Shown here: one piece after another, positions 1 through 64,000 of the stretch
Layout of the letters: each line of letters starts with the position of its first letter
How positions within the stretch are numbered: the first letter of the stretch is position 1
From: Candidatus Thermodiscus eudorianus
GTDB taxonomy: Archaea; Thermoproteota; Thermoprotei_A; Sulfolobales; Acidilobaceae
NCBI GenBank assembly: GCA_015521085.1
Contig: WAOW01000004.1
Span: 124,001 to 188,000, forward strand
Length of the DNA stretch: 64,000 nt
Direction of reading: 5' to 3'
Notes under the pieces: generated by a model
Database searches by the model: none
What the model was told of the DNA's origin: nothing
The model's input: only the letters and a program-made list of their open reading frames with translations
Made by a program: the position numbers and the translations under genes

Positions 1-2
1 AC

Positions 3-1262
3 GGCCGGAGGAGGATTGGGAAGACCAGGCTCATACTAGAGTGGGCCCGCGGGAAGAGGCACGCATACTACCAGGCAGGGCTCTGGGGCCACAGGGCGAA
101 TATAGAGGGCCTCTCACAGGCTATAGAAGAGCAGCTGGGTGTACCTGGAGCCTCCGGCGTAGGCGATCTAAAGAGCCTTCTAAGCCTCACGGCGGGGTTT
201 GTACGGGAGAGGGCGGCTGTAGTAATAGATGAGTTCACCTACTGGGCCCGGACGGATCCAGGCGTGGTCAGCGATATACAGTGGTTCGTAGACCACGTAC
301 TACCCGGTAGCAAGCTACTACTAGTGCTTACTGGCAGCCTCTTGGGCGTTATTGAGAGGAGTGTGCTAGGCGGGGGTGCACCCCTCTACGGTAGAGCCGG
401 CTTGAGGCTGAGGATAGAGGAGCTGAGCCCCTGGTGCATCCCATCCTTTGCCCCGGGCTACACGCCGAGCCAGCTAGTGGAGACATACTCGCTCTTCGGA
501 GGGACCCCCTACTATCTACGCCTCCTAGATCCCTCCAAGACCCCGCTCGACGCCTGGCACGAGCTACTGGGGCCCCAGGGCCTGCTGGGTGACGAGCCCA
601 TCTTCGCCCTCAGGGACGAGTTCCGCGACCCCCACCCCTACCTGGCACTTCTACAGGCGATGGCCGCGGCTCCGTGGACTCTCGTGGGGAAGGCTGCCGC
701 TAGGGCGGGACTCCCGTCTAGCCACGCCAGCATATACGCCAGGAGGCTCGTCGCCCTGGGCGTGTTAAGGGAAGTCCCACTGCTCTCCCCGGGTAGGAGG
801 AGGCTGTATTCTATAGTTGACAAGCCGTTGAGGGCACTCCTTAGCTATCCGGCTCACGCCCTTGAGGGGGACTCGCCTAGGGTGAGGCAGTGGTATGCCA
901 GGATTGTAGCCCAGGGCTGGGAGGAGCTAGCCATGTACCATGCAACGTATCACTTGGCTCGGGTGCTTGGGGTTAACGCTTCGAGGGCTGGGAAGGTTCT
1001 CCATAGGGGTGGGGAGGTTGACTGGGTCGTTATCGACGAGGAGAATGAGAGGATCCTGGCTGTGGAGGCTAAATGGACCAGTATGTCCAGGGTGGATGCG
1101 GAGAGGCTGGCGGGGAGGTTGAGGAACCTTGTGCCCTCGCTCCTACCAGCCAGGTATGGTCACTATCCTGTGACCCCGGTACTGTACCTCAGGGGAGCTG
1201 GCGGGGGCGGGGGTTATCACCTCGTGACCCCGGGGGATTTACCGTGGGGTGAGTGCAGGTAG
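3..1262 (+). CDS. Archaeal AAA ATPase (ATPase_2/DUF234 type), 5' end outside window
   Basis: The reading frame is open from base 3, so the start lies before the window; 419 codons are visible. It opens with a P-loop (GRRRIGKT), followed near residue 74 by a Walker B stretch (AVVIDEF). The C-terminal part has a winged-helix-like region and then an acidic nuclease-like patch (VDWVVIDEENERILAVEAKW), the arrangement of archaeal ATPase_2 proteins with a DUF234 tail. These proteins are often linked to mobile DNA or defence, but their substrates are mostly unknown. A second member of the broad family lies at 55.2 kb. The family call is firm; the role is not known. Confidence 0.8.
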   Translation, partial: GRRRIGKTRLILEWARGKRHAYYQAGLWGHRANIEGLSQAIEEQLGVPGASGVGDLKSLLSLTAGFVRERAAVVIDEFTYWARTDPGVVSDIQWFVDHVLPGSKLLLVLTGSLLGVIERSVLGGGAPLYGRAGLRLRIEELSPWCIPSFAPGYTPSQLVETYSLFGGTPYYLRLLDPSKTPLDAWHELLGPQGLLGDEPIFALRDEFRDPHPYLALLQAMAAAPWTLVGKAAARAGLPSSHASIYARRLVALGVLREVPLLSPGRRRLYSIVDKPLRALLSYPAHALEGDSPRVRQWYARIVAQGWEELAMYHATYHLARVLGVNASRAGKVLHRGGEVDWVVIDEENERILAVEAKWTSMSRVDAERLAGRLRNLVPSLLPARYGHYPVTPVLYLRGAGGGGGYHLVTPGDLPWGECR

Positions 1263-1318
1263 CGGGAACTCTATTCTTTTGATGGTTTTACGTTATTTAC
1301 GTTGTCTGGGCCCATGGC

Positions 1319-1329
1319 CTCTATATCTT
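1319..1329 (+). promoter_or_regulatory. Probable TATA box for topoisomerase VI A gene
   Basis: The AT-rich stretch CTATATCTTTA lies in the 130-bp gap between the ATPase and top6A, about 70 bp before the TTG start. It is the best TATA-like element in the gap. The leader would be about 40 nt. Confidence 0.4.
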
Positions 1330-1393
1330 TAATTGCCTCCCCGCGTGCCTTATCTAGAGGAGCCGGCTAGAGGGTATTGTAGGGGTACTGTAG

Positions 1394-3922
1394 TTGCAGG
1401 GCGGCGGTAGCGGTATCGACAAGGTGGACTTGGAGGCTAGGAGGAGGGCTGCCCGGGTAATCCACGAGAGGTTCTCCAGGATCCTTCGGGACTTGTTGGA
1501 GTCTAAGCCCCCGGTCCTGGAGATTCCTAAGCGTACGTTGAGTAACGTGCGGTTTGACCCGGAGAAGGGTATCCTGGTTATGGGCGAGGAGAAGATTAGG
1601 CGTGAGTTCCTCAACATGGGTGAGACTCGTAAGTTCATGCAGACCCTCTTAATGGCCGCCATAATATACCAGGCCCTCGTCGAGAACGAGTACCCCACTA
1701 TAAGGGACCTCTACTACAGGGGGAAGCACACTATAGTCTATAGGGACCTCCGGGGTAGGAGGAGGGAGGAGAATACCTGGAACGAGCAGAGTGAGAGCGA
1801 CGCTGCGATCCGCGACATAGAGGTCTACACGGGCCTCCTCCGCGAGGACATGCTGATACTCTCCAAGGAGAAGGGTAAGGTCGTCGGCCGCATGACCATA
1901 CGTAGCGGGGGCGACGTCATAGACCTCTCCCGGATGGGCCATGGCGCCTATGCGATCGAGTCTACCCCCGACCTCATAGAGTTCCTAGACGTTGACGCCG
2001 AGTTCGTGCTAGTCGTGGAGAAGGACGCCGTCTTCCAGCAGCTCCACAGGATAAAGTTCTGGGACAAGTATAGGGCGCTCCTAGTCACTGGAGCCGGGCA
2101 GCCGGATAGGGCGACCCGCCGCTTCGTCCGCCGCCTCAACGAGGAGCTCGGCCTCCCAATATACATCCTGACCGACTCCATCCCCGAGGACGAAGTCGTG
2201 GTCGTAAGGGATATGGCCACGGGCCTCGTGCACGCGGCCCCCATCGGCGAGCTGCTCGGGAGACACTTCACCCCGGGCGTTTCAAGGGAGAGGATAGAGC
2301 TCCCAATAGAGGTTCCGAGCTGGAACCCCGTGACTGGTAGGGTCGAGTGGACCCCGGTGGGCTACATCTACAGGCACTACATCGATGACGAGATACTGGA
2401 GATCGAGACCCATGGCCGCGGGGTTGTGAGGGTCACCAAGGCCCACAGCCTATTCGTATTCAGAGACGGGAAAATACAGGTAATACCGGCCAGAGACATA
2501 AAGCCAGGAGACCACATAATAGTAACAGAAAAACTACCCGATTTCCCAGAAACATATAGTCACATTAATTTCAAAGAATTAGCAAGAAAAGTTGTTGGCC
2601 GGTTCAAGATTAGAGAGGCAGGTGGTGATCGCTTCCTTGTTGGCGAGAGTAGAATAAGTATACCCGTCGAACTCGAATTAGACGAGGATCTAGCGTGGTT
2701 TATAGGTATCTATGTTGCCGAGGGCTCAACAGCCTATACTCGCCACCTCACCATTAGTCTAAACAGGGATGAAGAAGATAAGTTTAAGAGGATAATAAAT
2801 ATACTAAAGGAGAAATTCGATATAAAGCCGTACGTCTTTGAAAGAGAAGACAAGCCGGAGTATAGGATATGGATAAACTCTGCTACACTCTATAAAGCAT
2901 TCGACTCCCTTGGACTGATAGCCTCGTCCTGCGAAAAGAGGATACCAGGCGTTATACTCAATGCCACAAGGAACGTGAAGCTTGCATTCATAAAGGGACT
3001 CATCGATGGCGACGGCTCGATAGACAAGTACGGGGACATAATATATGCATCGAGGAGCGAGACACTGGTCAAGCAATTGTTTTTGCTGTTGCTATCTCTA
3101 GGCGTTAATCCTTCAGTAACAATTAATGGCGATGACTACATTATTAGGATAGGCAAAAGTAACGCGAGAACTCCGCCTGAGATATACGAGTATCTAACGG
3201 GTAGACCTGTAGAGTCTCGGTTGAAGGGTCTTCCGACGGATCCCACTTACAGTCTACCAATCAACGATAGCTTAAAGAAGCTCCTTATCAAGTTGATGAA
3301 CTCTAGGAGGATATCCTACAAGCCTACTCAGAAGAGGATCTCAAAGGCTAAACTCGTGCTCGTTAGAGAGGCGAGCGGCTATCTGCCAGACGACTATGCC
3401 CTTGTTGTATCCAGTGATATCTCCGTTGTCCGAGTGAGGAGTGTCAGGACTGTAGGGTATAAGGGATACGTCTACGATTTTGCGGTTCCGACGAGCAACA
3501 CATTCATCGGGAATTTTGGTATTTTATATCATAACTCTGATCCTTATGGCTGGTATATTTATAGTGTGTTTAAGGTTGGTAGTATTCAGTTGTCTTATGA
3601 GAGTGAGCGTTTGGCTACTCCTCGGGCTAGGTTTTTGGGTGTTTCTATGAGTGATGTTTTTGGTTATCGTGGTAAGAGGCCTTATTTGAGTGAGCGGGAG
3701 AGGAGGAATTTTATTATTCGTGCTAAGGATGTTGACTTGCGTCGTGCTCGTGAGTTGATGAGGTATAGTTGGTTTAGGAGTCGTGGTTGGAGGAGGGAGT
3801 TGAAGATGTTTTTGGAGAAGAAGGCTAAGTTGGAGATTGAGGCTATGGCTAGTAAGGGTCTCCGTTTCCTGGCGGACGTGTATATTCCCGAGAAGCTGCA
3901 GACTGGTGACTGGCTCGAATAG
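1394..3922 (+). CDS. top6A: DNA topoisomerase VI subunit A with intein
   Basis: Catalytic, Spo11-like subunit of the type IIB topoisomerase that cleaves and passes DNA duplexes. The precursor has 842 residues and would be about 389 after splicing, the normal family size. Visible motifs are the catalytic tyrosine region (LYYRG, residues 106-110), the Toprim glutamate (VVEKDAVF, E209) and the Toprim DxD split by the intein (D261, then S715-D716). The start is a TTG; no ATG precedes the conserved region. The B subunit, usually adjacent, is absent here. Codon use is mosaic: C-ending in much of the N-extein, A-rich in the endonuclease part of the intein, and abruptly T-rich in the C-extein from 3536. 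Identification is very secure. Confidence 0.95.
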   Translation: MQGGGSGIDKVDLEARRRAARVIHERFSRILRDLLESKPPVLEIPKRTLSNVRFDPEKGILVMGEEKIRREFLNMGETRKFMQTLLMAAIIYQALVENEYPTIRDLYYRGKHTIVYRDLRGRRREENTWNEQSESDAAIRDIEVYTGLLREDMLILSKEKGKVVGRMTIRSGGDVIDLSRMGHGAYAIESTPDLIEFLDVDAEFVLVVEKDAVFQQLHRIKFWDKYRALLVTGAGQPDRATRRFVRRLNEELGLPIYILTDSIPEDEVVVVRDMATGLVHAAPIGELLGRHFTPGVSRERIELPIEVPSWNPVTGRVEWTPVGYIYRHYIDDEILEIETHGRGVVRVTKAHSLFVFRDGKIQVIPARDIKPGDHIIVTEKLPDFPETYSHINFKELARKVVGRFKIREAGGDRFLVGESRISIPVELELDEDLAWFIGIYVAEGSTAYTRHLTISLNRDEEDKFKRIINILKEKFDIKPYVFEREDKPEYRIWINSATLYKAFDSLGLIASSCEKRIPGVILNATRNVKLAFIKGLIDGDGSIDKYGDIIYASRSETLVKQLFLLLLSLGVNPSVTINGDDYIIRIGKSNARTPPEIYEYLTGRPVESRLKGLPTDPTYSLPINDSLKKLLIKLMNSRRISYKPTQKRISKAKLVLVREASGYLPDDYALVVSSDISVVRVRSVRTVGYKGYVYDFAVPTSNTFIGNFGILYHNSDPYGWYIYSVFKVGSIQLSYESERLATPRARFLGVSMSDVFGYRGKRPYLSERERRNFIIRAKDVDLRRARELMRYSWFRSRGWRRELKMFLEKKAKLEIEAMASKGLRFLADVYIPEKLQTGDWLE
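2177..3535 (+). other. Intein with LAGLIDADG homing endonuclease, inside top6A
   Basis: This in-frame insertion covers precursor residues 262-714 (453 aa). It begins with Ser262 and ends with the splice motif LYHN followed by Ser715 as the +1 residue. Block B is visible as VTKAH (T348, H351), block F as VYDFAVPTSNTFI (693-705), and block G as ILYHN. Two LAGLIDADG helices lie at about 433-445 (LAWFIGIYVAEGS) and 530-542 (LAFIKGLIDGDGS). Both have acidic residues, so the endonuclease may be active. The insertion separates the two aspartates of the metal-binding DxD of the host enzyme, so topoisomerase activity should need splicing. Confidence 0.93.
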
Positions 3923-3936
3923 TCTTTATATTTATT

Positions 3937-4611
3937 TTATTTTAGGTCTGTGTAGTCTAGAGAGGCGAGTGCTGCAGTGAATCCGTAGGTTCTCGTAGTA
4001 GAGTCTCTGTAGTGGGCTTCGAACTCTATGGTCACTAGGTTCTTCCCGGGCCCTACTAGTATGGTGCCTTCCCTGTCGACTTTGACTCTTATCGATTCAT
4101 TGGTGTCGAGTCGGACTATCGTGTTGTTTGGGAACTTGAAGTAGACCCCAGACCCATCTATGACGAAGTTCCCCTCGACCCCAGGCCCTCTATACACTCT
4201 TATACCTACGATGACGTGGGTCGCGTTGACAGCAGCGGGGTCGATTATCTTGAGGAGTGCCTGGTCTCCACACTGGTACATTAGGACTGGCACCGGCCGG
4301 GTCGCCTCGGAGACGTTGATGATCGCAGTCTCGCTCGTGGTGGCTATCACCGAGCCGTTTGTAGTTAGCACGAGCCCTCTATATTCGACCTTGTAGGTGG
4401 GGGTGGTGTTATAGCCTCCGACAAGCCGGCAATCCCCCACGGGATACCCTCCAGCACCAGAGACGTACTCCTCCAGATACCACGCGGCCCGGACCGGCGA
4501 TCCACGAGAGCCGGCACACCCTGCTACAACCAGGCACGATGTCATAGCTAGGGCAAGTACTGCTATCACCAGAGTAAGTCGTAGCCCCTTCTCGCTTTGG
4601 GTTGTTAACAA
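3937..4611 (-). CDS. Putative secreted lipoprotein, unknown function
   Basis: A 224-residue protein with an N-terminal hydrophobic segment (about residues 12-30) ending in a lipobox-like VVAGC. This suggests lipid anchoring on the outer face of the membrane. The mature part is beta-rich with several NxT/NxS sites and no family I recognise. The start is a TTG preceded by an AT-rich gap. It converges on top6A, with only 14 bp between stop codons. A surface protein is the most that can be said. Confidence 0.6.
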   Translation of the reverse strand: MLTTQSEKGLRLTLVIAVLALAMTSCLVVAGCAGSRGSPVRAAWYLEEYVSGAGGYPVGDCRLVGGYNTTPTYKVEYRGLVLTTNGSVIATTSETAIINVSEATRPVPVLMYQCGDQALLKIIDPAAVNATHVIVGIRVYRGPGVEGNFVIDGSGVYFKFPNNTIVRLDTNESIRVKVDREGTILVGPGKNLVTIEFEAHYRDSTTRTYGFTAALASLDYTDLK

Positions 4612-4814
4612 GGTAACGGATACCTCCGCGAGTTATAGTCGGGTTTAATGACTTCCTCATCCGAGAGAGTAGAAACATTACAGAGAATTATAGTTTTCTT
4701 TTCCCCGTTTCGTTTATCTCCCTGGTTGTAGTGTTTCCTGCATGACAGCTTCCGGTGGGGACAGTTCTAGTAGTTTTCTCCGCATCTTGCTATAATTGCT
4801 TGAGAAAGATAGCT

Positions 4815-5819
4815 CTATCTCCTAGGCGGGGTCGTCCGGGTTTCCTGTTTCTCCGAGTATAGCCAGCACCTGACGATCCTGTCTCCGCGGACTCGGATTT
4901 CTGGGGGCATCCTCGCGCCACAGACGGGGAGCCTTGACTTGCATCTATCGTGGTACCGGCATATGGGCGGCGGGTCTAGTGGTAGCTTTGGCTCTCCTAG
5001 GTCTTCGCTGGATACTTCTATCCTGTTCCGCGGGTCTGGCCGTGGTATGACTCCTATGAGCATCCTCGTGTAGGGGTGTAGCGGGTTTGATATGAGGTCC
5101 TCGGAAGGCCCCGACTCGACCACCATCCCCATGTACATTACCGCTATATAGTCGCTCATGTAGTTGACGACAGCTATATCGTGGCTTATGAAGATATAGG
5201 AGGTCTTCCTCTTCCGCTGTATCCTTTTGAGCAAGTCCAGGATCTGGGCTTGTACTGATACGTCTAGGGCGCTGGTCGGCTCGTCCAGGACTATTAGATC
5301 CGGCTCTGTGGCGAGCGCCCTGGCTATAGCGACCCTCTGCCTCTGCCCCCCGGACAGTTCGTGGGGGTACCTGTTTATGACGTCGCTCGGCAGGCCTACC
5401 TCCTCCAACAGCCTCTTCACGCTATCGACGAGTTCTCTCTCGCTGGAGACTAGTTTGTGGATCTTCATAGGCCTTCCTATGACGTCTTTGATCCTCATAC
5501 GGGGGTTGAGGCTCGAATAAGGGTCTTGGTATACGATCTGCATCCTCTTACGGTATCTCCTCAGCTCCTTCCTGGGCAGGAAGGTTATGTCGTCGCCGTC
5601 AAATAGTATCTTGCCGCTGGTTGGGGTGTAGAGCCTGATGACCGTCTTCCCCAGGGTGGTCTTGCCGCTTCCACTCTCGCCGATCAGCCCGAGCGTCCTT
5701 CCCCTCTCCAGGGTGAAACTGACGTCGTCAACCGCCTTAAGGGTCCTAGTCTTCCTCAGGCCCTCCTTGACGGTGAAGTATTTCTTCAGGTTCCTTACAA
5801 CCAAGAGCTCGCCAGTCAC
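4815..5819 (-). CDS. Oligopeptide/dipeptide ABC transporter ATPase (OppF/DppF type)
   Basis: A 334-residue ATP-binding subunit of a peptide importer, working on the cytoplasmic face with the OppD-like partner at 5821. Walker A is GESGSGKTT near residue 47, the signature is LSGGQRQRVAIARAL, and Walker B is LIVLDEPTSALD. The C-terminal extension carries the cysteine-containing oligo_HPY region (CRYHDRCKSRLPVCG) typical of the Opp/Dpp subfamily. It is the last gene of a five-gene leftward operon and starts 1 bp after the oppD-like stop. Confidence 0.93.
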   Translation of the reverse strand: MTGELLVVRNLKKYFTVKEGLRKTRTLKAVDDVSFTLERGRTLGLIGESGSGKTTLGKTVIRLYTPTSGKILFDGDDITFLPRKELRRYRKRMQIVYQDPYSSLNPRMRIKDVIGRPMKIHKLVSSERELVDSVKRLLEEVGLPSDVINRYPHELSGGQRQRVAIARALATEPDLIVLDEPTSALDVSVQAQILDLLKRIQRKRKTSYIFISHDIAVVNYMSDYIAVMYMGMVVESGPSEDLISNPLHPYTRMLIGVIPRPDPRNRIEVSSEDLGEPKLPLDPPPICRYHDRCKSRLPVCGARMPPEIRVRGDRIVRCWLYSEKQETRTTPPRR

Positions 5820-5820
5820 G

Positions 5821-6780
5821 CTATTCCCCTCCGTACAGCCAGCAATAGACCCTCCTTCTCCCCCCGATGGTGACTGGCGGCGGCCTCTTGCCGCATTCCT
5901 CCCTCGCGTATGGGCATCTGTCCTTGAAGGGGCACCCTGTTATCTTGTGTCTCAGGTCGGGTATCGAGCCTGGGAGGGGTTCCAGCTTCTCTGATCCTAT
6001 CCTTGGTATTACCTTGAGGAGTAGCTTTGTGTAGGGGTGTAGTGGCTCCTCGAATAAATCGTATACCGGAGAGTCCTCCATCACCATGCCGGCATACATG
6101 ACTATTATCCTATCCGAGATCTGCGCCGCGACTGCGAGATTATGGGTGATGAAGAGCACACTCATCTTATTCCTCTCTTGGAGCCTCTTGAGGAGGGCTA
6201 TTATCTGGGCTTGTACTGATACGTCTAGGGCACTGGTCGGCTCGTCTGCGATCAGCAGGTCGGGGTTGTTCAGGAGGCTCGTTGCTATGAGTACTCTTTG
6301 CTTCATGCCGCCGCTCAGCTCGTGGGGGTACCGCTCTAACACCTTCTCAGGGCTCGGTATCCGGACCTCTCTCAGTAGCTCGATGGACCTCTCTATGGCT
6401 TCTTTCTTGGTTGCGTCTGGGTTGTGGGCAAGGTAGACGTCTGTCATGAAATCCTTTATTTTGAATACCGGGTTTAACGCTGTATTGGGTTCTTGGAAGA
6501 TCATGCTTATCTCGGAGCCCCTGATCTTGTTCATCTCGTCCTCGTCGAGTTCAAGCAGGTTCCTGCCCTTAAACAATACGACGCCGCTATCGACCCTTGC
6601 ATAGGATGGGAGTAGTCTCATGATCGAACGCGCCATAGTGCTCTTACCGCTACCAGACTCCCCCACTAGGCTGACTATCTCGCCCTTCTCTATGCTTATC
6701 GAGGCATTGTCTAACGCGTAGACCTCGCCCTCGTCGGTGATGTATGTTACCGAGAGGTTCCTCACTTCGAGAAGAGCCAT
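5821..6780 (-). CDS. Oligopeptide/dipeptide ABC transporter ATPase (OppD/DppD type)
   Basis: The second ATPase of the importer, about 320 residues from the ATG at 6780 (MALLEVRNLSVTY). A longer frame runs upstream to 6894, but it overlaps the permease gene and its extra 38 residues look non-coding, so I chose the internal ATG. Walker A is GESGSGKST, the signature LSGGMKQRVLIA, and Walker B LLIADEPTSALD. The C-terminal oligo_HPY region has CPFKDRCPYAREECG. It lies 15 bp downstream of the OppC-type permease. Confidence 0.93.
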   Translation of the reverse strand: MALLEVRNLSVTYITDEGEVYALDNASISIEKGEIVSLVGESGSGKSTMARSIMRLLPSYARVDSGVVLFKGRNLLELDEDEMNKIRGSEISMIFQEPNTALNPVFKIKDFMTDVYLAHNPDATKKEAIERSIELLREVRIPSPEKVLERYPHELSGGMKQRVLIATSLLNNPDLLIADEPTSALDVSVQAQIIALLKRLQERNKMSVLFITHNLAVAAQISDRIIVMYAGMVMEDSPVYDLFEEPLHPYTKLLLKVIPRIGSEKLEPLPGSIPDLRHKITGCPFKDRCPYAREECGKRPPPVTIGGRRRVYCWLYGGE

Positions 6781-6794
6781 GGACGCCACCCCCC

Positions 6795-7649
6795 TTACTC
6801 CTTTATCCTCGGGTTCAGTACATCGTTGAGCCCGTCTCCCATTAGATTGAATCCGAGCACTGTTATCGTTAGGAAGAGCCCGGGGAATATCCACATCTGC
6901 GGGGCGATGTCCAGGTATTTCATTGCCTCGTTAATCATAGCGCCCCACTCCGGTGTAGGAGGCTGAACTCCGAGGCCTAGGAAGCTCAACGCGGCCGCGG
7001 TAAGTATGCTCGCCCCAGTCCTCAGCGTGCCGTGGACGATTACAGGGTACATGCTGTTTGGAAGGATATACCTGAAGAGTATGGACAGCCTAGACTCTCC
7101 TATAGCCTCTGCCGCTTCAACATACTCTAGCTCCTTAACCGCCAGGACGGCGCCCCTTGTTATTCTAGCGAACTGGGGGAAATTGTATGCCCCAATAGCC
7201 ACTATCACGTTGAGGAGCCCGGGCCCGACGATGGCCGCCACAAGGATTGCCAGTAGTATGTCGGGGAACGCTAGCAGTATATCTATGAATCTCATAAGCA
7301 CCTCGTCCACGCTCCCGCCCAGGAAACCCGAGACCGCGCCATACAATACCCCGGCTATCACAGCCAATAGTATGCCTGTGAAAGCTACTATCAAGCTCAC
7401 CCTAGCACCATACAGGGTCCTACTGAATATGTCTCTACCCAACTGGTCTGTCCCGAACCAGTGGCTCCTCCCTGGGGGTTGCAGTGCCTCGCTGAGGTTC
7501 CCTTTAACTGGATTGTATGGCGCCACGTAGGGGGCTATCAGGCCCAATACGATGAATAGTATTACTAGTGGGAAGCCTATCTTGAAGCTCCTGTTACGCC
7601 ATAACTTTCTCATCAGGAGCCTGGTCTGCGGTGATAACTCCAGCTTCAT
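6795..7649 (-). CDS. Oligopeptide/dipeptide ABC transporter permease (OppC/DppC type)
   Basis: A 284-residue permease with an N-terminal membrane helix, the OppC_N-type HWFGTDQLGRDIFSR segment (about residues 63-77), and five further helices. The cytoplasmic EAA loop is visible as EYVEAAEAIGESRLSILFRYILPN. It pairs with the OppB-type permease just upstream, whose stop overlaps this gene's start base. Together they should form the membrane channel for peptides. Confidence 0.92.
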   Translation of the reverse strand: MKLELSPQTRLLMRKLWRNRSFKIGFPLVILFIVLGLIAPYVAPYNPVKGNLSEALQPPGRSHWFGTDQLGRDIFSRTLYGARVSLIVAFTGILLAVIAGVLYGAVSGFLGGSVDEVLMRFIDILLAFPDILLAILVAAIVGPGLLNVIVAIGAYNFPQFARITRGAVLAVKELEYVEAAEAIGESRLSILFRYILPNSMYPVIVHGTLRTGASILTAAALSFLGLGVQPPTPEWGAMINEAMKYLDIAPQMWIFPGLFLTITVLGFNLMGDGLNDVLNPRIKE

Positions 7650-8596
7650 TACCTACCACCGGAGATCCTTATCCTGGGATCAATCAACATGTAGAGTATG
7701 TCTACTATGGTGTTGACTATGGCGAACGTGGCGGCTACGAACAATATACCTATCTGGACTAATGGATAGTCCCTGGAGAATATCGCGTCGATCAACAGCC
7801 TACCCAGCCCCGGATACGCGAAGACCGTCTCAGTTATCACGGCGCCAGCGAGCAGGTACCCGAAGATCAGTCCTATCACTGTAACAACCGGTATCAAGGC
7901 GTTCCTCAACGTGTACTTGTATATGACCAGCCTCTCGGGCAAGCCGAATGCGCGGGCCACGGTTACGTGCTCCTGGCCCAGCACTTCGAGCGTGGTCGCC
8001 CTAGTCATCCTCGCTATCGGCGCGGCTCCATAGAGGGCTAACGCTATACCCGGGAGTATGAGGTGCTTGAAGGTTATCTCGCCTGTAACGCTGGTGGCCG
8101 GGAATATGTGGTACTTTACAGTGAATACGAGCATGAGGAATATCGCTATCACGAATATCGGCGTCGACACGCCCAGGATTGCGAAGCCCATGACGGCCTG
8201 GTCGATCCATTTGTTCCTGTTGAGTGCTGCCACCACGCCTAGTGGAATGCCGATGATTGAGGATATGGTGATGCCGACGAGCGCCAGCTTCAACGTGTTT
8301 ATGAACCTGTATCGTATGAGTTCTCCGACTGGCTTGCCGGTTATTATGCTCCTGCCGAAGTCGCCTCTAACTATACGCTCCATGAAGTCGATGTACTGGA
8401 TTAGGAGGGGCTTGTCTAGTCCTAGCTGGCGTCGTATCATTTCCACCTCCTGCTCTGTAGCTTCCGGGCCGGCTAGTATACGGGCTGGATCGCCGGGTAG
8501 GAGGTGGATGATCATGAAGACTATGAAGGACGCGCCTATAAGAGTTATAATAAGAAAAATAAATCTTTTAAAAAGGTATTGTGACATCGATGCCAT
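7649..8596 (-). CDS. Oligopeptide/dipeptide ABC transporter permease (OppB/DppB type)
   Basis: A 315-residue permease with the typical N-terminal helix followed by HLLPGDPARILAGPEA (about residues 32-47). The EAA loop is GQEHVTVARAFGLPERLVIYKYTLRNALIP. There are six predicted membrane segments and a C-terminal DPRIR motif. The start may be the ATG at 8596 or a second ATG three codons later. The gene lies 36 bp downstream of the substrate-binding protein. Confidence 0.92.
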   Translation of the reverse strand: MASMSQYLFKRFIFLIITLIGASFIVFMIIHLLPGDPARILAGPEATEQEVEMIRRQLGLDKPLLIQYIDFMERIVRGDFGRSIITGKPVGELIRYRFINTLKLALVGITISSIIGIPLGVVAALNRNKWIDQAVMGFAILGVSTPIFVIAIFLMLVFTVKYHIFPATSVTGEITFKHLILPGIALALYGAAPIARMTRATTLEVLGQEHVTVARAFGLPERLVIYKYTLRNALIPVVTVIGLIFGYLLAGAVITETVFAYPGLGRLLIDAIFSRDYPLVQIGILFVAATFAIVNTIVDILYMLIDPRIRISGGR

Positions 8597-8631
8597 TACC
8601 TTCCAGCACCTCAGCGGGAGCAGCCCTACTC

Positions 8632-10314
8632 CTAGCCCTCCCAGTAGGCGTACTTCAGCACGACTATCTCGGTCGGCAGATAGACTACTCCCTTCACGTT
8701 ATCCTTCATCCCGAGGGAGTCGTACATGACAACCATGAATATCGTAGGTGCATCGTCCCATATCAGCTTCTGGACCTGGCACAGCGCCTGGAGTCTCTGG
8801 TCTCCCAGCAGAGTCATCTGCTTCTCTATCAGCTCGTCGACGGCATCATTCTTGTAGAACCACATGTTAGCGCCCTTTGGAGCCCACATCTTCGAGTAGA
8901 AGAGGGGTCTAAGCCCCCAATCCGCGTCTCCAGTGCTCGGAGCCCATCCTATCAGGAACAGCTCTCTCTTAGTCTCATTAGGCCCCTTGAACAGCTCCTT
9001 CACGTAGCTGGCCCACTCCCACACCTGTAGGTCGACTTTTATGCCAATAGCCTGTAGGTACTGCTGAACAGCCTGCGCCATCTCATAGTCTCCAACGTAG
9101 CGGCCTCTAGGGGTCCATAGCGTTAAGTGCAGCTCCTCTCCCTGGCTGTTCTCAAGTACCCCGTCGTTGTCCCGGTCGGTCCATCCAGCCTGTGCTAGCA
9201 GCTGCTTGGCCTTGTCTGGATCGTACTTGTACTCTCCCGCCTTGCAGTAACCGTGTGTCAACGGGGCTATCGGAGACGTGGCTGGCTCGCCCAATCCGAA
9301 TAACACGTTCTTGATTATAGCATCCTTATCCACTGCATAGTTGAGAGCTTGCCTGACCCTCTTATCGTTCAGCGGCGGCACAAGGTTGTTCATGCCGATG
9401 AAGATTACCCTGTTCGTGGGCTTTACAAGCACAGTTATACCCTCGGTAGCATTGAGCTCCTTGACGTATTGTGGGGGTATCCTCAGGGCTATGTCTACGT
9501 CTCCGCTCTGGAGGAGTCTCATCCGTGTCTGGTCGTCTGGCACAATCTTGAATATCACTTTCTTGAACTTAGGCGCCTTGTCTTTGTTCCAGTATCCGTC
9601 GAACGCCTTCAACACTATCCTATCTCCGGGGACCCACTCCTCTAGCATGTAGGGCCCTGTCCCGACAGGATGCTTCGCCGGATCCCCTGAGAGTATTGAC
9701 TTGGGGCTCATAATCGCGGCCGCGCCATGGGCTAGGTGGTAGAGGAAGGCGCCGAAGGGCCTCTTTAGTATGAACTCTACTGTATAGTCGTCTACAACCT
9801 TCACCTCTTTTATGAATGGCGTGAACAAGCTGCTCCTCTTTAGCTTCTGGGTTAGTAGCCTATCGAAGTTTACCTTCACTGCTGTAGCGTTGAAGGGGGT
9901 CCCGTCTTGGAACTTTACACCCTTACGTAGGTGGAAAACCCATACCGTTCCATTGTCCTTGACCTCCCAGCTCGTCGCGAGGCCCGGCTTTATATTCATG
10001 TTCTCGTCCAACTCTACAAGGTATTCGTAGATCATTCTTCCAACCATGTATGATGGGTTATCACTCGCGTCATGCAGGTCCAGTGTGACTATATCAGTCC
10101 CCATCGCCACGACTAGGGTGTCCTTAGCGGGCTTGCCTGCGGCTGTTGTCTGGGTCATTTCTGGAGCAGTGGTTGTTGTCGCCGCGGTCTCGCTGGCGCC
10201 GCCAGCGGGTTGCTGGGGCTTGAACGCGTAGTATGCCCCTATTATGCCCAGGACGATTACTATTATTACGAGTACTGCCGCGGTTTTAGATAGACCCCTA
10301 TTCAAGAAGTCCAC
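8632..10314 (-). CDS. Peptide ABC transporter substrate-binding protein
   Basis: A 560-residue family 5 extracellular binding protein. An N-terminal hydrophobic segment (residues 10-28) anchors it, followed by an Ala/Thr-rich linker (to about residue 62) of the kind glycosylated in archaeal surface binding proteins. The binding domain begins at DTLVVAMGTDIVTLDLHDASDN and contains the family block around GTPFNATAVKVNFDRL. It is the first gene of the importer operon and probably the most abundant product. The start is a GTG with its own TATA box upstream. Confidence 0.92.
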   Translation of the reverse strand: MDFLNRGLSKTAAVLVIIVIVLGIIGAYYAFKPQQPAGGASETAATTTTAPEMTQTTAAGKPAKDTLVVAMGTDIVTLDLHDASDNPSYMVGRMIYEYLVELDENMNIKPGLATSWEVKDNGTVWVFHLRKGVKFQDGTPFNATAVKVNFDRLLTQKLKRSSLFTPFIKEVKVVDDYTVEFILKRPFGAFLYHLAHGAAAIMSPKSILSGDPAKHPVGTGPYMLEEWVPGDRIVLKAFDGYWNKDKAPKFKKVIFKIVPDDQTRMRLLQSGDVDIALRIPPQYVKELNATEGITVLVKPTNRVIFIGMNNLVPPLNDKRVRQALNYAVDKDAIIKNVLFGLGEPATSPIAPLTHGYCKAGEYKYDPDKAKQLLAQAGWTDRDNDGVLENSQGEELHLTLWTPRGRYVGDYEMAQAVQQYLQAIGIKVDLQVWEWASYVKELFKGPNETKRELFLIGWAPSTGDADWGLRPLFYSKMWAPKGANMWFYKNDAVDELIEKQMTLLGDQRLQALCQVQKLIWDDAPTIFMVVMYDSLGMKDNVKGVVYLPTEIVVLKYAYWEG

Positions 10315-10359
10315 CTCTCCGCTCTATCTTAGCAGATTAATGTAACCATAGGAGTATGT

Positions 10360-10368
10360 ATTTATATG
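10360..10368 (-). promoter_or_regulatory. TATA box of the peptide transporter operon
   Basis: On the minus strand the sequence CATATAAAT lies about 50 bp before the GTG start of the binding-protein gene. It is a good archaeal TATA box and would give a leader of about 25 nt. Confidence 0.65.
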
Positions 10369-10459
10369 TGACTAACCTATACCATACATATTATCCCATG
10401 TAAAAATACTACCAATAATTAATACTATATTAGAGGAGACGGGTCCTCTCGACACAAAC

Positions 10460-10567
10460 TTTGAAGAACCGCTGGAGAGGGGAGTACTGAGGCTACTCAG
10501 GCTCGCTTAATCTAGAGGAGGATGAGGAGATCCAAGTAGCCATACACTCAAGCGAATCAATGACCTA
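10460..10567 (+). pseudogene. Decayed DUF104 (vapB-like) antitoxin gene
   Basis: The nucleotide sequence from 10475 aligns closely with the functional antitoxin gene that starts at 10668. Shared stretches include GGGAGTACT, AGGCT, GAGGAG and CATACA, and the encoded LEEDEEIQVAIHSSESM resembles LKEGEEAQIVIQQSESV. One extra base near 10500-10510 shifts the frame, and the reading frame closes at TAG 10565-10567. The N-terminal start region is eroded. This is a dead tandem copy of the downstream antitoxin. Confidence 0.7.
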
Positions 10568-10667
10568 GAAATTCTACAATCCCGCGGTAAACCCACCGGA
10601 AACTCTCTAACTCTACTAGGTAAACGTTTAGAGGCTCGAAGATTATCTTTACCCTGCGAAAGATCGG

Positions 10668-10889
10668 TTGTCAAAGGTCATACGTGTGAGATATGAGAAG
10701 GGAGTACTAAGGCTTCTTGAGCCTCTAAGGCTCAAGGAGGGCGAGGAGGCTCAAATAGTCATACAGCAGAGTGAATCTGTAGCCAAGAAGTTCTATGGCA
10801 TCGCTAGGAGGCACAGGCCAGATCTCGGGAGGGAGGAGTTCATAAGGGTTCTAGAGGAGGTAGAGGATGAGGGTCTTCGTGGACACTAG
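10668..10889 (+). CDS. DUF104 (AF2212-like) antitoxin 1
   Basis: A 73-residue protein whose first half (MSKVIRVRYEKGVLRLLEPLRLKEGEE) is the typical DUF104 antitoxin strand-rich core; the C-terminal half should wrap the toxin. The start is TTG. The gene overlaps the PIN gene downstream by 23 bp, the usual antitoxin-then-toxin order. It is closely related to the antitoxins at 12941 and 13956, pointing to recent duplication. Such antitoxins usually repress their own promoter. Confidence 0.85.
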   Translation: MSKVIRVRYEKGVLRLLEPLRLKEGEEAQIVIQQSESVAKKFYGIARRHRPDLGREEFIRVLEEVEDEGLRGH

Positions 10890-11091
10890 TATCATACTAG
10901 CATTCCTCGCAGGCCAGGACGATAGAGCACTAGAAATCATTAGGGGAGTCGAGAGGCGCGAGATAACCGGCTATATCAACCCCCTGGTGATTGACGAGGC
11001 CATCTACGAGTATCTGCGTTTAGCCACTGGGCTAAGCGCTAGGAGGATAAGGGAAGCTGCTAGCAAGGGCTCTTATCTGGAGTTACACTAA
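10867..11091 (+). pseudogene. Truncated PIN-domain (VapC-like) toxin 1
   Basis: Only 74 residues remain of a domain that normally has about 130-150. The first PIN aspartate (FVDTS, D5) and the conserved glutamate region (IDEAIYEYL) are present, but the C-terminal acidic residues are missing. Beyond the stop, another frame continues with residues resembling a PIN tail (TNKPVLEVLNNLY), so a frameshift followed by loss is likely. Ribonuclease activity is not expected. The antitoxin upstream is intact. Confidence 0.7.
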
Positions 11092-11124
11092 CAAGCCTGT
11101 GCTAGAGGTCCTTAACAATTTATA

Positions 11125-11688
11125 CTAGCAGGTAGCATAATAGAATATAGTGATTATAACCAAGAACGTGAGTATCCAGAGGCGCATCACTCCAAATATA
11201 GCCAGGTATGTAAAGATCTCTAATACATCGAAGATGAGCGCAGTTGAGAGTAGAACGTCATAGGCAGCCATTACCGCCTCAGCATGAGTGATGCTCAGTA
11301 AGGTGAAAGGCACAGTATAAACTACTGCTATTGTAAGAGCTATAATACCACTGAGAGCTTGGGACGAAGCCGCTCCTGCTTGATTTATAAAGATATATTC
11401 AAGAAGCAAAGGTACTGTAGAAAGTACTATGGAAAGAGTGAAAATCACCAACAAGACTAGGACTATTAGTAGACCAATCTTATCTAGTTGTTCATGGCCA
11501 TCGCCTCCTATATTGTTGCAGGAGTTTGACAGGAATAAATGCTCAAGCAGCTGCACGTTCCAACGCTTTTCCCTATACTTAGCCTTAAGTCTCTGAAGAA
11601 GACCACAAGCCATCCAAGTTATAACTGATGGTAGAGAGTATATAGCTAGCATTATAACTGCCGCTGCTAGAGCGATGCTCACAATCAA
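11125..11688 (-). CDS. Hypothetical polytopic membrane protein
   Basis: A 187-residue protein with about five hydrophobic segments (roughly residues 2-25, 70-98, 112-135, 140-160, 165-185) and a short polar stretch with two cysteines between the first and second. No family recognised. It is the last of three leftward AT-rich ORFs lodged between toxin-antitoxin loci 1 and 2, and its base composition differs from the surrounding housekeeping genes. Probably cargo of the accessory island. Confidence 0.5.
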   Translation of the reverse strand: MIVSIALAAAVIMLAIYSLPSVITWMACGLLQRLKAKYREKRWNVQLLEHLFLSNSCNNIGGDGHEQLDKIGLLIVLVLLVIFTLSIVLSTVPLLLEYIFINQAGAASSQALSGIIALTIAVVYTVPFTLLSITHAEAVMAAYDVLLSTALIFDVLEIFTYLAIFGVMRLWILTFLVIITIFYYATC

Positions 11689-11701
11689 TAATGAAAATGA
11701 A

Positions 11702-11983
11702 CTAGTCGTGCCAAGATATGATGAGAGTAAGAGTATAAATTGTATTGATATAAAGTATTGATAGATATGAGAGTGCTAGCAGGCGTTTATAAGTATGTTG
11801 ATGTAATTCCTTCTCACTGCGATCAGGACTAGCAGCCTTGGAAGCTAGCAATATCGTTAACGCGAAGACAGCTAAAAGGATCGGTGGCGTACTATCGGTG
11901 TAGACTACAAACAATACTGTTGGTTCGATAGAGTTATTTGCCTCAATACTCGCTGATTGTGGGGATAAAAGGAGAGATTGCAT
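11702..11983 (-). CDS. Hypothetical small membrane protein
   Basis: A 93-residue ORF with two hydrophobic segments (about residues 22-46 and 65-90) separated by a charged loop. It overlaps the preceding 146-residue ORF by 41 bp in another frame and lies 14 bp before the 187-residue membrane ORF. It may be a real small protein or the shifted second part of a larger broken membrane protein. No family recognised. Confidence 0.4.
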   Translation of the reverse strand: MQSLLLSPQSASIEANNSIEPTVLFVVYTDSTPPILLAVFALTILLASKAASPDRSEKELHQHTYKRLLALSYLSILYINTIYTLTLIISWHD

Positions 11984-12383
11984 TGGGATTTACAGAACTT
12001 ACATGGATACCGATAACCCGAAGACCCTCAGGTAGTTGCTTATAGCGAATCATGCCATTGGTGCAGGAGCTAGAGTTTCCACTACCCTTACTTGCGAGAT
12101 CCTTGATTATCTCTAAAAAGTCTTGTTTCAACGACCTCTCAGCCGATCCTCTCGGTAGCTCCTCCGCAATCCTAGTCAGGTTGATCAAAGTCAGGTTTAT
12201 CGGATGTTTCGTGACGCAACAGCCCACTCCAACTAGCTTGTCCTCGTATCTAGCCTCTGCGACATAGAGGTGAAGCCCTCCACCCACAACGGTATATAAT
12301 GTTACACCTATCATTATTATTAATAATACGAAACATGTAAGCCCAATGAGGGAGCTATCATCCTTGAGTCTTGCCAGTGCCAC
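11943..12383 (-). CDS. Hypothetical membrane-anchored protein
   Basis: A 146-residue protein with one N-terminal membrane segment (about residues 12-35) and an extracellular domain with CC and C residues and possible NxT/NxS sites. The ATG start is good. It is first of the three leftward AT-rich ORFs between toxin-antitoxin loci 1 and 2. I do not recognise the family. The overlap with the next ORF leaves open that both were once a single reading frame. Confidence 0.45.
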   Translation of the reverse strand: MALARLKDDSSLIGLTCFVLLIIMIGVTLYTVVGGGLHLYVAEARYEDKLVGVGCCVTKHPINLTLINLTRIAEELPRGSAERSLKQDFLEIIKDLASKGSGNSSSCTNGMIRYKQLPEGLRVIGIHVSSVNPNAISPFIPTISEY

Positions 12384-12634
12384 CGTATTTAATCTCCCCC
12401 TACTTGCAACTTATTTTCCTAAGGTCTACCTTAATAATTATTGTTATCTGTTTATGAAGGACTTTAAGGCTGGAACCCTTTTGCTTATACTGGCTGTTTT
12501 AGAGGGCCCTATGGAAAACCTCGTAGAGGCTACTTCGAAGCTTTTATCCTTGGTTGTGACAAAGCTCTAGCATTGAGAGTTAGGAGCCTCTTAGAGAACA
12601 TCCTACCAGTAAATTATCTTAATAGGTGAATAGC

Positions 12635-12675
12635 AAGTTATAATTTTATATAACAGAGATGTAAAATTATAACTT
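12635..12675. repeat. Perfect 14-bp AT-rich inverted repeat
   Basis: Arms AAGTTATAATTTTA (12635-12648) and its exact complement (12662-12675) flank a 13-nt loop in the 557-bp gap between the membrane ORFs and antitoxin 2. It could form a stable hairpin or be the end of a small mobile element. The gap also holds two copies of TAAAAATGCAACA (12810-12822 and 12869-12881) and the tRNA fragment at 12726. Confidence 0.7.
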
Positions 12676-12725
12676 TTATGAGATATATTCTACGCCTAGC
12701 TTTGTGATGGTTTAGAGGGTATTTG

Positions 12726-12772
12726 TGGCGAGTCACCGCGAGTTTGAACTCAGGACCTCCAGCTCCGCAGAC
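12726..12772 (-). pseudogene. tRNA-Arg-like 3' half (possible att remnant 1)
   Basis: Read on the minus strand this starts in the anticodon arm, with a loop CTGCGGA that would hold anticodon GCG. It continues through a variable loop and a degenerate T arm (GAG-TTCAAA-CTC) and ends with CCA. No 5' half precedes it. The truncation point and the CCA end are those expected of an attachment-site copy left by a tRNA-targeting integrase. Antitoxin 2 starts about 170 bp to its right. Confidence 0.5.
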
Positions 12773-12940
12773 CTATGCAATAAATACTTACGCTTGAACG
12801 GTTTCACGGTAAAAATGCAACATCTACTTCAGCATGATAAGCTAATCAGAGATTCATACCTGCCCTGATAAAAATGCAACACCACAGGAGTAAAGGCTTA
12901 GAGTCCCTATTAGCCATATTAGGGATAGGGAGAAGGGAGG

Positions 12941-13144
12941 TTGTCTAAAGTTATCAGAGCCAGGTATGAGAAGGGTGTGCTCAAACCCTTGGAGCCTTTA
13001 GAGCTTCGGGAAGGCGAGGAGGTCAGGATCCAAGTACTGCCTGAGGAGTTCCCGGAGCTGGTGGATAAGGTTAGCGTAGAGGCTAGCGGGGATGTTGACA
13101 AGATTCTTAGGGAGGCTCGTGAGCGTTGGAAGAGGTGGTATTAG
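12941..13144 (+). CDS. DUF104 (AF2212-like) antitoxin 2
   Basis: A 67-residue antitoxin starting with TTG; its core (MSKVIRARYEKGVLKPLEPLELREGEE) is almost the same as in antitoxins 1 and 3. The C-terminal half is acidic and helical (residues 35-67) and should bind the PIN partner. It overlaps the toxin gene by 19 bp. Just upstream (about 12902-12930) is an imperfect inverted repeat built on TCCCTA/TAGGGA that could be its operator. Confidence 0.87.
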   Translation: MSKVIRARYEKGVLKPLEPLELREGEEVRIQVLPEEFPELVDKVSVEASGDVDKILREARERWKRWY

Positions 13145-13608
13145 ACTCTAGTGTCCTAGTCAAAAGCATCCTGAGGCCAGGCCGTTGGCTATCCGAGGAA
13201 GTCTATAGTAGAGAGCTGGAAACACATCATAAGGCGAGAATCCTTGTGAAGGCACTTAAATCGAGTGATACAATCGTTCTCATCCCGTATCCAGTGATAG
13301 TAGAGGTCGCCGCGGTTACATCAAGACTTGCGGGCAAAGAATTAGCGGAAAAGGTAGTTGAATCACTTAAAACAACCAAGAACTATATTATCGTATACGA
13401 AGAGGAGTACAGGGATGAAGCATTGAAGGTCGCCCTACAGACGGGCTCCTCGGGCTTTGACGCTTACATTATAGCTCTAGCCTGGGATCGTGACGCCCTC
13501 CTCATTACTGACGATGAGCCTATGAGCAAGCATGCAGAAACACTGGGAGTGAGAGTAGTCCTACTACGCAACACAAACGTCGAAGATATAACGAAACAGC
13601 TCCATTAA
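13126..13608 (+). CDS. PIN-domain (VapC-like) toxin 2, full length
   Basis: A 160-residue PIN ribonuclease, the only complete toxin of the three loci. The acidic residues expected for metal binding are present: D8 (LDSSVLV), a glutamate in VIVEVAAV near residue 57, D111 (GFDAYIIA), and DD near residue 125 (LLITDDE). The start is TTG 13126 or GTG 13135. It should cleave RNA, often tRNA or rRNA in this family, when the antitoxin is lost. The gene lies between two tRNA-Arg-like 3' halves. Confidence 0.87.
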   Translation: MEEVVLDSSVLVKSILRPGRWLSEEVYSRELETHHKARILVKALKSSDTIVLIPYPVIVEVAAVTSRLAGKELAEKVVESLKTTKNYIIVYEEEYRDEALKVALQTGSSGFDAYIIALAWDRDALLITDDEPMSKHAETLGVRVVLLRNTNVEDITKQLH

Positions 13609-13745
13609 ATAAGCGGATTATTACATTAATTATAATTTACTTATGCAGACAAGATGATCGAACCTGCGAAGAGCCCGGCTGAGATTAACGGTCGCGACTG
13701 CCGACACGTTTCCTGCATGAACCAGCGATGACTCAAGGGGATTCG

Positions 13746-13799
13746 TGGCAGGCCCACCGAGATTAGTCGACCCGGACCTCCGGCTCTGAAGGCCGAGGA
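13746..13799 (-). pseudogene. tRNA-Arg-like 3' half (possible att remnant 2)
   Basis: On the minus strand this has a complete anticodon stem-loop (loop CTTCAGA), a variable loop AGGTC, a T stem with an unusual 9-nt loop TCGACTAAT, an acceptor 3' strand and CCA. The 5' half is missing. The odd T loop is shared with the longer copy at 14728 (TCCGCTAAT), linking the two. The anticodon position reads UCA, probably a decayed arginine UCG. Antitoxin 3 starts about 155 bp to the right. Confidence 0.55.
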
Positions 13800-13955
13800 T
13801 ATAGAAACAAAGTTTTTAGTAAAAACCATCAATTGGAAACAAGTTTCAGGGATGATTATCCTTAGGGATATAATTGATGATAATCCGGAAACATTCAAGC
13901 CTTGCGGGAAAGGCTAATTGCTCTGAAGAGTATTACTTAGGGGTGGGGCTGGGAC

Positions 13956-14156
13956 GTGTCCAAGGTCATTAGAGTAAGATATGAAAGAGGTGTGCTGAAG
14001 CCTTTAGAGCCGGTGGAACTCCAGGAAGGAGAGGAGCTAGTAGTCTTCATACGCAAGCACAGAGTAAGCGAAGTGCTCGATAAATATGTTGGGTTATTCG
14101 GTAAGGCTTCCGTAGAAGAGCTCAGGGGGTATGAGGAGGAGGCTCAAGCACAGTGA
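13956..14156 (+). CDS. DUF104 (AF2212-like) antitoxin 3
   Basis: A 66-residue antitoxin starting with GTG. The core MSKVIRVRYERGVLKPLEPVELQEGEEL matches antitoxins 1 and 2. The gene overlaps the toxin ORF by 4 bp. The 340-bp gap upstream contains tRNA fragment 2 and a near-direct repeat GATGATTATCC / GATGATAATCC (about 13850 and 13876). The antitoxin looks intact although its toxin is split. Confidence 0.85.
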   Translation: MSKVIRVRYERGVLKPLEPVELQEGEELVVFIRKHRVSEVLDKYVGLFGKASVEELRGYEEEAQAQ

Positions 14157-14607
14157 ATAAAACCTTCATAGACACCAACATATTCTACAACACACTATTC
14201 GAGACCAGCCTCACACGCAAAGCCCGAAAGCTGCTGGAGGATTACGAAGAAAACAAGTTCTATACTAGCCTAACAGTGATAAACGAATTACTCTACATAT
14301 CCACAAGGAAATACTACAAGGCCACTGAAGAACTCAAGGGACCGTACAGCCTAAGAAAACTAATATAGTGAACAAGGGATACCCAAAATTCATAGTCGAC
14401 GGTATAAGGAATTTGCTGGAAGACCTTGAGGTAGAAGTCCTAGTAGAAAACGTGGAATACCGAGACATGATAGAGACCGCTAGCCAACTAAAACTCCTGC
14501 CAAGCGATGCAATCATAGCCCTAACATGTAAACGCAATAACATAGACACGATCATAACCTTCGATGAAGACTTTAAGAGGATCCCCTGGCTAAAAGTTGT
14601 GCCCTAG
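14153..14607 (+). pseudogene. PIN-domain (VapC-like) toxin 3, split by a frameshift
   Basis: Two consecutive ORFs in different frames (14153-14368 and 14368-14607) together make about 149 residues, a normal PIN length. The first holds the N-terminal aspartate (FIDTN) and glutamate (VINELLY). The second holds the remaining acidic residues (LPSDAII, DTIITFDEDF). A single -1 shift between about 14329 and 14368 would restore one protein. All catalytic acids survive, so inactivation is recent, or the break is a sequencing error. Confidence 0.75.
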
Positions 14608-14727
14608 TCTGTTAAGATTATCTGCTGAGATTATCAGCGATGAAGCTAGAACCATCCTAGTTCTTGTAACTAGAAGCCACGGCCTTGCCTTGGAGAAAGG
14701 GAAAGACTTATATAGCGGGTATTTAAG

Positions 14728-14809
14728 TGGTGGGCCCGCCGGGATTAGCGGACCCGGAGGGACCCCACGGCTCCGGAGGCCGGCGCTCTGTCGGTTGAGC
14801 TATGGGTCC
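14728..14809 (-). tRNA. tRNA-Arg(CCG)-like gene, possibly degenerate
   Basis: An 82-nt cloverleaf-like sequence with encoded CCA on the minus strand. The D stem is GCTC/GAGC, the anticodon stem CCGGC/GCCGT with loop CTCCGGA (anticodon CCG), and the T stem CCGGG/CCCGG. Oddities: two A-C mismatches in the acceptor (GGACCCA against CGGGCCC), A instead of G at position 19, a 9-nt T loop TCCGCTAAT, and an enlarged variable region GGGGTCCCT containing part of the dispersed GGGWCCC motif. Several differences from a standard arginine tRNA are G-to-A. It may be a decaying copy rather than a working tRNA. Confidence 0.5.
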
Positions 14810-14904
14810 TCTCCTCCGTGATTGTTATGTGTTTGTAAGGGTTCTGGGGGGTGTTATTCAATTTATCTTCGAATGGGATACCATTAGGCGGGGGTGTTGT
14901 TTGG

Positions 14905-16119
14905 TTGACGACTTATAGGGTTGAGGAGATTGATAGGGGCTTCTATGTCTTGAGGGTTAACGATAGGTATACTAGGTTCTTTGAGTCTCTTTGGGAGATA
15001 CCGGAGGGGATAACGTATAACGCGTATCTGCTGGTCACGGGTGAGGGGGCTGTCTTATTCGATGGATGGAAGAAGACGTATGCGGGCCTGTTCATAGATG
15101 CGTTGTCTCAGGTCATTGATGCTGGCGATTTGAAGTATGTGGTCGTGGACCACATGGAGCCTGACCATTCGGGTAGCCTAGAGGAGGTGGCTCGCTGGGC
15201 GCCCCATGCCAGGATCCTGGGCCACCCGATGGCTGGTAGGATGATGAAGGCGTATCCGAGGGCTATGAATAACTTCAAGCCTGTCAAGGATGGTGAGGTC
15301 CTTGAAGTCGGCGGCGAGAGGATAAGGTTCATACACACGCCATGGCTGCACTGGCCGGAGACCATGATGTCGTGGCTGGAGGACCGGAGGATTCTCGTGA
15401 CGTGCGACGCCTTCGGGGGATACGGTATACCATACGGGCTCTTCGACGACGAGTGTACCAGGTGGGAGGAGGCGTTGAGGGCCATGCAGAAGTACGTTGT
15501 AACGGTCATAGGCCACTATAGGGACTGGATCACGAGGAACCTGGAGAAGCTGGCCAGCCTCGACATCCACCCTAGACTGATAGCCCCGGCCCACGGGCTC
15601 ATATGGAGGAGCAACCCCGAGAAGGTCATCTCGGTCTACAGGGATCTGGCCCTAGCCAAGCCGCGCAAGGGGAAGATCCTCATAGTCTCAGCCTCGATGT
15701 ACGGGACGGTGGAGACCCTCATAAGGAGGATAACCTGCAACCTGACGAGGAACGGCTACTACCCGGTGACCTACAGCTTCACAGACTCGACGAGGCCCAA
15801 CGTCTCAGACATACTGACCGATGCCGTGGACTCGGAGGCAATAGTAGTGGCGGCCCCGACCTACGAGGCCGACATATTCCCCCTGATAAGGTATGTTGTA
15901 GAGGAGATATGCTGGAAGGTTGGTGACGGCAAGAAGATCGTGATAGTGTCGAGCTACGGATGGGGTAGCATGGCGGCTAGGAACCTCAAGAAGATCTTCG
16001 ACAAGTGCAAGTATAGCGTGGTGGAGTCCATAGAGTACAACTCGGTGGGCCCCAACGCTATAACGGTAGAGGAGGCCGAGGAGATTAGTAGGAGGATTGT
16101 GGAGTCGCTCCGTGGATAG
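14905..16119 (+). CDS. Flavodiiron protein (A-type flavoprotein, FprA family)
   Basis: Cytoplasmic enzyme of about 404 residues that reduces O2 or NO using FMN and a diiron centre. The N-terminal metallo-beta-lactamase-like domain shows the iron ligands in DHMEPDHSG (HxExDH, about residues 83-88), a histidine in FIHTPWLHW, and TCDAFGG. The C-terminal flavodoxin domain begins near residue 257 with ILIVSASMYGTVETL as the FMN phosphate loop. I chose TTG 14905, which follows a purine-rich GGCGGGGG; the frame extends to GTG 14851 but without family similarity. Likely role: oxygen detoxification in an anaerobe or microaerophile. Confidence 0.9.
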   Translation: MTTYRVEEIDRGFYVLRVNDRYTRFFESLWEIPEGITYNAYLLVTGEGAVLFDGWKKTYAGLFIDALSQVIDAGDLKYVVVDHMEPDHSGSLEEVARWAPHARILGHPMAGRMMKAYPRAMNNFKPVKDGEVLEVGGERIRFIHTPWLHWPETMMSWLEDRRILVTCDAFGGYGIPYGLFDDECTRWEEALRAMQKYVVTVIGHYRDWITRNLEKLASLDIHPRLIAPAHGLIWRSNPEKVISVYRDLALAKPRKGKILIVSASMYGTVETLIRRITCNLTRNGYYPVTYSFTDSTRPNVSDILTDAVDSEAIVVAAPTYEADIFPLIRYVVEEICWKVGDGKKIVIVSSYGWGSMAARNLKKIFDKCKYSVVESIEYNSVGPNAITVEEAEEISRRIVESLRG

Positions 16120-16284
16120 CCCAGGGGGTTCCTCTAGGCCTCTCTAGGTTCTCCGCATTCCATTATTTTTCTGGAGGGCTTTGGGGCTTCCTGGCTGTTT
16201 GGTTGTTAATATTTCTATGTATGGGGATATTTGCGTAAGAGCCAAATACACTCGCGTTAACAGTGTTAAAGCGGTGATGGAGCC

Positions 16285-16896
16285 GTGCCCCTCACAACAT
16301 TCGAAGAGGAAATCTACCTCAGAGCCCTCACAGGCCGCCTAGTAGGCAAGGCCATAGCAGACCTGGGCGTGAACAAGCTAGCAGTAGTAGCCCCCAAGAA
16401 CATAATCTGCAGTAGCATAGCCACCGCCACAGAGGCGGCATTCATAGACAACTCAGGCGGCGTGACCTACCACTTCCTAGTAGACAACGGCAACGAGGAG
16501 GAAATAGCGGAGAGGCTCAAGGATTTCAACGCACAAGTAGTGCTACTCCAGTTCGGCGGTGAGACCCCCATCGAGGAGACCAAGGCCAGCTTCGTAAAGC
16601 TATTACAGGCCATGGCAGAGAAACAGGTACCCGGCGCCATAGTATTCCACGTGAGGATATTCGCAGCCGGCGGCGTCAAGGAGGCGCTGAAGGACGAGAA
16701 GGTCAAAGAGTACCTCCAGGGCAAGGACCTATATGTCTACACCGTCGGCTTCGACGAGGGCAAGGTCTACGTCAACAAGGCAACGATAGAGGATGGCGAG
16801 ATAAAGCTACAGAAGCTAACCGAATACCACGTAACACTAGAGCACGCAGACCTGCTCAACAGGAGCCTGAAAGACAGGAAGGTAACCTTCCAGTAG
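16285..16896 (+). CDS. Conserved-looking cytoplasmic protein, unknown function
   Basis: A 203-residue soluble protein starting with GTG. It has an alternating strand-helix pattern (KLAVVAPKNIICSS, AQVVLLQFGG, GAIVFHVRIFAAGG, LYVYTVGFDEGKVYV) that suggests a Rossmann-like or flavodoxin-like fold. There is one cysteine near residue 37 and no signal peptide. Codon use is strongly biased to A- and C-ending codons, as in the aminomutase-family and ESCRT-III genes here, which may mean high expression. It follows the flavodiiron gene by 165 bp with its own promoter region. I do not recognise a family. Confidence 0.65.
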   Translation: MPLTTFEEEIYLRALTGRLVGKAIADLGVNKLAVVAPKNIICSSIATATEAAFIDNSGGVTYHFLVDNGNEEEIAERLKDFNAQVVLLQFGGETPIEETKASFVKLLQAMAEKQVPGAIVFHVRIFAAGGVKEALKDEKVKEYLQGKDLYVYTVGFDEGKVYVNKATIEDGEIKLQKLTEYHVTLEHADLLNRSLKDRKVTFQ

Positions 16897-16974
16897 CCCT
16901 CACACAATATTTTTCAAACAATTATATTATTATAACCTATCCCCACAAAGCCCGCGCAAGCCCTTGAAGGGGGC

Positions 16975-18318
16975 CTAGCGTATAAGCTGGGGGACCCCAG
17001 GCTGTCTAACCCTAACACCCCTCCTCTCAAGCTTCAACGTGTATATAGAAGACCCCCTCAACAAGAGCCAAGCCACGAGATAGCTCATACTAGCAGAGGC
17101 CATGAAGGGGGCGATCAAGGAATAATCCTCGCTCATCTCGGGAACCATCACTATAACAGTCATGGGAGCCTGAGCCGCCCCAGCAAACAAGGAAGCCATA
17201 CCAGCCAAGGCATAGGTCGCAGGCTGCCTAACCAAGCCCGGAAACAAGCCCTGGTAGACGAGGCCCAGAGACAACCCAAACATGCCACCTATATACAGGC
17301 TCGGGGCAAAGACGCCACCGCTACCCCCAGACCCTATCGTGAGCGAGGTGGAGAGCATCTTGGCAACGCCGAGCAATAACAAGAGCCTCAACGGGATAGA
17401 CCCGGAGAGGGCCTTATCAATGCCCTCATAGCCGACACCCCCGACACCGTACCCGGCGAATAACACCATGAGGACCCCCGCCCCTAGGCCCCCTAGAGCC
17501 GGCTTGAGGTAGCCAGGGACGCTCAGCTTCCTGAAGAACTCCTCGAAACCATAGAACAGCCTCACCCATGCAACCGCTAGTAGGCCGAAGGCGAGGCCCA
17601 GCAGTATGTATAGGGGGATCTCCCTTGGATCCCAATAGCTCAAGCCCACAACCCTGAAGGCCGGATGCCTACCCAGGAATATGGAAGCAGTCGTAGCACC
17701 TATCACGCTCGAAAATATCACCGGTATCGCGTTAAACGCGGACACACCCCTCATCAAAACCTCCAACCCAAACAACGCACCGCCCAACGGCGCATTAAAG
17801 GTCCCAGCTATGCCCGCTGCCAAGCCACACGTCACGAGGAGCCTCAGATTGTCCCGCGAGAGCTTGAAGACCTGGCCTATAGCCGACGCGGAAGCAGCGC
17901 CTATCTGGGCTATAGGCCCCTCCCGCCCGGCACTGCCGCCAGAGCCTATGGTTATCGAAGACGCCACTATCTTGGCAAGGGCAACCCTCTTCCTAATCCT
18001 CCCGCCCTTAAGCATGACAGCCTCCATAACCTCAGGGACTCCATGGCCCCTGGTCTCCGGGGCGACCATCTCGGTCAGGGGGCCTACTATCAAGCCGCCC
18101 AAGGCGGGTAGGACCAGGAGGACGTACCTGGACCCGGTTAGGTTGGTTAAGCCGCTGCCGAGCAGGTCGAAGAAGACCGCCTTGTTCAGGGATATCATCC
18201 ACCTGAAGACGACGGCCCCGAGCCCAGCTATCACGCCAATAACAGCGCTCAGCAAGTAGATTAGGATCACTCGCCTCCTAGCCCTATCCAGTATACGCGG
18301 CTGCGGCCTCCTAGGCAA
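16975..18318 (-). CDS. ClC-family chloride channel or H+/Cl- exchanger
   Basis: A 447-residue membrane protein with the ClC selectivity motifs: GSGGSAGREGP (residues 126-135, with the gating glutamate E133) and GSGGSGGVFAPSLYIGG in the second half. There are about 11-12 hydrophobic helices and no C-terminal CBS domains, so it is the short archaeal/bacterial form. The TTG start and an arginine-rich N-terminus are visible. It is transcribed divergently from threonine synthase. Confidence 0.93.
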   Translation of the reverse strand: MPRRPQPRILDRARRRVILIYLLSAVIGVIAGLGAVVFRWMISLNKAVFFDLLGSGLTNLTGSRYVLLVLPALGGLIVGPLTEMVAPETRGHGVPEVMEAVMLKGGRIRKRVALAKIVASSITIGSGGSAGREGPIAQIGAASASAIGQVFKLSRDNLRLLVTCGLAAGIAGTFNAPLGGALFGLEVLMRGVSAFNAIPVIFSSVIGATTASIFLGRHPAFRVVGLSYWDPREIPLYILLGLAFGLLAVAWVRLFYGFEEFFRKLSVPGYLKPALGGLGAGVLMVLFAGYGVGGVGYEGIDKALSGSIPLRLLLLLGVAKMLSTSLTIGSGGSGGVFAPSLYIGGMFGLSLGLVYQGLFPGLVRQPATYALAGMASLFAGAAQAPMTVIVMVPEMSEDYSLIAPFMASASMSYLVAWLLLRGSSIYTLKLERRGVRVRQPGVPQLIR

Positions 18319-18487
18319 CGTCTACCACTGGGTCTCGCGGCCCCCTTATATTATGGGCCAGGAGGTTACAGGGCCCCGTGGCTCCTATAAGATTACGGGG
18401 CTGCACGGGACATATGTAAACATGAAGATACTTACACGGGGCGGCTCAACTAATAATAACCAATCCGAGGGGCGGCGTGGAATCGAG

Positions 18488-19717
18488 GTGGTGAGTTTCG
18501 ACGCCGCTAGACTCCAGCTCGAATGCATAGTGTGCGGGCGTCGATACGAGTTCGATCCATTCCTATACCGGTGTCCCAGGTGCGGCGGCCTCCTCGACGT
18601 CACAGGCTATAGGGACCCCGTCAAGCTCAGGGTCCCGAGGCGCAGTATAGAAGGCGTGTGGAGGTACCGGGAGGCACTCCCAGAGCCCCCGGATGGCGGG
18701 GTAGTGAGCCTGGGAGAGGGAGGGACCCCCCTGGTCTCCGTGGACGGGGGTAAGGCGTGGGTCAAGTTCGAGGGAGGCAACCCCACGGGGAGCTTCAAGG
18801 ACAGGGGCATGAGCGTTGCATCCAGCATAGCCAGGTGGAGCGGCGCTAGGCTAACGGTAGCAGCTAGCACTGGTAACACCGCTGCCTCGATGGCGGCGTA
18901 CTCGGCCAGGGCTGGATTGAAGCCGCTGGTGGTTTTGCCTCGGGGAGGGGTTGCGCCGGGCAAGCTCTTCCAGGCGATCCTACATGGTAGTATCGTGGTG
19001 GAGGTGCGTGGGGGTTTCGACAGGGGTCTCTCAATGGTCCTGGAGCTATTGGAGAGGAAGAAGGGCCTAGTCTACTCGATGAACTCGGTCAACCCGGTCC
19101 GCCTGGAGGGGCAGAAGACGATAGCCTACGAGATCGTCGAAGACCTCGGAGACGCTCCGGACCACGTGATAGTCCCCGTTGGAAACGCTGGCAACATATC
19201 GGCGATATGGAAGGGGTTCAAGGAGCTCCACGCGTGGGGCTACACCAGCAAGCTACCTAGGATGATAGGGGTCCAGGCCGAGGGCTCGGCGCCACTCGTA
19301 GCCGCTTGGAGGTCCCAGTCAAAGAAGCTGGCTCCAGTGGAGAAGCCCGAGACGATAGCCTCGGCCATAAGGATTGGGAATCCAGTCAACTGGAGGAAGG
19401 CTCTAAAGGCGCTGGAGGAGTCCGGGGGGCTGATGCTATCGGTGAGCGACCGGGAGATAATAAAGGCTCTCAAGGAAATGGCTAGGCGGGTAGGCTTAGG
19501 TGTCGAGCCTAGCTCCGCCGCGCCTTACGCCGTCCTCAAAAAGCTACTACGGGCCGGGGAGATCCCCAGTGATGATGTGGTCGTGTTGGTGGCAACGGGC
19601 CACGCATTAAAGGACCCAGGCATAGCGAGTCGCCTAGACAAGGCTACAACCACAGTCTCATCTGTCGAGGAGCTAGAGGAGCTCGCGGAAGCCCTAGCCC
19701 GGGTGCCCCAGGGATGA
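18488..19717 (+). CDS. thrC: Threonine synthase
   Basis: PLP enzyme converting O-phosphohomoserine to threonine. It has an N-terminal zinc ribbon (CIVC at 13-16, CPRC at 29-32) and the PLP lysine in NPTGSFKDRGM (K104). The frame extends to ATG 18353, but the added 45 residues look unrelated. A TATA-like TAATAATAACC at about 18450-18460 would place the transcript start next to GTG 18488, so I chose that start. The stop overlaps thrB by 4 bp, so both are co-translated. Confidence 0.9.
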   Translation: MVSFDAARLQLECIVCGRRYEFDPFLYRCPRCGGLLDVTGYRDPVKLRVPRRSIEGVWRYREALPEPPDGGVVSLGEGGTPLVSVDGGKAWVKFEGGNPTGSFKDRGMSVASSIARWSGARLTVAASTGNTAASMAAYSARAGLKPLVVLPRGGVAPGKLFQAILHGSIVVEVRGGFDRGLSMVLELLERKKGLVYSMNSVNPVRLEGQKTIAYEIVEDLGDAPDHVIVPVGNAGNISAIWKGFKELHAWGYTSKLPRMIGVQAEGSAPLVAAWRSQSKKLAPVEKPETIASAIRIGNPVNWRKALKALEESGGLMLSVSDREIIKALKEMARRVGLGVEPSSAAPYAVLKKLLRAGEIPSDDVVVLVATGHALKDPGIASRLDKATTTVSSVEELEELAEALARVPQG

Positions 19718-20682
19718 CGCCTTCAAGGGTTATAGTCAGGACGTATGCTAGCTCCGCCAATCTGGGCCCCGGGTATGACGTGTTCTCTGTGGCACTAGAC
19801 GGGTTCAGTGACGTGGTAGAGGCCTGGGTAGAGCACGACGGTAGGGGGATCACGCTAGACGGGGTCGAGGGACCCTACCGAGACCACGTACCGCCAGGTA
19901 AAAGCAACGTGCTGGTGGAGGCGGCTCGGCTCGCAGTCAACAAGTATAGTGGTGACGCATCCAGGGGCGGCATCGTTATGAGACTATACAAGGGCGTTCC
20001 GCCAGGCAAGGGATTGGGCAGTAGTGGGGCTAGCGCGGCGGCTGGAGTGGTGGCTGCGTCGCTATTATCGGGGGCGCTCGTGGATTCTAGGTCCATGGTA
20101 GAACTGGCTGGAATGGCTGAAGCCGCGGTCTCGGGAACCCCGCACTATGACAACGTGGCTTCAAGCATACTCGGCGGGTTCAACGTGGTGGGCTGGCTCG
20201 GAGACGAGTTGGTTGTTGAGAACATCGGGTTGAGGGCTAGGTTCCTGGTCGCGGTCCCAGACTACTCGATACCGGGGGAGAAGACTAGGCTGATGAGGGA
20301 GGTCTTACCCAGCACTGTACCCTTGCCCCGTGCTGTTAGGCAGTGGGGGCGTATAGCGCTCATGGTCAAGGCTGCGAGAGACGGGAACCTGGCGTTGTTC
20401 GGGGCACTCATGATGTCCGATGAGATCGTTGAGAGGGCCAGGTCTAAGTACGTCCCCTGCTATAGCGTGGTTCGTAGGAGGGTGGTTGAGGCTGGTGGGC
20501 TTGGAGTAGCCGTGAGCGGGGCGGGTCCCTCGCTATTAATACTCGCTGGTGGTCCAGGGGGCGGGGATGCTTTCACGGGGGAGTTGTCCAGGGTTGTAGA
20601 GGAGGCCTATAGCGAGTGTGGCGTCGGAGTTAAGGTCTACGAGTGTGGCGTTGGGCCTGCCTATGAAGTCAATCTTTATTAA
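19714..20682 (+). CDS. thrB: Homoserine kinase
   Basis: A 322-residue GHMP kinase that phosphorylates homoserine, supplying the substrate of the upstream threonine synthase. The N-terminal ASSANLGPGYDVF and ATP-binding PPGKGLGSSGASA (97-109) are typical. The C-terminal GHMP motif VAVSGAGPSLLIL is present. The ATG overlaps the thrC stop (ATGA). The gene contains a copy of the GAGGGACCCT motif near 19868. Confidence 0.92.
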   Translation: MTPSRVIVRTYASSANLGPGYDVFSVALDGFSDVVEAWVEHDGRGITLDGVEGPYRDHVPPGKSNVLVEAARLAVNKYSGDASRGGIVMRLYKGVPPGKGLGSSGASAAAGVVAASLLSGALVDSRSMVELAGMAEAAVSGTPHYDNVASSILGGFNVVGWLGDELVVENIGLRARFLVAVPDYSIPGEKTRLMREVLPSTVPLPRAVRQWGRIALMVKAARDGNLALFGALMMSDEIVERARSKYVPCYSVVRRRVVEAGGLGVAVSGAGPSLLILAGGPGGGDAFTGELSRVVEEAYSECGVGVKVYECGVGPAYEVNLY

Positions 20683-20733
20683 CATAACTATGCCTCTAGT
20701 GGTTGATAGACGGTCTCACAGACTAGTGTAGGG

Positions 20734-21387
20734 TTGCCGGTGATGGGCAAGCTTAGGAGGGCTATAGTAGACACTGCCCTGATCACTCCTTCGGGGGCCC
20801 TGAGCCCGGGGCCGCTATCCGCCTCCGCTATAGCCGCTGGAGCGGGTCTAGGCGTGTTGGGCGGCCTCTTGACTGCCGTGGGTCACTTGGTGGTCGAGGT
20901 CCCGTATTTTGTGGCACTCGTAGTCTTGTCTGAGATCATTGAGGAGAGGCTGGGCAGGGTTAGGGTATTCCTCGACTTGTTCGCGGCCGGCTTCATGGTA
21001 TTCTTCGCCGTCCTACTCGTGGAATCCGGGGTAGCGCTTCTAGGGGGCGAGGGCTTCTCGCCCGGATCCATAATATCCAGCCCCATAACCGCCCTCTTCA
21101 ACGGGATTGTGTTGACTGGGGCTAACGCGTACTTTCTGGCCTGGTGGTTTACAGTGGGCAAGCCGATAGTCGACTCGGCGAGGGAGCTGGGGTGGAGGGG
21201 TGGCGGTATAGTCTATGCGGTGCACTATTCCTATGACCTGGTCTGGCTGGTGGCCCTATCCATGCTGGGCGGTATAATAGCCTCTACCGGGGCCGGGTAT
21301 CTTGCGGGATTGATGTTCGTCCTAGCAGCGATACTGCTGTACTTCGGGTACAAGATGATTAGCCCATACCTGTCCAGGATGGGATAA
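20734..21387 (+). CDS. LysE-type membrane translocator (putative amino-acid exporter)
   Basis: A 217-residue protein with six hydrophobic segments. The first two carry the LysE/RhtB pattern: GALSPGPLSASAIAAGA followed by GLLTAVGHLVVEVPYF. The start is TTG 20734 or ATG 20743. It lies 51 bp after thrB in the same direction, so it may export threonine or homoserine. That link comes from context only. Confidence 0.65.
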   Translation: MPVMGKLRRAIVDTALITPSGALSPGPLSASAIAAGAGLGVLGGLLTAVGHLVVEVPYFVALVVLSEIIEERLGRVRVFLDLFAAGFMVFFAVLLVESGVALLGGEGFSPGSIISSPITALFNGIVLTGANAYFLAWWFTVGKPIVDSARELGWRGGGIVYAVHYSYDLVWLVALSMLGGIIASTGAGYLAGLMFVLAAILLYFGYKMISPYLSRMG

Positions 21388-21481
21388 AGTAGGGTGTGAA
21401 GGCTTGAGGCCCTTTGATACCTAGCTACCGAGATATATGCCCTGGGAGTAGCCAATTCTATACTCCCGGTGTGACTGGGTC

Positions 21482-22546
21482 TTGAATGCGCGTAGCATGG
21501 TTAGGATGACGTCGGCGGCCGGGATAATCGTGAGCGTATTCTACCTACTAGCTGCTCTCTCAATACTACTACCGGTCGAGGGCGACTTCGCTGGCCACGC
21601 GAACCTAATGCTGCTCGGCTCGCTGATACTATTCCCCTACTCGGTCGCGGTAGCCTACGTGGCCAGTGTGGCTAGAAACCCCTGGCCCAGCCTCCTACCC
21701 ATATCGGTGGGCGCAGTCCTACTATACCCGACTCCGATACTAGCCGATGGACGCCTCCAAGCCCCGGTGACTGTCCTTGTTGCCCTTGCCATTGCAGGCT
21801 TCCTGGGAGCAGCCTCGTCCCTAATGGTTGGACCCGGCAGGAAGGGGGCTGTTAGACTCAGCCTCTACCTGGTCGGTATTACAATGCTGGGACTAGCTCT
21901 GGCCTCCATAGTAGAGGCGTACGCGGAGTCCTCTATCTTCACGGAGACGCTGGTGCTAATCCTAGCCTTCCCGGTGCCCCTAATATACTCGGTGACGGTG
22001 AACTCGCTCCCATCAACCTTCAGCGACAAACCCAGTACCGCGGCCTCAGTCCTCTCGGTAACGCTATCGATAGCGGCCTCCGTCCTCGTGGGGCTCGGAT
22101 ACACGAGGCCGGGCTTCTACCTGGCAGCCGCGTCCCTAATCCTCTACCTCTACGCGGCCCGCTTCCATAGGCTTGGAGCTTATTGGAGGAGGGTTTCATC
22201 TATGCCCAGGACCCCGGCTAGGGCGGGCCTGGAGTACTTCATACAGGGCCACGTAGCCGTCATCATAGTCACCGCAATTGCCCTGGCAGAGCTGCTGGCG
22301 TACCCAAGCCATTGTAGTGTGATATGCGTGATACACGGGCTAGCCCTGGGATTCGCCTCGATGCACGTATGGATACATGGCCCTATGATGGTCCCAGTAA
22401 TCCTGGGCATGAGGCATGGGAGGAGATTCAACCCACTACCATACATAACACTCCTAGCGGCCGTAGCGGTCTATCCATTGTCGCATCCACTGGCCCTGGT
22501 CCTATACGTGGTCTCGCTGGTGCTCGACGCGTTTGTGTTCATATAG
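21482..22546 (+). CDS. Polytopic membrane protein, unknown (possibly NnrS-like)
   Basis: A 354-residue protein with about 10-11 membrane helices. Several histidines sit in or near helices (GHANLML, GHVAVIIV, HGLALGFASMHVWIHGP), a layout seen in haem- or metal-binding membrane proteins such as NnrS or oxidase-like folds. The similarity is only in pattern. It follows the LysE-like gene by 95 bp on the same strand and ends 68 bp before the converging cdvA. Confidence 0.45.
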   Translation: MNARSMVRMTSAAGIIVSVFYLLAALSILLPVEGDFAGHANLMLLGSLILFPYSVAVAYVASVARNPWPSLLPISVGAVLLYPTPILADGRLQAPVTVLVALAIAGFLGAASSLMVGPGRKGAVRLSLYLVGITMLGLALASIVEAYAESSIFTETLVLILAFPVPLIYSVTVNSLPSTFSDKPSTAASVLSVTLSIAASVLVGLGYTRPGFYLAAASLILYLYAARFHRLGAYWRRVSSMPRTPARAGLEYFIQGHVAVIIVTAIALAELLAYPSHCSVICVIHGLALGFASMHVWIHGPMMVPVILGMRHGRRFNPLPYITLLAAVAVYPLSHPLALVLYVVSLVLDAFVFI

Positions 22547-22613
22547 GTTAAAACCCGATTGTTTTGTGGAGATGCGGGCTCGTCCGCCCTCTTTAGGATT
22601 AGGAGTGGCGGGG

Positions 22614-23312
22614 CTAGCCCTCTACCACCTTTACCGTGAAGGCCTCCGGGATGGCTGGGGCACTAGCCTCCTCCTTCTTCGCAGCGGGCTTCTCCTGGAT
22701 CTTCGCCCCGCTGGCCAGCTCCAGGGTCTTCGACAGCTTGTCGAGTATCTCCTTTGCCTCCTCCTTCTCCCTCAGGAGGGTGTCCTTTAGCTTCTTGAGG
22801 TGTGTCATCCCCTGCTCGAACTGTCTCTCACCTACCTCGCCGGAGAAGTAGGTCATCTGGAGGACTGCCATGGCCCTGGCGACGTGCATGTTCTGGTAGT
22901 CTATCTTCTCTATCCTCTTCTTTATCTCGGCCTCCACCTCCTTCGCCTTCATCCTGAGCTTCTTTATCTGGTCGCTGAGCTTCCTCTCAATCTCCCTCAG
23001 GACCTCGACTGGTATCTCCCCCTTGGCGAGCATCTCCTCGACTCCTTTCTTCCTCTTGTAGGTCCTGTCGAGGCTGTCGATCACCTTTATGGCCTCGTGT
23101 TTCCACTCGGGTATTACCGTGAGCTTCCCGTCGACTATCTTTATCCTGGACCCCTCGACCTTCTCAAGGTTTAGGTCTTCAACCTTGACCTCCACGTACT
23201 CCACGTACCCCTCGGCATCGGCGCTTACACTGACGAGTATTCCTATCTCCCTGCCGTACTCGTCGAACACGACCCTGCCTATGTTGCTTGAGACCTCCTC
23301 TATCTTCAACAA
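22614..23312 (-). CDS. cdvA: Cell division protein CdvA
   Basis: A 232-residue protein with an N-terminal PRC-barrel-like domain (about residues 1-75, including GRVVFDEYGREIGILVSVSAD), a long coiled coil (about 85-200), and an Ala/Lys/Pro linker ending in a short hydrophobic peptide (AFTVKVVEG). In Sulfolobus the CdvA tail recruits CdvB, and CdvA marks the division site on membrane and DNA. The start is TTG. It is divergent from an ESCRT-III gene rather than in the common cdvABC operon, and no CdvC (Vps4) gene is in the window. Confidence 0.85.
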   Translation of the reverse strand: MLKIEEVSSNIGRVVFDEYGREIGILVSVSADAEGYVEYVEVKVEDLNLEKVEGSRIKIVDGKLTVIPEWKHEAIKVIDSLDRTYKRKKGVEEMLAKGEIPVEVLREIERKLSDQIKKLRMKAKEVEAEIKKRIEKIDYQNMHVARAMAVLQMTYFSGEVGERQFEQGMTHLKKLKDTLLREKEEAKEILDKLSKTLELASGAKIQEKPAAKKEEASAPAIPEAFTVKVVEG

Positions 23313-23334
23313 GACCCGTTCACCGGTATGGTAT

Positions 23335-23346
23335 TACACTAGTGTA
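23335..23346. promoter_or_regulatory. Palindrome between divergent cdvA and ESCRT-III genes
   Basis: The perfect 12-bp palindrome TACACTAGTGTA lies in the 123-bp divergent gap, 5 bp from a TATA box. Its position would let one dimeric regulator act on both genes. The regulator is not identified. Confidence 0.55.
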
Positions 23347-23350
23347 GACG

Positions 23351-23359
23351 GTATAAAGG
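23351..23359 (+). promoter_or_regulatory. TATA box for the ESCRT-III (CdvB-like) gene
   Basis: GTATAAAGG lies about 80 bp before the ATG at 23436. Read on the other strand, CTTTATAC could also serve cdvA, about 40 bp from its TTG start. Confidence 0.55.
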
Positions 23360-23435
23360 GGGGTTAGGGAGGGGTCACCGAGCCACACCCCATACATGAC
23401 TAGGGGGACACATAGAATCTATCGGTGTCCATCCC

Positions 23436-24110
23436 ATGAGTCTCGATAAATGGGCCAAGAACTGGGGAGGGCCGAGCAAGAGGGAGACCATAGGGGAGAA
23501 GTTCAGGAACTTCATAAACCCGCCTGGCCCAGTGAGGAGGCAGGTCGTAAACGCGGTATACAGGATATCAAGCCAGATACACAAGCTAGACTACAGCCTA
23601 TCCAAGCTACAGGCCTATGACAAGCAGCTATTCGAGAAGACGGTTAACGCCCTAATAGAGGGCGACAAGACCAAGGCCAGGATGTACGCCAACGAGATAG
23701 TAGAGATAAGGAAGATGGCCAAGATAATACTCACCGTGAGACACGCCCTTGAGAGGGTGAAGATAAGGCTAGACACATTCCTCATAGTAGGAGACGTCCA
23801 GGCAAACCTAGCGCCTGCAGTAGTGGCTCTGAAGGGAGTGGCAGGCTACCTAAAGGGCATGATGCCCGACGTATTCACAGAGCTCATGGACATAGACGAG
23901 GCCCTACAGATAACCATGATGCAGACCGCAGTCGCAGCCCCAGAGGTATTCGGCGGAGAAGTGGTATCGGAGGAGGCGCAGAAGATACTGAAGGACGCGG
24001 CCCTGGTGGCGGAGCAGAAGCTGAAGCAGAACTTCCCAGAGCTACCAGTACTCGACAGCCTACCGGCAAGCACGGGCGCCACACAGGCCAGCGTCGAGGA
24101 GGGCAAGTAA
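23436..24110 (+). CDS. ESCRT-III-like cell division protein (CdvB family)
   Basis: A 224-residue Snf7-type protein: a basic first helix (residues 15-60), long helices to about residue 170, and an acidic C-terminal half. Near 201-210 the sequence PELPVLDSLP resembles the MIM2 peptide that binds the Vps4-like ATPase CdvC. It is shorter than canonical CdvB and I see no C-terminal winged-helix domain, so it may be a CdvB1/B2-type paralogue. It should form membrane-constricting filaments at division. Strongly biased codon use. Confidence 0.85.
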   Translation: MSLDKWAKNWGGPSKRETIGEKFRNFINPPGPVRRQVVNAVYRISSQIHKLDYSLSKLQAYDKQLFEKTVNALIEGDKTKARMYANEIVEIRKMAKIILTVRHALERVKIRLDTFLIVGDVQANLAPAVVALKGVAGYLKGMMPDVFTELMDIDEALQITMMQTAVAAPEVFGGEVVSEEAQKILKDAALVAEQKLKQNFPELPVLDSLPASTGATQASVEEGK

Positions 24111-24208
24111 CCTCCTCCAACCCCAAATTACACTCACATATTTACATTTAAATCCTAATAATCACAGTGTTTTATGCGCTAGTCCTCCACTGTTTAACCC
24201 GAATAAGA

Positions 24209-26074
24209 CTAGCCCCCGCCGCCACGGCGGCTGAACCAGGCTACAGTAATCACTGCAACAGCCAACACTGAGAGAGCAACCATCAACCCGTACTCTGGCA
24301 CGGGAACCACCTGGGGCGCCGTAGAATCGACTACAGACGGATCCTGCCCGGTCTCAGCCAATATAGAGACCTGTGAGGCCAGCGGCGTGCCCGTGAAATC
24401 ACTCTTAGGGACTACATAGACCGCCACGGTGGATTCGCCGGGGTTACGAATGTAGTCCTCCCTACTCACCAGGGTCCAGCTCCAGTCGGACCCAGAGCCC
24501 GTGTACTGGTATAGCTTCGGCACGAACCCGACTACGTGTTCGAGCATGTAATCAGCGCCGATTCCGCCCTTGCTGTATCCCGTCGAGGGGTTGTTGTCGG
24601 CATCTATATAGATCCTGTAGATCCCGGTATCGCTTCCACCGTTCCACGCTATGGGGCCGTTGAGGGTTATGTTGAAGAACATGAGGCTGCTCGTGTAAGC
24701 CGATCCAGCATAGAGTATGTCGAGGCTCGCCGGGGTAGCGTCTCCACTACTGTCGGTGACGGTGGTCCAGGGTGATGAGGGGCTGGGCTTGTCGAGGTAG
24801 TATATCGCATAGTCGCCCGAGTTATAGTCTATATCGTCTCTCGGATAGGAGTCCTCGACAGTGCCTCCGAGCTGGGTGTAGCCGTAGAGGTAGAGGGCCT
24901 CCCCAAGACCGGTTAAGTCGCTCCTATTCACCTCAACCACAAAGTAATCGTATCCTATCCCGCCGCCCAGCACGTGCACCTTCTTAATCCAGTTCCCAGA
25001 GGAGTCATAGAGACCGGCGTTAGGGGTCCCGGCCGGGTCTATTTGTATTATCACTTGGTACTCCCAGTCCCATGAACTACCGCTTCTACTGTCTCTATCT
25101 AAGTCGAGTTGCAGGACCCAGTACTTGGTATTGGAAGAGTCGACAGCGATGGATCCGTTAACCACCAAACGGAAATACAGTATGGACGGATCGTTTGCCA
25201 CGCTCAGGTTGACTAGGTTCAGGTCGCCTGGCGTAATGCTTTCCCTAGGCTCAGATAGTACCTTCTCTGAGTCCCTTATGCTCCAGATCTCGATGTTATC
25301 CATGTAGATCTTGAACTGCTTGTCATTGTCGAACCCTAGAAACGCTAGGCCATTGTAGCTAGCTGGATCCAGGTTGTCATCCCACACGTCGTCGGTGAAA
25401 CTGCTACCGGGACTGCTAGGATCACTCACAGTGGCTATGATGTGGTTCATGTATCTGCCCGCGGTGGAATTGTACTCCCAAACTACTGTGACCCTAAGGT
25501 GGTACCAATGGTCCTTTTGTATAGTGAAGACGCCGCCAAAGCCTACAGTCTTGAGGTTATGCCAGATATTATTCTTCACGTAGTTGAAGACGAGATTATT
25601 CCACTCGGTGTCGACTACGACCTCATACTTGTCAGCAACAGTCTTGTACCTTGGGAACACATAGAAATTCCCGTAGCCAGGTGAACTGGGCACATAGAAG
25701 TCGACGTCAACAGTATAGTTATACGGTAGCACAGCGTAGCTATCAAAACCGTTAACTTCTCCATAGCCCTTTACGACTGCTATGGGTTCGTCGTATCCTT
25801 GGCTGGTGTCTGTGTTGTCTCCTTCGAATACGAACCATTGATTGGTTGTGTCCACGTACTCCCTGGAGGAGCCGTCGTTCCCCGAGTCATAATTCTCAGT
25901 CGCGGTATCAAGATGCTTGAGAGCCTCAACCTCATCCGAGAAATCCAACGAGAGTAGCTCCACGGTTTCCCCGTTTGTTGAGGCTTGCGTTGCGAGGGTT
26001 GTTAGCGCTAGCATTATGTATGATGAGATGATGAGTGCCGCCAGTAGGATGGATTTCCTTGTGTTTCTCTTCAA
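24209..26074 (-). CDS. Large secreted, C-terminally anchored surface protein
   Basis: A 621-residue protein with an N-terminal signal segment (residues 8-30) and a C-terminal anchor: VPEYG followed by a hydrophobic helix and RR, as in many archaeal surface proteins. Residues about 90-275 look like a LamG/concanavalin-type beta sandwich. Two later parts (about 290-450 and 455-590) both contain Asp-rich strands such as LQLDLDRDSRSG and YIDADNNPSTGYS, resembling DOMON- or CBM9-like carbohydrate-binding modules. No catalytic residues recognised. Sugar or surface binding is a guess. Confidence 0.6.
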   Translation of the reverse strand: MKRNTRKSILLAALIISSYIMLALTTLATQASTNGETVELLSLDFSDEVEALKHLDTATENYDSGNDGSSREYVDTTNQWFVFEGDNTDTSQGYDEPIAVVKGYGEVNGFDSYAVLPYNYTVDVDFYVPSSPGYGNFYVFPRYKTVADKYEVVVDTEWNNLVFNYVKNNIWHNLKTVGFGGVFTIQKDHWYHLRVTVVWEYNSTAGRYMNHIIATVSDPSSPGSSFTDDVWDDNLDPASYNGLAFLGFDNDKQFKIYMDNIEIWSIRDSEKVLSEPRESITPGDLNLVNLSVANDPSILYFRLVVNGSIAVDSSNTKYWVLQLDLDRDSRSGSSWDWEYQVIIQIDPAGTPNAGLYDSSGNWIKKVHVLGGGIGYDYFVVEVNRSDLTGLGEALYLYGYTQLGGTVEDSYPRDDIDYNSGDYAIYYLDKPSPSSPWTTVTDSSGDATPASLDILYAGSAYTSSLMFFNITLNGPIAWNGGSDTGIYRIYIDADNNPSTGYSKGGIGADYMLEHVVGFVPKLYQYTGSGSDWSWTLVSREDYIRNPGESTVAVYVVPKSDFTGTPLASQVSILAETGQDPSVVDSTAPQVVPVPEYGLMVALSVLAVAVITVAWFSRRGGGG

Positions 26075-26199
26075 TCCGGTGCACCCTAATTGTACTTATC
26101 GCACATTATAGCTACTGAGTAAAGATAATATATAAATGCTAGTCTAGACTTAAATAATATATACTTAATTAATATAATTTTGATAGTTCTCACGGTGTA

Positions 26200-26385
26200 A
26201 ACCTCCGGACGAGGTAGACAATGAGAGTTAGCCTCGATGATACGGTACGGAACACTAGGGGATCCCCGACGGTAATACTGGCCATTGGAATTACCAGATT
26301 CCCATAGGCTACAATCCTGCTAACACGAGGTCTGCAGGCGAAGACGCTGTAGCACCGTAAGACCAGGCCGGAACGACCCGGCTTG
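26200..26385 (+). pseudogene. Decayed enolase N-terminal fragment (probable)
   Basis: Translation from the ATG at 26221 gives VRNTRGSPTVILAI, close to the enolase N-terminal signature (VLDSRGNPTVEVEV). After a stop and a frame change it continues with PANTRSAGEDAVAP, which resembles the enolase PSGASTGxxEAVEL segment at nearly the expected spacing (about 14 codons against about 16). There are stops in all frames, so it is not functional. The same stretch can also fold into several short stems, so a structured RNA remains an alternative. Confidence 0.45.
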
Positions 26386-26411
26386 TGTTTGAATCGTGTC
26401 CACGACCTAAG

Positions 26412-26420
26412 TTATAAAAG
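26412..26420 (+). promoter_or_regulatory. TATA box of livK
   Basis: TTATAAAAG lies 30-38 bp before the GTG start at 26450, ideal spacing for a very short leader. A purine-rich AGGGTAGAGG precedes the start. Confidence 0.75.
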
Positions 26421-26449
26421 GGAGTAAAATCGAAAGGATAAGGGTAGAG

Positions 26450-27763
26450 GTGAAATTTTTGAGTAAGGCGGCACTCGCGTCCCTAATACTCGTGATAATA
26501 ATAATAGCCGGCGTGGCACTCTACGCCATGACCAAGGGCGGAGGACAAACAACCCAGACAGCACCAGCCACCACAACACCGCTAACAACAACCACAACAG
26601 CCGCTGCAGCAGCGGGACAAGCCAAAGGACTGCCAGAAGAGATCCCAATCGGCCTGGCAATCGCCGTAAGCGGAGGCTATGCAGTAGACGGCCCGAGGAG
26701 GCTCAAGGGAGCACTACTAGCCATAGAGGAGATGAACCAGCTCCTAGAACAAGTCAACGCTCCCTTCAAGTTCAAGCCGATACACGAGGATACCAAGACC
26801 AACCCACAGGAGGCCGTTAACGTTGTGAAGAGGTTCATATCACAGGGCATCCAGGTCATCATAGGCCCGCTCTCCACGAGCGAGACAGCGGCCGTGATGC
26901 CAATAGCCAACGACAACCACGTAGTAGTCATAAGCCCCAGCAGCACCGGTAAAGCGGCAGCGTTCCCAGACGACTACGTCTTCAGGATGCCGCCGCCAGA
27001 CACCGCACAGGGACCAGCCCTGGCGAAGCTAATCTACAAGCTAGGCTATGACAAATTAGTGATAATAGCTAGGAACGACGACTATGGTAAGGGGCTAGCT
27101 GACCTGGTGGAGAAGACTTTCAAGGACCTGGGAGGCCAGGTGAAAGTTATACTCTACCACCCAGAGAAGCCTGATCTAAGCCAGGAGGTGAACTCCCTGG
27201 CAACAGAGGTCTCCAAGTTCGGCGCCGACGAGCATACCGCGGTGTTGATAATCGCCTTCGACAACGACGGCAGGCAGATCCTAGAGAGGGCTTCTAAGAT
27301 AGACGTGCTGGGCAAGGTCCAGTGGTTCGGCCCAGACTCGATGGGTAGGAAGACGTTCCTAGAGACCCCAGAGATAGCCGAGTTCCTGGCTAAGGTAAAG
27401 ATCTACATAACAACCCCAGCTATACCAGACAACCCGGTGAAGAAGCACTTCGAGGAGGCCTACAAGAACAAGTATGGCGAGGCGCCAACACCCTACGCGT
27501 ACTACGCCTATGACGCTGCCTGGGTAGCCATGCTGAGCGTGTTAACCGCTGGACAATACGACGGGCAGGCGATAAAGGCGGTCCTGCCCACGGTGGCGTT
27601 CCACTACATGGGTGCTACTGGCCATAAGATACTCAACGAGAACGGTGACGCTGCCATTGCAGACTATGCTATATCGACTGTGGTGAAGACCGACTCCGGC
27701 TATGCCTTCAAGCAGGTCGGCATACTCCGGGGCGCTACCGGGACTATAGAGTGGAAGGAGTAG
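26450..27763 (+). CDS. livK: Branched-chain amino-acid ABC transporter substrate-binding protein
   Basis: A 437-residue periplasmic-binding-protein fold of the LivJ/LivK (Peripla_BP_6) family. The N-terminal anchor (residues 7-26) is followed by a Thr/Ala-rich linker (about 32-58) and then the binding domain (IPIGLAIAVSGGYAVDGP onward). Family features include QVIIGPLSTSETAAVMP and the block around FRMPPPDTAQG. The start is GTG. It is separated by 333 bp from the rest of the transporter and has its own promoter, so it may be expressed at a higher level. Confidence 0.92.
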   Translation: MKFLSKAALASLILVIIIIAGVALYAMTKGGGQTTQTAPATTTPLTTTTTAAAAAGQAKGLPEEIPIGLAIAVSGGYAVDGPRRLKGALLAIEEMNQLLEQVNAPFKFKPIHEDTKTNPQEAVNVVKRFISQGIQVIIGPLSTSETAAVMPIANDNHVVVISPSSTGKAAAFPDDYVFRMPPPDTAQGPALAKLIYKLGYDKLVIIARNDDYGKGLADLVEKTFKDLGGQVKVILYHPEKPDLSQEVNSLATEVSKFGADEHTAVLIIAFDNDGRQILERASKIDVLGKVQWFGPDSMGRKTFLETPEIAEFLAKVKIYITTPAIPDNPVKKHFEEAYKNKYGEAPTPYAYYAYDAAWVAMLSVLTAGQYDGQAIKAVLPTVAFHYMGATGHKILNENGDAAIADYAISTVVKTDSGYAFKQVGILRGATGTIEWKE

Positions 27764-27802
27764 CCCTCCCATCCTTCCTCAAAATAAATAAAATTATTCC
27801 TG

Positions 27803-27826
27803 TCCTTTTTCCCTTTCTTCCCACTT
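27803..27826 (+). terminator. Pyrimidine-rich terminator after livK
   Basis: The T/C-rich run CTGTCCTTTTTCCCTTTCTTCC, starting about 40 bp after the livK stop, matches archaeal oligo-T termination signals. The remaining gap to livG (to 28096) contains no gene I can support, only the livG promoter. Confidence 0.4.
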
Positions 27827-28050
27827 CCTCACCGCCATAGAAGGTTTATTAGGTACAGTACGATTTTTGATGCTCAGGGAAAAGGGTGGGCACTATTATA
27901 GGGAGAACGACTGAGCCCCCTGAGAAGGTATTACCTCCTAGGGTATTACACTTGGCCCCACAGGCCCTGCAACCTATTATGCCTGGCCAGGCCTCCACGG
28001 GGATACGCATAAATTGCAGTTGCCTCTCCCCCTTGGAGCCTGGCATCCGT

Positions 28051-28060
28051 GGTATAATGT
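28051..28060 (+). promoter_or_regulatory. TATA box of the livGFHM operon
   Basis: GGTATAATGT lies 37-46 bp before the TTG start of livG, with good archaeal spacing. This suggests the operon is transcribed separately from livK. Confidence 0.55.
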
Positions 28061-28096
28061 TTGAAGGCTTCCCTGGAACTGGGGGTGTAGCCTCCT

Positions 28097-28885
28097 TTGC
28101 CTAGTGTTGAGGTGCTTCGAACCGAGAAGCTTAAGAAGTACTTTGGAGGAGTCCGGGCCCTAGACGGTGTCGATATTAAGATTAGGGAGGGAGAGTTTGT
28201 AGGCCTTATCGGCCCCAATGGTAGTGGTAAGACTACTCTCTTCAACGTTATCTCCGGCGTGTATAAGCCCGACTCGGGCAAGGTATACTTCTATGGCCGT
28301 GATGTAACCGGTTACACTCCGCACGACCTCTATAAGCTCGGCCTGGTTAGGAGCTTCCAGATACCCAGGCTCTGGTATAACATGACCGTCGTAGAGAATA
28401 CTGCTACCGCGTCAAGGGAGAGGCCTGGAGCAGACCCCGTATCCTCTGTGTTGCGTAGGAGAGCCTGGATACAGTGGGAGAGCGATGAGGAGAAGGGACT
28501 CGCCGCTAAGGTCTTCTCCACTATCGAGAAACTTGGGCTCACGAGGGTCATCCTGAACTGGGCTCATAGCATCAGCGGGGGGCAGATGAAGCTGACCGAC
28601 ATATCACGTTCCCTCGTCGGCGAGGCGCGCTTGCTCCTCCTAGACGAGCCGGCGGCTGGAGTGGCGCCCGGCCTCTCAAGGGATATATTCGAGACGTTAA
28701 AGGTGCTCAACAGGGAGGGTTTGACGATCTTCGTCATAGAGCACAAGCTAGAGGTCCTCTTTGATTATGTGGAGAGGGTTATAGTCATGCACGAGGGCAA
28801 GGTGCTGACCGAGGGGACCCCCGATGAAGTCGCGAAGGACCCGTTGGTCCTAGACGCTTACCTGGGAGAGCCCGTGACGAGGTGA
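28097..28885 (+). CDS. livG: Branched-chain amino-acid ABC transporter ATPase LivG
   Basis: A 262-residue ATPase of the high-affinity branched-chain amino-acid importer. Walker A is GPNGSGKTT (39-47), the signature SISGGQMKL (about 157), and Walker B LLLLDEPAAG. The BCA_ABC_TP C-terminal motif (VLDAYLGEP) marks the LivG type. The start is TTG. It is followed 7 bp later by livF. Confidence 0.92.
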   Translation: MPSVEVLRTEKLKKYFGGVRALDGVDIKIREGEFVGLIGPNGSGKTTLFNVISGVYKPDSGKVYFYGRDVTGYTPHDLYKLGLVRSFQIPRLWYNMTVVENTATASRERPGADPVSSVLRRRAWIQWESDEEKGLAAKVFSTIEKLGLTRVILNWAHSISGGQMKLTDISRSLVGEARLLLLDEPAAGVAPGLSRDIFETLKVLNREGLTIFVIEHKLEVLFDYVERVIVMHEGKVLTEGTPDEVAKDPLVLDAYLGEPVTR

Positions 28886-28892
28886 GCGAGAC

Positions 28893-29642
28893 GTGAGCAC
28901 TAGGATTCTTGAGACGCAGAAGTTAAGCGGCGGGTACAAGGATATACCCATAGTCAGCGAGGTTGACGTATACATAGACAAGGGAGAGATAGTCGCCCTT
29001 GTAGGACCCAACGGCGCCGGCAAGAGCACGCTCCTCAAGACAATCTATGGAGTAGCAAAGGTATTCGACGGGAAGATCATATTCGAAAACAAGGACGTAA
29101 CCCACCTGACCCCGGAGAACAAGACGAAGATAGGGATGGGCTTCGTCCCCCAAACCGACAACGTGTTCCCAGACATGACGGTCGAGGAAAACCTTGAGAT
29201 GGGGGCCTACCTGATAGAAGACGAAAACAAGGTACGCGAAAACATGGAAATAGTCTACAACATATTCCCGGTCCTAAAAGGCTTCAAAAAGATACTAGCC
29301 GGTAGCCTCAGCGGCGGGCAGCAGAGGATGCTAGCTGTAGGCAGAGCCCTGATGACGAGGCCATCACTACTACTCCTAGACGAGCCGACGGCAGGCCTCG
29401 CGCCGAAGATAGCATTCGAGCTCCTAAGAGTCCTAAAGAAGATACGAGACGAGGCAAACGTGACCATACTAATAGTAGAGCAGCATGCCAGGAGGGCGCT
29501 AGAACTCTCTGACAGGGGATACGTGCTCGTCTACGGCAAAGTAGTGCTAGAGGGCACAGGCGACGAGATCCTCTCACACCCAGATCTACAACAGCTTTTC
29601 CTAGGCGTCAAGGCTGCGTCCAAGGGAGGAGGTGGGATGTAA
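28893..29642 (+). CDS. livF: Branched-chain amino-acid ABC transporter ATPase LivF
   Basis: A 249-residue ATPase, partner of LivG. Walker A is GPNGAGKST (38-46), the signature LSGGQQRMLAVGRAL, and Walker B LLLLDEPTAGLAPK. The LivF pattern VEQHARRALELSDRGYVL is clear. The GTG start lies just after livG and the stop overlaps the livH start by 1 bp. Confidence 0.93.
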   Translation: MSTRILETQKLSGGYKDIPIVSEVDVYIDKGEIVALVGPNGAGKSTLLKTIYGVAKVFDGKIIFENKDVTHLTPENKTKIGMGFVPQTDNVFPDMTVEENLEMGAYLIEDENKVRENMEIVYNIFPVLKGFKKILAGSLSGGQQRMLAVGRALMTRPSLLLLDEPTAGLAPKIAFELLRVLKKIRDEANVTILIVEQHARRALELSDRGYVLVYGKVVLEGTGDEILSHPDLQQLFLGVKAASKGGGGM

Positions 29643-30580
29643 TGGGTGCATTCATCTACGGGTCCATAGGCGCCTTCTTCAACGGCCTACTAGTCGGCAG
29701 CCTCTACGGGATGATGGGCCTAGGCCTAACACTAATCTACAGGGTCACCAAGATACCAAACTTCGCCTACGCAGAATACATAACCTATGGGGGATACGCC
29801 GCTGCCGCTGTAGCAGCTATGAAGGCGGGCTCTCTCGGCGTGACAGCCGGCGCGCTGGCAGCCCTGGCTATAGCCGCGGTCATAGCCCTAGTCACAGACG
29901 AGCTGGGGTTCAAGCCCCTGTGGAGGAGGGGCGCCAGCCCGCTGCACCTGCTGGTTGCGTCGATCGGCGTGGGATTCATCCTGAGGTATGGCCTGCTGGG
30001 AGTTGTCGTATTGTTCTTCAGCACTAGATACCTGGAGGTGGCGACTCCCCAGAGGAGCATATCCCTAGTCAACATAGGCGGGATCGTGTCCATCACAACA
30101 GCCCACGTGCTAGCAGTTCTAGCCGCGGTCATACTGGCCAGCATGCTATGGTTCATGTTCACAAGGACCAGGATTGGAAAGGCTATGAGGGCCACCGCCA
30201 GCAACCCGACCCTGGCCAGGATCTCCGGGATTAACATATTCGCCATCAGGAGGCTGGCCTGGCTCATAGCCGGTGCGCTGGCTGGCTTCTCGGGCTTCGT
30301 CTATGCCTACTACAACGTGGTGAACCCCGAGAGCGGGTGGCTGATGCTGCTCTGGATATTCGCCGCAGCCATAATGGGCGGGTTCACCTTCTTCGGGACC
30401 ATGATCTCCGGCATCATACTGGGCCTGGCCGAGCAGATAATCAGCTTCATAGCCCAGTACACCATAGGCACTGGAGCACAGTACTCGCCGCTGATAGCCC
30501 TGGCGATCATGTTTATCGTTCTGCTCTACAAGCCGGAGGGCGTTATCCGGATGGAGGCTCTGGCTGTAAGGAGGGCGTGA
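29642..30580 (+). CDS. livH: Branched-chain amino-acid ABC transporter permease LivH
   Basis: A 312-residue permease with about eight helices. Early family residues GLLVGSLYGMMGLGLTLIYRVTKIPNFAYAEY (residues 14-45) and the later GKAMRATASNPTLARISGIN loop are typical of LivH. It pairs with LivM downstream (gap 3 bp). Confidence 0.92.
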   Translation: MGAFIYGSIGAFFNGLLVGSLYGMMGLGLTLIYRVTKIPNFAYAEYITYGGYAAAAVAAMKAGSLGVTAGALAALAIAAVIALVTDELGFKPLWRRGASPLHLLVASIGVGFILRYGLLGVVVLFFSTRYLEVATPQRSISLVNIGGIVSITTAHVLAVLAAVILASMLWFMFTRTRIGKAMRATASNPTLARISGINIFAIRRLAWLIAGALAGFSGFVYAYYNVVNPESGWLMLLWIFAAAIMGGFTFFGTMISGIILGLAEQIISFIAQYTIGTGAQYSPLIALAIMFIVLLYKPEGVIRMEALAVRRA

Positions 30581-30583
30581 GGG

Positions 30584-31672
30584 ATGGCGGCTATAACTGG
30601 TATAGTAATACAGTATCTGATCATCTTCAGCGTCTATACTATAATGGCGCTCAGCTTCAACATAGAATACGGCTTCGGCGGCATACCGAACCTCGGAAAG
30701 GTGCTCTTCGCTAGCCTAGGCGCATACGCTGCGGGAAGCATAATAGCATACACTGTGATCAAACTCTCCGCGGCGCCCCTAGGCGTCGAAGTGGTGAGCT
30801 CAGGAGAGCCGGCATACTGTACTGGCGTTGGCAAGACTGTTATGACGATGTCGGTTGCAAAGGGGATCCTATCCCCTCCAGAGCTCTTCCTGCTATTCCT
30901 GGCGGGCCTAGTGATAGCGGCGATTGTCGGGATGGTGGCCGGGATAGTGGCCAGCTACCCGGCGCTAAGGCTGGGCGGCGACTTCCTAGCCATAAGCCTG
31001 CTGGGCCTCGGAGAGATAGTGAGGATATGGGCCTACAACAGCCAGTGGCCCGTCTGCAGCTTCAACGGAGTATCCGGTATACCGGGTCCCTTCTCTTGGA
31101 TGTCTGCGCACGCTGACCTCGCATACGCCATACTCACCCTAGCGATAATGATAGCGGTGTTCTTCTATGTGGAGTTATCGACCAACAGCCCGTGGGGCAG
31201 GGCCCTGAAGGCGATGAGGGACGACGAGATAGCGGCCGAGGTATACGGGTACAACGTCCCGAGGGTCAGGATGCAGGCGCTAGCCGTCGGCTCCGCCCTT
31301 GCCGGGCTGGCTGGAGCGCTCCTAACCTTCTACTCGGGGAACGTTAACGCGAACACATACAAGCCCGACTTGACCTTCACGATAATAGTGGCCACGCTCC
31401 TCGGCGGTGTGGCTAACAATGTGGGTGTGGTCATAGGCACTGCTGTAATAGCTGGTGTCGAGATATTCTTCAACCCGACGTCCCTAGACGCGTTGGGCCT
31501 GGCGTTGCCCGAGAATGTGGCCTTGGCCATACCATACATGAAGTACGTCATAATGGGGCTGATAATCGTCTTGATACTACTGTATAGGCCGCAGGGTATC
31601 ATGCCGGAGAGGCCGTTGAAGGTGCCTATAGTGGAGTTGGCTAAGAAGAGGGCTCGCCAGTCGAAAGGCTAG
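30584..31672 (+). CDS. livM: Branched-chain amino-acid ABC transporter permease LivM
   Basis: A 362-residue permease, last gene of the operon. Conserved parts are GFGGIPNLGKVLFASLGAYAAG near residue 28, YPALRLGGDFLAISLLGLGEI, and the cytoplasmic loop WGRALKAMRDDEIAAEVYGYNV. A long insertion (about residues 55-100) between helices contains VEVVSSGEPAYCTG, probably extracellular. It is followed by a T-rich terminator. Confidence 0.92.
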   Translation: MAAITGIVIQYLIIFSVYTIMALSFNIEYGFGGIPNLGKVLFASLGAYAAGSIIAYTVIKLSAAPLGVEVVSSGEPAYCTGVGKTVMTMSVAKGILSPPELFLLFLAGLVIAAIVGMVAGIVASYPALRLGGDFLAISLLGLGEIVRIWAYNSQWPVCSFNGVSGIPGPFSWMSAHADLAYAILTLAIMIAVFFYVELSTNSPWGRALKAMRDDEIAAEVYGYNVPRVRMQALAVGSALAGLAGALLTFYSGNVNANTYKPDLTFTIIVATLLGGVANNVGVVIGTAVIAGVEIFFNPTSLDALGLALPENVALAIPYMKYVIMGLIIVLILLYRPQGIMPERPLKVPIVELAKKRARQSKG

Positions 31673-31692
31673 TGGCTTGGAATGAATTATTA

Positions 31693-31714
31693 TCGTATTT
31701 TTATTTATTTTATC
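31693..31714 (+). terminator. T-rich terminator after livM
   Basis: The run CGTATTTTTATTTATTTTATCG starts about 20 bp after the livM stop and fits an archaeal U-tract terminator. Confidence 0.5.
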
Positions 31715-31804
31715 GACTCCTAATATATTACATCCTTACAAAAATTATTTCAATTTAATTTATTAATCTGTAAAACCCGGGTAAATACCAAAGGCACCGA
31801 ACCC

Positions 31805-31812
31805 ATTTATAC
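31805..31812 (+). promoter_or_regulatory. TATA box for the aminomutase-family gene
   Basis: ATTTATAC lies about 55 bp before TTG 31865. It implies transcription from around 31835, which excludes the GTG at 31820 as the start. Confidence 0.55.
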
Positions 31813-31864
31813 GTCCCCGGTGTTAGTGGGAAACTGTAGACAACCATGTAAGAGGCGATCTAAA

Positions 31865-33820
31865 TTGGCAGTAAAGACCCTCCGCCTGCAGCCGCCCGAG
31901 ACTCTTCCTATCAAGGTAAGATACTACCTGGAAGACGTCGAGGAGGCAAGAGTCGACATCCTAGCACAAGTCCAGTGGCGCTACGAGCCCGTGACCAAGG
32001 AAGACGTCGAGAAGATGTGGGCAGAAGCCCCGGCCATATACGCTATACTCTCAGAAGCCGCTAGCCTTGAGGAGGCCCGCGAGAAGCTATACGAGTACCT
32101 TAGCAAGTGGGAGGCGAAACTACGCAACGGCGAAGTAGACCTACACCCGATAGACTACTGGCTGGCCATACAGGCTATAAACAACTTCAAGAACATACTC
32201 TCAAAACGCAACGAGAAGATAGCAAAGTTCAGCACCCTAGAATACCTATACAGGCTGGCTAAGAACGACCCCAAGGTCTACAACGAGGTTGGCAAGGGAT
32301 TCGTAGAGGAGTTCAAGCACCTCTTCAAAGCCATACACGGGACAGCCAAGTTCTCAATGGGCTGGCTAGGCGAGAAGTTCGGCGGGGAGGAGCCCATACT
32401 AGAGTTCCTCCAGTCCAGGGGGCTCAAGGCAGCAAAGCTGAGGTCAAACTACCTCGACAAGGTCGGGAAGTTCGTCCTAGACTACGTAGAGAGGTATAGG
32501 TCAGGGCTCGACCCGAAGGTCATAGAGGAGCGCAAGAAGAACAGGCAGAAGATACTAGACTACCTCGGCGCCACGCTAGACGACTGGTACTTCTACCCCT
32601 GGCAGTTCAGGAACATATTCAAGAACATGAAACACCTGGAGATGCTCAAGGAGCTAGTCCCGCTCACAGAGGAGGACATAGAGAACATCAAGACGGCGCT
32701 AGAGAACAGGATACCCTTCGGCATAACACCCTACTACCTGAGCCTCTTCGACTTCACAAGAGCCGACAGGAAGTACGACCCCGTAGTCAGGAGCCAAGTC
32801 ATACCCCCACGCTGGTACGTGGAGGTCATGGCCAAGCACAAGAGAGACCGCCGCTTCGTATTCGACTTCATGAGAGAGGGAGACACCTCACCCCACGACC
32901 TGATAACCAGGAGATACCCGCTGGTGGCTATAATCAAGGTGGCCGACACCTGCCCGCAGATATGCGTCTACTGCCAGAGGAACTGGGAGATCGAGTCAGC
33001 CCTCTTCCCCGAGGGCATACTGAACATGAGGAGGATAGAGAGGGCCATAGAGTGGATGGCACAGCACGAGACGATCATCGACGTGCTCCTAACCGGCGGC
33101 GAGCCAATGATACTGGGCGACAAGAGGCTAGAGAGGATACTAGACAAGCTATCCGAGGTAGACCACATCAAGAACATAAGGATAGGCAGCAGGATCCTCG
33201 TAACAGTCCCGATGAGGATAACCGACGAGACCGCAGAGCTACTTGGAAGCTACATCGAGCCCGGCAAGAGGAACCTAGCATTCGTAACACACTTCGAGGG
33301 CGCAGAAGAGGTAACACCAGAGGTAGCGGAGGCCGTGAAGAAGCTCAGGAAGAACGGAGTATACGTGTACAACCAGCAGGTATTCAGGTTCTGGACCAGC
33401 AGGAGGTTCCAGTACGTCGCGCTGAGGATAGCCCTCAAGAAGGTGGGCATCGACCCGTACTACAACTTCTACCCCAAGGGCAAGTTCGAGCAGAAGGACT
33501 TCCTAGTACCGATAGCCAGGATAATGCAGGAGAGGAAGGAGGAGGCCAGGCTACTGCCCGGAATCTTCAGGACCGACGAGCCGGTCTTCAACGTTCCAGC
33601 GCTCGGCAAGAACCACATAAGGGCCTGGCAGGACCGCGAGCTGATCGCAGTAACACCCAAGTACGGCAACAGAGTCTACCTATGGCACCCGTGGGAGAAG
33701 GGCATAGCCCCAATCACTCCATGGCCATACATCGACGTGCCGATATACGACTACCTGAAGAGGCTCGAAGAGGCGGGGGAGGACCCGAAGGAGTACGAGA
33801 CCATCTGGTACTACTACTAG
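31865..33820 (+). CDS. Lysine 2,3-aminomutase-family radical SAM protein, long form
   Basis: About 651 residues from TTG 31865. The radical SAM cluster CxxxCxxC is at C363, C367 and C370 (TCPQICVYCQ). The following LLTGGEPM, RILVTVPMRIT and TRFFHE-like (VTHFEGAEEVTPE) segments fit the KamA family. Bacterial KamA has about 416 residues; here an extra N-terminal helical domain of about 330 residues precedes the radical SAM core. The reaction (lysine, glutamate or another amino acid) cannot be told from sequence alone. Codon bias is strong, suggesting high expression. Monocistronic with its own TATA box. Confidence 0.82.
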   Translation: MAVKTLRLQPPETLPIKVRYYLEDVEEARVDILAQVQWRYEPVTKEDVEKMWAEAPAIYAILSEAASLEEAREKLYEYLSKWEAKLRNGEVDLHPIDYWLAIQAINNFKNILSKRNEKIAKFSTLEYLYRLAKNDPKVYNEVGKGFVEEFKHLFKAIHGTAKFSMGWLGEKFGGEEPILEFLQSRGLKAAKLRSNYLDKVGKFVLDYVERYRSGLDPKVIEERKKNRQKILDYLGATLDDWYFYPWQFRNIFKNMKHLEMLKELVPLTEEDIENIKTALENRIPFGITPYYLSLFDFTRADRKYDPVVRSQVIPPRWYVEVMAKHKRDRRFVFDFMREGDTSPHDLITRRYPLVAIIKVADTCPQICVYCQRNWEIESALFPEGILNMRRIERAIEWMAQHETIIDVLLTGGEPMILGDKRLERILDKLSEVDHIKNIRIGSRILVTVPMRITDETAELLGSYIEPGKRNLAFVTHFEGAEEVTPEVAEAVKKLRKNGVYVYNQQVFRFWTSRRFQYVALRIALKKVGIDPYYNFYPKGKFEQKDFLVPIARIMQERKEEARLLPGIFRTDEPVFNVPALGKNHIRAWQDRELIAVTPKYGNRVYLWHPWEKGIAPITPWPYIDVPIYDYLKRLEEAGEDPKEYETIWYYY

Positions 33821-33974
33821 CCCTCCATTACAAACTTACACTTACCCCTTATTTTTCCACACCCTGTTTCTCCACCCTCCCGCGGCGGTCCCAGCCGGTC
33901 GAAGAGAACAGCCACTAGCCTTGAGGGACCCCCGTGACAGCCAGCCCACGATCGCAACCCTACGAACCCATACC

Positions 33975-34724
33975 CTACCCGTAGCGCTGGAGATACCTGA
34001 GGCCCTCGGGGTCATGCTCCCGGATAACAGTCATCCCCAGCTCATCCGGCGGCTCGACAACCCTAGGCTCGCCCTCGACCAACAGCTTGAACCCGCTCTC
34101 AGCCCGGGCCTCCTCGACGCTAACACCTGGGAAGAGGGCTCTCAGCACAGGGCCCTCCCCGGTGAACTCTATAAGCGCCTTATTAGTGCACAAGAACGTC
34201 TCCAGGTTCCTCTCAAGCCTAATCCTCCCGGGGCCCGTCATGAAGTCAACCCTGTCGACCAGCGTTCTCCTGTCATGCCGGGCCCATAGTATGATCCTCT
34301 TAACCAGGGGGAACAGGTAGGCCGTAGCTGCTCCTCCCGGTAGCTTGACGCGGGGTTTCTCGTAGGATCCAATCACTGTAAGGTTCGTGTTGCCCCACGC
34401 ATCAACCTGGGCCGCTCCGAAGAACATGACGTCAACTCTCCCCTGGGCTGCAAGGTCGAAGACGTCCATGGTAGTCACTATCCCAACGCTGTAGGGCTCA
34501 GTATAGGGACCCCCACTGCTGGGCAACACCCTGACAGCCTCGGGCACGGGCATGTTGGACTCGCTCACGCTAAGCCACAGGAACCTCCTACCAAGCCTCC
34601 TCCAAGCGTAGGCCATGGAGAGCAGTGGCAACTGGCTAGTCAAGCCGTGATAGACGCTCTCTCCATCCCGGAGGAGCTCGGCCATACACTTGACCATGAC
34701 GTCCGTTGGCCTCACACCAGCCAC
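33975..34724 (-). CDS. CoA-transferase subunit beta (glutaconate/3-oxoacid type)
   Basis: A 249-residue family I CoA-transferase small subunit. The catalytic glutamate probably lies in WLSVSESNMP (about residue 51). The loop FFGAAQVDAWGNTNLTVIG and the LPGGAATAYL segment are typical of GctB. It moves CoA between an acyl-CoA and an acid, probably in amino-acid breakdown. The acid used is unknown. It lies 3 bp downstream of the alpha subunit. Confidence 0.85.
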   Translation of the reverse strand: MAGVRPTDVMVKCMAELLRDGESVYHGLTSQLPLLSMAYAWRRLGRRFLWLSVSESNMPVPEAVRVLPSSGGPYTEPYSVGIVTTMDVFDLAAQGRVDVMFFGAAQVDAWGNTNLTVIGSYEKPRVKLPGGAATAYLFPLVKRIILWARHDRRTLVDRVDFMTGPGRIRLERNLETFLCTNKALIEFTGEGPVLRALFPGVSVEEARAESGFKLLVEGEPRVVEPPDELGMTVIREHDPEGLRYLQRYG

Positions 34725-34727
34725 CTG

Positions 34728-35567
34728 TCACCACCCCCAGCCCGGTAGCCTAGGCTTGAGGCGGGCCTCAACCCACTCCATCGCCCTCTCCTCGCGGGCA
34801 AACATAGCATACTCCTCTATGGCGTTCCAATCCGCCCGGTAGAGGCCATACATCGCAGTCGGCCACGCGCCGCGGGGCACGTGCACCACGGCATCTACGT
34901 GGAGGCTCATGGAGGACAGGGTGAAGGGGAGGCCCCGCAGCCTATCACTGTCAACTATCTCCTCGGCCGTCATTATCACCCTGCGCGAGGCACGTATCTT
35001 GAGCTCGTCCTCATACCGGGGACCCTCAATGACACAGTTACCATACTCGTCGCAGTAGTGGGCGTGGATAACCGCCACGTCGGGCGTTATAGCCTTCACA
35101 GCCACTATCTCGCCCCCGTTGAAGGGGTCCCTCACGACCCTCCACGTCCCAGCCCTCTCATGCAACTCCACAAGTTGGGACCCCAGGACCCCGGCTACCG
35201 GCATGAATGGCAGCCCATAGGAGCCGGCTCGTAGCCCCGCTATCACCGCGCCACAGGTATCCTCCAGGAACTCGACGGAGCCCTTCTCGACGGCCCTCCT
35301 AACGTTAGGGGCCAAGCCGTAGGACTCCAGCGTGGCCATCGCCGCCCTTATACCCCTGAGGGTGCCCGCCGCCACCAGTATGTCGAGCGCCAGGCCAGGC
35401 TCCCTGTCTATGAAGTAGAGGTCCCTCCTCCCCGCCTCTATCAAGGCGGCCACGAAGGCCATAGGGTTGCGGGAGAAGGTTATGCCGCTGATCGTTATCG
35501 AGTCGCCGTCCTCGACGAGCTCCACGGCCTCCCTAAGGGACAGGAGCTTGCTCCCCACAGAAAACAC
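34728..35567 (-). CDS. CoA-transferase subunit alpha (glutaconate/3-oxoacid type)
   Basis: A 279-residue alpha subunit with the N-terminal LREAVELVEDGDSITISGITFSRNPMAFV, the central VAGVLGSQL, and the AVIHAHYCDEYGNCVIEGP motif of GctA-like proteins. It forms a heteromer with the beta subunit encoded next. Divergent to nothing: the gene upstream (radical SAM) is on the same strand and ends 70 bp before it. Confidence 0.85.
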   Translation of the reverse strand: MFSVGSKLLSLREAVELVEDGDSITISGITFSRNPMAFVAALIEAGRRDLYFIDREPGLALDILVAAGTLRGIRAAMATLESYGLAPNVRRAVEKGSVEFLEDTCGAVIAGLRAGSYGLPFMPVAGVLGSQLVELHERAGTWRVVRDPFNGGEIVAVKAITPDVAVIHAHYCDEYGNCVIEGPRYEDELKIRASRRVIMTAEEIVDSDRLRGLPFTLSSMSLHVDAVVHVPRGAWPTAMYGLYRADWNAIEEYAMFAREERAMEWVEARLKPRLPGWGW

Positions 35568-35637
35568 ACCGCATAAACAGTTGTAGCACCGGATATATAG
35601 AAATTAATGACAGAAATACACGTATCCCCAGACGGGG

Positions 35638-36828
35638 CTAGCCGGGATCCCACCACCCCTCCACGCTATACGCGTTGCCGACAAGCCACTCATTACCAAC
35701 GTAGACCTCCCTCAAGCCAGCCCTCCTAGCGGCCTCCACAGCCCTCTCAACGTGATCCCTGCTAGTCGGGGGCAGGTCCGGCATCAAATGGTCCGGGTGG
35801 AAGGCCAAAAGCACCAACGGGGGCATAGGGTCCAGGGTGGCCAGGTAGCTGGCGATCCTATAGACTTCACCGGGCCCCACATAGCCCGGCACGAGCAGCG
35901 TGCTCACGACCAGGAGCGGCGGCTCGGGCCTCTCCCCGGCGAGCTCGGCGACTATCCTGGTATTCTCCATGAGCCTCTTCACCGCCTTCTCGCCACGGGC
36001 ACCCGTGAGAGCCTCGTATATACTGGGCGTCCACGCCTTCCAGTCCACCTTAACTATGCCACCGCTCTCAAGGCTGACCCTGGCCATAGCCCTCATAATA
36101 CCGGGATTGGCTAAGCCATCGGTCTCCCAGCAGATCCTCTTAAAGACCTGACCCCTCCTCCGAGCCTCCTCCAAGATACGCCTGGAAGCGGCCACCAGCT
36201 GTGGGGCCTGGGGAGTAGGATCGCCGCCGAAATAGCATATACACCTGACCCTGGGATCCAGTGCCCTCTCCACCAACTCCTCCACGGTCAAGAGCCTCCT
36301 CCCAAACCCTGGCCTGGCCACGAGCATAGTCTTGTGCTCCGGGTTCTGGCAGAAGGCACAGTCCAGGGGGCAACCGCCCATGAACACCGCTAGATTATAG
36401 AAGCCCCTCTCAGGCCCAGGCACATCCGTGTACCTAGGATAGCCCCTCGAAGTCGCGGCCGGGCATACGGGCGTCGACACACAGTTAGTCGGGAGCGGGT
36501 CAAGGTATGTGAAGCCCACTAGCACGCCATGACCCTCCACCGGTTCAAGCCTACCCCCACGATTCCTCCACACGCCACAGTAGCCGAGGCCACCCTCCCG
36601 GATCCTACACTCGTTGACACAGATCCTACAAGGGACCCCTCCAGGCCCGCTAGGAGGCTCGACGGGGAGCCCTAGAGCACGCCTCCAAGACCTCCTAGCA
36701 CGCCAAGCCACCTCAAGGGCCTCCTGCGGCCTCTCCCGGAGGCACCCAGCACATACACCGAGCCGTCCCGAAACCAGCTGGCTCTCTCGGCCGCAGAGCC
36801 TACACCTACCCAAAACCCCCAGCCCCAT
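35638..36828 (-). CDS. Radical SAM protein of the PflA-like/AmmeMemoRadiSam type with N-terminal zinc ribbon
   Basis: A 396-residue protein. Radical SAM cysteines are C153, C157 and C160 (GGCPLDCAFCQNPEH). Before them lie a CxxC...CxxC zinc ribbon (C9, C12, C26, C29) and a second Cys-rich segment (CRICVNECRIREGGLGYCG, residues 67-84), the latter common in pyruvate formate-lyase-activase-like archaeal proteins. No glycyl-radical enzyme gene is near. The substrate is unknown. The start is ATG. Confidence 0.8.
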   Translation of the reverse strand: MGLGVLGRCRLCGRESQLVSGRLGVCAGCLRERPQEALEVAWRARRSWRRALGLPVEPPSGPGGVPCRICVNECRIREGGLGYCGVWRNRGGRLEPVEGHGVLVGFTYLDPLPTNCVSTPVCPAATSRGYPRYTDVPGPERGFYNLAVFMGGCPLDCAFCQNPEHKTMLVARPGFGRRLLTVEELVERALDPRVRCICYFGGDPTPQAPQLVAASRRILEEARRRGQVFKRICWETDGLANPGIMRAMARVSLESGGIVKVDWKAWTPSIYEALTGARGEKAVKRLMENTRIVAELAGERPEPPLLVVSTLLVPGYVGPGEVYRIASYLATLDPMPPLVLLAFHPDHLMPDLPPTSRDHVERAVEAARRAGLREVYVGNEWLVGNAYSVEGWWDPG

Positions 36829-36977
36829 ACAAGCGTGTATCCCTGGCGAGGCCTATTAGCTGGGGGATCCAAGGAGGGTCCCTCTTCCCGGGCCATACTC
36901 CCTCCCGGGCACGGTTAAGCGGAGCCGCCTCCATGTGTCAGGCATATTACGCTGTTGACGCCCGTCTAGTGGGCATG

Positions 36978-38456
36978 GCTGTGGAGGGACTCTACTTGGC
37001 TGATCCGCTGAGAGATTTGAGGTCATACATCGAGTGGCTCGAAGAGAGGGAGGCCCTGATCCGTGTAGGGGAGGAGTTGAGCCCGGTACTTGAGATACCG
37101 GCTTTCCTGCGCAGGGTAATGTACCGCCGTGGCCCGGCGGTCTTGTTCGAGGCTGTCAAGGGCTATCCTGGCTGGAGGATCGCCGGAAACCTGTTCCCAA
37201 GCCTAGAGCTGTTCAAGGAGGCCCTCGGCGTTGAGAGGCTGGAGGAAGTCGGTGAGAGGCTGACTGGCCTCATGGGTAGGGGGCCTCCGATGGGGTTAAT
37301 GGATAAGCTAAGGGGCCTCCTAGACGCGGGTAGCCTGGCTAAGATGCTACCTAGGAAAACGAGTAGGGCGAGATTCACGGGTAACGTTGTCGAGGCCAGC
37401 GCCGGGCCGCTGGAGATGCTCCCGGCCTTCAAGACCTGGCCCTTGGACGGGGGCCGCTACCTCACGTTCCCCCTGGTGGTCACTAGGGATCCGGTCGACG
37501 GGGTGTATAACATTGGCGTGTACAGGGTTATGATCGTCGACGGCTCTAGGGCCGTCATACACTGGCAGATCCATAAGAGGGGTGCAAAGGCCTACTTCGA
37601 CTCAAGCGATAAGCTGCCGGTTGCGATAGTCTTGGGGAGCGATCCGGGAACCCTCTTCACCGGCGTGGCCCCCGTCCCGCACCCGATGGACAAGTACTTC
37701 TTCGCTGGCATAGTGCGTGGGAGGGGCCTCGAACTCTACGAGCTGCCCAGCGGCCTGATGGTCCCTGCCAACGCGGAGGTCGTCATAGAGGGCTATGTTA
37801 GGAGGGGCGAGCTGGCGGAGGAGGGTCCCTTCGGGGACCACTGGGGCTACTATGACAAGCCCGTCGAAAAGTACCCCGTGTTCCACGTCGAGAGGATGTA
37901 TTATAGGGACGACCCCATATACTATGGTAGCGTTGTCGGCATGCCTCCCCTGGAGGACGCGGTTATCGGGAAGGCGGTTGAGAGGGTCTTCCTACCCATT
38001 ATAAAGATGCTGTTGCCCGAGGTCGTCGACATGGATTTCCCCGTCTACGGCGTCTTCCAGGGGCTGCTGGTTGTGTCTATTAGGAAGAGGTATCCGGGCC
38101 ATGCGAAGAAGGTTATGAGCGCCCTCTGGGGGCTGGGGCAGACCAGCCTGACCAAGATAATAGTAGTTGTCGACGAGGATATAGACGTTCATGACATGAA
38201 CCAGGTCATATGGGCCGTGTCAAGCCACGTAAACCCCGAGAGAGACGTGGTAATCCTACAACACGCACACACAGACGCCCTAGACCCGGCAATGACCGCG
38301 CCAGGACTAGGAAGCAAGCTCGGCATCGATGCAACAAGAAAACTCCCCGAGGAGAACAACGGCCGAGAATGGCCGAGGCAGGTAGAGGAAGACCCCGCAG
38401 TATCGAGTAGGATAGAAGAGCTAGTCGACAAGTACCTACCAGGGACACGGGCCTAG
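36978..38456 (+). CDS. UbiD-family decarboxylase
   Basis: A prenylated-FMN-dependent aromatic or acrylic acid decarboxylase of about 492 residues. Conserved regions include DPLRDLRSYIEWLEEREALIRV at the start, ARFTGNVVEASAGPLEMLP, NIGVYRVMIVDGSRAVIHWQIHKRG, and EGPFGDHWGYYDK. I took ATG 36978; an in-frame ATG at 36933 is also possible. The UbiA prenyltransferase follows after 22 bp, pointing to quinone or related prenyl-aromatic synthesis. The flavin prenyltransferase UbiX is not in the window. Confidence 0.88.
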   Translation, partial: AVEGLYLADPLRDLRSYIEWLEEREALIRVGEELSPVLEIPAFLRRVMYRRGPAVLFEAVKGYPGWRIAGNLFPSLELFKEALGVERLEEVGERLTGLMGRGPPMGLMDKLRGLLDAGSLAKMLPRKTSRARFTGNVVEASAGPLEMLPAFKTWPLDGGRYLTFPLVVTRDPVDGVYNIGVYRVMIVDGSRAVIHWQIHKRGAKAYFDSSDKLPVAIVLGSDPGTLFTGVAPVPHPMDKYFFAGIVRGRGLELYELPSGLMVPANAEVVIEGYVRRGELAEEGPFGDHWGYYDKPVEKYPVFHVERMYYRDDPIYYGSVVGMPPLEDAVIGKAVERVFLPIIKMLLPEVVDMDFPVYGVFQGLLVVSIRKRYPGHAKKVMSALWGLGQTSLTKIIVVVDEDIDVHDMNQVIWAVSSHVNPERDVVILQHAHTDALDPAMTAPGLGSKLGIDATRKLPEENNGREWPRQVEEDPAVSSRIEELVDKYLPGTRA

Positions 38457-38465
38457 AGAGCCAGC

Positions 38466-38476
38466 GAGGGTCCCTC
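38466..38476. repeat. Dispersed palindrome GAGGGTCCCTC (ubiD-ubiA gap copy)
   Basis: One of nine perfect copies of GAGGGWCCCTC seen in the window. The others start at 36874, 41676, 42357, 50230, 51430, 51457, 54829 and 63323. This one lies in the 22-bp gap between the UbiD stop and the UbiA start. Confidence 0.8.
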
Positions 38477-38478
38477 CA

Positions 38479-39417
38479 TTGGAGGAGCCGGTAGAGGCTG
38501 GGAGCTGGGACCCGGGGAGCGTAAAGGGAGGGAGCAAGCTAGGCATAGTCATGAGGCTCATAAGGATAGAGCACACACTCTTCAGCCTGCCCTTCGCATA
38601 TGCAGGGGCAATACTATCGGGCTACCCACTGTCCTGGAGGGAGGCGCTCCTCATATTCACAGCGGTGCTAGGCCTAAGGAGCTCTGCAATGGCCTACAAC
38701 AACATAGCAGACCTGCCAATAGACCGGCTAAACCCCCGTAGCTCCAAGAGGCCCCTAGTAACGGGGGCGTTGAGCATAAGGGAAGCCTACCTGGTAGTAG
38801 TAGCTGGCTCCCTCCTCTACTATCTAAGCGCCGCGCTACTCAACAAGTACGCGCTACTCTACAGCCCCATACTATGGCTACTAGCCCACACGTACCCCTA
38901 CGCCAAGAGGATACACAGCTACCCCCACTACCACCTGGGGCTGGTTCTGGGCTTCACCGTATTCGGCGGGGCAGTCGCCGTGGCAGGGAGCCAGCCGGGC
39001 GCGGACAACTGGATGGTGCTGAGGAGCGTCCCATGGATATACCTTGTAGCGGTCACCCTATGGGTCGCGGGCTTCGATATATACTACAGCGTGCTGGACT
39101 ACGACTTCGACAAGAGCCACGGGATAGGCAGTGTACCGGCCAAGCACGGCAAGCAGAGGGCCATGCTCATAGGCCTCGCAACCCACCTAGCCGCCTCGGC
39201 GCTACTCCTAGCAGGGGTAGCCATGTACTGGGGCACGACCGGGTGGTTCACTCTCACGATGACCCTGGCGGCGATCGCCATAATGTTATACGGAGACGTC
39301 AAGTGCCTCCGGGACGAAAACTACATCCCGAGGGCCTTCAACCAGAACCTGGCCGTGGGAATCCTCATATCACTAGGGATAATACTAGACTACGCGTTAC
39401 ACGCCCTGGCCCACTAG
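38479..39417 (+). CDS. UbiA-family prenyltransferase
   Basis: A 312-residue membrane enzyme with about nine helices that joins a polyprenyl chain to an aromatic ring. The first Asp-rich motif is NNIADLPIDRLNPRSSKRP (about residues 74-92) and the second is DYDFDKSHGIGS. The strong segment IRIEHTLFSLPFAYAGA near residue 30 is typical of 4-hydroxybenzoate-type members. The TTG start is 22 bp after ubiD; an ATG at 38551 is the alternative. It probably works with the UbiD protein in quinone synthesis. Confidence 0.88.
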   Translation: MEEPVEAGSWDPGSVKGGSKLGIVMRLIRIEHTLFSLPFAYAGAILSGYPLSWREALLIFTAVLGLRSSAMAYNNIADLPIDRLNPRSSKRPLVTGALSIREAYLVVVAGSLLYYLSAALLNKYALLYSPILWLLAHTYPYAKRIHSYPHYHLGLVLGFTVFGGAVAVAGSQPGADNWMVLRSVPWIYLVAVTLWVAGFDIYYSVLDYDFDKSHGIGSVPAKHGKQRAMLIGLATHLAASALLLAGVAMYWGTTGWFTLTMTLAAIAIMLYGDVKCLRDENYIPRAFNQNLAVGILISLGIILDYALHALAH

Positions 39418-39439
39418 CCCCCCTTAGGTATAGCCAGGG

Positions 39440-39826
39440 CTACTCTATCCTTGAAGCCAGGTAGAGTAGCTGGTAATGGGCGATGGGCCTGGAGAATATC
39501 AAGAGTCTACTGCCCTTAACCACCCTCAGCTTCCCCGTGAACAACGCTCTAGTAGGGGTGAGTCGCCACCTGAGCATAGAGAGCCAGGTATCCAGGGAGG
39601 CCTCAAGCGCGATGTCCGCCTCCCTCAAGGCCTCATCCACGCCCGCCTCCCTAACACCACTACACCTCCCATCGACCACGTTGAACAACAGGGCACTCCT
39701 AGACCCGTCGCTCATCACAACGATGACGCCGATCACCTCGGTGAACCCTTTGCCTATCTCGCGCAAGTACTCGTCCCTAGACGCCGCGTCACAGAGCCTG
39801 TGCGCCCAATCCAAGTCCGGGAACAT
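39440..39826 (-). CDS. SCP-2 sterol-carrier-like protein
   Basis: A 128-residue protein with the SCP2-like pattern: a variable first half with a beta strand pair (IGVIVVMSDGSRSALLFNVVDGRC), then a helix, and the lipid-pocket segment ALFTGKLRVVKG. In this family such proteins bind lipids or acyl groups. It converges on ubiA (gap 22 bp). No partner is evident. Confidence 0.6.
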   Translation of the reverse strand: MFPDLDWAHRLCDAASRDEYLREIGKGFTEVIGVIVVMSDGSRSALLFNVVDGRCSGVREAGVDEALREADIALEASLDTWLSMLRWRLTPTRALFTGKLRVVKGSRLLIFSRPIAHYQLLYLASRIE

Positions 39827-40001
39827 CTAAGTCGCATCCTCCTAGGGGGCTAGCCGTTAACCCCCGCTCCTCATATAGGCTTAATTTAGTATTAATTTAT
39901 TCTTTGCTCTCACCGCCCAGCGACGGGGAGAGGGTCCCCTCTGGGGGTCGCCGCCCGATAACAGTCGAGGCAACCAGTACAGTCTAGGGCCGCAGTGGGT
40001 G

Positions 40002-40316
40002 TTACTTGAACGCGTCTATCAGCAACAAGACCCCTATTACTACCAGGAGGGCGCCGGCCGCGGATCTCAGGCTCAATGCGAAGGGCACGAGGCCCAGCTT
40101 CCACAGGCCGTCGAGGAGGAAGAACAGGCCGATCACTATAGCCGCGGAGTTGGACATTCTAGACCTGCCCCTGGCGAGGCCAATAAACCCCACAGCCACC
40201 AGGCCAGCCCCCAGCCCGATGAGCACACCCGCGGCGAACTCGCCGTATATCAGGCCAAGCCCCGAGGATATGAAGAGTATTGCCGTGAAGATGGAGGTCC
40301 TCGATATAGATGGCAC
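40002..40316 (-). CDS. Small membrane protein, unknown
   Basis: A 104-residue protein with four hydrophobic segments (about 8-24, 26-47, 56-75, 82-102) and almost no soluble part. No family recognised. The 175-bp gap downstream (39827-40001) holds AT-rich sequence and a GAGGGTCCCCT variant near 39930 but no gene. Confidence 0.55.
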   Translation of the reverse strand: MPSISRTSIFTAILFISSGLGLIYGEFAAGVLIGLGAGLVAVGFIGLARGRSRMSNSAAIVIGLFFLLDGLWKLGLVPFALSLRSAAGALLVVIGVLLLIDAFK

Positions 40317-40427
40317 CTGGGATCACCCTGTAAACCGAGCCTGTAGAGAGTGGATCCTCCTAGGTCGTGGAGGCCCTCTTCCTCCTCCCGCCCTTCAGGT
40401 GTATTAGGCCCGGGTAATTATCTCATA

Positions 40428-40435
40428 CTTATATC
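40428..40435 (+). promoter_or_regulatory. TATA box of the antiporter gene
   Basis: CTTATATC lies about 40 bp before the TTG start at 40474, giving a leader of roughly 15 nt. Confidence 0.55.
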
Positions 40436-40473
40436 ACTCCATCCTTGGGTTATCCACAAGGTGTCTCTCGTAG

Positions 40474-41670
40474 TTGCTGTATAGGCGGTGGAGGGGGGCC
40501 AAGCGCTTCGTAGCGGGATCGACGATAGCAGTGGTAGCGCTAGCCGGGTCGATGCTTCTGAGGTCGCGGTTCGAGTACAGCCTCGAACTCTACACGCTCA
40601 GCGTTGTAAGCCTGCTCCTAGCCTCGGGAGCCCTCATAGCCGAGTCCCTGGGCATAACGCCCGCCGTGATCGAGATCATACTAGGCGTGCTGGCCGGGCT
40701 CTCGGGACTGCCCACAGCGGAGTCGGTCGAGCTGTTGGGGTTGATTGGGAGCGTGTTCATAATGTACATGGCCGGGCTCGAAATCGATCCCGGACTCCTG
40801 AGGAGGATGATCGGGCCGAGCCTGCTATCCGGTTTCATAAGCTTCCTAGCCCCAGCCCTCACCGCCTTCGCAGCACTCTACTACCTGGGCTACGGCGTCG
40901 CAGAGTCATGGCTAGCCGCTATAGGCACCGCGACCACGAGCGTCGCGGTAGTCTACGCTATCATAAGGAAGAGGGCGTTGACTAGGAGGCCCCTGGGCCA
41001 GCTGATACTGGCCACCGCCATGATAGCCGATGTGACTAGCATACTGGCCTTCGTCCTAGTACAGGCGGGGATCACACTGCCAGTCATCCTGTACTTCATC
41101 GGGCTGGTGGTGGCGGTGTGGGCTCTCTCAAGATTCCTTGAGTGGGCCAGCGGCGGGGAGCACGAGGTGGAGCTGAGGCTCATACTATCGTTCCTGATAG
41201 CGGCGGCCCTCATAAGCGAGTACGTCGGGGTACACGCGATACTCTTCGCCTTCCTACTGGGGATAGCCAACAAGAAGACCGTGCAGAAGAGCAGGTACCT
41301 TGAGGACAAGCTAGTCGCCCTCACATTCGGCCTACTAGCCCCGGTATTCTTCATCAACGCCGGGCTACACGCGACCCCCGAAGACCCAATCCTCTACGCG
41401 AAACTGGCCGGTCTCCTGCTAGCGACAACGTTCCCAGTCAAGATCCTCGCCACCCACATCACGCTGAACAAGCTGAGCCCGAGGCGCCTGAAACTCCGCC
41501 TGTCAAGCGTATTCGGCGCACGCCTAACGGTATCAACAGTGATAGCATTCACCGGGGAAGCCACCGGAGTACTCTCCCAAGACCTAGCAGGGGCAGTGAT
41601 AATGTCGGCCCTGATAGCCACGATAGCGGCCGCCCTGATAGCCGGGGCACCGCTACCAGAAGAGACGTGA
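40474..41670 (+). CDS. Cation/proton antiporter (CPA2/KefB type)
   Basis: A 398-residue membrane protein with about 12 helices of the Na+/H+ exchanger family. Characteristic parts are IMYMAGLEIDPGLLRR (residues 94-109), GTATTSVAVVYAIIRKR, ATAMIADVTSILAFVL (the ion-binding aspartate), and PVFFINAGLH. It has no C-terminal nucleotide-binding domain. It likely keeps pH or Na+/K+ balance. It starts with TTG and ends 5 bp before a GAGGGTCCCTC copy. Confidence 0.88.
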   Translation: MLYRRWRGAKRFVAGSTIAVVALAGSMLLRSRFEYSLELYTLSVVSLLLASGALIAESLGITPAVIEIILGVLAGLSGLPTAESVELLGLIGSVFIMYMAGLEIDPGLLRRMIGPSLLSGFISFLAPALTAFAALYYLGYGVAESWLAAIGTATTSVAVVYAIIRKRALTRRPLGQLILATAMIADVTSILAFVLVQAGITLPVILYFIGLVVAVWALSRFLEWASGGEHEVELRLILSFLIAAALISEYVGVHAILFAFLLGIANKKTVQKSRYLEDKLVALTFGLLAPVFFINAGLHATPEDPILYAKLAGLLLATTFPVKILATHITLNKLSPRRLKLRLSSVFGARLTVSTVIAFTGEATGVLSQDLAGAVIMSALIATIAAALIAGAPLPEET

Positions 41671-41752
41671 CACAAGAGGGTCCCTCACGGGCCCGCCTAG
41701 ACCCCTCTAAACCCCCGAAGCCACCACTAATAGCCTGGAGGGGGCTACGCCC

Positions 41753-42313
41753 ATGGCCTTCACAGAACTCCCAGAGGGCTACAGGTTCTACTACACGCTC
41801 CACCCGAGGCCAACGATAGTATTAATCACAGTCTGCCCCAACGGGAGGATCAACGCCATGCCAGCCTCATGGAACACGCCCGTCTCAGAGGAACCCCCTA
41901 CCGTAGCCATAGCCGTGGATAGGGAATCCTACACCCACGAATGCCTAGAGCACCACCCCGAGGCGACTATCAACGTGCCGCCAGCCAGCCTCATAGACAC
42001 CGTCTACGGGCTGGGGAGCGTGAGCGGGCGCGAGGTCGATAAGCCAAGCCTCTTCAAGCTATCACTCGAACCAAGCGATACCGTGAAGCCTCCCAGGTGG
42101 AGCGATGCCATAGCAGTGCTGGAGTCCTCTGTCGAGGGCAAGCTCGGAGTCGGCGAGGTGACACTATACGTGTTCAAGATCCTCAAGGCCCTGGTGAAGC
42201 CAGGACTATACACCCGGTGGGGATGGGACTTCAAGAAGACGAACATACTACTCCACGGAGCCGGCAGAGCCTTCTACATGGTAGGCCGCTTCATGAAAGC
42301 CTCCCGGAAATAG
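41753..42313 (+). CDS. Flavin reductase-like FMN-binding protein
   Basis: A 186-residue split-barrel flavoprotein. The segment TIVLITVCPNGRINAMPASWNTPVSEEPPTVAIAV (residues 22-56) is the flavin-binding core of the flavin reductase-like family. The second half has NVPPASLIDTVYGLGSVSGREVDK. It may bind FMN as a redox partner. It stands alone between the antiporter and a converging permease gene. Confidence 0.82.
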   Translation: MAFTELPEGYRFYYTLHPRPTIVLITVCPNGRINAMPASWNTPVSEEPPTVAIAVDRESYTHECLEHHPEATINVPPASLIDTVYGLGSVSGREVDKPSLFKLSLEPSDTVKPPRWSDAIAVLESSVEGKLGVGEVTLYVFKILKALVKPGLYTRWGWDFKKTNILLHGAGRAFYMVGRFMKASRK

Positions 42314-42433
42314 AAAGGGGGCTCGGTAAAGGCCAATAAGCCCATGCCCCCGGGGGGAGGGTCCCTCCCCTGGGGGTAGCCGATAGCTGGGTCCTCATCG
42401 CCGCCATACACGGGTATATCCTAGGACCCGGGT

Positions 42434-43780
42434 TTAATATCGTGATTCCCCGCTGCCTTGGGACTCCCAGTACTGGAGTCTCCTCTTGAAGGATCTCCGC
42501 GTCCTCCCCCTGTAGAGGTACTCGCCTATAGCGGCTACCGCGTAGCTTAGGATTATAGCGTAGAAGCTTGAGGGGTTGTTCCTGTACTGGCTGTAGAGGA
42601 GTATGGCCAGTATAGAGGCCACTATGATGAAGCTCAGGAGTATGATTGGCCTTGAGCCCCTGGTCTCGTCGGCTAGCTTGTAGTGGGCCAGTATGACCCC
42701 CATGTATATTATTATGAACGAGGAGCTCGTGACGGCCGCTACCCCCTCCAGGTTCAATGCAACGGCCATGGCCAGGCCTAGCAGGGCTGTTATGTAGAGG
42801 CCCTCGGGCTCGTTGAACCAGGTCTTCCTCTCGAAGATCGGCGGTAGCTCGCCCTTCTTGGCCAGGGAGTATGCCACGTTGGCGCCCCCGTATATGCTGG
42901 CATTGATTGCGCTGCTAACCGATACCAGGGCTCCTATGGATACGAGGGTGAACCCCAGGTTGCCTAGGAATGGCTCTGCCGCCTTGGCCAGCGCGTATTC
43001 CTCTGCACTAACCAGCTCGTCTATAGGCATGTTGCCCACCGCCACGATAGAGACGCCTATGTAGATTAGGGTTACTATTACCAGGCTCAGGTAGATGGCC
43101 CTCGGGACGTTCCTCCTGGGATCCCTTATGTCCTCGGACGCGTTGGTTACGAGTCCGAACCCCGTGTAGCTCAGGAAGAATAGTGTGGCCGCGTATAGTG
43201 CGCCCTTCAACCCGTTCACCGACAGGTCTGGTGCCAGGTAGCCTGGATTGATCGTGAACAGCCCGGCTACCACGAACAACAGTAGTATGCCGATCTTCAC
43301 AGCGACGATAGCCGTCTCAGCCATGCCCACGGTCTTCGACCCTTTGAAGTTTAGGGCTACGAAGAACGCTATGACGATTGACTCGACGACGGCCATGTTG
43401 GCAGGGGATAACGGGTATCCCGTCAGGGCTAGGAAGTAGGCTGCGAAGGTCTTCGCGAAGAGGGATACCGATGAGACGTATATGAACCACAGCATGAAGG
43501 ATGCAACGCCCGTATATAGGTTGTCGCCGAGGCCCCTCAGTATAAACTCTATGGGGCCGGCGTTCGAGACATAGGTGCTCCCCAGCTTCGCATAGTTGTA
43601 GGCGACGAAAGCCGCTGCCAGGGAGGATAACGCGAAGGCCAGTGGCAGGTCCCTTCCAGCGATCCTAGCCCCTACCCCTATCAGCGAGAATATACTGGAC
43701 CCGATTATTATGCCGACGGCCATAGCCGTGGCCTCCACCAGCCCCATCTTCTCCTTGCCACCCATGGCATGCACCCCCAC
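42434..43780 (-). CDS. APC-family amino-acid permease
   Basis: A 448-residue transporter with 12 hydrophobic helices. The first helix carries the broken-helix motif GIIIGSSIFSLIGVG (about residues 23-37). FFLSYTGFGLVTNASEDIRDPRRNVPRAI (about 206-234) is the typical helix 6 and loop. It imports or exchanges amino acids; the substrate is unknown. It lies 6 bp after the prephenate dehydrogenase gene on the same strand and may be co-transcribed with the aromatic operon. Confidence 0.9.
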   Translation of the reverse strand: MGVHAMGGKEKMGLVEATAMAVGIIIGSSIFSLIGVGARIAGRDLPLAFALSSLAAAFVAYNYAKLGSTYVSNAGPIEFILRGLGDNLYTGVASFMLWFIYVSSVSLFAKTFAAYFLALTGYPLSPANMAVVESIVIAFFVALNFKGSKTVGMAETAIVAVKIGILLLFVVAGLFTINPGYLAPDLSVNGLKGALYAATLFFLSYTGFGLVTNASEDIRDPRRNVPRAIYLSLVIVTLIYIGVSIVAVGNMPIDELVSAEEYALAKAAEPFLGNLGFTLVSIGALVSVSSAINASIYGGANVAYSLAKKGELPPIFERKTWFNEPEGLYITALLGLAMAVALNLEGVAAVTSSSFIIIYMGVILAHYKLADETRGSRPIILLSFIIVASILAILLYSQYRNNPSSFYAIILSYAVAAIGEYLYRGRTRRSFKRRLQYWESQGSGESRY

Positions 43781-43786
43781 AGCGTG

Positions 43787-44644
43787 CTACAGGCACTCTT
43801 CTACTAGGCAGTAGAGCCGCCTATATGCATCCTCAACCCACCCAGCTCCTAGAGGGCCTCGCAGCCCCTTGAGCTTCTCCACGCCCACCCGCGTGTCTCC
43901 CAGGAGTCTCTCCATGAACCTGTAGACCCTCTCGATCGTCTTACGCGTGTTTCTGTTGGAGAGCACGTACTCTATGAACTCACCGCTATCCCTGGCCACA
44001 GACCCGGCCAGTACCGTTAACAGCTTGAAGGTCGTCCCCGAGTACTCCATAGCGTACTCCAGTAGCCCCTCTCTGTCTAGCTCCGATAAAGCGTGTGAGG
44101 CCAGTGTGGCGATGAGGTATGGGAGCCCGACTATGACTCCCATCAACTCGTCATGCATTTCGGCGTCGACTAGGAAGGTCTTGAAACCCATAGAGTCGAA
44201 CAGGCCCTGGAGCTCCCGGTAGCCCTCTCTGCCCGGCACAGGGACTATCAGGACCGCGTGCCTAGCCGGGTCCCTCGCACCGGACCCGAACATGGGGTGG
44301 GCGCTCGCAACCCCCACGCCGGGGCCGAGGAGGCTGTAGTACCCTATAGTGTCGAGCTTGAACGTGTTTATATCGAAGACCAGGCGCCCGTCAAGCACCG
44401 GCCCCAGCCGGGCGAGCGACTCGATAACACCGGCTATCCCATCGTGGGGGACCGCTATCATCACATAATCGCTATCCCTAGCCAGCTCCTCCAGGCTCTC
44501 AGCCGTCGACAGGCCCCCTCTCTCAGCGTGTGCAAGGGCGTCGCTACTCCTGTCATAGACTATGACCTCTATACCCGAGGCCTTGGCGAAGCGGGCTATC
44601 GTAAGCCCAAGCCTGCCTGCCCCGATGACCCCTAGCCCCGGCAC
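43787..44644 (-). CDS. tyrA: Prephenate dehydrogenase
   Basis: A 285-residue NAD(P)-dependent enzyme making 4-hydroxyphenylpyruvate for tyrosine. The Rossmann motif GVIGAGRLGLTIARF starts at residue 5. SAHPMFGSGARDPARHAVLIVP and the helical dimerisation domain with DAEMHDELMGVIVGLPYL are characteristic. It overlaps the upstream fusion gene by 13 bp and is the last biosynthetic gene of the aromatic operon. Confidence 0.88.
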   Translation of the reverse strand: MPGLGVIGAGRLGLTIARFAKASGIEVIVYDRSSDALAHAERGGLSTAESLEELARDSDYVMIAVPHDGIAGVIESLARLGPVLDGRLVFDINTFKLDTIGYYSLLGPGVGVASAHPMFGSGARDPARHAVLIVPVPGREGYRELQGLFDSMGFKTFLVDAEMHDELMGVIVGLPYLIATLASHALSELDREGLLEYAMEYSGTTFKLLTVLAGSVARDSGEFIEYVLSNRNTRKTIERVYRFMERLLGDTRVGVEKLKGLRGPLGAGWVEDAYRRLYCLVEECL

Positions 44645-45975
44645 CTCGCCAGCTCCCCCAGTATCTCTAGCCCCTGTAGGATCTCGTCTACCGGCCTGGT
44701 CAGCGATACCCTGATATACCTGTTATACCTCTCGCCCCCGAAGGCTGCTCCAGGGAATATGCCCACGCCCCTCTCCAACGCCTTGAAGGTGTAATCCACG
44801 CTGTCTTCTACGCACTTCATCCTGGGGAAGAGGTAGAAGGCCCCCTGGGGCTCCACGACCTCGAATACATCCCTGTCTATACCCCTCAGGGCTGCCTCAA
44901 GCCTCCCCCGATAGACCCTGACTCTCTCCTCCGCGACACGGTCCAACAGGTCCAAGGCGACCAAGGCGGCCCTCTGGGCATAAACCGGGACGGATGTGTA
45001 GGTAGACGCTACGAACTCCCTAACCCGACCCACCACAGCCGGGTCCCCAACTACATAGCCCAGCCTCAGCCCCGGCAGGGAGAAGGTCTTAGAGAAGCTA
45101 TAGACCGATACAACACCCTCAGGCTCCAGCTCTGCCAGGGAAACCCTCTCCCCCGTGTAGACCAGGTCCCTATAGGCCTCATCCGACACCAGGAGGGCCC
45201 CAGAGTCCCTAGCGATCTCAACAAGCCCCCGGGCCTCCTTCCCCGACAAGACAGCCCCCGTCGGGTTATTGGGATAGTTAACCACGACCGCCTCCACGCT
45301 CGACGCAAGCCCCTGAAGCTGGCTAGGAGAAGGCTTCCACCCCCCGCCGGGGTCCGTGTGGAGCGTCTCAACGTAGGCATCGTAGAGCCTAGCAATATTC
45401 AGGTAGCCCCTCCAGCCAGGCAGTATAACGCCCACGCTATCAACGCCCCTGAGGGACCCCGCCAGCCCAGCCTTCGACCCGGGAGTTACCACAACCTCCC
45501 TTACATCAACCCCATGGTACTCGGCTATCCTCTCCCTAAGCTCTAAGAGACCAGAGGAGGGGGCGTAGGAGAGCCCGCCCGGCTCCCTGAGGCCCCTCGA
45601 CAACGCCTCCAGGACGGGCTCGGGAGGCGGTATATCCGGGTCCCCGGCGTCGAGGCGTATGGATGGCTTCGCCCTGGCCAGTCGCTCGTAGAAGGCGTAT
45701 ACGTCGAACCACGACTCGCTCTCCGGGGGCCCGGCCTGGGCCTGCTTACATAGCTTGACTATGGCCCTGTAGATGCTCCCATAGGGGCCTGCCCTCTCGA
45801 TTACACGCCTCTCCCTCTCCCTATCAGTCACGAATAGCGTGCCCGAAGCCCTCTTCACACGGCCCATCCTGCGGCATAGGTCCATCCTCTTGTCTAGGAG
45901 CCTCAGTATCTCCTCGTCGACCCTGTCTAGGAGCCTTCTAAGATCCTCGATTTCAGGGGTTGCCACGCCATCCAC
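44632..45975 (-). CDS. Chorismate mutase-aminotransferase fusion
   Basis: 447 residues. The first 75 or so form an AroQ-type chorismate mutase (IEDLRRLLDRVDEEILRLLDKRMDLCRRMGRVK, then TDRERERRV). The rest is a fold-type I PLP aminotransferase with the lysine in SFSKTFSLPGLRLGY (near residue 300) and VNYPNNPTGAV. One protein can therefore convert chorismate to prephenate and transaminate the phenylpyruvate-type products. It overlaps aroC by 49 bp. Confidence 0.9.
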   Translation of the reverse strand: MDGVATPEIEDLRRLLDRVDEEILRLLDKRMDLCRRMGRVKRASGTLFVTDRERERRVIERAGPYGSIYRAIVKLCKQAQAGPPESESWFDVYAFYERLARAKPSIRLDAGDPDIPPPEPVLEALSRGLREPGGLSYAPSSGLLELRERIAEYHGVDVREVVVTPGSKAGLAGSLRGVDSVGVILPGWRGYLNIARLYDAYVETLHTDPGGGWKPSPSQLQGLASSVEAVVVNYPNNPTGAVLSGKEARGLVEIARDSGALLVSDEAYRDLVYTGERVSLAELEPEGVVSVYSFSKTFSLPGLRLGYVVGDPAVVGRVREFVASTYTSVPVYAQRAALVALDLLDRVAEERVRVYRGRLEAALRGIDRDVFEVVEPQGAFYLFPRMKCVEDSVDYTFKALERGVGIFPGAAFGGERYNRYIRVSLTRPVDEILQGLEILGELARCRG

Positions 45976-47030
45976 CTCAGTAGATGGTCTGCGAGGACTA
46001 TGGCCATATAGGCTTCAACGACCGGGACGGCCCTGATCGCTATGCAGGGGTCATGCCTCCCCCTCCCCCTAATCACGGCCTCCTCCCCCGTGGCTAGGTT
46101 CACGCTCCTCTGAGACTTCCGGATAGTTGACGTGGGCTTGAATACCACCCTCACCACGAGGGGCATCCCATTGCTTATGCCGCCGTTGACACCGCCCATG
46201 TTGTTGGAGGCCGTGGCGACGCGGCCATCCCTCATGATCCAGTGGTCGTTCGCCTCGCTCCCCCTCATCCCGGCCAGCCTGAAGCCGGCGCCGAACTCGA
46301 CGCCCTTCACTCCGGGTATTGAGACTAGGGCCTTGGCGATGTCGCTGTCGAGACCGTCCATCGGGGGCTCGCCAAGCCCCACGGGCAGGTTATAGGCTAC
46401 GGCCTCGACTATCCCGCCCAGGCTGTCTCCCTCCGCCATAACCCTCCTCACAGCCTTAGCCATCTTCTCGGAGGCCTCGGGGTCGGGGCACCTTACTGGG
46501 CTTGAGTAGACCCTCTCCCTGAAGGATTCGCTGTCAACCGGGTCGATGCGGGCCTCCACGTCCCCGATCCTGGTTATGTAGGCGTAGACTCTAACCCCCA
46601 CGGTTTCGAGCAGCCTCCTGGCGATCGCTCCAGCCGCCACCACGCCCGCAGTCAGGCGGCCGGAGTTGTGCCCACCACCGCGGTAGTCGTTGAACCCCCA
46701 ATACTTGACGCGGGCAGTATAGTCGGCGTGCCCGGGCCTCGGAGTATCCCTTATCTCCTCGTAGAAGCTCGAATCCGCATCCCTATTCCTTATAAACACC
46801 AGTATGGGGCCGCCCGTAGTCCTGCCCCTGAACACCCCGGAGAGTATCTCGGGCCAGTCGGCCTCCCTCCTGGGGGAGGTGAGCCCCCATCCAGGCCTCC
46901 TTTTAGCAAGCTCCCCCGCTATGTACGACTCGTCCACGGGGATCCCCGGGGGACACCCCTCTATGAGGGCCCCGACACCCTTCCCATGGCTCTCCCCGAA
47001 TATAGAAACCCGGAACAGCCGGCCGATCAA
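45927..47030 (-). CDS. aroC: Chorismate synthase
   Basis: A 367-residue FMN-dependent enzyme, final step to chorismate. Signatures are GESHGKGVGALIEGCPPGIP near the start, PGHADYTARVKY, RGGGHNSGRLTAG and the C-terminal RGRHDPCIAIRAVPVVEAY. It overlaps the neighbouring genes at both ends. Confidence 0.95.
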   Translation of the reverse strand: MIGRLFRVSIFGESHGKGVGALIEGCPPGIPVDESYIAGELAKRRPGWGLTSPRREADWPEILSGVFRGRTTGGPILVFIRNRDADSSFYEEIRDTPRPGHADYTARVKYWGFNDYRGGGHNSGRLTAGVVAAGAIARRLLETVGVRVYAYITRIGDVEARIDPVDSESFRERVYSSPVRCPDPEASEKMAKAVRRVMAEGDSLGGIVEAVAYNLPVGLGEPPMDGLDSDIAKALVSIPGVKGVEFGAGFRLAGMRGSEANDHWIMRDGRVATASNNMGGVNGGISNGMPLVVRVVFKPTSTIRKSQRSVNLATGEEAVIRGRGRHDPCIAIRAVPVVEAYMAIVLADHLLRWMAWQPLKSRILEGS

Positions 47031-48295
47031 CCCTCGATCACCTCCGTATCCACCCCTAGCAGGGCTAGGTGCTCTAGGAAGCCCGGGTAGGAGTCCCCTA
47101 TGCGCTCGGCTCCAACAATCTCGACAGGTCCATCGGCCTTAACCGCCGCGACGGCCAGCATCATGGCGATCCTATGGTCGTTGAAGGAGCTACTCCTACC
47201 CCCACGGACGCCCCCGCCCTCGACTATGATCGACCCGTTGGAGGCGTAGGCCCTCACACCTATGGAGGAGAGCGCCGAGGTTATCGACTCTATCCTGTTG
47301 GATTCCTTGAAGGCCAGGTGGCCCACGTCCCTGAGCACAGTCCTCCCCTCGGCGTAGGCGGCCACGGCGGCGAGGGCCGGGGCTAGGTCGGGGGAGTCCC
47401 TTAGGCTGACCTCGACCCCCTCAAGCCTGCCAGTCGACTCGACGACCACCCTATCACTGTACCCCCTAACCCTAGCCCCCATCTCGCCGAGCACCTCTAG
47501 GATCCTCCTATCAGCCTGGACATCATCTTCAATCAAACCCTCCACAGTAACCCTCCCGGCCACGGCGGCGAGGCCTAGTATGAACGAGGCCGACGAGTAG
47601 TCTCCAGGGATCCTCACATGGGCAGGCCTATACCCGTGGGATAGGGGCTCGTAGACCCTATACCCCTCTCTATGGAACCTGGCGCCAAACCACTCCAGGA
47701 CCCGCAGGGTCAGGTCTACGTAGGGCTTGGAGGCCACGGGGCCCATGGTCTCCACCCTCAGCCCCGCCAGCGGGGCGATTGTTAGGAGGCCAGTGACGAA
47801 CTGGGAACTCCTGGAGGCGTCAATCCTAACAGTACCCGGGGAGATCGGGCCCTTCACGGCCACGGGCGGGTAGCCATCTCTAGACAGGGTGCCGGCGCCG
47901 AGGGAGGATAGCGCCTCCAGCAGGGGGGCCATGGGCCTCCTCCTAAGCGTGGAGTCCCCGTAGAGGAGCACGGGCTCGTCCAGGAGGCTTGCGATGGCGG
48001 TCGCGATCCGGAGAGTCGTCCCGGAGCCCCGGCAGTCAATCCACATGGGAGGCTTTACCCTGCCACACACGCCCTCAACCCTAAGCCACCCACCGCCCTC
48101 CTCTATGACCGCTCCGAAACGCCTAGCCGCCTCCAGGGACGCCAGGGTATCCCCAGCCACCAGGGGATCCTCTATCCTGGAGACACCGCAGGCCAGGAGG
48201 GATGCGAAGACCGCTCTATGGGTATAGCTCTTGGAGGGGGGTGCCCTGAGGGTCCCCCTGACTTCGCCCTCCACGGGATATACCCTGAGTATCAC
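47027..48295 (-). CDS. aroA: 3-phosphoshikimate 1-carboxyvinyltransferase (EPSP synthase)
   Basis: A 422-residue EPSP synthase. Conserved PPSKSYTHRAVFASLLACG (about residues 18-36), DCRGSGTTLRIATAIAS and the C-terminal SFNDHRIAMMLAVAA are visible. It condenses shikimate 3-phosphate with phosphoenolpyruvate. Four-base overlaps join it to shikimate kinase upstream and aroC downstream. Confidence 0.95.
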   Translation of the reverse strand: MILRVYPVEGEVRGTLRAPPSKSYTHRAVFASLLACGVSRIEDPLVAGDTLASLEAARRFGAVIEEGGGWLRVEGVCGRVKPPMWIDCRGSGTTLRIATAIASLLDEPVLLYGDSTLRRRPMAPLLEALSSLGAGTLSRDGYPPVAVKGPISPGTVRIDASRSSQFVTGLLTIAPLAGLRVETMGPVASKPYVDLTLRVLEWFGARFHREGYRVYEPLSHGYRPAHVRIPGDYSSASFILGLAAVAGRVTVEGLIEDDVQADRRILEVLGEMGARVRGYSDRVVVESTGRLEGVEVSLRDSPDLAPALAAVAAYAEGRTVLRDVGHLAFKESNRIESITSALSSIGVRAYASNGSIIVEGGGVRGGRSSSFNDHRIAMMLAVAAVKADGPVEIVGAERIGDSYPGFLEHLALLGVDTEVIEG

Positions 48296-49158
48296 CTGCC
48301 ACCACCCAGGAGCCTAGCCACTATGACCTCGACACCGGCCTCCCCCCAGGCATCGGCCACGCCCCGGGGATCGGTGGTTAGGGCGTAGACGGAGGGTCCC
48401 TTACCCGAAACCCCCGCCAGGAGGGTTGCCTCGTGCTCCAGGGCCCTAGCTACGAGCCCTATACTCCACTCGTCAAGGCCCGTGGCCACGAGCGTGAGCA
48501 CCGCGTTAACAGCCATTGCCTCCATCCACCTCCCCTCCAAAGCCAGATCCACTGCCCTGGAGTAGTGCCTCCCCAGTGACTCGAAGACCCCAGGCTCCAC
48601 TGCCTGGATCGGCCTCCCTGTGGGAGGCACGGCCGCCACTGCGTAGAGGGTCTCGTCGAATGTGAAGCGCCTGAGGATTCGAAGACCCCAGTTGTCTGTA
48701 ATGAATACACCTGGGAGGAGGGTGGCCAGGGAGTCGTCGTAGGCGTCAGTAAGCGTGAGGCCAGCCCGCCTAGAAACCGTGACTCCGAGGCGGGCTGCCT
48801 CCTCCAGGCTCATCTCCACGCCCAGGGCGTCGGCTAGCCCCAGTGTGATTGAGTTGACGAGGGCGCTACTGCTCTTCAAGCCGGAGGCCGGAGGGACCCT
48901 GGAGTAGACTTCCACCTCCAGGCCCCCAGAGTGGCCCATCTCCCTGGCGAGCTCCAGGAGCGCGGTTGATAGCTCCCTGGGCGGTGTCACCCGGCCCCAG
49001 GGAGTCCTGGACTCTATCACGACCCTCCCCGCATCCCCGGAGAGCCTAACCCTGGCCTCAACGGGCACGTCGATCCCGACGGCGCCCCCTATACCGGTGG
49101 CTATGGCGTTCAGCACGCTCACAGCTCCATGGGCCCTGCCCACGCCAGCTTCCATCAA
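48292..49158 (-). CDS. aroK: Archaeal shikimate kinase (GHMP type)
   Basis: A 288-residue GHMP-family kinase, the archaeal replacement for the bacterial P-loop shikimate kinase. The ATP motif is PPASGLKSSSALVNS (about residues 89-103). GVSGKGPSVYAL is the C-terminal GHMP motif. It phosphorylates shikimate for AroA. The position between aroE and aroA confirms the role. Confidence 0.92.
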   Translation of the reverse strand: MMEAGVGRAHGAVSVLNAIATGIGGAVGIDVPVEARVRLSGDAGRVVIESRTPWGRVTPPRELSTALLELAREMGHSGGLEVEVYSRVPPASGLKSSSALVNSITLGLADALGVEMSLEEAARLGVTVSRRAGLTLTDAYDDSLATLLPGVFITDNWGLRILRRFTFDETLYAVAAVPPTGRPIQAVEPGVFESLGRHYSRAVDLALEGRWMEAMAVNAVLTLVATGLDEWSIGLVARALEHEATLLAGVSGKGPSVYALTTDPRGVADAWGEAGVEVIVARLLGGGR

Positions 49159-49976
49159 CCCATCGCCTCCAGTGCCAGGCTCCTGAGGAGCCGTGGATCA
49201 ACGCTTTCCCCGAGCCATAGTCTGAGGTTCTCGCTGGCCTGGTAGACCAGCATCCAGAGCCCGTCGATAACCCTACAGCCCTTCTCCTCGGCTATCCTGA
49301 GGAGCCTCGTCCGGAGGGGGTTGTAGACTAGGTCCATGACAGTCGCGCCGCTTGGGACGTAGCGTGGGGGGAGGGGGGATGCCTCGGGGTCCCTCAACCC
49401 GACGGGGGACGCGTTGACCACCAGGTCGGAGCCCTCGGCGTATCTGACTAGGTCGTCTAGCCTGCCGCCCGTTGCATCGGGGACTCCCCACTCTCTCGCC
49501 TTGTAGGCTAGCCTCCTAGCCGACCGTCCACTTCGGCTGACGATCACCAGGTGGTCCACCATGCCGGTGAGCCCGTAGGCGACTGCCCTGGCGGCCCCGC
49601 CAGCACCAATCAGGAAGGCCCGAGAGTAGTCCTTAGAGCCTCCACCGGCCAGGAGGGCCTTCATGAAGCCGGTCAAATCCGTATTATATCCCCTGAGCCT
49701 GGCCCCTTCTACCACGACAGTGTTGGCGGCCCCTATCTCCAGGGCCTCCCCCTCGACCCGGTCTAGGAGGCCGATTATATCGGTCTTGTATGGTATGGTG
49801 ACGTTGAACCCGCCGCTCGTCTTCCTCAGCAACTCCACGGCCCTGGGCAAGAGCCCCCTGTGGGGCACATCCATCACATCGTAGGAGCCCGGGATCCTGG
49901 CTAGCCTGAAGTACCCGTTGTAGATGGCTGGGCTGAGGCTGTGGCCCACCGGGTGGCCTATGAGGTAGTAGCCCAT
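49155..49976 (-). CDS. aroE: Shikimate dehydrogenase
   Basis: A 273-residue enzyme reducing 3-dehydroshikimate. The substrate-binding YLIGHPVGHSLSPAIYN (residues 3-19), the nucleotide motif GAGGAARAVAYGL and ASPVGL are clear. I chose ATG 49976, which follows GGAGGCGG; a GTG seven codons earlier is also in frame. It overlaps aroD. Confidence 0.93.
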   Translation of the reverse strand: MGYYLIGHPVGHSLSPAIYNGYFRLARIPGSYDVMDVPHRGLLPRAVELLRKTSGGFNVTIPYKTDIIGLLDRVEGEALEIGAANTVVVEGARLRGYNTDLTGFMKALLAGGGSKDYSRAFLIGAGGAARAVAYGLTGMVDHLVIVSRSGRSARRLAYKAREWGVPDATGGRLDDLVRYAEGSDLVVNASPVGLRDPEASPLPPRYVPSGATVMDLVYNPLRTRLLRIAEEKGCRVIDGLWMLVYQASENLRLWLGESVDPRLLRSLALEAMG

Positions 49977-50719
49977 GCCACGCCCAGCCGCCTCCACAGC
50001 TCCAACACCTCCGAGACACTATACTGGCCTGGGGCCAGGGGCTTCCCCGAGGCGTGGGCGTATGTGAATGGCGCCCCGAGGAGCGGGGCTAGGAGCCTCG
50101 TATAGCCGCACTCGCCACCGAGCCCAAACGAGACCAGACCGCCTCCCTCCCTGGCTACGGCCAGCATGGAGGGGATGCCGTCCAGGGGGTCCCTACACCT
50201 GTAGACTACCTTCGCTATCAAGCCTCCGCGAGGGACCCTCTCCGACCGGGCTAGGCGCCTCACCGATCCGAGCACCCTCTCGATCTCCCCAAGCCCCATG
50301 GGGCCTTCCAGCTCGTGGAACGAGGCGATGACGCCGATCCCCTGCTCTAGGAGGGACCCCGTTATCCTCCCGGCCAGGGGGTTGCGTAGCTCCACGTCTA
50401 TGTAGTCCGGCCTGTACACTGCGAGGCCTCTGAGGATCCCCTCCTTCACCCATGGGGGCCCCTCGAATCCCCCGCCCTCCACCGAGTCTCTTATCGTCAC
50501 GATCACCCTCTTACCCGTCCCTCTCAGGCGGAGTATGGCGCGGCCCACCCTCTCTATCACGGCTTCGAGATCGTCCTCTACCGTGTCCAGCCTGAGCTCC
50601 ACTATCCCGGCGGGGGTCTCCAAGGCGGCCTCGACGATCGAGTCTATGCTTGGCCCCGCTACGACGGCCGCTATCCTATGGAGGACGCCCTCCTCACCCA
50701 ATCCTCCACCACCCTCCAC
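49958..50719 (-). CDS. aroD: 3-dehydroquinate dehydratase, type I
   Basis: About 253 residues, a TIM barrel forming a Schiff base. VELRLDTVEDD lies near residue 40, the general-base histidine is in ASFHELEG, and the lysine is in LIAKVVYR. GEYSVSEVLELW-like C-terminal sequence (GQYSVSEVLELWRRLG) is typical. It uses the class I mechanism. The start (GTG 50719) is not certain, since the overlap with aroB is 49 bp. Confidence 0.92.
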   Translation of the reverse strand: MEGGGGLGEEGVLHRIAAVVAGPSIDSIVEAALETPAGIVELRLDTVEDDLEAVIERVGRAILRLRGTGKRVIVTIRDSVEGGGFEGPPWVKEGILRGLAVYRPDYIDVELRNPLAGRITGSLLEQGIGVIASFHELEGPMGLGEIERVLGSVRRLARSERVPRGGLIAKVVYRCRDPLDGIPSMLAVAREGGGLVSFGLGGECGYTRLLAPLLGAPFTYAHASGKPLAPGQYSVSEVLELWRRLGVAWATTS

Positions 50720-51750
50720 GGTATCTCCTCTATCGTGAAGTCGCCCGGCCTCCTGGGCAGTGGGATGCGCGGTATCCCATCTAGGAACTTCTTGTCGCTC
50801 CTCATCGCCCTGACAAGCCTCTCGGGGTCCAGCTTCATCCTCGTGGGTAGGCTTAGGGCTTCCAGGACCCGGTGGATCCTATCTGCGTCATCCTCGGGGA
50901 AGCCCGCGATCTCCATTGCCAGCATCGACTCTGCCATGAGGCCCAGTGATACCGCGTGGCCGTGGGGGACCATGTAGCCGGTGGACGCCTCCACAGCGTG
51001 GCCATACGTGTGGCCGTAGTTGAGCATGGCCCTGACACCCCTCTCGACGTAGTCCCTGGAGACTATGTCGAGTTTGGTTGACACGCTGAAGGCGACGGCC
51101 TCGTAGAGTACCTGGGGGTCCCTCGCCACTATGCTTTCCACGTGCCTCTCAAGCCACTCCAGCCAGCCACCCCCGGCTATCACGGCGTGCTTGACGACCT
51201 CCGAGAACCCCTCCAGGTATATGTCTCTGGGGAGGCCTACTAGGAGCTCGGGGTCTATGACTGTGACCTCCGGATGGTGGAAAACCCCGACTATATTCTT
51301 GCCCCCGTCGAAGTCGATACCAGTCTTGCCGCCTATAGAAGCATCCACCTGGGCGAGGGTGGTAGTCGGTATATACACGGTGGGGATTCCCCGCATGAAG
51401 GTCGCGGCGGCGAACCCGGCGGCGTCCAGGAGGGTCCCTCCCCCAGCCACTACCACGAGGGACCCTCTAGTGAATCCCTCCCCGGCCATGAACCTCCAGA
51501 GAGACTCGACGAACCTGATGCTCTTAACGTGCTCCCCACCCTCCACCCTGTAGATGGAGAGCCTAAACCTCCCCCCTAGACTGGAGGAGATCAGCGAGGC
51601 CGCCCCCGCTGGGAGCCTGGAGTCCATGACCAGGAGTACCTTGTAGGGGTTGTAGCCTTCGAGGATCTCGCCCAGCCTCCCCAGTATCCCGAGCCCGGTG
51701 AGCACCCTGACCCTCCTGGCCTCGCGGACCTCTATAGCAGCCTCATCCAC
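50671..51750 (-). CDS. aroB: 3-dehydroquinate synthase
   Basis: A 359-residue NAD- and metal-dependent enzyme that cyclises DAHP. VAGGGTLLDAAGFAAATFMRG, TTTLAQVDASIGGKTGIDFDGGKN and the metal-binding NYGHTYGHAVE are visible. Its presence with a DAHP synthase and transketolase indicates the classical route from erythrose 4-phosphate, not the alternative archaeal entry. The gene contains two GAGGGWCCCTC copies 27 bp apart. Confidence 0.95.
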   Translation of the reverse strand: MDEAAIEVREARRVRVLTGLGILGRLGEILEGYNPYKVLLVMDSRLPAGAASLISSSLGGRFRLSIYRVEGGEHVKSIRFVESLWRFMAGEGFTRGSLVVVAGGGTLLDAAGFAAATFMRGIPTVYIPTTTLAQVDASIGGKTGIDFDGGKNIVGVFHHPEVTVIDPELLVGLPRDIYLEGFSEVVKHAVIAGGGWLEWLERHVESIVARDPQVLYEAVAFSVSTKLDIVSRDYVERGVRAMLNYGHTYGHAVEASTGYMVPHGHAVSLGLMAESMLAMEIAGFPEDDADRIHRVLEALSLPTRMKLDPERLVRAMRSDKKFLDGIPRIPLPRRPGDFTIEEIPWRVVEDWVRRASSIG

Positions 51751-52529
51751 TTCAGCTCCCCCACGAGGCGTTCAAGCATTTCAAGGGTGAGCTGCTGCCT
51801 TGCATCCGACAACGCCCTACCGGGGTCGGGATGCACCTCTATCATTAACCCGTCGGCGCCGGCTGCTAGGGCGGCCTTGGCGAGCGGGGGCACTAGCTCC
51901 CTCCTACCCGCCGCGTGGCTTGGATCGACTACGACGGGCAGGTGGGTCAGCTCGTGTAGTACTGGCACGGCTGCGATGTCGAGGGTGAACCTGGTAGAGG
52001 TCTCGAACGTCCTAATACCCCTCTCGACGAGGACGACCTGGTCGTTCCCCTCAACCATGATATACTCGGCCGCCGCGAGCAGCTCGTCGATCCTCGACCC
52101 GAACCCTCGCTTCAGGAAGACTGGCTTCCCAGACCTGCCTGCCTCCCGGAGCAGGGGGAAGTTCTGCATGTTCCTAGCCCCGATCTGGAGGGCGTCAGCA
52201 TACTCCGAGACGAGGGGTACGAGGCGTGGGTCCAGCACCTCGGTGACAAAGGGGATCCCGTGCTCGTCTGCCACCTCGCGCAGTATCTTCAACCCCTCCA
52301 CGCCGAGCCCCTGGAAGCTGTAGGGCGAGGTTCTGGGCTTGAAGGCGCCGCCTCTGAGCATGTCCACCCCGACTCTCTTGGCGACGCTGGCGGTCTCGGC
52401 TAGCTGCTCCCTCGATTCGACCGAGCAGGGACCTGCTATCAAGACGGGCTTACTACCCCCTATCTCCACGCCTCTGACCTTGACGATCGTCTTGTCCCGG
52501 TAGTCCCTGGTCACGAGCTTGAGCTTCAA
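51732..52529 (-). CDS. aroF: 3-deoxy-7-phosphoheptulonate (DAHP) synthase, type I-beta
   Basis: A 265-residue TIM-barrel enzyme joining phosphoenolpyruvate and erythrose 4-phosphate. VLIAGPCSVESREQL (residues 29-43), GGAFKPRTSPYSFQG, and the metal-binding VVDPSHAAGRRELV are the hallmark sequences of the short type I-beta form, without an added regulatory domain. Nothing in the sequence shows feedback control. It overlaps the transketolase C-subunit and aroB genes. Confidence 0.93.
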   Translation of the reverse strand: MKLKLVTRDYRDKTIVKVRGVEIGGSKPVLIAGPCSVESREQLAETASVAKRVGVDMLRGGAFKPRTSPYSFQGLGVEGLKILREVADEHGIPFVTEVLDPRLVPLVSEYADALQIGARNMQNFPLLREAGRSGKPVFLKRGFGSRIDELLAAAEYIMVEGNDQVVLVERGIRTFETSTRFTLDIAAVPVLHELTHLPVVVDPSHAAGRRELVPPLAKAALAAGADGLMIEVHPDPGRALSDARQQLTLEMLERLVGELKWMRLL

Positions 52530-53389
52530 GCCAGTACACCCCTCTCTATAATGGACGATATCTTCTCTGGGGTGAGCCCCATGTAGTCGAGGAGCCTCTC
52601 GTAGCTCCTGGCACTCGCCCCGAAGGAGTCATCTATTCCAATCCTAACAACCCTCACCGGCCTGGTCTCCGAGACTACCTCGGCCACCAGGGATCCGAGG
52701 CCGCCGTGTATGCTGTGATCCTCTATGGTGACCGCTAGCCCGGCCCTCACGGCTTGCCTGACTATCGTGTCCCTGTCCACGGGCTTGATACTGTACACGT
52801 CAACCACGCCAGCCCTATAGCCCTCCTCCCTGAGCCTCTCGGCCACCTTGACCGCTACCCCCGTCATGGCGCCGGTCGAGAATATCGCTATGTCCCCGGC
52901 GTCCTCCAACACCTTGGCGCCGCCAATGGGGAACTCCTCGCCTTCCTCGTAGATCTCTGGGGCGTTGTCGCGCCCCAGCCTAATGTACACGGGCCCCTTA
53001 TGCTCTAGCAGGGCCCTGGCCACGAGGTCGCGTGTCGCCACGGGGTCCGAGGGCGCGAGTACTGTGAAGCCCGGGAGTACACGGGTCAATGCTATATCCT
53101 CGAAGGACTGGTGGGAGGTCCCGTCCATGTAGTCCGAGAGGCCGGAGTGAGTGCCGACCAGCTTAACGTTCAACCCGTCCCTGGCTATGGTATTCCTGAT
53201 CTGCTCCCACGCCCTCATCAGGAACATAGAGAAGGCGGCCGCGACCGGTGTCTTCCCAGCTATAGCCAGGCCGGCCGCCGTCGAGACCAGGTCCTGCTCG
53301 CTTATACCTACGTTGAAGAACCTGTCGGGGAACCTCCTGGCGAACGCCAGAGTGCCCGTGGAGCTGGGCGTGTCGGCGTCAAGCACCAC
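52526..53389 (-). CDS. Transketolase C-terminal subunit
   Basis: The Pyr/C-terminal half of a split archaeal transketolase, 287 residues from GTG 53389. [31 protein letters not shown]-like family sequence follows [19 protein letters not shown], and the C-terminal domain has [14 protein letters not shown]. The same frame stays open for another 25 codons to about 53464 and reads SFRRALGEALVAAGEASKDIV, matching the conserved start of the family. The true protein is therefore probably longer and uses an unusual start codon. Confidence 0.9.
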   Translation of the reverse strand: [287 protein letters not shown]

Positions 53390-53466
53390 TATGTCTTTAC
53401 TAGCCTCTCCGGCGGCGACGAGTGCCTCCCCGAGGGCCCTCCTGAAGCTCCCGCGCGATACAATAA

Positions 53467-54237
53467 CTACCAGCCCCCCTCGATGCTCCTAACGATCAAC
53501 GCTTTCGGTCTAGAGTTCATCCTTGAGAGCGCTTCTAGGGCCGTCGCTATGGCGATCGCGTCGTTGGGGACCTCGATGGCGTGCCAGCCGAAGGCCTCCC
53601 ACCGGAGGGCCAGGGGCTCCTTGGGCTTTATCTCCTCCGTGGGCCCGCTGTGCTGGACCATGTTCCTGTCGATCACCGCTATGACGTTGGAGAGCCCTAG
53701 GGAGGAGGCTGTCGCAACGGCCTCCCACACCTGCCCCTCGTCGAGCTCCCCATCGCCTAGTATAACGGCTACCTCCCTGCGCAGCCCGTCTAGCCGTGAA
53801 GCCAGGGCTATGCCATTGGCTATGGAGAGGCCCTGGCCGAGGGACCCGCTAGAATTCACTACGAGCCCCCTAAGCCTCCCGGCGTCCGGGTGGGACTGGA
53901 GCCTAGAGGTGGGGTCTGCGAACGAGTCGAGCTCGCTCCAATCGAGCAATCCCTCGACTCCGAGCCAGACGTAGAGGGCTGGGGAGAGGTGGCCCTTGCT
54001 GATGACCACAGTCCTATCAACCCCGATCTCGCGTCCCCGGGGCACCCAGGACCCGTAGAGGGCCGCTATGATGTTGAGGGATGAGATCGAGGTCCCGGCA
54101 TGCCATCCGCCTATGCTAGCCAGGAATTCGTAGAGCCTCCTCCTGGCGACCTCGACCTTGTCGGCGAGGAGCTTCAAGCCGTCGAAGGCGAGGGACACGC
54201 TATCCTCGGGGGGATGGGAGCACGAGGAGCAACTCAA
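53467..54237 (-). CDS. Transketolase N-terminal subunit
   Basis: The thiamine-diphosphate-binding half, 256 residues. SKGHLSPALYVWL and the cofactor motif GDGELDEGQVWEAVATA are diagnostic; SGSLGQGLSIANGIAL precedes them. It is the first gene of the aromatic operon and starts with TTG. Together with the C-terminal subunit it should make erythrose 4-phosphate for the DAHP synthase. Confidence 0.92.
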   Translation of the reverse strand: MSCSSCSHPPEDSVSLAFDGLKLLADKVEVARRRLYEFLASIGGWHAGTSISSLNIIAALYGSWVPRGREIGVDRTVVISKGHLSPALYVWLGVEGLLDWSELDSFADPTSRLQSHPDAGRLRGLVVNSSGSLGQGLSIANGIALASRLDGLRREVAVILGDGELDEGQVWEAVATASSLGLSNVIAVIDRNMVQHSGPTEEIKPKEPLALRWEAFGWHAIEVPNDAIAIATALEALSRMNSRPKALIVRSIEGGW

Positions 54238-54488
54238 TATTGGCGCTGCATCACACCCACCCCATCACTAGAGCCAGAGACGCTGGCCTGAAATAAAAAC
54301 GTTATCCCAACGGCTTGCCACACGGAAGCACTAGAAAGGGCAGAGGAGGGTCTTCCGCCACGAGCAGATACCTATTCTCGCCCTCCATGGTTCGATACCG
54401 GGATAATTGAACTCCGGGAGCGGAGGGTAGTGTGAGGGTAGCGGGTTAGCGTGCTACCTATACATCATGGGGGCTATCAGAGATCGAG

Positions 54489-54526
54489 GCTAGAGTTCTT
54501 AGCATGCTAAGGGTATTGACTCTAGC
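54489..54526. repeat. Compound inverted repeat upstream of the aromatic operon
   Basis: Outer arms GCTAGAGT (54489-54496) and ACTCTAGC (54519-54526) enclose a perfect 14-bp palindrome CTTAGCATGCTAAG (54498-54511). It lies in the 304-bp gap between the operon start (54237) and the methyltransferase stop (54542). It could be an operator or a transcription-terminating hairpin. A plus-strand reading through it (GLSEIEARVLSMLRVLTLAS) resembles the TrmB helix-turn-helix entry, so it may instead be a regulator remnant. Nothing else in the gap is recognised. Confidence 0.55.
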
Positions 54527-54541
54527 ATCGTGAAGAAATCC

Positions 54542-54943
54542 TCAATCCCTCCAGCCCTTCACAAGGCATCCAACCGTCAACCGGAGGGCTGGAACCCTCT
54601 CCTCATACTCATGGTAGCTGGGCCCGAGGAGCCTCCGGGCCTCCGGCTCCTCCACCTGCAATATGAAGAGGAGGCCGCCGGCCACTGGTATGGCGCTCGC
54701 GAGTATGCCTGGGAGGGTCCCTGAGGCGAGGCCGAGTCCCACCCCAACCATCATGAGGCCCAGCTGTGCCGGGTGGCGCATGCACGAGTATATGCCTCTG
54801 TCCACCAGCCTGTCGGGCGGGGTGAAGCGAGGGACCCTCCCCCTGTGCCCATAGAGCCTGAGGGTTCTACCAGCAACAATATTCAATACAACACCGTATA
54901 TTATCAAGACGAGTCCGAGGACCATTGCAGCGTAGACGATCAC
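54542..54943 (-). CDS. Isoprenylcysteine carboxyl methyltransferase/PEMT-like membrane protein
   Basis: 133 residues from GTG 54943 with three hydrophobic segments and the family pattern MRHPAQLGLMMVGVGLGL followed by EEPEARRLLGPSYHEYEERVP. Members methylate prenyl-cysteines, lipids or other membrane substrates. It is short for the family (usually 160-200). The frame remains open for about 45 more codons upstream, to near 55080, encoding a plausible membrane helix (ALYWLALDLSPFILG) but with no ordinary start codon. The gene may therefore be 5'-truncated or use a rare start. Confidence 0.7.
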   Translation of the reverse strand: MIVYAAMVLGLVLIIYGVVLNIVAGRTLRLYGHRGRVPRFTPPDRLVDRGIYSCMRHPAQLGLMMVGVGLGLASGTLPGILASAIPVAGGLLFILQVEEPEARRLLGPSYHEYEERVPALRLTVGCLVKGWRD

Positions 54944-55171
54944 GGGAGAGCCCAGGTCCCTGCATCCCCGGTAATAGTATCGTCCTAGGATGAATGGGGA
55001 TAGGTCGAGCGCCAGCCAGTACAGAGCCCTCCACGCATAGACGATCCTAGCCGTCCCTCCATCCCCCAGGGGGCTTCTTTCGTATGACTCGATTATTTTT
55101 AGGACTCGTTGGTTACGGGAGTATTGTTGTCTTCGACGGGGAACCTCATGGTTTCTCTAGCGGTAGGCTTA

Positions 55172-55211
55172 TTACTTACGGGGGGTGTAAGTTACTTACG
55201 GGGGGCATAAG
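55172..55211. repeat. Two tandem 20-bp repeats abutting the ATPase start codon
   Basis: Units at 55172-55191 and 55192-55211 share TTACTTACGGGGGG and end in TGTAAG or CATAAG. The second ends directly at the TTG start of the ATPase gene. Each unit can form a small hairpin (CTTAC/GTAAG around a G-rich loop), and the junction makes an odd palindrome GTAAGTTACTTAC (55187-55199). This is a likely operator or translational control site. Confidence 0.75.
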
Positions 55212-56315
55212 TTGCTGTTTGATATTGCGCCCAAGGAAAGGCGAGAGGATCTCTACGATAGAGAGAATGAACTGAGAAGCCTAATGGAAGCCCTCAGACT
55301 TGGAGAGAGGCTTGTCATTGTCAGAGGCGTCCGGAGAATCGGCAAGTCAAGCCTAGTCAGAGTAGGTGTAAGGGAAGCTGGGATCCCCTATGCGCTGGTA
55401 GACGTTAGAGAGTTGTACTTTGAGGAGGGCTCTGTCAGGCTAGCCAGCCTCGTAGCCCGGATAGTGGATGCAATGAGGAGACGGTCCAAGTGGTACGAGA
55501 GGTTAGAGTTTAGACTAGGCGATGCCCTCGGCAAAGTCAAGGGGATCCACGCGGCTGGATTCAGCTTAGAGCTGAGACCTCCAGCCAAGCCCAGGCTGAC
55601 AGAAGTACTAAAGGCCCTAGACGAATGGTGCGGCGAGCATGGCTGGAGATTCGCCCTAGTATTTGACGAGGCCCAGTACCTCCGGTTCTCCAACACCAGG
55701 TACGACGGAGTAATAGCTTGGGCTATCGATAATCTCCCCAACCTCACCTTCATAGTCACTGGGAGCGAGGTCGGGGTGCTAAGGGAGTTCCTCCGCTTAG
55801 AAGACCCCAGAGCACCACTCTACGGGAGACATCGGAGGGAGATACCATTAGAAAGGTTCACAACCCAGCAATCGCTCGGCTTCCTAGAGACGGGCTTCAG
55901 GGAGCTCGGCGTCAGGGTTAAGAGATCGGAGCTGGAGGAGGCCGTGGAGAAGCTTGACGGCATAGTGGGGTGGCTGACCCTGTACGGCTACAAACGGGGG
56001 GTGGAGGGTTCTCCGCATAGGGAGGCTCTCCGGAGGGTCTTTGAGGAGGGGAGTCTAATGGTCCTAGCAGAACTCTCAAAGGTCATAGAGGGCTCTCCAG
56101 CCAGATACGTGGCGATCCTCAAGGCTGTAGCCCAAGGCATCACCAGGTGGCGAGAGATAAAGACCTATGTAGAGACTAGAACAAACACCTGGATCCCCGA
56201 CAACCGGTTCTCACAGCTCCTCAGGAACCTGGTGAGGTACAGCTATCTAGAGAAGCAAGATAACGAATACGTAATACCAGACCCTATGGTTAGACATGCA
56301 GCGAAAAGCCTCTAA
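55212..56315 (+). CDS. Archaeal AAA ATPase (ATPase_2 family)
   Basis: A 367-residue STAND-like ATPase. It starts with DLYDREN (the family's entry motif), Walker A is RGVRRIGKSSLV (about residues 39-50), and Walker B is ALVFDEAQYL (about 148-157). Sensor-1-like FIVTGSEVGVL and PLYGRHRREIPLERF follow. The C-terminal part is a winged helix (KAVAQGITRWREIKTYVE). The role is unknown; such genes are scattered in archaeal accessory DNA. The TTG start directly follows two tandem repeats. Confidence 0.82.
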   Translation: MLFDIAPKERREDLYDRENELRSLMEALRLGERLVIVRGVRRIGKSSLVRVGVREAGIPYALVDVRELYFEEGSVRLASLVARIVDAMRRRSKWYERLEFRLGDALGKVKGIHAAGFSLELRPPAKPRLTEVLKALDEWCGEHGWRFALVFDEAQYLRFSNTRYDGVIAWAIDNLPNLTFIVTGSEVGVLREFLRLEDPRAPLYGRHRREIPLERFTTQQSLGFLETGFRELGVRVKRSELEEAVEKLDGIVGWLTLYGYKRGVEGSPHREALRRVFEEGSLMVLAELSKVIEGSPARYVAILKAVAQGITRWREIKTYVETRTNTWIPDNRFSQLLRNLVRYSYLEKQDNEYVIPDPMVRHAAKSL

Positions 56316-56321
56316 CCCCCG

Positions 56322-57014
56322 CTAGACTACCCGTGATAGCTTGTCTAGGAAGGATCCCGCGTCAACGTGGAACTTGACAACCCCGTCCTCTAGGTAGACT
56401 ACCTGGTCCGAGATCCTGGATAGCAGGATGGGATCGTGGGATGATACTATCGCTATGCCTCCCTTATTGGCCAGTTCCTTGATCGCCCGGGCAACTACCC
56501 TCCTCTTACCGCTATCTAGGTTGGAGAAGGACTCGTCCAGCGCCAGTACTACCGGGTCGACGGCGAGGGCCCTCGCTATAGCCACCAGCTGGACCTGGCC
56601 CGTCGAGAGCCTGCCTATCTTCTCCCATAGGATGCCCCTTAGCATAAGCTTCTCCGCTATCCTTAGCACCCTCTCCCTGATAGCCTCCTCCCCGAGGCCC
56701 TGCAGCTCCGGTCCAACAGCTATGTTATCGTACACGAGCCCCCTGAGTACTATGGGCCTCTCGTGGACGTAGACTATCCGGCCCCTAAACCCCTCGACGC
56801 CCTCAACCCAAGGATCCACCCCGTCCACCAGCACCCTGCCCTTGGCCGGCCTTAGGAGCAGTGAGACTAGCTTGAGGAGGGTGGTCTTGCCCGAGGCGTT
56901 TGGCCCCGCTAGGCCATAGACTCTTCCCCCCTCTAGGCCCAGGCTCACCCCCCTGAGCACTGGCTCCTTGTCGTAGCCGAACCACACGTCCTCCAGCGCT
57001 ATTCTAGCCTCCAT
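56322..57014 (-). CDS. tupC: Tungstate/molybdate ABC transporter ATPase
   Basis: A 230-residue ATPase. Walker A is GPNASGKTT (36-44), the signature LSTGQVQLVAIARAL, and Walker B VVLALDESFSNLD. It ends without a TOBE regulatory domain, unlike ModC or WtpC. It overlaps the permease gene by 16 bp and completes the tupABC operon. Confidence 0.85.
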   Translation of the reverse strand: MEARIALEDVWFGYDKEPVLRGVSLGLEGGRVYGLAGPNASGKTTLLKLVSLLLRPAKGRVLVDGVDPWVEGVEGFRGRIVYVHERPIVLRGLVYDNIAVGPELQGLGEEAIRERVLRIAEKLMLRGILWEKIGRLSTGQVQLVAIARALAVDPVVLALDESFSNLDSGKRRVVARAIKELANKGGIAIVSSHDPILLSRISDQVVYLEDGVVKFHVDAGSFLDKLSRVV

Positions 57015-57637
57015 CCCCTGTTCACCAAGCGTAGCACCAGTGACACACCGATGGTTAGCAGTGTCAGTATAGCCCCGAGCTCTAGGGCCAGCTCGTACTC
57101 CCCCATGGATGTCGCGAGGGCTATCGAAGTGGTGAGCGTCCTGGTGTAACCCATTATGTTCCCTCCAACCACGAGCGCGACGCCCAGCTCGCCGATGGCC
57201 CGGGAGAACCCCATCACTATCGAGGAGACTATGGAGGGCGCCGACTCCCGGAGGACTAGGAGCGTCGCCCTGGCCTCACTGGCCCCTAGGGTCAACGCCA
57301 GCTCCCTGAGGGGTGCTCCGACCTGCTTGAGGGACCTGTAGGTGAGGGCTGTGACTAGGGGGGTTATGAGCAGGGCCTCTCCAACCGTGATGGCCTGGGG
57401 CGTGTATAGCAGGTTGAGGAAGCCTAGGGGTCCCTCCCTGCTCAGCAATAGGTACAATAGGAGCCCTACGAGTACTGTTGGAACCCCTATCAAGGCCTCC
57501 ATAGCATAGACCAGGGGGTTCACCCGGGGGCTTCGTGAGAGGTAGTAGGCTAGTGGAATGCTCCAGGCCGAGGCCAGTAGTGTCGCCGCCCCGGATATCG
57601 CGAGGGACCTCGACAGGACCGCGTAGATGGGCTCCAC
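56999..57637 (-). CDS. tupB: Tungstate/molybdate ABC transporter permease
   Basis: A 212-residue permease with five or six helices and the EAA loop ELALTLGASEARATLLVLRES followed by GFSRAIGELGVALVVGGN. This resembles TupB-type permeases. It starts 2 bp after the binding-protein stop. Confidence 0.87.
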   Translation of the reverse strand: MEPIYAVLSRSLAISGAATLLASAWSIPLAYYLSRSPRVNPLVYAMEALIGVPTVLVGLLLYLLLSREGPLGFLNLLYTPQAITVGEALLITPLVTALTYRSLKQVGAPLRELALTLGASEARATLLVLRESAPSIVSSIVMGFSRAIGELGVALVVGGNIMGYTRTLTTSIALATSMGEYELALELGAILTLLTIGVSLVLRLVNRGWRLE

Positions 57638-57639
57638 GC

Positions 57640-58536
57640 CTAGCCCCCCTCAGCCATACTCTTCCACACCGCCTCTACCTGGCTCAGGCGGCCTGCCACG
57701 GGGTGGAATAGGGGTTGCCCATACTCCTCCACGCCGTAGGATGCTATGAGCTTCTGCCCCTGGCTGCTTGCTAGGAAGTCTATGAAGGCCTTGGCCGCGT
57801 CCCGCTCCCTACCACTGCATCCTGTCGCGAGGTATGCGCTGTATATGTTGATCAGGCTTGGATCGCCGCTGTAGAGTATCTCCAGCCCCGGTATCCTGCC
57901 CTCCGCCTTGAACTTCAGGTAGGTCCCTATATCGCTCAGGGTGTAGGCCTCCTTGTTGCCCGCTATGACTAGGGTCTCGCCCATGCCCTGCCCCGTCTCG
58001 ATATACCATGGCTTCCCGGTTGGATCTAGGCCCGCCTCTCTCCAGAGCTGGAGTTCTCTGACGTTTGTCCCCGAGTGGTCTCCCCGGCTCACGAAGACTA
58101 TGCGCCCGGCCTCGCCGGCACTGTATATCCTATGCATCGCCTCGACTATGCTCTTGGAGCCCTTCACCCCCGCTGGATCGCTCTCGGGCCCTACTATCAC
58201 GAAGTAGTTGTAGGCGAAGATCCTATGGTAGCCTATGACTCCCTCGTCGATGTAGTGTTTCTCAAGGCTTGGAGCGTGGACTAGTACCAGGCATGCATCC
58301 CCCCTCTCAGCCCTCTTGAGCGCCTCCCCGCTACCCACGGGGATGTACTGTATCGTGACGTCCTTGTGGGTGGATTGAAACTCTCTCGCCAGGTGTTCTA
58401 GGAGGCCTGTGGCGTATAGGCTCGTGGTTGTCGTGGCCCTCACCCTCACCGTCTCGCCGTGGGTTGCCTGTAGTGCTAGGGCTAGGGCGAGGAGCGCTAC
58501 TATTAGGGCTACGGCTAGCTTAGCCTTAGAGTCCAA
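57640..58536 (-). CDS. tupA: Tungstate (TupA-type) substrate-binding protein
   Basis: A 298-residue secreted binding protein with an N-terminal hydrophobic segment (residues 7-27). The mature part begins with RATTTSLYATGLLEHL, the TTTS motif that in TupA proteins binds the oxyanion. YNYFVIVGPESDPAGVKG and SRGDHSGTNVRELQLW are also typical of TupA rather than ModA. Tungsten would serve tungsto-enzymes of a hyperthermophile. The TTG start lies behind an operator-like palindrome and TATA box. Confidence 0.88.
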   Translation of the reverse strand: MDSKAKLAVALIVALLALALALQATHGETVRVRATTTTSLYATGLLEHLAREFQSTHKDVTIQYIPVGSGEALKRAERGDACLVLVHAPSLEKHYIDEGVIGYHRIFAYNYFVIVGPESDPAGVKGSKSIVEAMHRIYSAGEAGRIVFVSRGDHSGTNVRELQLWREAGLDPTGKPWYIETGQGMGETLVIAGNKEAYTLSDIGTYLKFKAEGRIPGLEILYSGDPSLINIYSAYLATGCSGRERDAAKAFIDFLASSQGQKLIASYGVEEYGQPLFHPVAGRLSQVEAVWKSMAEGG

Positions 58537-58549
58537 CGCGACCCCTCGT

Positions 58550-58572
58550 TATCCGTTAACAGATAACGGATA
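58550..58572. promoter_or_regulatory. Operator-like inverted repeat in front of tupA
   Basis: Perfect arms TATCCGTT and AACGGATA flank the spacer AACAGAT. The element lies 14 bp before the tupA start and overlaps the start of transcription expected from the TATA box at 58581. A bound regulator, most simply the ModE-like protein encoded next door, would block transcription. Confidence 0.7.
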
Positions 58573-58580
58573 GCAGGCTG

Positions 58581-58588
58581 GATAAAAG
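58581..58588 (-). promoter_or_regulatory. TATA box of tupABC
   Basis: CTTTTATC on the minus strand lies about 48 bp before the tupA start, just after the regulator stop codon. It gives the transporter its own promoter. Confidence 0.6.
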
Positions 58589-58589
58589 C

Positions 58590-59681
58590 CTAAGCCCGTA
58601 GCACACCCCCGATCCCCGGGGGAATCCTATAGCCCTCAATACCCTCCCCAACGGAGACGACAGCCTCGAAGAACCCTCGGAGGAACTCCTCACCCCGCTC
58701 CGACTCGTGGAACCCCCTCCCAACGAGGAAATCATACCTCTCCCACGCCAACAATACAAACTCCAACCCATAGACCCGAGCGGCGTACAAGAGGCCGACA
58801 CCCACATCGGCGTCTCCACGTGCCACGGCCTCGGCGACCTCCAGGTGGGTAGTATAACTGGAACCATAACCCCGTATCCTCGCCCTCAACTCCCCCAGCG
58901 GCACGCCCCTCTGGGAAGCCCACTCCCCCAGCACAGAGTCTAGGAGGAGCCTGGTACCGGAGCCCGGCTGCCTATTGGCCAGGACGAGCCTCCCAGAGGT
59001 GAGGCCCTCCATGACCTCCTCAAACCCCATGGGCTTACGGGTTATGAACCCCTGAGCCCTGTCATAGCCCCTCAGGAGCACGGCTCCCCCCGAGAGCCCA
59101 AGCCTCTCATAGACGTGGGTGTTGTAGGTCCTCGTCTGGGGGTCGAGCAGGTGTATCCCCACGACGTCAGCCTCTCCCAGGACTAGCGCGGCCAGTCCAT
59201 GGGTTGACCCGGTCCAGTGGAGCTCGATCCCATGGCCGGACTCCCTAAGCGAGCCGATAGCCCTGGACACGATGAAGTCGTGGCTCCCCGAGACTACGAC
59301 CTCTTGCCCCGTGTAGACGCGGCTGGCTGATGCCGGGGTGAAGGGCCTTCCATGGATCCTCCTATACATGGATTCATAGTACTCTAGGAGCCTCTCCCCC
59401 TCGGAGGTCAGCTCTGCTCCCCCGCCCCTGGATCCTCCGCGCCTCCTCGCCAGTAGCCTGGCTCCTAGTACGCGTTCTATCCTCGCTATCCTCTCCCAGG
59501 CCCTGGAGTAGGGGATCCCGGCCTTCCTCGAAGCCTTCAGGAGGGACCCCAGCTCCCCGACATAGTATAGTAGCGTCGCCGTGGCCTCGTCTAACAGCTC
59601 CTCCTCTCCATAATACACTACTAGCCTCTGCTCGGCCCTCAGCTTGCCCCAGTCAACAGGTATATCCGGGCACCCATGCAT
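58590..59681 (-). CDS. ModE-like regulator with binding-protein domain
   Basis: 363 residues. The N-terminal helix-turn-helix (about 30-110) has the ModE/LysR-like pattern TATLLYYVGELGSLLKASRKAGIPYSRAWERIARIERVLG. The C-terminal part (about 120-355) is a PBP-like_2 domain (GSTHGLAALVLGEADVVGIHLLDP, ANRQPGSGTRLLLDSVLGE), found in archaeal and bacterial oxyanion regulators. It probably senses tungstate or molybdate and represses tupABC through the repeat at 58550. It is on the same strand and directly upstream of tupA. Confidence 0.85.
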   Translation of the reverse strand: MHGCPDIPVDWGKLRAEQRLVVYYGEEELLDEATATLLYYVGELGSLLKASRKAGIPYSRAWERIARIERVLGARLLARRRGGSRGGGAELTSEGERLLEYYESMYRRIHGRPFTPASASRVYTGQEVVVSGSHDFIVSRAIGSLRESGHGIELHWTGSTHGLAALVLGEADVVGIHLLDPQTRTYNTHVYERLGLSGGAVLLRGYDRAQGFITRKPMGFEEVMEGLTSGRLVLANRQPGSGTRLLLDSVLGEWASQRGVPLGELRARIRGYGSSYTTHLEVAEAVARGDADVGVGLLYAARVYGLEFVLLAWERYDFLVGRGFHESERGEEFLRGFFEAVVSVGEGIEGYRIPPGIGGVLRA

Positions 59682-59712
59682 ATCCCAGGATATACCGGGG
59701 TCGAATAATCCT

Positions 59713-61491
59713 TTATGGAGAGGTCTTGGGGGCGATCCTCGCCTCGGCCTCCCGCAGCTGGGCAGTGTAGAGCCTGTAGAAGTGCCCCCTCTTACCGAGT
59801 AGCTCCTCGGGCCTCCCTGCCTCGACGATGGCGCCGTCGTCTAGTACTATGACTTTGTCGGCGTCGAGGGCCATGGTCAGCCTATGGGCCACTAGTATCC
59901 CGGTCCTCCCCTCCATGAGCCTCCCGATCGCCCTCCTAACGACTTCCTCGGTGGCCGGGTCTACGCTGGAGAGGGCCTCGTCTAGTATGACCACGTCCGG
60001 GTCCCTCAGCATTGCCCTCGCTATGGCGATCAACTGCTTCTCCCCGGTGGAGAGCCTCTTGCCCGCCTCCCCCGCATCAGTGTCGTATCCCTCTGGTAGC
60101 CTGGTTATGAACTCGTGTATGCCCAGCTCCCTGCACACCCTCTCGACCTCCTCCCTGGTGGCGTCGGGCTTCACAATCCTTATGTTGTCCAGTATCGTCC
60201 CTGGGAACAGGTAGGTCTCCTGGGGGACGTACGCCATCCTACTCCTTAGACTACTCCTCTTCACGAGCCTCGTATCAATTCCATCCACCAGTATCCTGCC
60301 CTTGGAGGGATCGTAGAAGCGGAGGAGCAGGTTTATGAGAGTCGTCTTCCCGGCGCCCGTGCGGCCAACTATGGCGACGGTCTCGCCCGGATCCACCTTG
60401 AATGTGACCCCCCTCAGCACCGGCCTCCCAGGCTGGTACTCGAACCATACGCCGTCGAACTCTATCAAGCCCTTGATCCTCTCGATCTCCAGGCCCTCAT
60501 CCTCCTCGGCCTCGACCCCGTCTATGACCTCGTATATTCTCTCCAGCGATGCGAGGGCCGACTGGAGGGAGTCGTATAGGCTGACGACGTTGTTGATGGG
60601 CCCCCTAAACCTCTGCACGTACTGGACGAAGGCCGCGACCACTCCTATGGTAGTGGCTCCGGCCAGGGCCAGGTAGGTGCCGTAGACTAGGACTACCACG
60701 ACCGAGAGGATGGTAGCCAGGTTCATGAGGGGCCAGAAGAGGCCCATGTAGACCGCGACCCTCAGGTAAGCCTTGACCGTCTCCCTGCTGGCCTCTTTGA
60801 ACTCCCGCCCGACGGCCTCCTCCCTCCCCATCGACTTGATAGTCTCTATCCCGGAGATGCTCTCCTCCACTATGCTTGAGACCCGGGCTATCTTCTCCCT
60901 GGTCTCGCGGTAGGCACTCCTCATCTTCCCCCCGAAGTACTTCGCCGCCACGACCATTAGGGGTACCGTGGCGAGGGCCACGAGGGTGAGCCTGACGTTG
61001 AGGAATAGCATGGCCACCACTATGCCAACCAGCGATACGAGTGCGCCCAGGCTACCCAGTATCCCGGATATGAAAACCTCGTTCACAACACTGGTATCGT
61101 TTATGACCCTCGACACCAGATCCCCAGTCCTCCTACCACCATACTCGCTTATCCTGGCCCTCAGCAGTCTCTCCATGGCCTTATTCCTCAGGTCATAGAG
61201 GATCTTCTGGCCGAAGACCTGCACATACCAGGTCCTCATGGTCGAGAAGAGCCACTGGGCGAGCAGTGCTAGGAGGTAGAGGGCCGCTATGAAGGGCAGC
61301 TCGCTGTACCTGCCCGGTATTATGTAGCGGTCTATCGCTATGCCGAGTAGGTATGGCGAGGCTAGGCCCGCTATGGAGGCTCCGATGATGGAGGCTGTCA
61401 CGACCGCTATGAGTCTCTTGTACTTCAGGGTCTCCCCGAGGAAGCGCCTCAGCAGTCGCGTGGACGATGGCTTGTCTCCGCCCGCTGTCAT
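59713..61491 (-). CDS. ABC exporter half-transporter, catalytic-type
   Basis: 592 residues: a six-helix transmembrane domain (about 1-325) and a nucleotide-binding domain. Walker A is GRTGAGKTT (about 375-383), Walker B VVILDEALSSVD with the catalytic glutamate, and switch histidine in LVAHRLTMA. The signature is LSTGE instead of LSGGQ. It overlaps the preceding half-transporter gene by 4 bp, so the two should form a heterodimer. The substrate (drug, lipid or peptide) is unknown. Confidence 0.92.
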   Translation of the reverse strand: MTAGGDKPSSTRLLRRFLGETLKYKRLIAVVTASIIGASIAGLASPYLLGIAIDRYIIPGRYSELPFIAALYLLALLAQWLFSTMRTWYVQVFGQKILYDLRNKAMERLLRARISEYGGRRTGDLVSRVINDTSVVNEVFISGILGSLGALVSLVGIVVAMLFLNVRLTLVALATVPLMVVAAKYFGGKMRSAYRETREKIARVSSIVEESISGIETIKSMGREEAVGREFKEASRETVKAYLRVAVYMGLFWPLMNLATILSVVVVLVYGTYLALAGATTIGVVAAFVQYVQRFRGPINNVVSLYDSLQSALASLERIYEVIDGVEAEEDEGLEIERIKGLIEFDGVWFEYQPGRPVLRGVTFKVDPGETVAIVGRTGAGKTTLINLLLRFYDPSKGRILVDGIDTRLVKRSSLRSRMAYVPQETYLFPGTILDNIRIVKPDATREEVERVCRELGIHEFITRLPEGYDTDAGEAGKRLSTGEKQLIAIARAMLRDPDVVILDEALSSVDPATEEVVRRAIGRLMEGRTGILVAHRLTMALDADKVIVLDDGAIVEAGRPEELLGKRGHFYRLYTAQLREAEARIAPKTSP

Positions 61492-63245
61492 TTCCCTCCA
61501 CCCATCATAGCCGTGTAGATCCTGTAGTAGAGTCCTCTCCTCGCCATCAACTCCTCGTGGCTCCCCTCCTCCACTATCCTTCCATCGCTGAGCACGACTA
61601 TCCTGTCGGCCAGTCTCACCAGGGAGGGCCTCTGGGTCACTATCAACGCTGTCTTATCCCTGAGTATCTCTTCTAGGTCCTCTACGATCGCCTTCTCGGT
61701 CTCGGCGTCCAGGTTGGACACGGGATCGTCTAGCAGGAGTATCTTGGGATCGCCGACCAGCGCCCTCGCGAGCGCTAGCCTCTGCCTCTGCCCCCCGGAG
61801 AGCGTGACACCCCGCTCGCCGACTATGGTATGGTATCCCTTGGGGAGGCTCTCTATGAAGTCGTGGATCTTGGCCGCCTTGGCCGCCCTGACTATGTCTT
61901 CCATAGAGGCGTTTGGGTTCCCAAAGGCTATGTTCTCCCACACGCTCCTGTTGAATATGAATGGCTCCTGCGCCACGTACCCTATATGCCTCCGGAGGCT
62001 TGAGAGCTTCACGTCACGTATATCCACGCCGTCGACCAGGATCCTCCCGGAATCTAGCTCGTAGAGCCTGAGGAGTAGCTTGAGCAGGGTGGACTTGCCG
62101 GAGCCCGGAGGCCCCACTATCACAATCTTCTCCCCGGGCCTGACGTGCAGCGTCACCCCCCTCAGCACGGGCTTGCCAGGCCTGTAGCTGAACGAGACCC
62201 CCTCGTAGAGTATGTCGCCCCTCACATCCTCTAGCTCGATGGCACCTGGCTTGTCCTTGACCCGGGGCTCCTTGTCTATGACCTCGAATATCCTCTTCGA
62301 GGCAGCCGCCACCCTCTGTATGTCGCCGACAGCGAATCCGAGGGCTACGAGGGGCCATGAAAGTGTAACCATGTAGGTTAGGAACGCAATCAGGGAGCCG
62401 ACGGTTAGGGCACCCGAGATTATGGCGTGGCCCCCGTAGTATAGCATGCCGCTCATGGCTAGCCCGGTGACTAGGAAGGGGCTGTTACCGTACAGGGCTG
62501 TGAGCCTCGTGGCCCTCAGGCTGTACTCGTAGAACTTCTTGTTCTCGCTCTGGAATCTCCTGTAGAGTATGGGTTCTATAGCAAGGGACTTGACGGTCTT
62601 TATCCCGGCTAGGGCGGCCGTCGCTATACCGGCTAGCACGCCCGTCTGGTGCCTTATATCGTCGTAGAGGGGCCTGACCCTGACGGCGAACCTGGCGTTT
62701 AACGCGACGACCACTACTATAGCGGCGAGCGCTATCAGTGTCAGCTCGCGGCTCATACCCGCCATGTAGTAGAGGGAGACGGCGATCAGGAACGTGCTGT
62801 AGATCAGCATGCGTAGCCGGAACGATATGAACCTGGTTATCCTCTCCGTGTCGTTGGTGACCCGTGATATGAGCTGGCCCACGAGCACGTTATCGAAGTA
62901 CTCCATCGACTGCCTCTGTATGGAGTCGAAGGCCCTAACCCTGAGATCGTAGACGGTCTCCTGGGCCAGCTTCGCTAGCATGTACCTGCTCGTGAAGCTG
63001 AGAAGCCCTGCCAGGACCGTGGCCCCTATTATCAAGAGCCCGTAGTAGACTGCGGCCTCACGGCTCCCGGCCACCAGGCCCTTATCCACGGCCTCCCTGA
63101 TGAGGAAGGGGACTACACCGTTGGCGTACGACATTAGGACTACGAGGGATACGGCTGCTGCGAATAGCGGCGCCCGCCTCGCCACCAGGTGCTTCATTAG
63201 CCTTGCTAGCACGCGCCACGCGCTGTAGTCGCTGGCCAAGTCCAC
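61488..63245 (-). CDS. ABC exporter half-transporter, degenerate-site type
   Basis: 585 residues with the same architecture. Walker A is GPPGSGKST and the signature the canonical LSGGQRQRLALAR. The residue after Walker B is aspartate, not glutamate (LLLDDPVSNLD), and the switch histidine is replaced by glutamine (IVTQRPSLV). Together with the LSTGE signature of the partner this makes one degenerate and one consensus ATP site, as in TM287/288-like exporters. First gene of the pair. Confidence 0.92.
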   Translation of the reverse strand: MDLASDYSAWRVLARLMKHLVARRAPLFAAAVSLVVLMSYANGVVPFLIREAVDKGLVAGSREAAVYYGLLIIGATVLAGLLSFTSRYMLAKLAQETVYDLRVRAFDSIQRQSMEYFDNVLVGQLISRVTNDTERITRFISFRLRMLIYSTFLIAVSLYYMAGMSRELTLIALAAIVVVVALNARFAVRVRPLYDDIRHQTGVLAGIATAALAGIKTVKSLAIEPILYRRFQSENKKFYEYSLRATRLTALYGNSPFLVTGLAMSGMLYYGGHAIISGALTVGSLIAFLTYMVTLSWPLVALGFAVGDIQRVAAASKRIFEVIDKEPRVKDKPGAIELEDVRGDILYEGVSFSYRPGKPVLRGVTLHVRPGEKIVIVGPPGSGKSTLLKLLLRLYELDSGRILVDGVDIRDVKLSSLRRHIGYVAQEPFIFNRSVWENIAFGNPNASMEDIVRAAKAAKIHDFIESLPKGYHTIVGERGVTLSGGQRQRLALARALVGDPKILLLDDPVSNLDAETEKAIVEDLEEILRDKTALIVTQRPSLVRLADRIVVLSDGRIVEEGSHEELMARRGLYYRIYTAMMGGGK

Positions 63246-63334
63246 CCCTCACGGTAACCTATTCCAGGCCACCGGGGCTTATATCGCTTAAAGATATATC
63301 TACCAGGCTACCTAACCCCCGGGAGGGACCCTCC

Positions 63335-64000
63335 CTAGGCCTCGACCCCAGCCCCCAGCCTAGCCAACTCAGCCTCCAACGCGGCTATGAGGGCCGATAG
63401 CCTCTGGTACTCGACGAGGGCCTCGCCGAGCCCTATCTCGCCCCTGGCGACCCGGGCCTCCAGCTCGCCCAGCTCCCTCCGGGCCCTGTCGAGCAGGGAC
63501 TTGAGGTAGTCCACGATCATCCTCTCCACGTGGACCTCGGCCTCGCTAGAGTACTCGGTGGCGAGCCTCTGGGGCTCGTAGACGCCCTTAACCCTGCCAT
63601 CCTCAAGAAGGATGACCCTGTCAGCCTGCCTCGCAACCCTGGGATCGTGGGTAGTCATTATAACAGTCTTACCGTGATCCCTGGCCTGTGAGAGTATAAG
63701 CTCCACGACCCTCTGCCCGGTAGCCAGGTCTAGCTCGCCCGTCGGCTCATCAGCTATGAGCAGTGGAGGGTCATTGGCGAGAGCCACCGCTATAGCAAGC
63801 CTCTGCTGCTCCCCACCGCTCAACTCCTCGGGGAGCCTAGACTCCTTGCCCTCCAGGTCAACCCTCTTCAACAACTCCAGCGCCCTAGCTTTATCACTCC
63901 TCCTAGCCAGCTGCATCGGTAGTAGCACGTTCTCCAGGGCGGTTAGGGTTGGGATCAAATTGTACTGCTGGAACACGTACCCCACCTTGGAGAGCCTATA
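63335..64000 (-). CDS. MacB/LolD-type ABC transporter ATPase, 5' end outside window
   Basis: 222 codons are visible; the Walker A lies beyond the window edge. The fragment begins in the Q-loop region (VGYVFQQYNLIPTLTALENVLLPM), followed by LSGGEQQRLAIAVAL, LLIADEPTGELDLATG and the H-loop IMTTHDPRVA. The last 75 residues form a charged coiled coil (RARRELGELEARVARGEIGLG), an added tail not usual in this family. The stop codon directly adjoins a GAGGGACCCTC copy. The partner permease is not seen. Confidence 0.88.
   Translation of the reverse strand, partial: YRLSKVGYVFQQYNLIPTLTALENVLLPMQLARRSDKARALELLKRVDLEGKESRLPEELSGGEQQRLAIAVALANDPPLLIADEPTGELDLATGQRVVELILSQARDHGKTVIMTTHDPRVARQADRVILLEDGRVKGVYEPQRLATEYSSEAEVHVERMIVDYLKSLLDRARRELGELEARVARGEIGLGEALVEYQRLSALIAALEAELARLGAGVEA

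Follow-up and report, generated by a model that had tools for sequence, protein, structure and literature searches.

Toxin–antitoxin cassettes behind tRNA-Arg genes of hyperthermophilic archaea: a probable array of non-autonomous integrative elements

The window, that is, the whole 64,000-nucleotide stretch of Candidatus Thermodiscus eudorianus DNA analysed here, contains at 12.7–14.8 kb a degenerate tRNA-Arg(CCG) and, to its left, two units of ~1 kb that each carry one toxin–antitoxin (TA) pair. We regard this arrangement as probably a short array of non-autonomous integrative cassettes moved in trans by a tyrosine integrase, most likely one with a PF16795 domain. Such a cassette would comprise ~0.95 kb, namely a right end (RE), one TA pair, a left end (LE) with an inverted repeat and one tRNA-Arg 3′ half, the last of these acting as its attachment site.

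The array of the window and of its source genome

Three tRNA-Arg-like sequences lie on the minus strand exactly where a first-pass annotation, made from the sequence alone, had placed them, and only the rightmost is full length, as it had also stated. This anchor (14728–14809, CCA at 14728–14730) has a CCG anticodon and scores 29.7 bits with the Rfam tRNA model over 14731–14809 (cut-off 29, E 0.0015). Its D-loop lacks GG, the acceptor stem has two mismatches, the variable loop contains extra bases and the T-loop is aberrant; because of this degeneracy it was missed by both ARAGORN and a fast gathering scan. It was aligned with the intact tRNA-Arg of locus L096. In G002, a genome of the same genus, the flavoprotein gene that neighbours the anchor in the window (14905–16119) has no detected tRNA-Arg beside it; the nearby MAGs are incomplete.

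Directly behind the tRNA CCA lies the RE of unit 1 (14690–14727, minus strand), recognised by its likeness to the flank that separates tRNA-Arg from the integrase gene in L092 (26/36 identical positions; the 3′ flanks of the genome's other tRNAs, used as a null, reach at most 15/36, with a mean of 10.1). The predicted PIN toxin gene of this unit (14153–14607, plus strand) is split by a frameshift near 14368 into 14153–14368 and 14368–14607, both pieces matching Pfam PIN, with a 2-nt excess relative to its intact homolog at L096:7372–7824. It is accompanied by a gene for a predicted AF2212-like (DUF104, PF01954) antitoxin (13956–14156, plus strand; Pfam E 5e-22). The LE of unit 1 (13796–13855, minus strand), of class A and recognised by LE comparison and by covariance model R1, has an inverted repeat of the type GTTTCCA...TGGAAAC at about 13808–13841, its second arm being mutated; R1 gives 66.9 bits at 13781–13847, a sequence that belonged to its training set. 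A tRNA-Arg 3′ half, aligned from anticodon stem to CCA (13746–13795, minus strand), closes the unit.

Unit 2 repeats this order: an RE identified by RE comparison (13684–13745, minus strand), an open gene for a predicted PIN toxin of 160 aa (13126–13608, plus strand; Pfam PIN E 3e-9), a predicted AF2212-like antitoxin gene (12941–13144, plus strand; E 6e-17), a class B LE (12775–12832, minus strand) and an aligned tRNA-Arg 3′ half with a GCG-type anticodon loop (12726–12774, minus strand), which likewise runs from the anticodon stem to CCA. The LE has an inverted repeat of the type TGTTGCA...TGCAACA with a decayed second arm and, being absent from the training set, matches R1 with 26.0 bits (E 2.4e-4 for the 64-kb window). 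The PIN protein encoded at 13126–13608 also resembles RNA-free RNase P structures, though weakly (E 0.001). Each interval thus holds one PF01954/PIN pair according to Pfam, which bears out the earlier count of exactly one pair per interval, the right-hand toxin being frameshifted. In both pairs the genes lie on the strand opposite to the tRNA and are adjacent or overlapping, an arrangement of the VapBC-like type II TA kind.

Since RE-like sequence appears once more to the left of 12726 (12665–12725, minus strand; similar to the other REs by eye), a third, decayed unit probably followed there; a search left of it for an LE or a half found neither. An extra AF2212-like gene and a truncated PIN gene lie left of the array at 10668–11091, with no tRNA half nearby, and are possibly the cargo of this decayed unit.

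The source genome (1.52-Mb assembly, 10 contigs, 95% complete), whose tRNAs and cassettes were sampled by targeted retrieval of regions, contains a pristine copy of the same design: tRNA-Arg(GCG) at C2:54040–54114, one AF2212/PIN pair and, 965 bp away, a perfect 49-bp repeat of the tRNA 3′ half. This copy, together with recurrence in dozens of relatives, shows that the arrangement is not due to chance. Other tRNA-Arg genes located in the genome are TCG, CCT and TCT. The end of contig C8, with the TCG gene, overlaps the head of contig C3, which gives the order tRNA-Arg(TCG), PIN/AF2212, LE+half, and contig C6 starts with a further array of five LE+half units. Loss of tRNA-Arg(CCG) from this genome was considered and is not claimed, because C6 begins inside an array with CCG halves and an intact copy may sit in the gap before it. 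At C6:254393–266988 (L043, L297) the source genome also has an intact tRNA-Leu(GAG) and, 12.5 kb on, a tRNA-Leu(GAG) 3′ half beside a PF16795 integrase gene; this is an ordinary integrated element.

Conserved ends, distribution and cargo

Alignment of distal halves revealed upstream of each a conserved stretch of ~60 nt, the LE, containing a stem, a TATA-like stretch and an inverted repeat of ~29 nt at a fixed position. The classes of this repeat covary between arms (GTTTCCA/TGGAAAC, GTTGCA/TGCAAC, GTCCCA/TGGGAC), and its left arm mostly lies at −44/−45 from the half. Arms of 6 or more were present in 64% of the 166 LEs outside the training loci, compared with 6% of shuffles. The repeat is found whatever the TA family or orientation of the cassette (e.g., L097), and a similar one (TGTCCCA...TGGGACA, as in class C LEs) precedes the integrase genes discussed below; it is hence a feature of the element and not of a TA promoter. 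The RE, the sequence following CCA, is related among units. Many distal halves are degenerate, and many units may therefore be dead; a T-loop-specific decay, striking by eye, received no support from the position profile. The anticodon of the distal half often differs from that of the preceding tRNA (L108, L124, L117 and the window; e.g., a TCG half behind a CCG tRNA), which suggests that 3′ halves may be exchanged among isoacceptors.

A covariance model built on LE+half matched 48 of the 147 genomes surveyed in the order; with a stricter threshold, a survey of the phylum gave matches in 20 of 398 genomes, 16 of them within the order. The relatives include Desulfurococcales MAGs labelled Acidilobaceae, Pyrodictiaceae, Ca. 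Tiamatella and others. Arrays are often seen, the largest consisting of seven ~1 kb units that follow a single intact tRNA-Arg (L284), and one complete genome carries arrays at three tRNA-Arg genes (L279–L281). In relatives, one intact tRNA-Arg is followed by 3′ halves, contrary to the first-pass annotation's own refuting condition of intact tRNAs at each position. For 185 unique LE+half sequences, the nearest upstream anchor within 4 kb was a tRNA-Arg in 44 cases, another half in 75, a tRNA-Thr in one and an intron-containing tRNA-Arg miscalled Phe in one more; 49 were near a locus edge and 15 lacked an anchor within 4 kb. At L347:7020–8280 the same architecture is found with tRNA-Thr(TGT): an AF2212/PIN pair follows, and then a 3′ half of tRNA-Thr that has an inverted repeat of its own; the system is therefore not limited to tRNA-Arg.

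The cassettes (n = 115 after deduplication) have a median length of 961 bp, with 57% falling within 800–1100 bp, although some units are larger (2–3.4 kb) and carry other genes. TA-family genes occur in 102/115, and their types are mutually unrelated: AF2212/PIN, UPF0175/DUF3368, DUF433/DUF5615 and HEPN/MNT. By sample, the TA share was 38/47 for cassettes found by LE alone and 22/24 for those found via tRNA genes or in the source genome itself. The remaining cargo includes further PIN proteins, a MazF/PemK toxin, Csx1 CARF, PaREP1 and an aspartyl protease with a DUF5678 protein. Each cassette is a two-gene operon, with the TA pair usually antisense to the tRNA, and none encodes a recognised integrase. 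Two complete genomes have 5/7 and 5/6 of their AF2212-like genes inside arrays. In a sample of GTDB genomes chosen by PIN genes first, which partly coincides with the genomes in which the element was discovered, LE+half lay within 1.5 kb of 51/79 loci.

Movement of cassettes and the candidate integrase

End-to-end nucleotide identity of cassettes between genera is 83–90%, against 66–75% for a core gene, and cassettes common to genera occupy different tRNA genes and array positions. One unit of the window is 85.4% identical over 1075 bp, from the tRNA to the end of the half, to one that another genus carries at tRNA-Arg(TCG), with unrelated flanks outside. Within one genus, genomes G091 and G016 agree at 95.7% of positions along the 4.7 kb that end with the CCA of tRNA-Arg(TCG); beyond it their cassettes differ. 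At tRNA-Arg(GCG) one of the two has extra DNA between the tRNA and a shared cassette, which is where new insertions entering beside the tRNA would place it, although no half closing this segment was found. Judging by these comparisons, cassettes move between genomes and tRNA genes. The first-pass proposal that elements integrated successively at a tRNA gene, leaving a 3′ half every time and bringing a minimal TA pair as cargo, is hence upheld by the conserved ends, by whole-cassette homology between unrelated loci and by the turnover of cassettes at orthologous tRNA genes, where the breakpoints fall at the tRNA 3′ end.

The same annotation had no integrase in view; this holds for the window but not for relatives, where a candidate occupies the equivalent place. 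Locus L093 encodes a 434-aa tyrosine integrase (HTH + PF16795) 85 bp behind an intact tRNA-Arg; homologs 65–70% identical to it are found in the same place at L092, L099 and L303, and an integrase gene also follows tRNA-Arg at L324. Overall, PF16795 integrase genes sit 80–190 bp behind tRNA-Arg or behind LE+half. The order tRNA, TA cassette, LE+half, integrase remnant is present at L209 and L330/L334, LE+half followed by an integrase pseudogene at L323/L333, and tRNA-Arg, integrase and then cassettes at L349. More distant members lie behind tRNA-Gly, -Ser and -Thr. The genomes with the longest arrays (G016, G017, G091 and G011) and the window's own genome have no close homolog of the candidate, and LE matches and the candidate occur together in 15 genomes, where chance alone would give about 12.4; many arrays may thus be orphans or rely on visiting elements. 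Viral contigs, phages and plasmids were scanned, and no record contained the integrase or the class A LE pattern. Since no cassette encodes an integrase and such enzymes are located at equivalent tRNA-Arg sites with related RE and inverted repeats, we infer that mobilisation in trans by a PF16795 integrase of this kind is the best explanation.

The recombinase would then be an SSV-type enzyme, most likely the PF16795 integrase kept behind tRNA-Arg in other genomes. A circular cassette (LE–half–RE) would recombine with the anticodon-stem-loop region of the tRNA gene; in the window and in relatives the halves start at the anticodon stem, and the core of SSV-type targets includes the anticodon stem-loop. 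The tRNA would gain the 3′ half of the cassette and remain whole, the old half being displaced to the far side. With repeated insertion, new cassettes would come to lie beside the tRNA and the array would lengthen, the TA cargo presumably stabilising it against loss.

Alternatively, the units may be relics of full-size tRNA-targeting elements with their own integrases, which integrated repeatedly and lost everything except the attachment sites and a self-protecting TA pair. In bacteria, cis-mobilisable elements are known to accrete at tRNA genes (PMC5704250), the source genome has its ordinary PF16795 element at tRNA-Leu(GAG), and the units of 2–3.4 kb with other genes would suit such decay. 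Nevertheless, we consider this origin unlikely: unit size is uniform, both ends are conserved, and the same small unit recurs over its full length in several genera and behind different tRNA genes, so it is the small unit itself that travels. The mover could also be the housekeeping recombinase XerA, or another unrelated recombinase, instead of a PF16795 integrase. Elements exploiting Xer are known, the source genome has one PF00589 recombinase (on a contig other than that of the window), and arrays exist without the candidate integrase. However, G011 has at least three occupied tRNA-Arg genes and no PF00589 match, and the core, like that used by SSV-type integrases (PMC8371274), lies in a tRNA gene, making this option rather improbable. 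Tandem duplication or gene conversion of a tRNA-TA region, with no site-specific element involved, would account for the AF2212/PIN theme common to units but is already contradicted by neighbouring units with unrelated TA families and by LE classes that differ within one array, so its probability is very small. Finally, split and intron-rich tRNAs do occur in this part of the archaea, and the stem and TATA-like stretch of the LE could hint that the 3′ halves belong to split tRNA genes whose pieces are expressed apart and then joined, the inverted repeat having a role in RNA processing. The likelihood of this reading is close to negligible, given that intact tRNA-Arg genes exist, that many of the halves have degenerated and that the search showed no separate 5′ halves accompanied by matching leaders.

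Relation to known systems and further cargo

The trans-mobilised cassettes proposed here resemble integrons, including archaeal ones and chromosomal TA cassette arrays, in that small mobile cassettes are arrayed behind a fixed site, each with its own site containing inverted repeats; TA genes are common cargo (10.5% of annotated proteins in archaeal integrons), the integrase platform is apart from the cassettes, and many arrays are without integrase (PMC9668308). Unlike in integrons, the target is a tRNA gene rather than attI, the cargo consists nearly entirely of TA genes, in a two-gene operon per cassette that is usually antisense to the tRNA, and the cassette site consists of a tRNA 3′ half and the inverted repeat upstream of it rather than of attC. 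An integron attC (GTTRRRY/RYYYAAC) was ruled out: there is no GTTRRRY box, and the LE arms GTTTCCA/TGGAAAC, GTTGCA/TGCAAC and GTCCCA/TGGGAC are followed by the tRNA half. Membership in IntI was likewise ruled out, as the candidate enzyme belongs to PF16795, with an HTH, and not to PF00589.

CIMEs, described as decayed larger elements, and accretion at tRNA genes (PMC5704250) share with the arrays the attachment-site flanks, here target-derived direct repeats, the lack of an internal integrase and tandem stacking at the tRNA 3′ end. The units studied here differ in being ~1 kb long with conserved ends, intact across genera and assembled in arrays of up to seven. By analogy, the arrangement may be likened to a cross of CIME accretion and integron TA arrays. 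SSV-type and other archaeal tRNA-targeting elements (PMC8371274, PMC6563490) have in common with it a tyrosine integrase, a tRNA target and a duplicated 3′ half, the overlap region of IntSSV1 being the anticodon loop; yet the cassettes are far smaller, have neither integrase nor replication gene, and the candidate integrase, which carries an N-terminal HTH, is encoded by an undivided gene behind the tRNA. In Sulfolobus, PIN toxins of VapBC-type loci are also enriched in variable regions, where tRNA genes are integration targets, but these loci are linked to IS remnants, and no tRNA-half cassettes are described (PMC3718332). The literature available to us, which comprised few subscription papers, contained no description of such arrays.

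We tentatively propose, as a broader reading that falls somewhat short of even confidence, an independently arisen integron-like cassette system of hyperthermophilic archaea, with a tRNA-Arg insertion site, a cassette site formed by the 3′ half and upstream inverted repeat, a PF16795 platform enzyme beside the tRNA, TA or defence cassettes and sister systems for other tRNAs (tRNA-Thr having been seen once). If true, it would explain the spread of TA modules in archaea, where known vehicles are few, and would represent a second, independent solution to building cassette arrays. It would also bear on tRNA evolution, because a working tRNA gene should receive a new 3′ half with each insertion.

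The conserved ends make cassettes easy to find, and uncharacterised gene pairs within them are therefore candidate TA or defence modules. Recurrent cassettes at L279, L117 and L189 combine a retropepsin-like aspartyl protease with a DUF5678 protein; by position, the two are candidates for an uncharacterised TA or defence pair. Homologous cassettes at L288 and L245 contain a PaREP1-family protein with an uncharacterised 185-aa partner, and at about 8.8–10.9 kb of L284 a ~2 kb cassette lying between LE+half sites encodes a Csx1 CARF-domain protein, a type III CRISPR accessory.

Follow-up and report, generated by a model that had tools for sequence, protein, structure and literature searches.

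Tandem palindromes at the start codon of an archaeal AAA+ ATPase gene probably form an operator that is read by the winged helix of the encoded protein

Introduction

SSO1545 (2FNA) and PABY2304 (2QEN) are archaeal AAA+ or Walker-type ATPases of unknown function, and they share both subfamily and fold with the protein analysed in this study. Such ATPases are present in many archaea, often in multiple copies; two structures have been solved, and no function has been assigned. In the literature covered, with most subscription papers outside its scope, we found no report on DNA targets or on an upstream operator of SSO1545 or PABY2304. Orc1/Cdc6 and ORC2 proteins (2V1U, 2QBY, 1W5T) also consist of an AAA+ core that is followed by a winged helix, and Orc1/Cdc6 proteins contact the DNA through the winged helix, as stated in the titles of 2QBY and 2V1U and, with the details, in PMC4599002. 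They read origin sequences, whereas the site described here is a putative promoter element whose sequence varies among the genes. The same NBD-helical-winged-helix arrangement is found in the STAND/NOD modules of CED-4, Apaf-1 and the plant NLRs. Indeed, PMC4599002 groups SSO1545 structurally with Cdc6/Orc1, Apaf-1 and CED-4 in a single family, and it reports DNA bending by the NLR Rx1. In contrast to the STAND/NOD modules, the winged helix of our protein appears to be a sequence-specific DNA reader, the code of which we have partly deduced, and there is no effector domain. Finally, the mycobacterial IniR is a promoter-binding protein with an SSO1545-like AAA+ module; according to PMC5760070, its DNA binding is due to a C-terminal domain apart from this module and the genes that it activates are not its own, in contrast to what we propose for the ATPase studied here.

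Autoregulation by palindromic operators is already known as a kind. Phage repressors and the archaeal regulators of the TrmB and Lrs14 types repress their own genes by binding palindromes between the TATA box and the start, and the recognition helix sets the specificity. As compared to these proteins, the regulator proposed here would be a full AAA+ ATPase with hardly any regulon and with a very large diversification of the operator from paralogue to paralogue. To our knowledge, it is new for an AAA+/NOD-type ATPase family to have hundreds of operators at the members' own genes that co-evolve and differ in their spelling: No description of the operators or of the code at residue 330 was found in the literature, although this does not show their absence since most subscription papers were outside the scope. 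In the following, we describe the element that very probably constitutes, within the ATPase gene's promoter, a DNA operator with two sites and that would be read by the C-terminal winged helix of the ATPase itself for autoregulation.

Results

The window, i. e. the whole stretch of 64,000 nucleotides analysed here, contains two direct repeats immediately upstream of the ATPase gene: unit 1 (TTACTTACGGGGGGTGTAAG, positions 55172-55191) and unit 2 (TTACTTACGGGGGGCATAAG, 55192-55211). These units, the promoter box, the gene and its parts described below are all located on the forward strand. The two units are 90% identical over 20 nt, TTACTTACGGGGGG is common to both, and the last base of unit 2 (55211) directly precedes the TTG codon at 55212. 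Each unit contains an inverted repeat: In unit 1, the half-sites CTTAC (55175-55179) and GTAAG (55187-55191) enclose GGGGGGT and match at five of five pairs, and in unit 2, CTTAC (55195-55199) and ATAAG (55207-55211) enclose GGGGGGC and match at four of five. The tandem repeat of 20 bp with internal inverted repeats that had been described as ending at the start codon was thus confirmed, both by the sequence and by Tandem Repeats Finder, which gave the array a score of 70, the highest among its 33 rows for the window. Exact copies of the shared 14-mer in the window are limited to the two adjoining ones, and if up to three mismatches are allowed, there are 6 matches as compared to 7.3 expected by chance. 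In the genome of 1.52 Mb, the first 12 nt (TTACTTACGGGG) are found exactly only at the two units, with one further match at one mismatch. The palindrome CTTACN7RTAAG is not in excess in its own genome either (43 and 42 matches versus 54 and 48 in the reversed control), and we therefore see no large regulon; the target would be the ATPase's own gene. Within 55149-55211, a frame of 20 codons that starts at ATG 55149 crosses both units, its TAA stop codon lying just before the TTG. A conserved upstream peptide was rejected as an explanation, since a short frame across the two units with its end close to the start exists in only 23 of 150 loci.

The gene behind the element (55212-56315) encodes an AAA+ ATPase of 367 amino acids with an ATPase_2 domain (PF01637) and a C-terminal winged helix, as judged from profile match, homology and fold. 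The TTG start is supported by the fact that the N-terminal motif of the family, M-L-F-D-x-x-P-K, begins at this codon. Four properties place the protein in the SSO1545-PABY2304 subfamily of ATPase_2: the PF01637 match (57.1 bits, above the gathering score of 33.2), the homology over the full length to 2FNA (E 4e-65) and 2QEN (E 2e-46), the intact Walker A and B motifs (G39, G44, K45, S47 and D152 are invariant in 56 sequences, E153 is present in more than 90%), and the fold of the AlphaFold2 model (18 sequences, mean pLDDT 89.4, pTM 0.86), which is closest to 2FNA (Z 39.9) and 2QEN (Z 38.9). The winged-helix domain comprises residues 296-354 (56097-56273) with the helices 296-307, 313-324 and 330-342 and the wing 347-354, and residues 298-353 match the MCM_C winged helix. 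In the model, the third helix, i. e. the recognition helix, begins with residue 330, which is an aspartate in the window protein, encoded by GAC (56199-56201). The gene is the only member of its subfamily in its own genome. No match to a subfamily gene was obtained in four congeneric genomes (65-87% complete), and the nearest relatives, 79 and 78% identical, belong to another family of the order (a Pyrodictiaceae archaeon and a Desulfurococcales archaeon); the gene is thus patchy in its distribution and has perhaps been transferred. We rejected the idea of a virus or plasmid gene, as there was no match in phages or plasmids; viral_contigs contained at least one relative among the 600 pattern stretches listed.

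The upstream regions of relatives of the gene were aligned at their start codons and scored for two units with arms of 5 nt, counting 10 pairings and 10 unit-to-unit matches (maximum 20). In the first round, a score of 16 was reached by 54 of 67 loci, but only by 5 of 335 dinucleotide shuffles and by none of 195 segments further upstream. After extension to the phylum, 114 of the 150 start-anchored loci had a score of at least 16 (8 of 750 shuffles, 6 of 441 control segments), and 90 loci had at least 18 (none of the shuffles, one control segment). The 203 loci, of which 5 were skipped (duplicate or off-target) and 48 had no start by the motif rule, gave 152 records, and without one record in a wrong frame and one short of clean upstream sequence, 150 remained, including the window and some near-identical loci. 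They carry 88 genome labels, in which the loci of named records are labelled singly so that a few genomes are counted two times. In 27 of the 150 loci, the codon taken as the first is other than ATG, TTG or GTG, and the start may be one codon off. Among the 114 high scorers, the period is 18-20 in 102 loci and the distance to the start codon 0-4 in 111. Arm complementarity is 91% within a locus, a value raised by the selection, versus 36% across loci. The score of 16 was also reached by 57 of 73 loci of a further set, mostly from the phylum of a Thermococcus MAG. Some of the 36 loci with lower scores have, by eye, one unit or another spacing. In a clade of the Thermococcus phylum (L258, L263, L269, L274 and L297, all with Asp330), there is one CCAGTAACTGG-like palindrome near the start with long C/G flanks, a layout that is missed by the two-unit score.

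It is the architecture that is conserved, not the letters. The arms differ between relatives, with GTGTC/GACAC, GTATC/GATAC, CTTCT/AGAAG and CTGG/CCAG as examples, and automatic typing, which placed a few loci in the wrong register, yielded 48 different half-site 5-mers among 171 loci. The element is thus present in most relatives, and its absence in orthologues, named in the sequence-only reading as the outcome that would speak against it, did not occur; the proposal of one common unit had to be given up, and a search for TTACTTACGGGGGG would miss almost all relatives. Similarly, the expected repeats before other ATPase_2 genes were found as analogous tandem elements in the subfamily of the window gene, but they are not a trait of ATPase_2 as a whole: With the best of all possible starts, all 25 loci of other subfamilies scored 11-16 (L324 and L325 reached 16), whereas the scores of the five window-type genes included in this set were 18-20.

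The location of the element suggests that it acts in transcription. By inspection, a TATA-like box, CTTATTA (55168-55174), was found that overlaps the left edge of unit 1 and probably belongs to the promoter. In the 114 high-scoring loci, a T/A-rich box is located at -7 to -1 before the first half-site (A+T 0.69-0.93), preceded by an A-rich, BRE-like peak at -11/-10. This is what is expected of a TATA box with a BRE. The TATA-like hexamers are centred at about -38 from the start codon, and the distance from an archaeal TATA box to the transcription start is usually 25-27 nt. Transcription would thus start near -12, and unit 1, positioned between the TATA box and the transcription start, would not be transcribed. 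The box directly before unit 1 also puts this unit where archaeal repressors bind. The palindromic sites overlap the regulator's own putative promoter, as in autorepressors. The cores of the two units differ: The core of unit 2 is G-rich in 100 of the 114 loci and C-rich in 2, as compared to 77 and 11 for unit 1 (Fisher p 0.0004). We infer that a DNA palindrome in unit 1 is free in its orientation whereas unit 2 has to provide a ribosome binding site as well, its G-run (within 55192-55211) being in the position of a Shine-Dalgarno sequence. A Sigma-70 and terminator scan, a method not suited to archaea, gave nothing useful.

The placement of the repeat had also been taken to suggest control of translation. 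According to this explanation, hairpins in the leader would hide or present the ribosome binding site, perhaps with the protein itself or temperature as the switch. The element does adjoin the start codon, the G-run of unit 2 is at Shine-Dalgarno distance, and G-T pairs outnumber A-C pairs among the arm mismatches in both units (34 to 14, p 0.006; 17 to 8 and 17 to 6 by unit), as RNA pairing would give. However, a G bias on the sense strand would also explain this excess, and with the expected start, the RNA would lack unit 1 as well as the left arm of unit 2. The two hairpins have a free energy of -7.3 kcal/mol at 37 °C (z -0.75), and 47 of 200 shuffles were as good; no stable RNA structure was found in shorter leaders (z 0.49 and -0.91). 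Moreover, the relatives of the organism are hyperthermophiles, 37 of the 114 loci lack a G-rich loop in unit 1, and a mechanism acting on the RNA leaves the link between the DNA letters and the winged helix (see below) unexplained. With a TATA-like box in front of unit 1 and an RNA that folds no better than its shuffles, translation control is not favoured: The G-T excess leaves it some room, and we regard it as improbable.

Another explanation starts from the fold of the protein. After the family's own two structures, the nearest folds are the archaeal ORC2 (1w5t, Z 22.5), plant NLRs and CED-4 (Z about 19-20) and DNA-bound Cdc6/Orc1 (2qby, Z 19.1). The protein combines AAA+ and winged-helix folds as Orc1/Cdc6 does, and its residues 5-367 show the NBD-HD-WHD arrangement of STAND/NOD proteins, a shared fold that shows no function. 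The ATPase might thus be an Orc1/Cdc6-like initiator and the repeats, similar to iterons, its loading site rather than a promoter operator; tandem G-rich sites beside a gene indeed recall origin boxes. Yet the sites are present as one unit in some loci and as two in most, always adjoining the start codon and preceded by a TATA-like box, and genomes with 7-12 paralogues bear different sites, unlike origins. In one Marsarchaeon genome with 12 matches, the 7 typed copies have 7 different half-sites. We consider an origin function very unlikely. More generally, the half-site is shared by 5 of 116 paralogue pairs within a genome, close to the value between genomes (637 of 14,419). For pairs with at least 45% identity, the half-site is the same in none of 11 pairs within genomes versus 309 of 1018 between genomes (p 0.04). 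As far as these small numbers go, close paralogues appear to diverge in their address, as judged from the sequences.

Each protein column was compared with each base of the half-site, numbered from the outer end. In the training set of 114 typed loci (from 145 full-length loci), column 330 stands out for base 1 with Z 10.6, as compared to 4.5 for the next column and to a maximum of 7.9 for any other half-site base; in 171 loci, the value is 16.6 and that of the next column 5.7. In the training set, aspartate was found with C in 55 loci and with G in 4, asparagine with G in 28 and with C in 1, lysine with G in 8, C in 2 and T in 1, arginine with G in 2, and serine with G in 5 and C in 3; others accounted for 5. 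The rule derived from these counts is Asp with C, and Asn, Lys or Arg with G at the outer base. The pairing of an acidic residue with cytosine and of an amide or basic residue with guanine fits ordinary hydrogen-bond chemistry. There are 8 exceptions among the 101 Asp, Asn, Lys or Arg loci of the training set, and 8 among 158 of the combined 171 loci, Glu and Gln included. Inspected by eye after the fact, all 8 look like cases in which the automatic call placed the half-site in the wrong register, and the correct register gives the predicted base.

The rule was then applied to two sets outside the training. (i) The first comes from the same phylum, was left out of the training and had been seen by eye before the automatic test: 58 rows, reduced to 52 after removal of rows at least 85% identical to the training set and of winged-helix repeats, gave 17 typed loci and 16 predictions, 15 of which were correct. 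(ii) The second was fetched after the rule had been set up and contains rows less than 85% identical to the training set without winged-helix repeats: 86 rows gave 73 loci, of which 12 were untypeable and received no prediction; the 61 typed loci gave 54 predictions, and all 54 were correct (38 Asp with C, 16 Asn, Lys or Arg with G), a count that overstates independence since many of the loci are related Thermococcus orthologues of one clade (CTTAC accounts for 22 of the 61 types). By origin, 47 predictions belong to the phylum of the Thermococcus MAG, 6 to one Marsarchaeon and 1 to an Asgard archaeon. The second set contained in addition five loci with Glu and C and one with Gln and G. The five Glu330 loci (L261, L265, L267, L272 and L282), all from the Thermococcus phylum, extend the acidic half of the code. 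Columns 330 of 2FNA and 2QEN are Asp and Glu, respectively, and the code predicts C-type half-sites for SSO1545 and PABY2304; relatives with the same helices carry such half-sites (L027, L261).

Such a correlation might also arise by descent if a separate repressor read the operator: Many of the sequences are related and their pairs thus not independent, there is only a weak correlation between overall identity and the similarity of the operators (rho 0.19), and a neighbouring repressor with the same helix reading the site could give the correlation as well. Three lines of evidence argue against this possibility. First, a FastTree tree of residues 1-294, which leaves out the winged helix, requires at least 22 changes of base 1 and at least 14 of the residue class, and in 14 independent pairs that differ in the base (supported branches), the residue differs as predicted in 9-10, in the opposite way in none, and is unchanged in 4-5 (median p 0.002). 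Second, a single column out of 367 is far above the rest, namely the one at which the recognition helix starts. Finally, the operator changes between close homologues. A separate repressor is thus hardly probable. As in autorepressors, the specificity of the site appears to be linked to the recognition helix, judging from the covariation and the hold-out sets, and Asp330 of the window protein would be the reader of the outer C of the half-sites.

Further signals are weaker. Among the 30 columns with the strongest covariation with bases 3-6, 14 are located in 296-355 as compared to 5.3 expected, and columns 331, 332 and 335 are leads for these bases. The top window of 12 residues for the inner bases is 156-167, after Walker B, and the second is 324-335; the stretch 156-167, equal in its covariation to the recognition helix, may touch DNA like the insertions of initiators, or it may reflect descent. 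For close pairs, which are not independent, the excess identity of pairs with like arms is largest in region 325-352 in both identity bins (45-55%: +0.045, p 7e-5; above 55%: +0.037, p 0.07), while the differences at residues 1-60 and 141-175 are smaller and mostly have the other sign. Partial correlations of identity windows across the whole region with operator similarity were weak, the highest being 0.13 (296-315) and 0.125 (151-170).

Discussion

The tandem elements in most relatives as well as the covariation with the recognition helix, including the hold-out sets, support the earlier suggestion of autoregulation and of a self-regulating gene family. In the mechanism that we propose, the four half-sites, arranged as two head-to-head pairs between the TATA box and the start codon, would be bound by the ATPase as a dimer or tetramer, with residue 330 as the determinant of the outermost base (C for Asp or Glu; G for Asn, Lys or Arg). 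Since unit 1 is positioned between the putative TATA box and the transcription start, binding would block the recruitment of the polymerase, and the gene would repress itself. As judged from the position, the regulation would probably be repression and, less probably, activation. The operator might be released by the nucleotide state (ATP or ADP) or by a ligand sensed by the AAA+ module, and the G-run of unit 2 probably doubles as the ribosome binding site. As the paralogues of one genome mostly have different operators, each copy would be regulated on its own. That the repeat is a product of chance or slippage without function in this genome, as might be thought given the absence of the unit elsewhere in the genome and the abundance of short tandem repeats (33 rows in the window), is contradicted by the same architecture in the same place in most relatives and deserves next to no credence.

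It is tempting to speculate that these proteins form an archaeal class of minimal NOD/STAND ATP switches, an idea that we put forward only tentatively and that has perhaps a modest chance of being correct. In these switches, the winged helix would be a DNA reader with a private code rather than an effector lock, and each copy would possess its own operator and the matching reader without cross-talk between paralogues, as is the case for the immunity regions of temperate phages. The ATP state would couple a signal to the release of the operator, and the winged helix of the NLRs might descend from a DNA-reading ancestor that is still at work in the archaea. If correct, the operator reading would also bear on the origin of the winged helix in NOD-type ATPases. 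If the proposal is true, the DNA target can be read beside each gene and the residue for specificity is known, so that each pair of gene and operator is a ready-made binding experiment. With the code at residue 330, a readable recognition table for hundreds of these pairs would have its first entry, and close paralogues with differing operators would provide a natural collection of orthogonal repressors from hyperthermophiles.

Self-regulation by operators may be wider than the subfamily of the window gene. Some ATPase_2 genes of another subfamily that encode proteins of 460-490 amino acids (L337 of the same genome, L338, L329, L331 and L302) have upstream palindromes of their own that are different, e. 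g. TTAGAGTATTATACTCTAA in two genomes, the tandem ACTTTAAAGTAC, and an inverted repeat of 17 bp in L302. Such a palindrome was seen in about 5 of the 12 distinct loci examined. A second ATPase_2 gene of another subfamily (L328, an open frame of 471 amino acids) crosses the left edge of the window (1-521 and upstream). The window protein itself has a weak match, mainly in the ATPase part, to the PADLOC candidate defence family PDC-S27 (E 2e-5).
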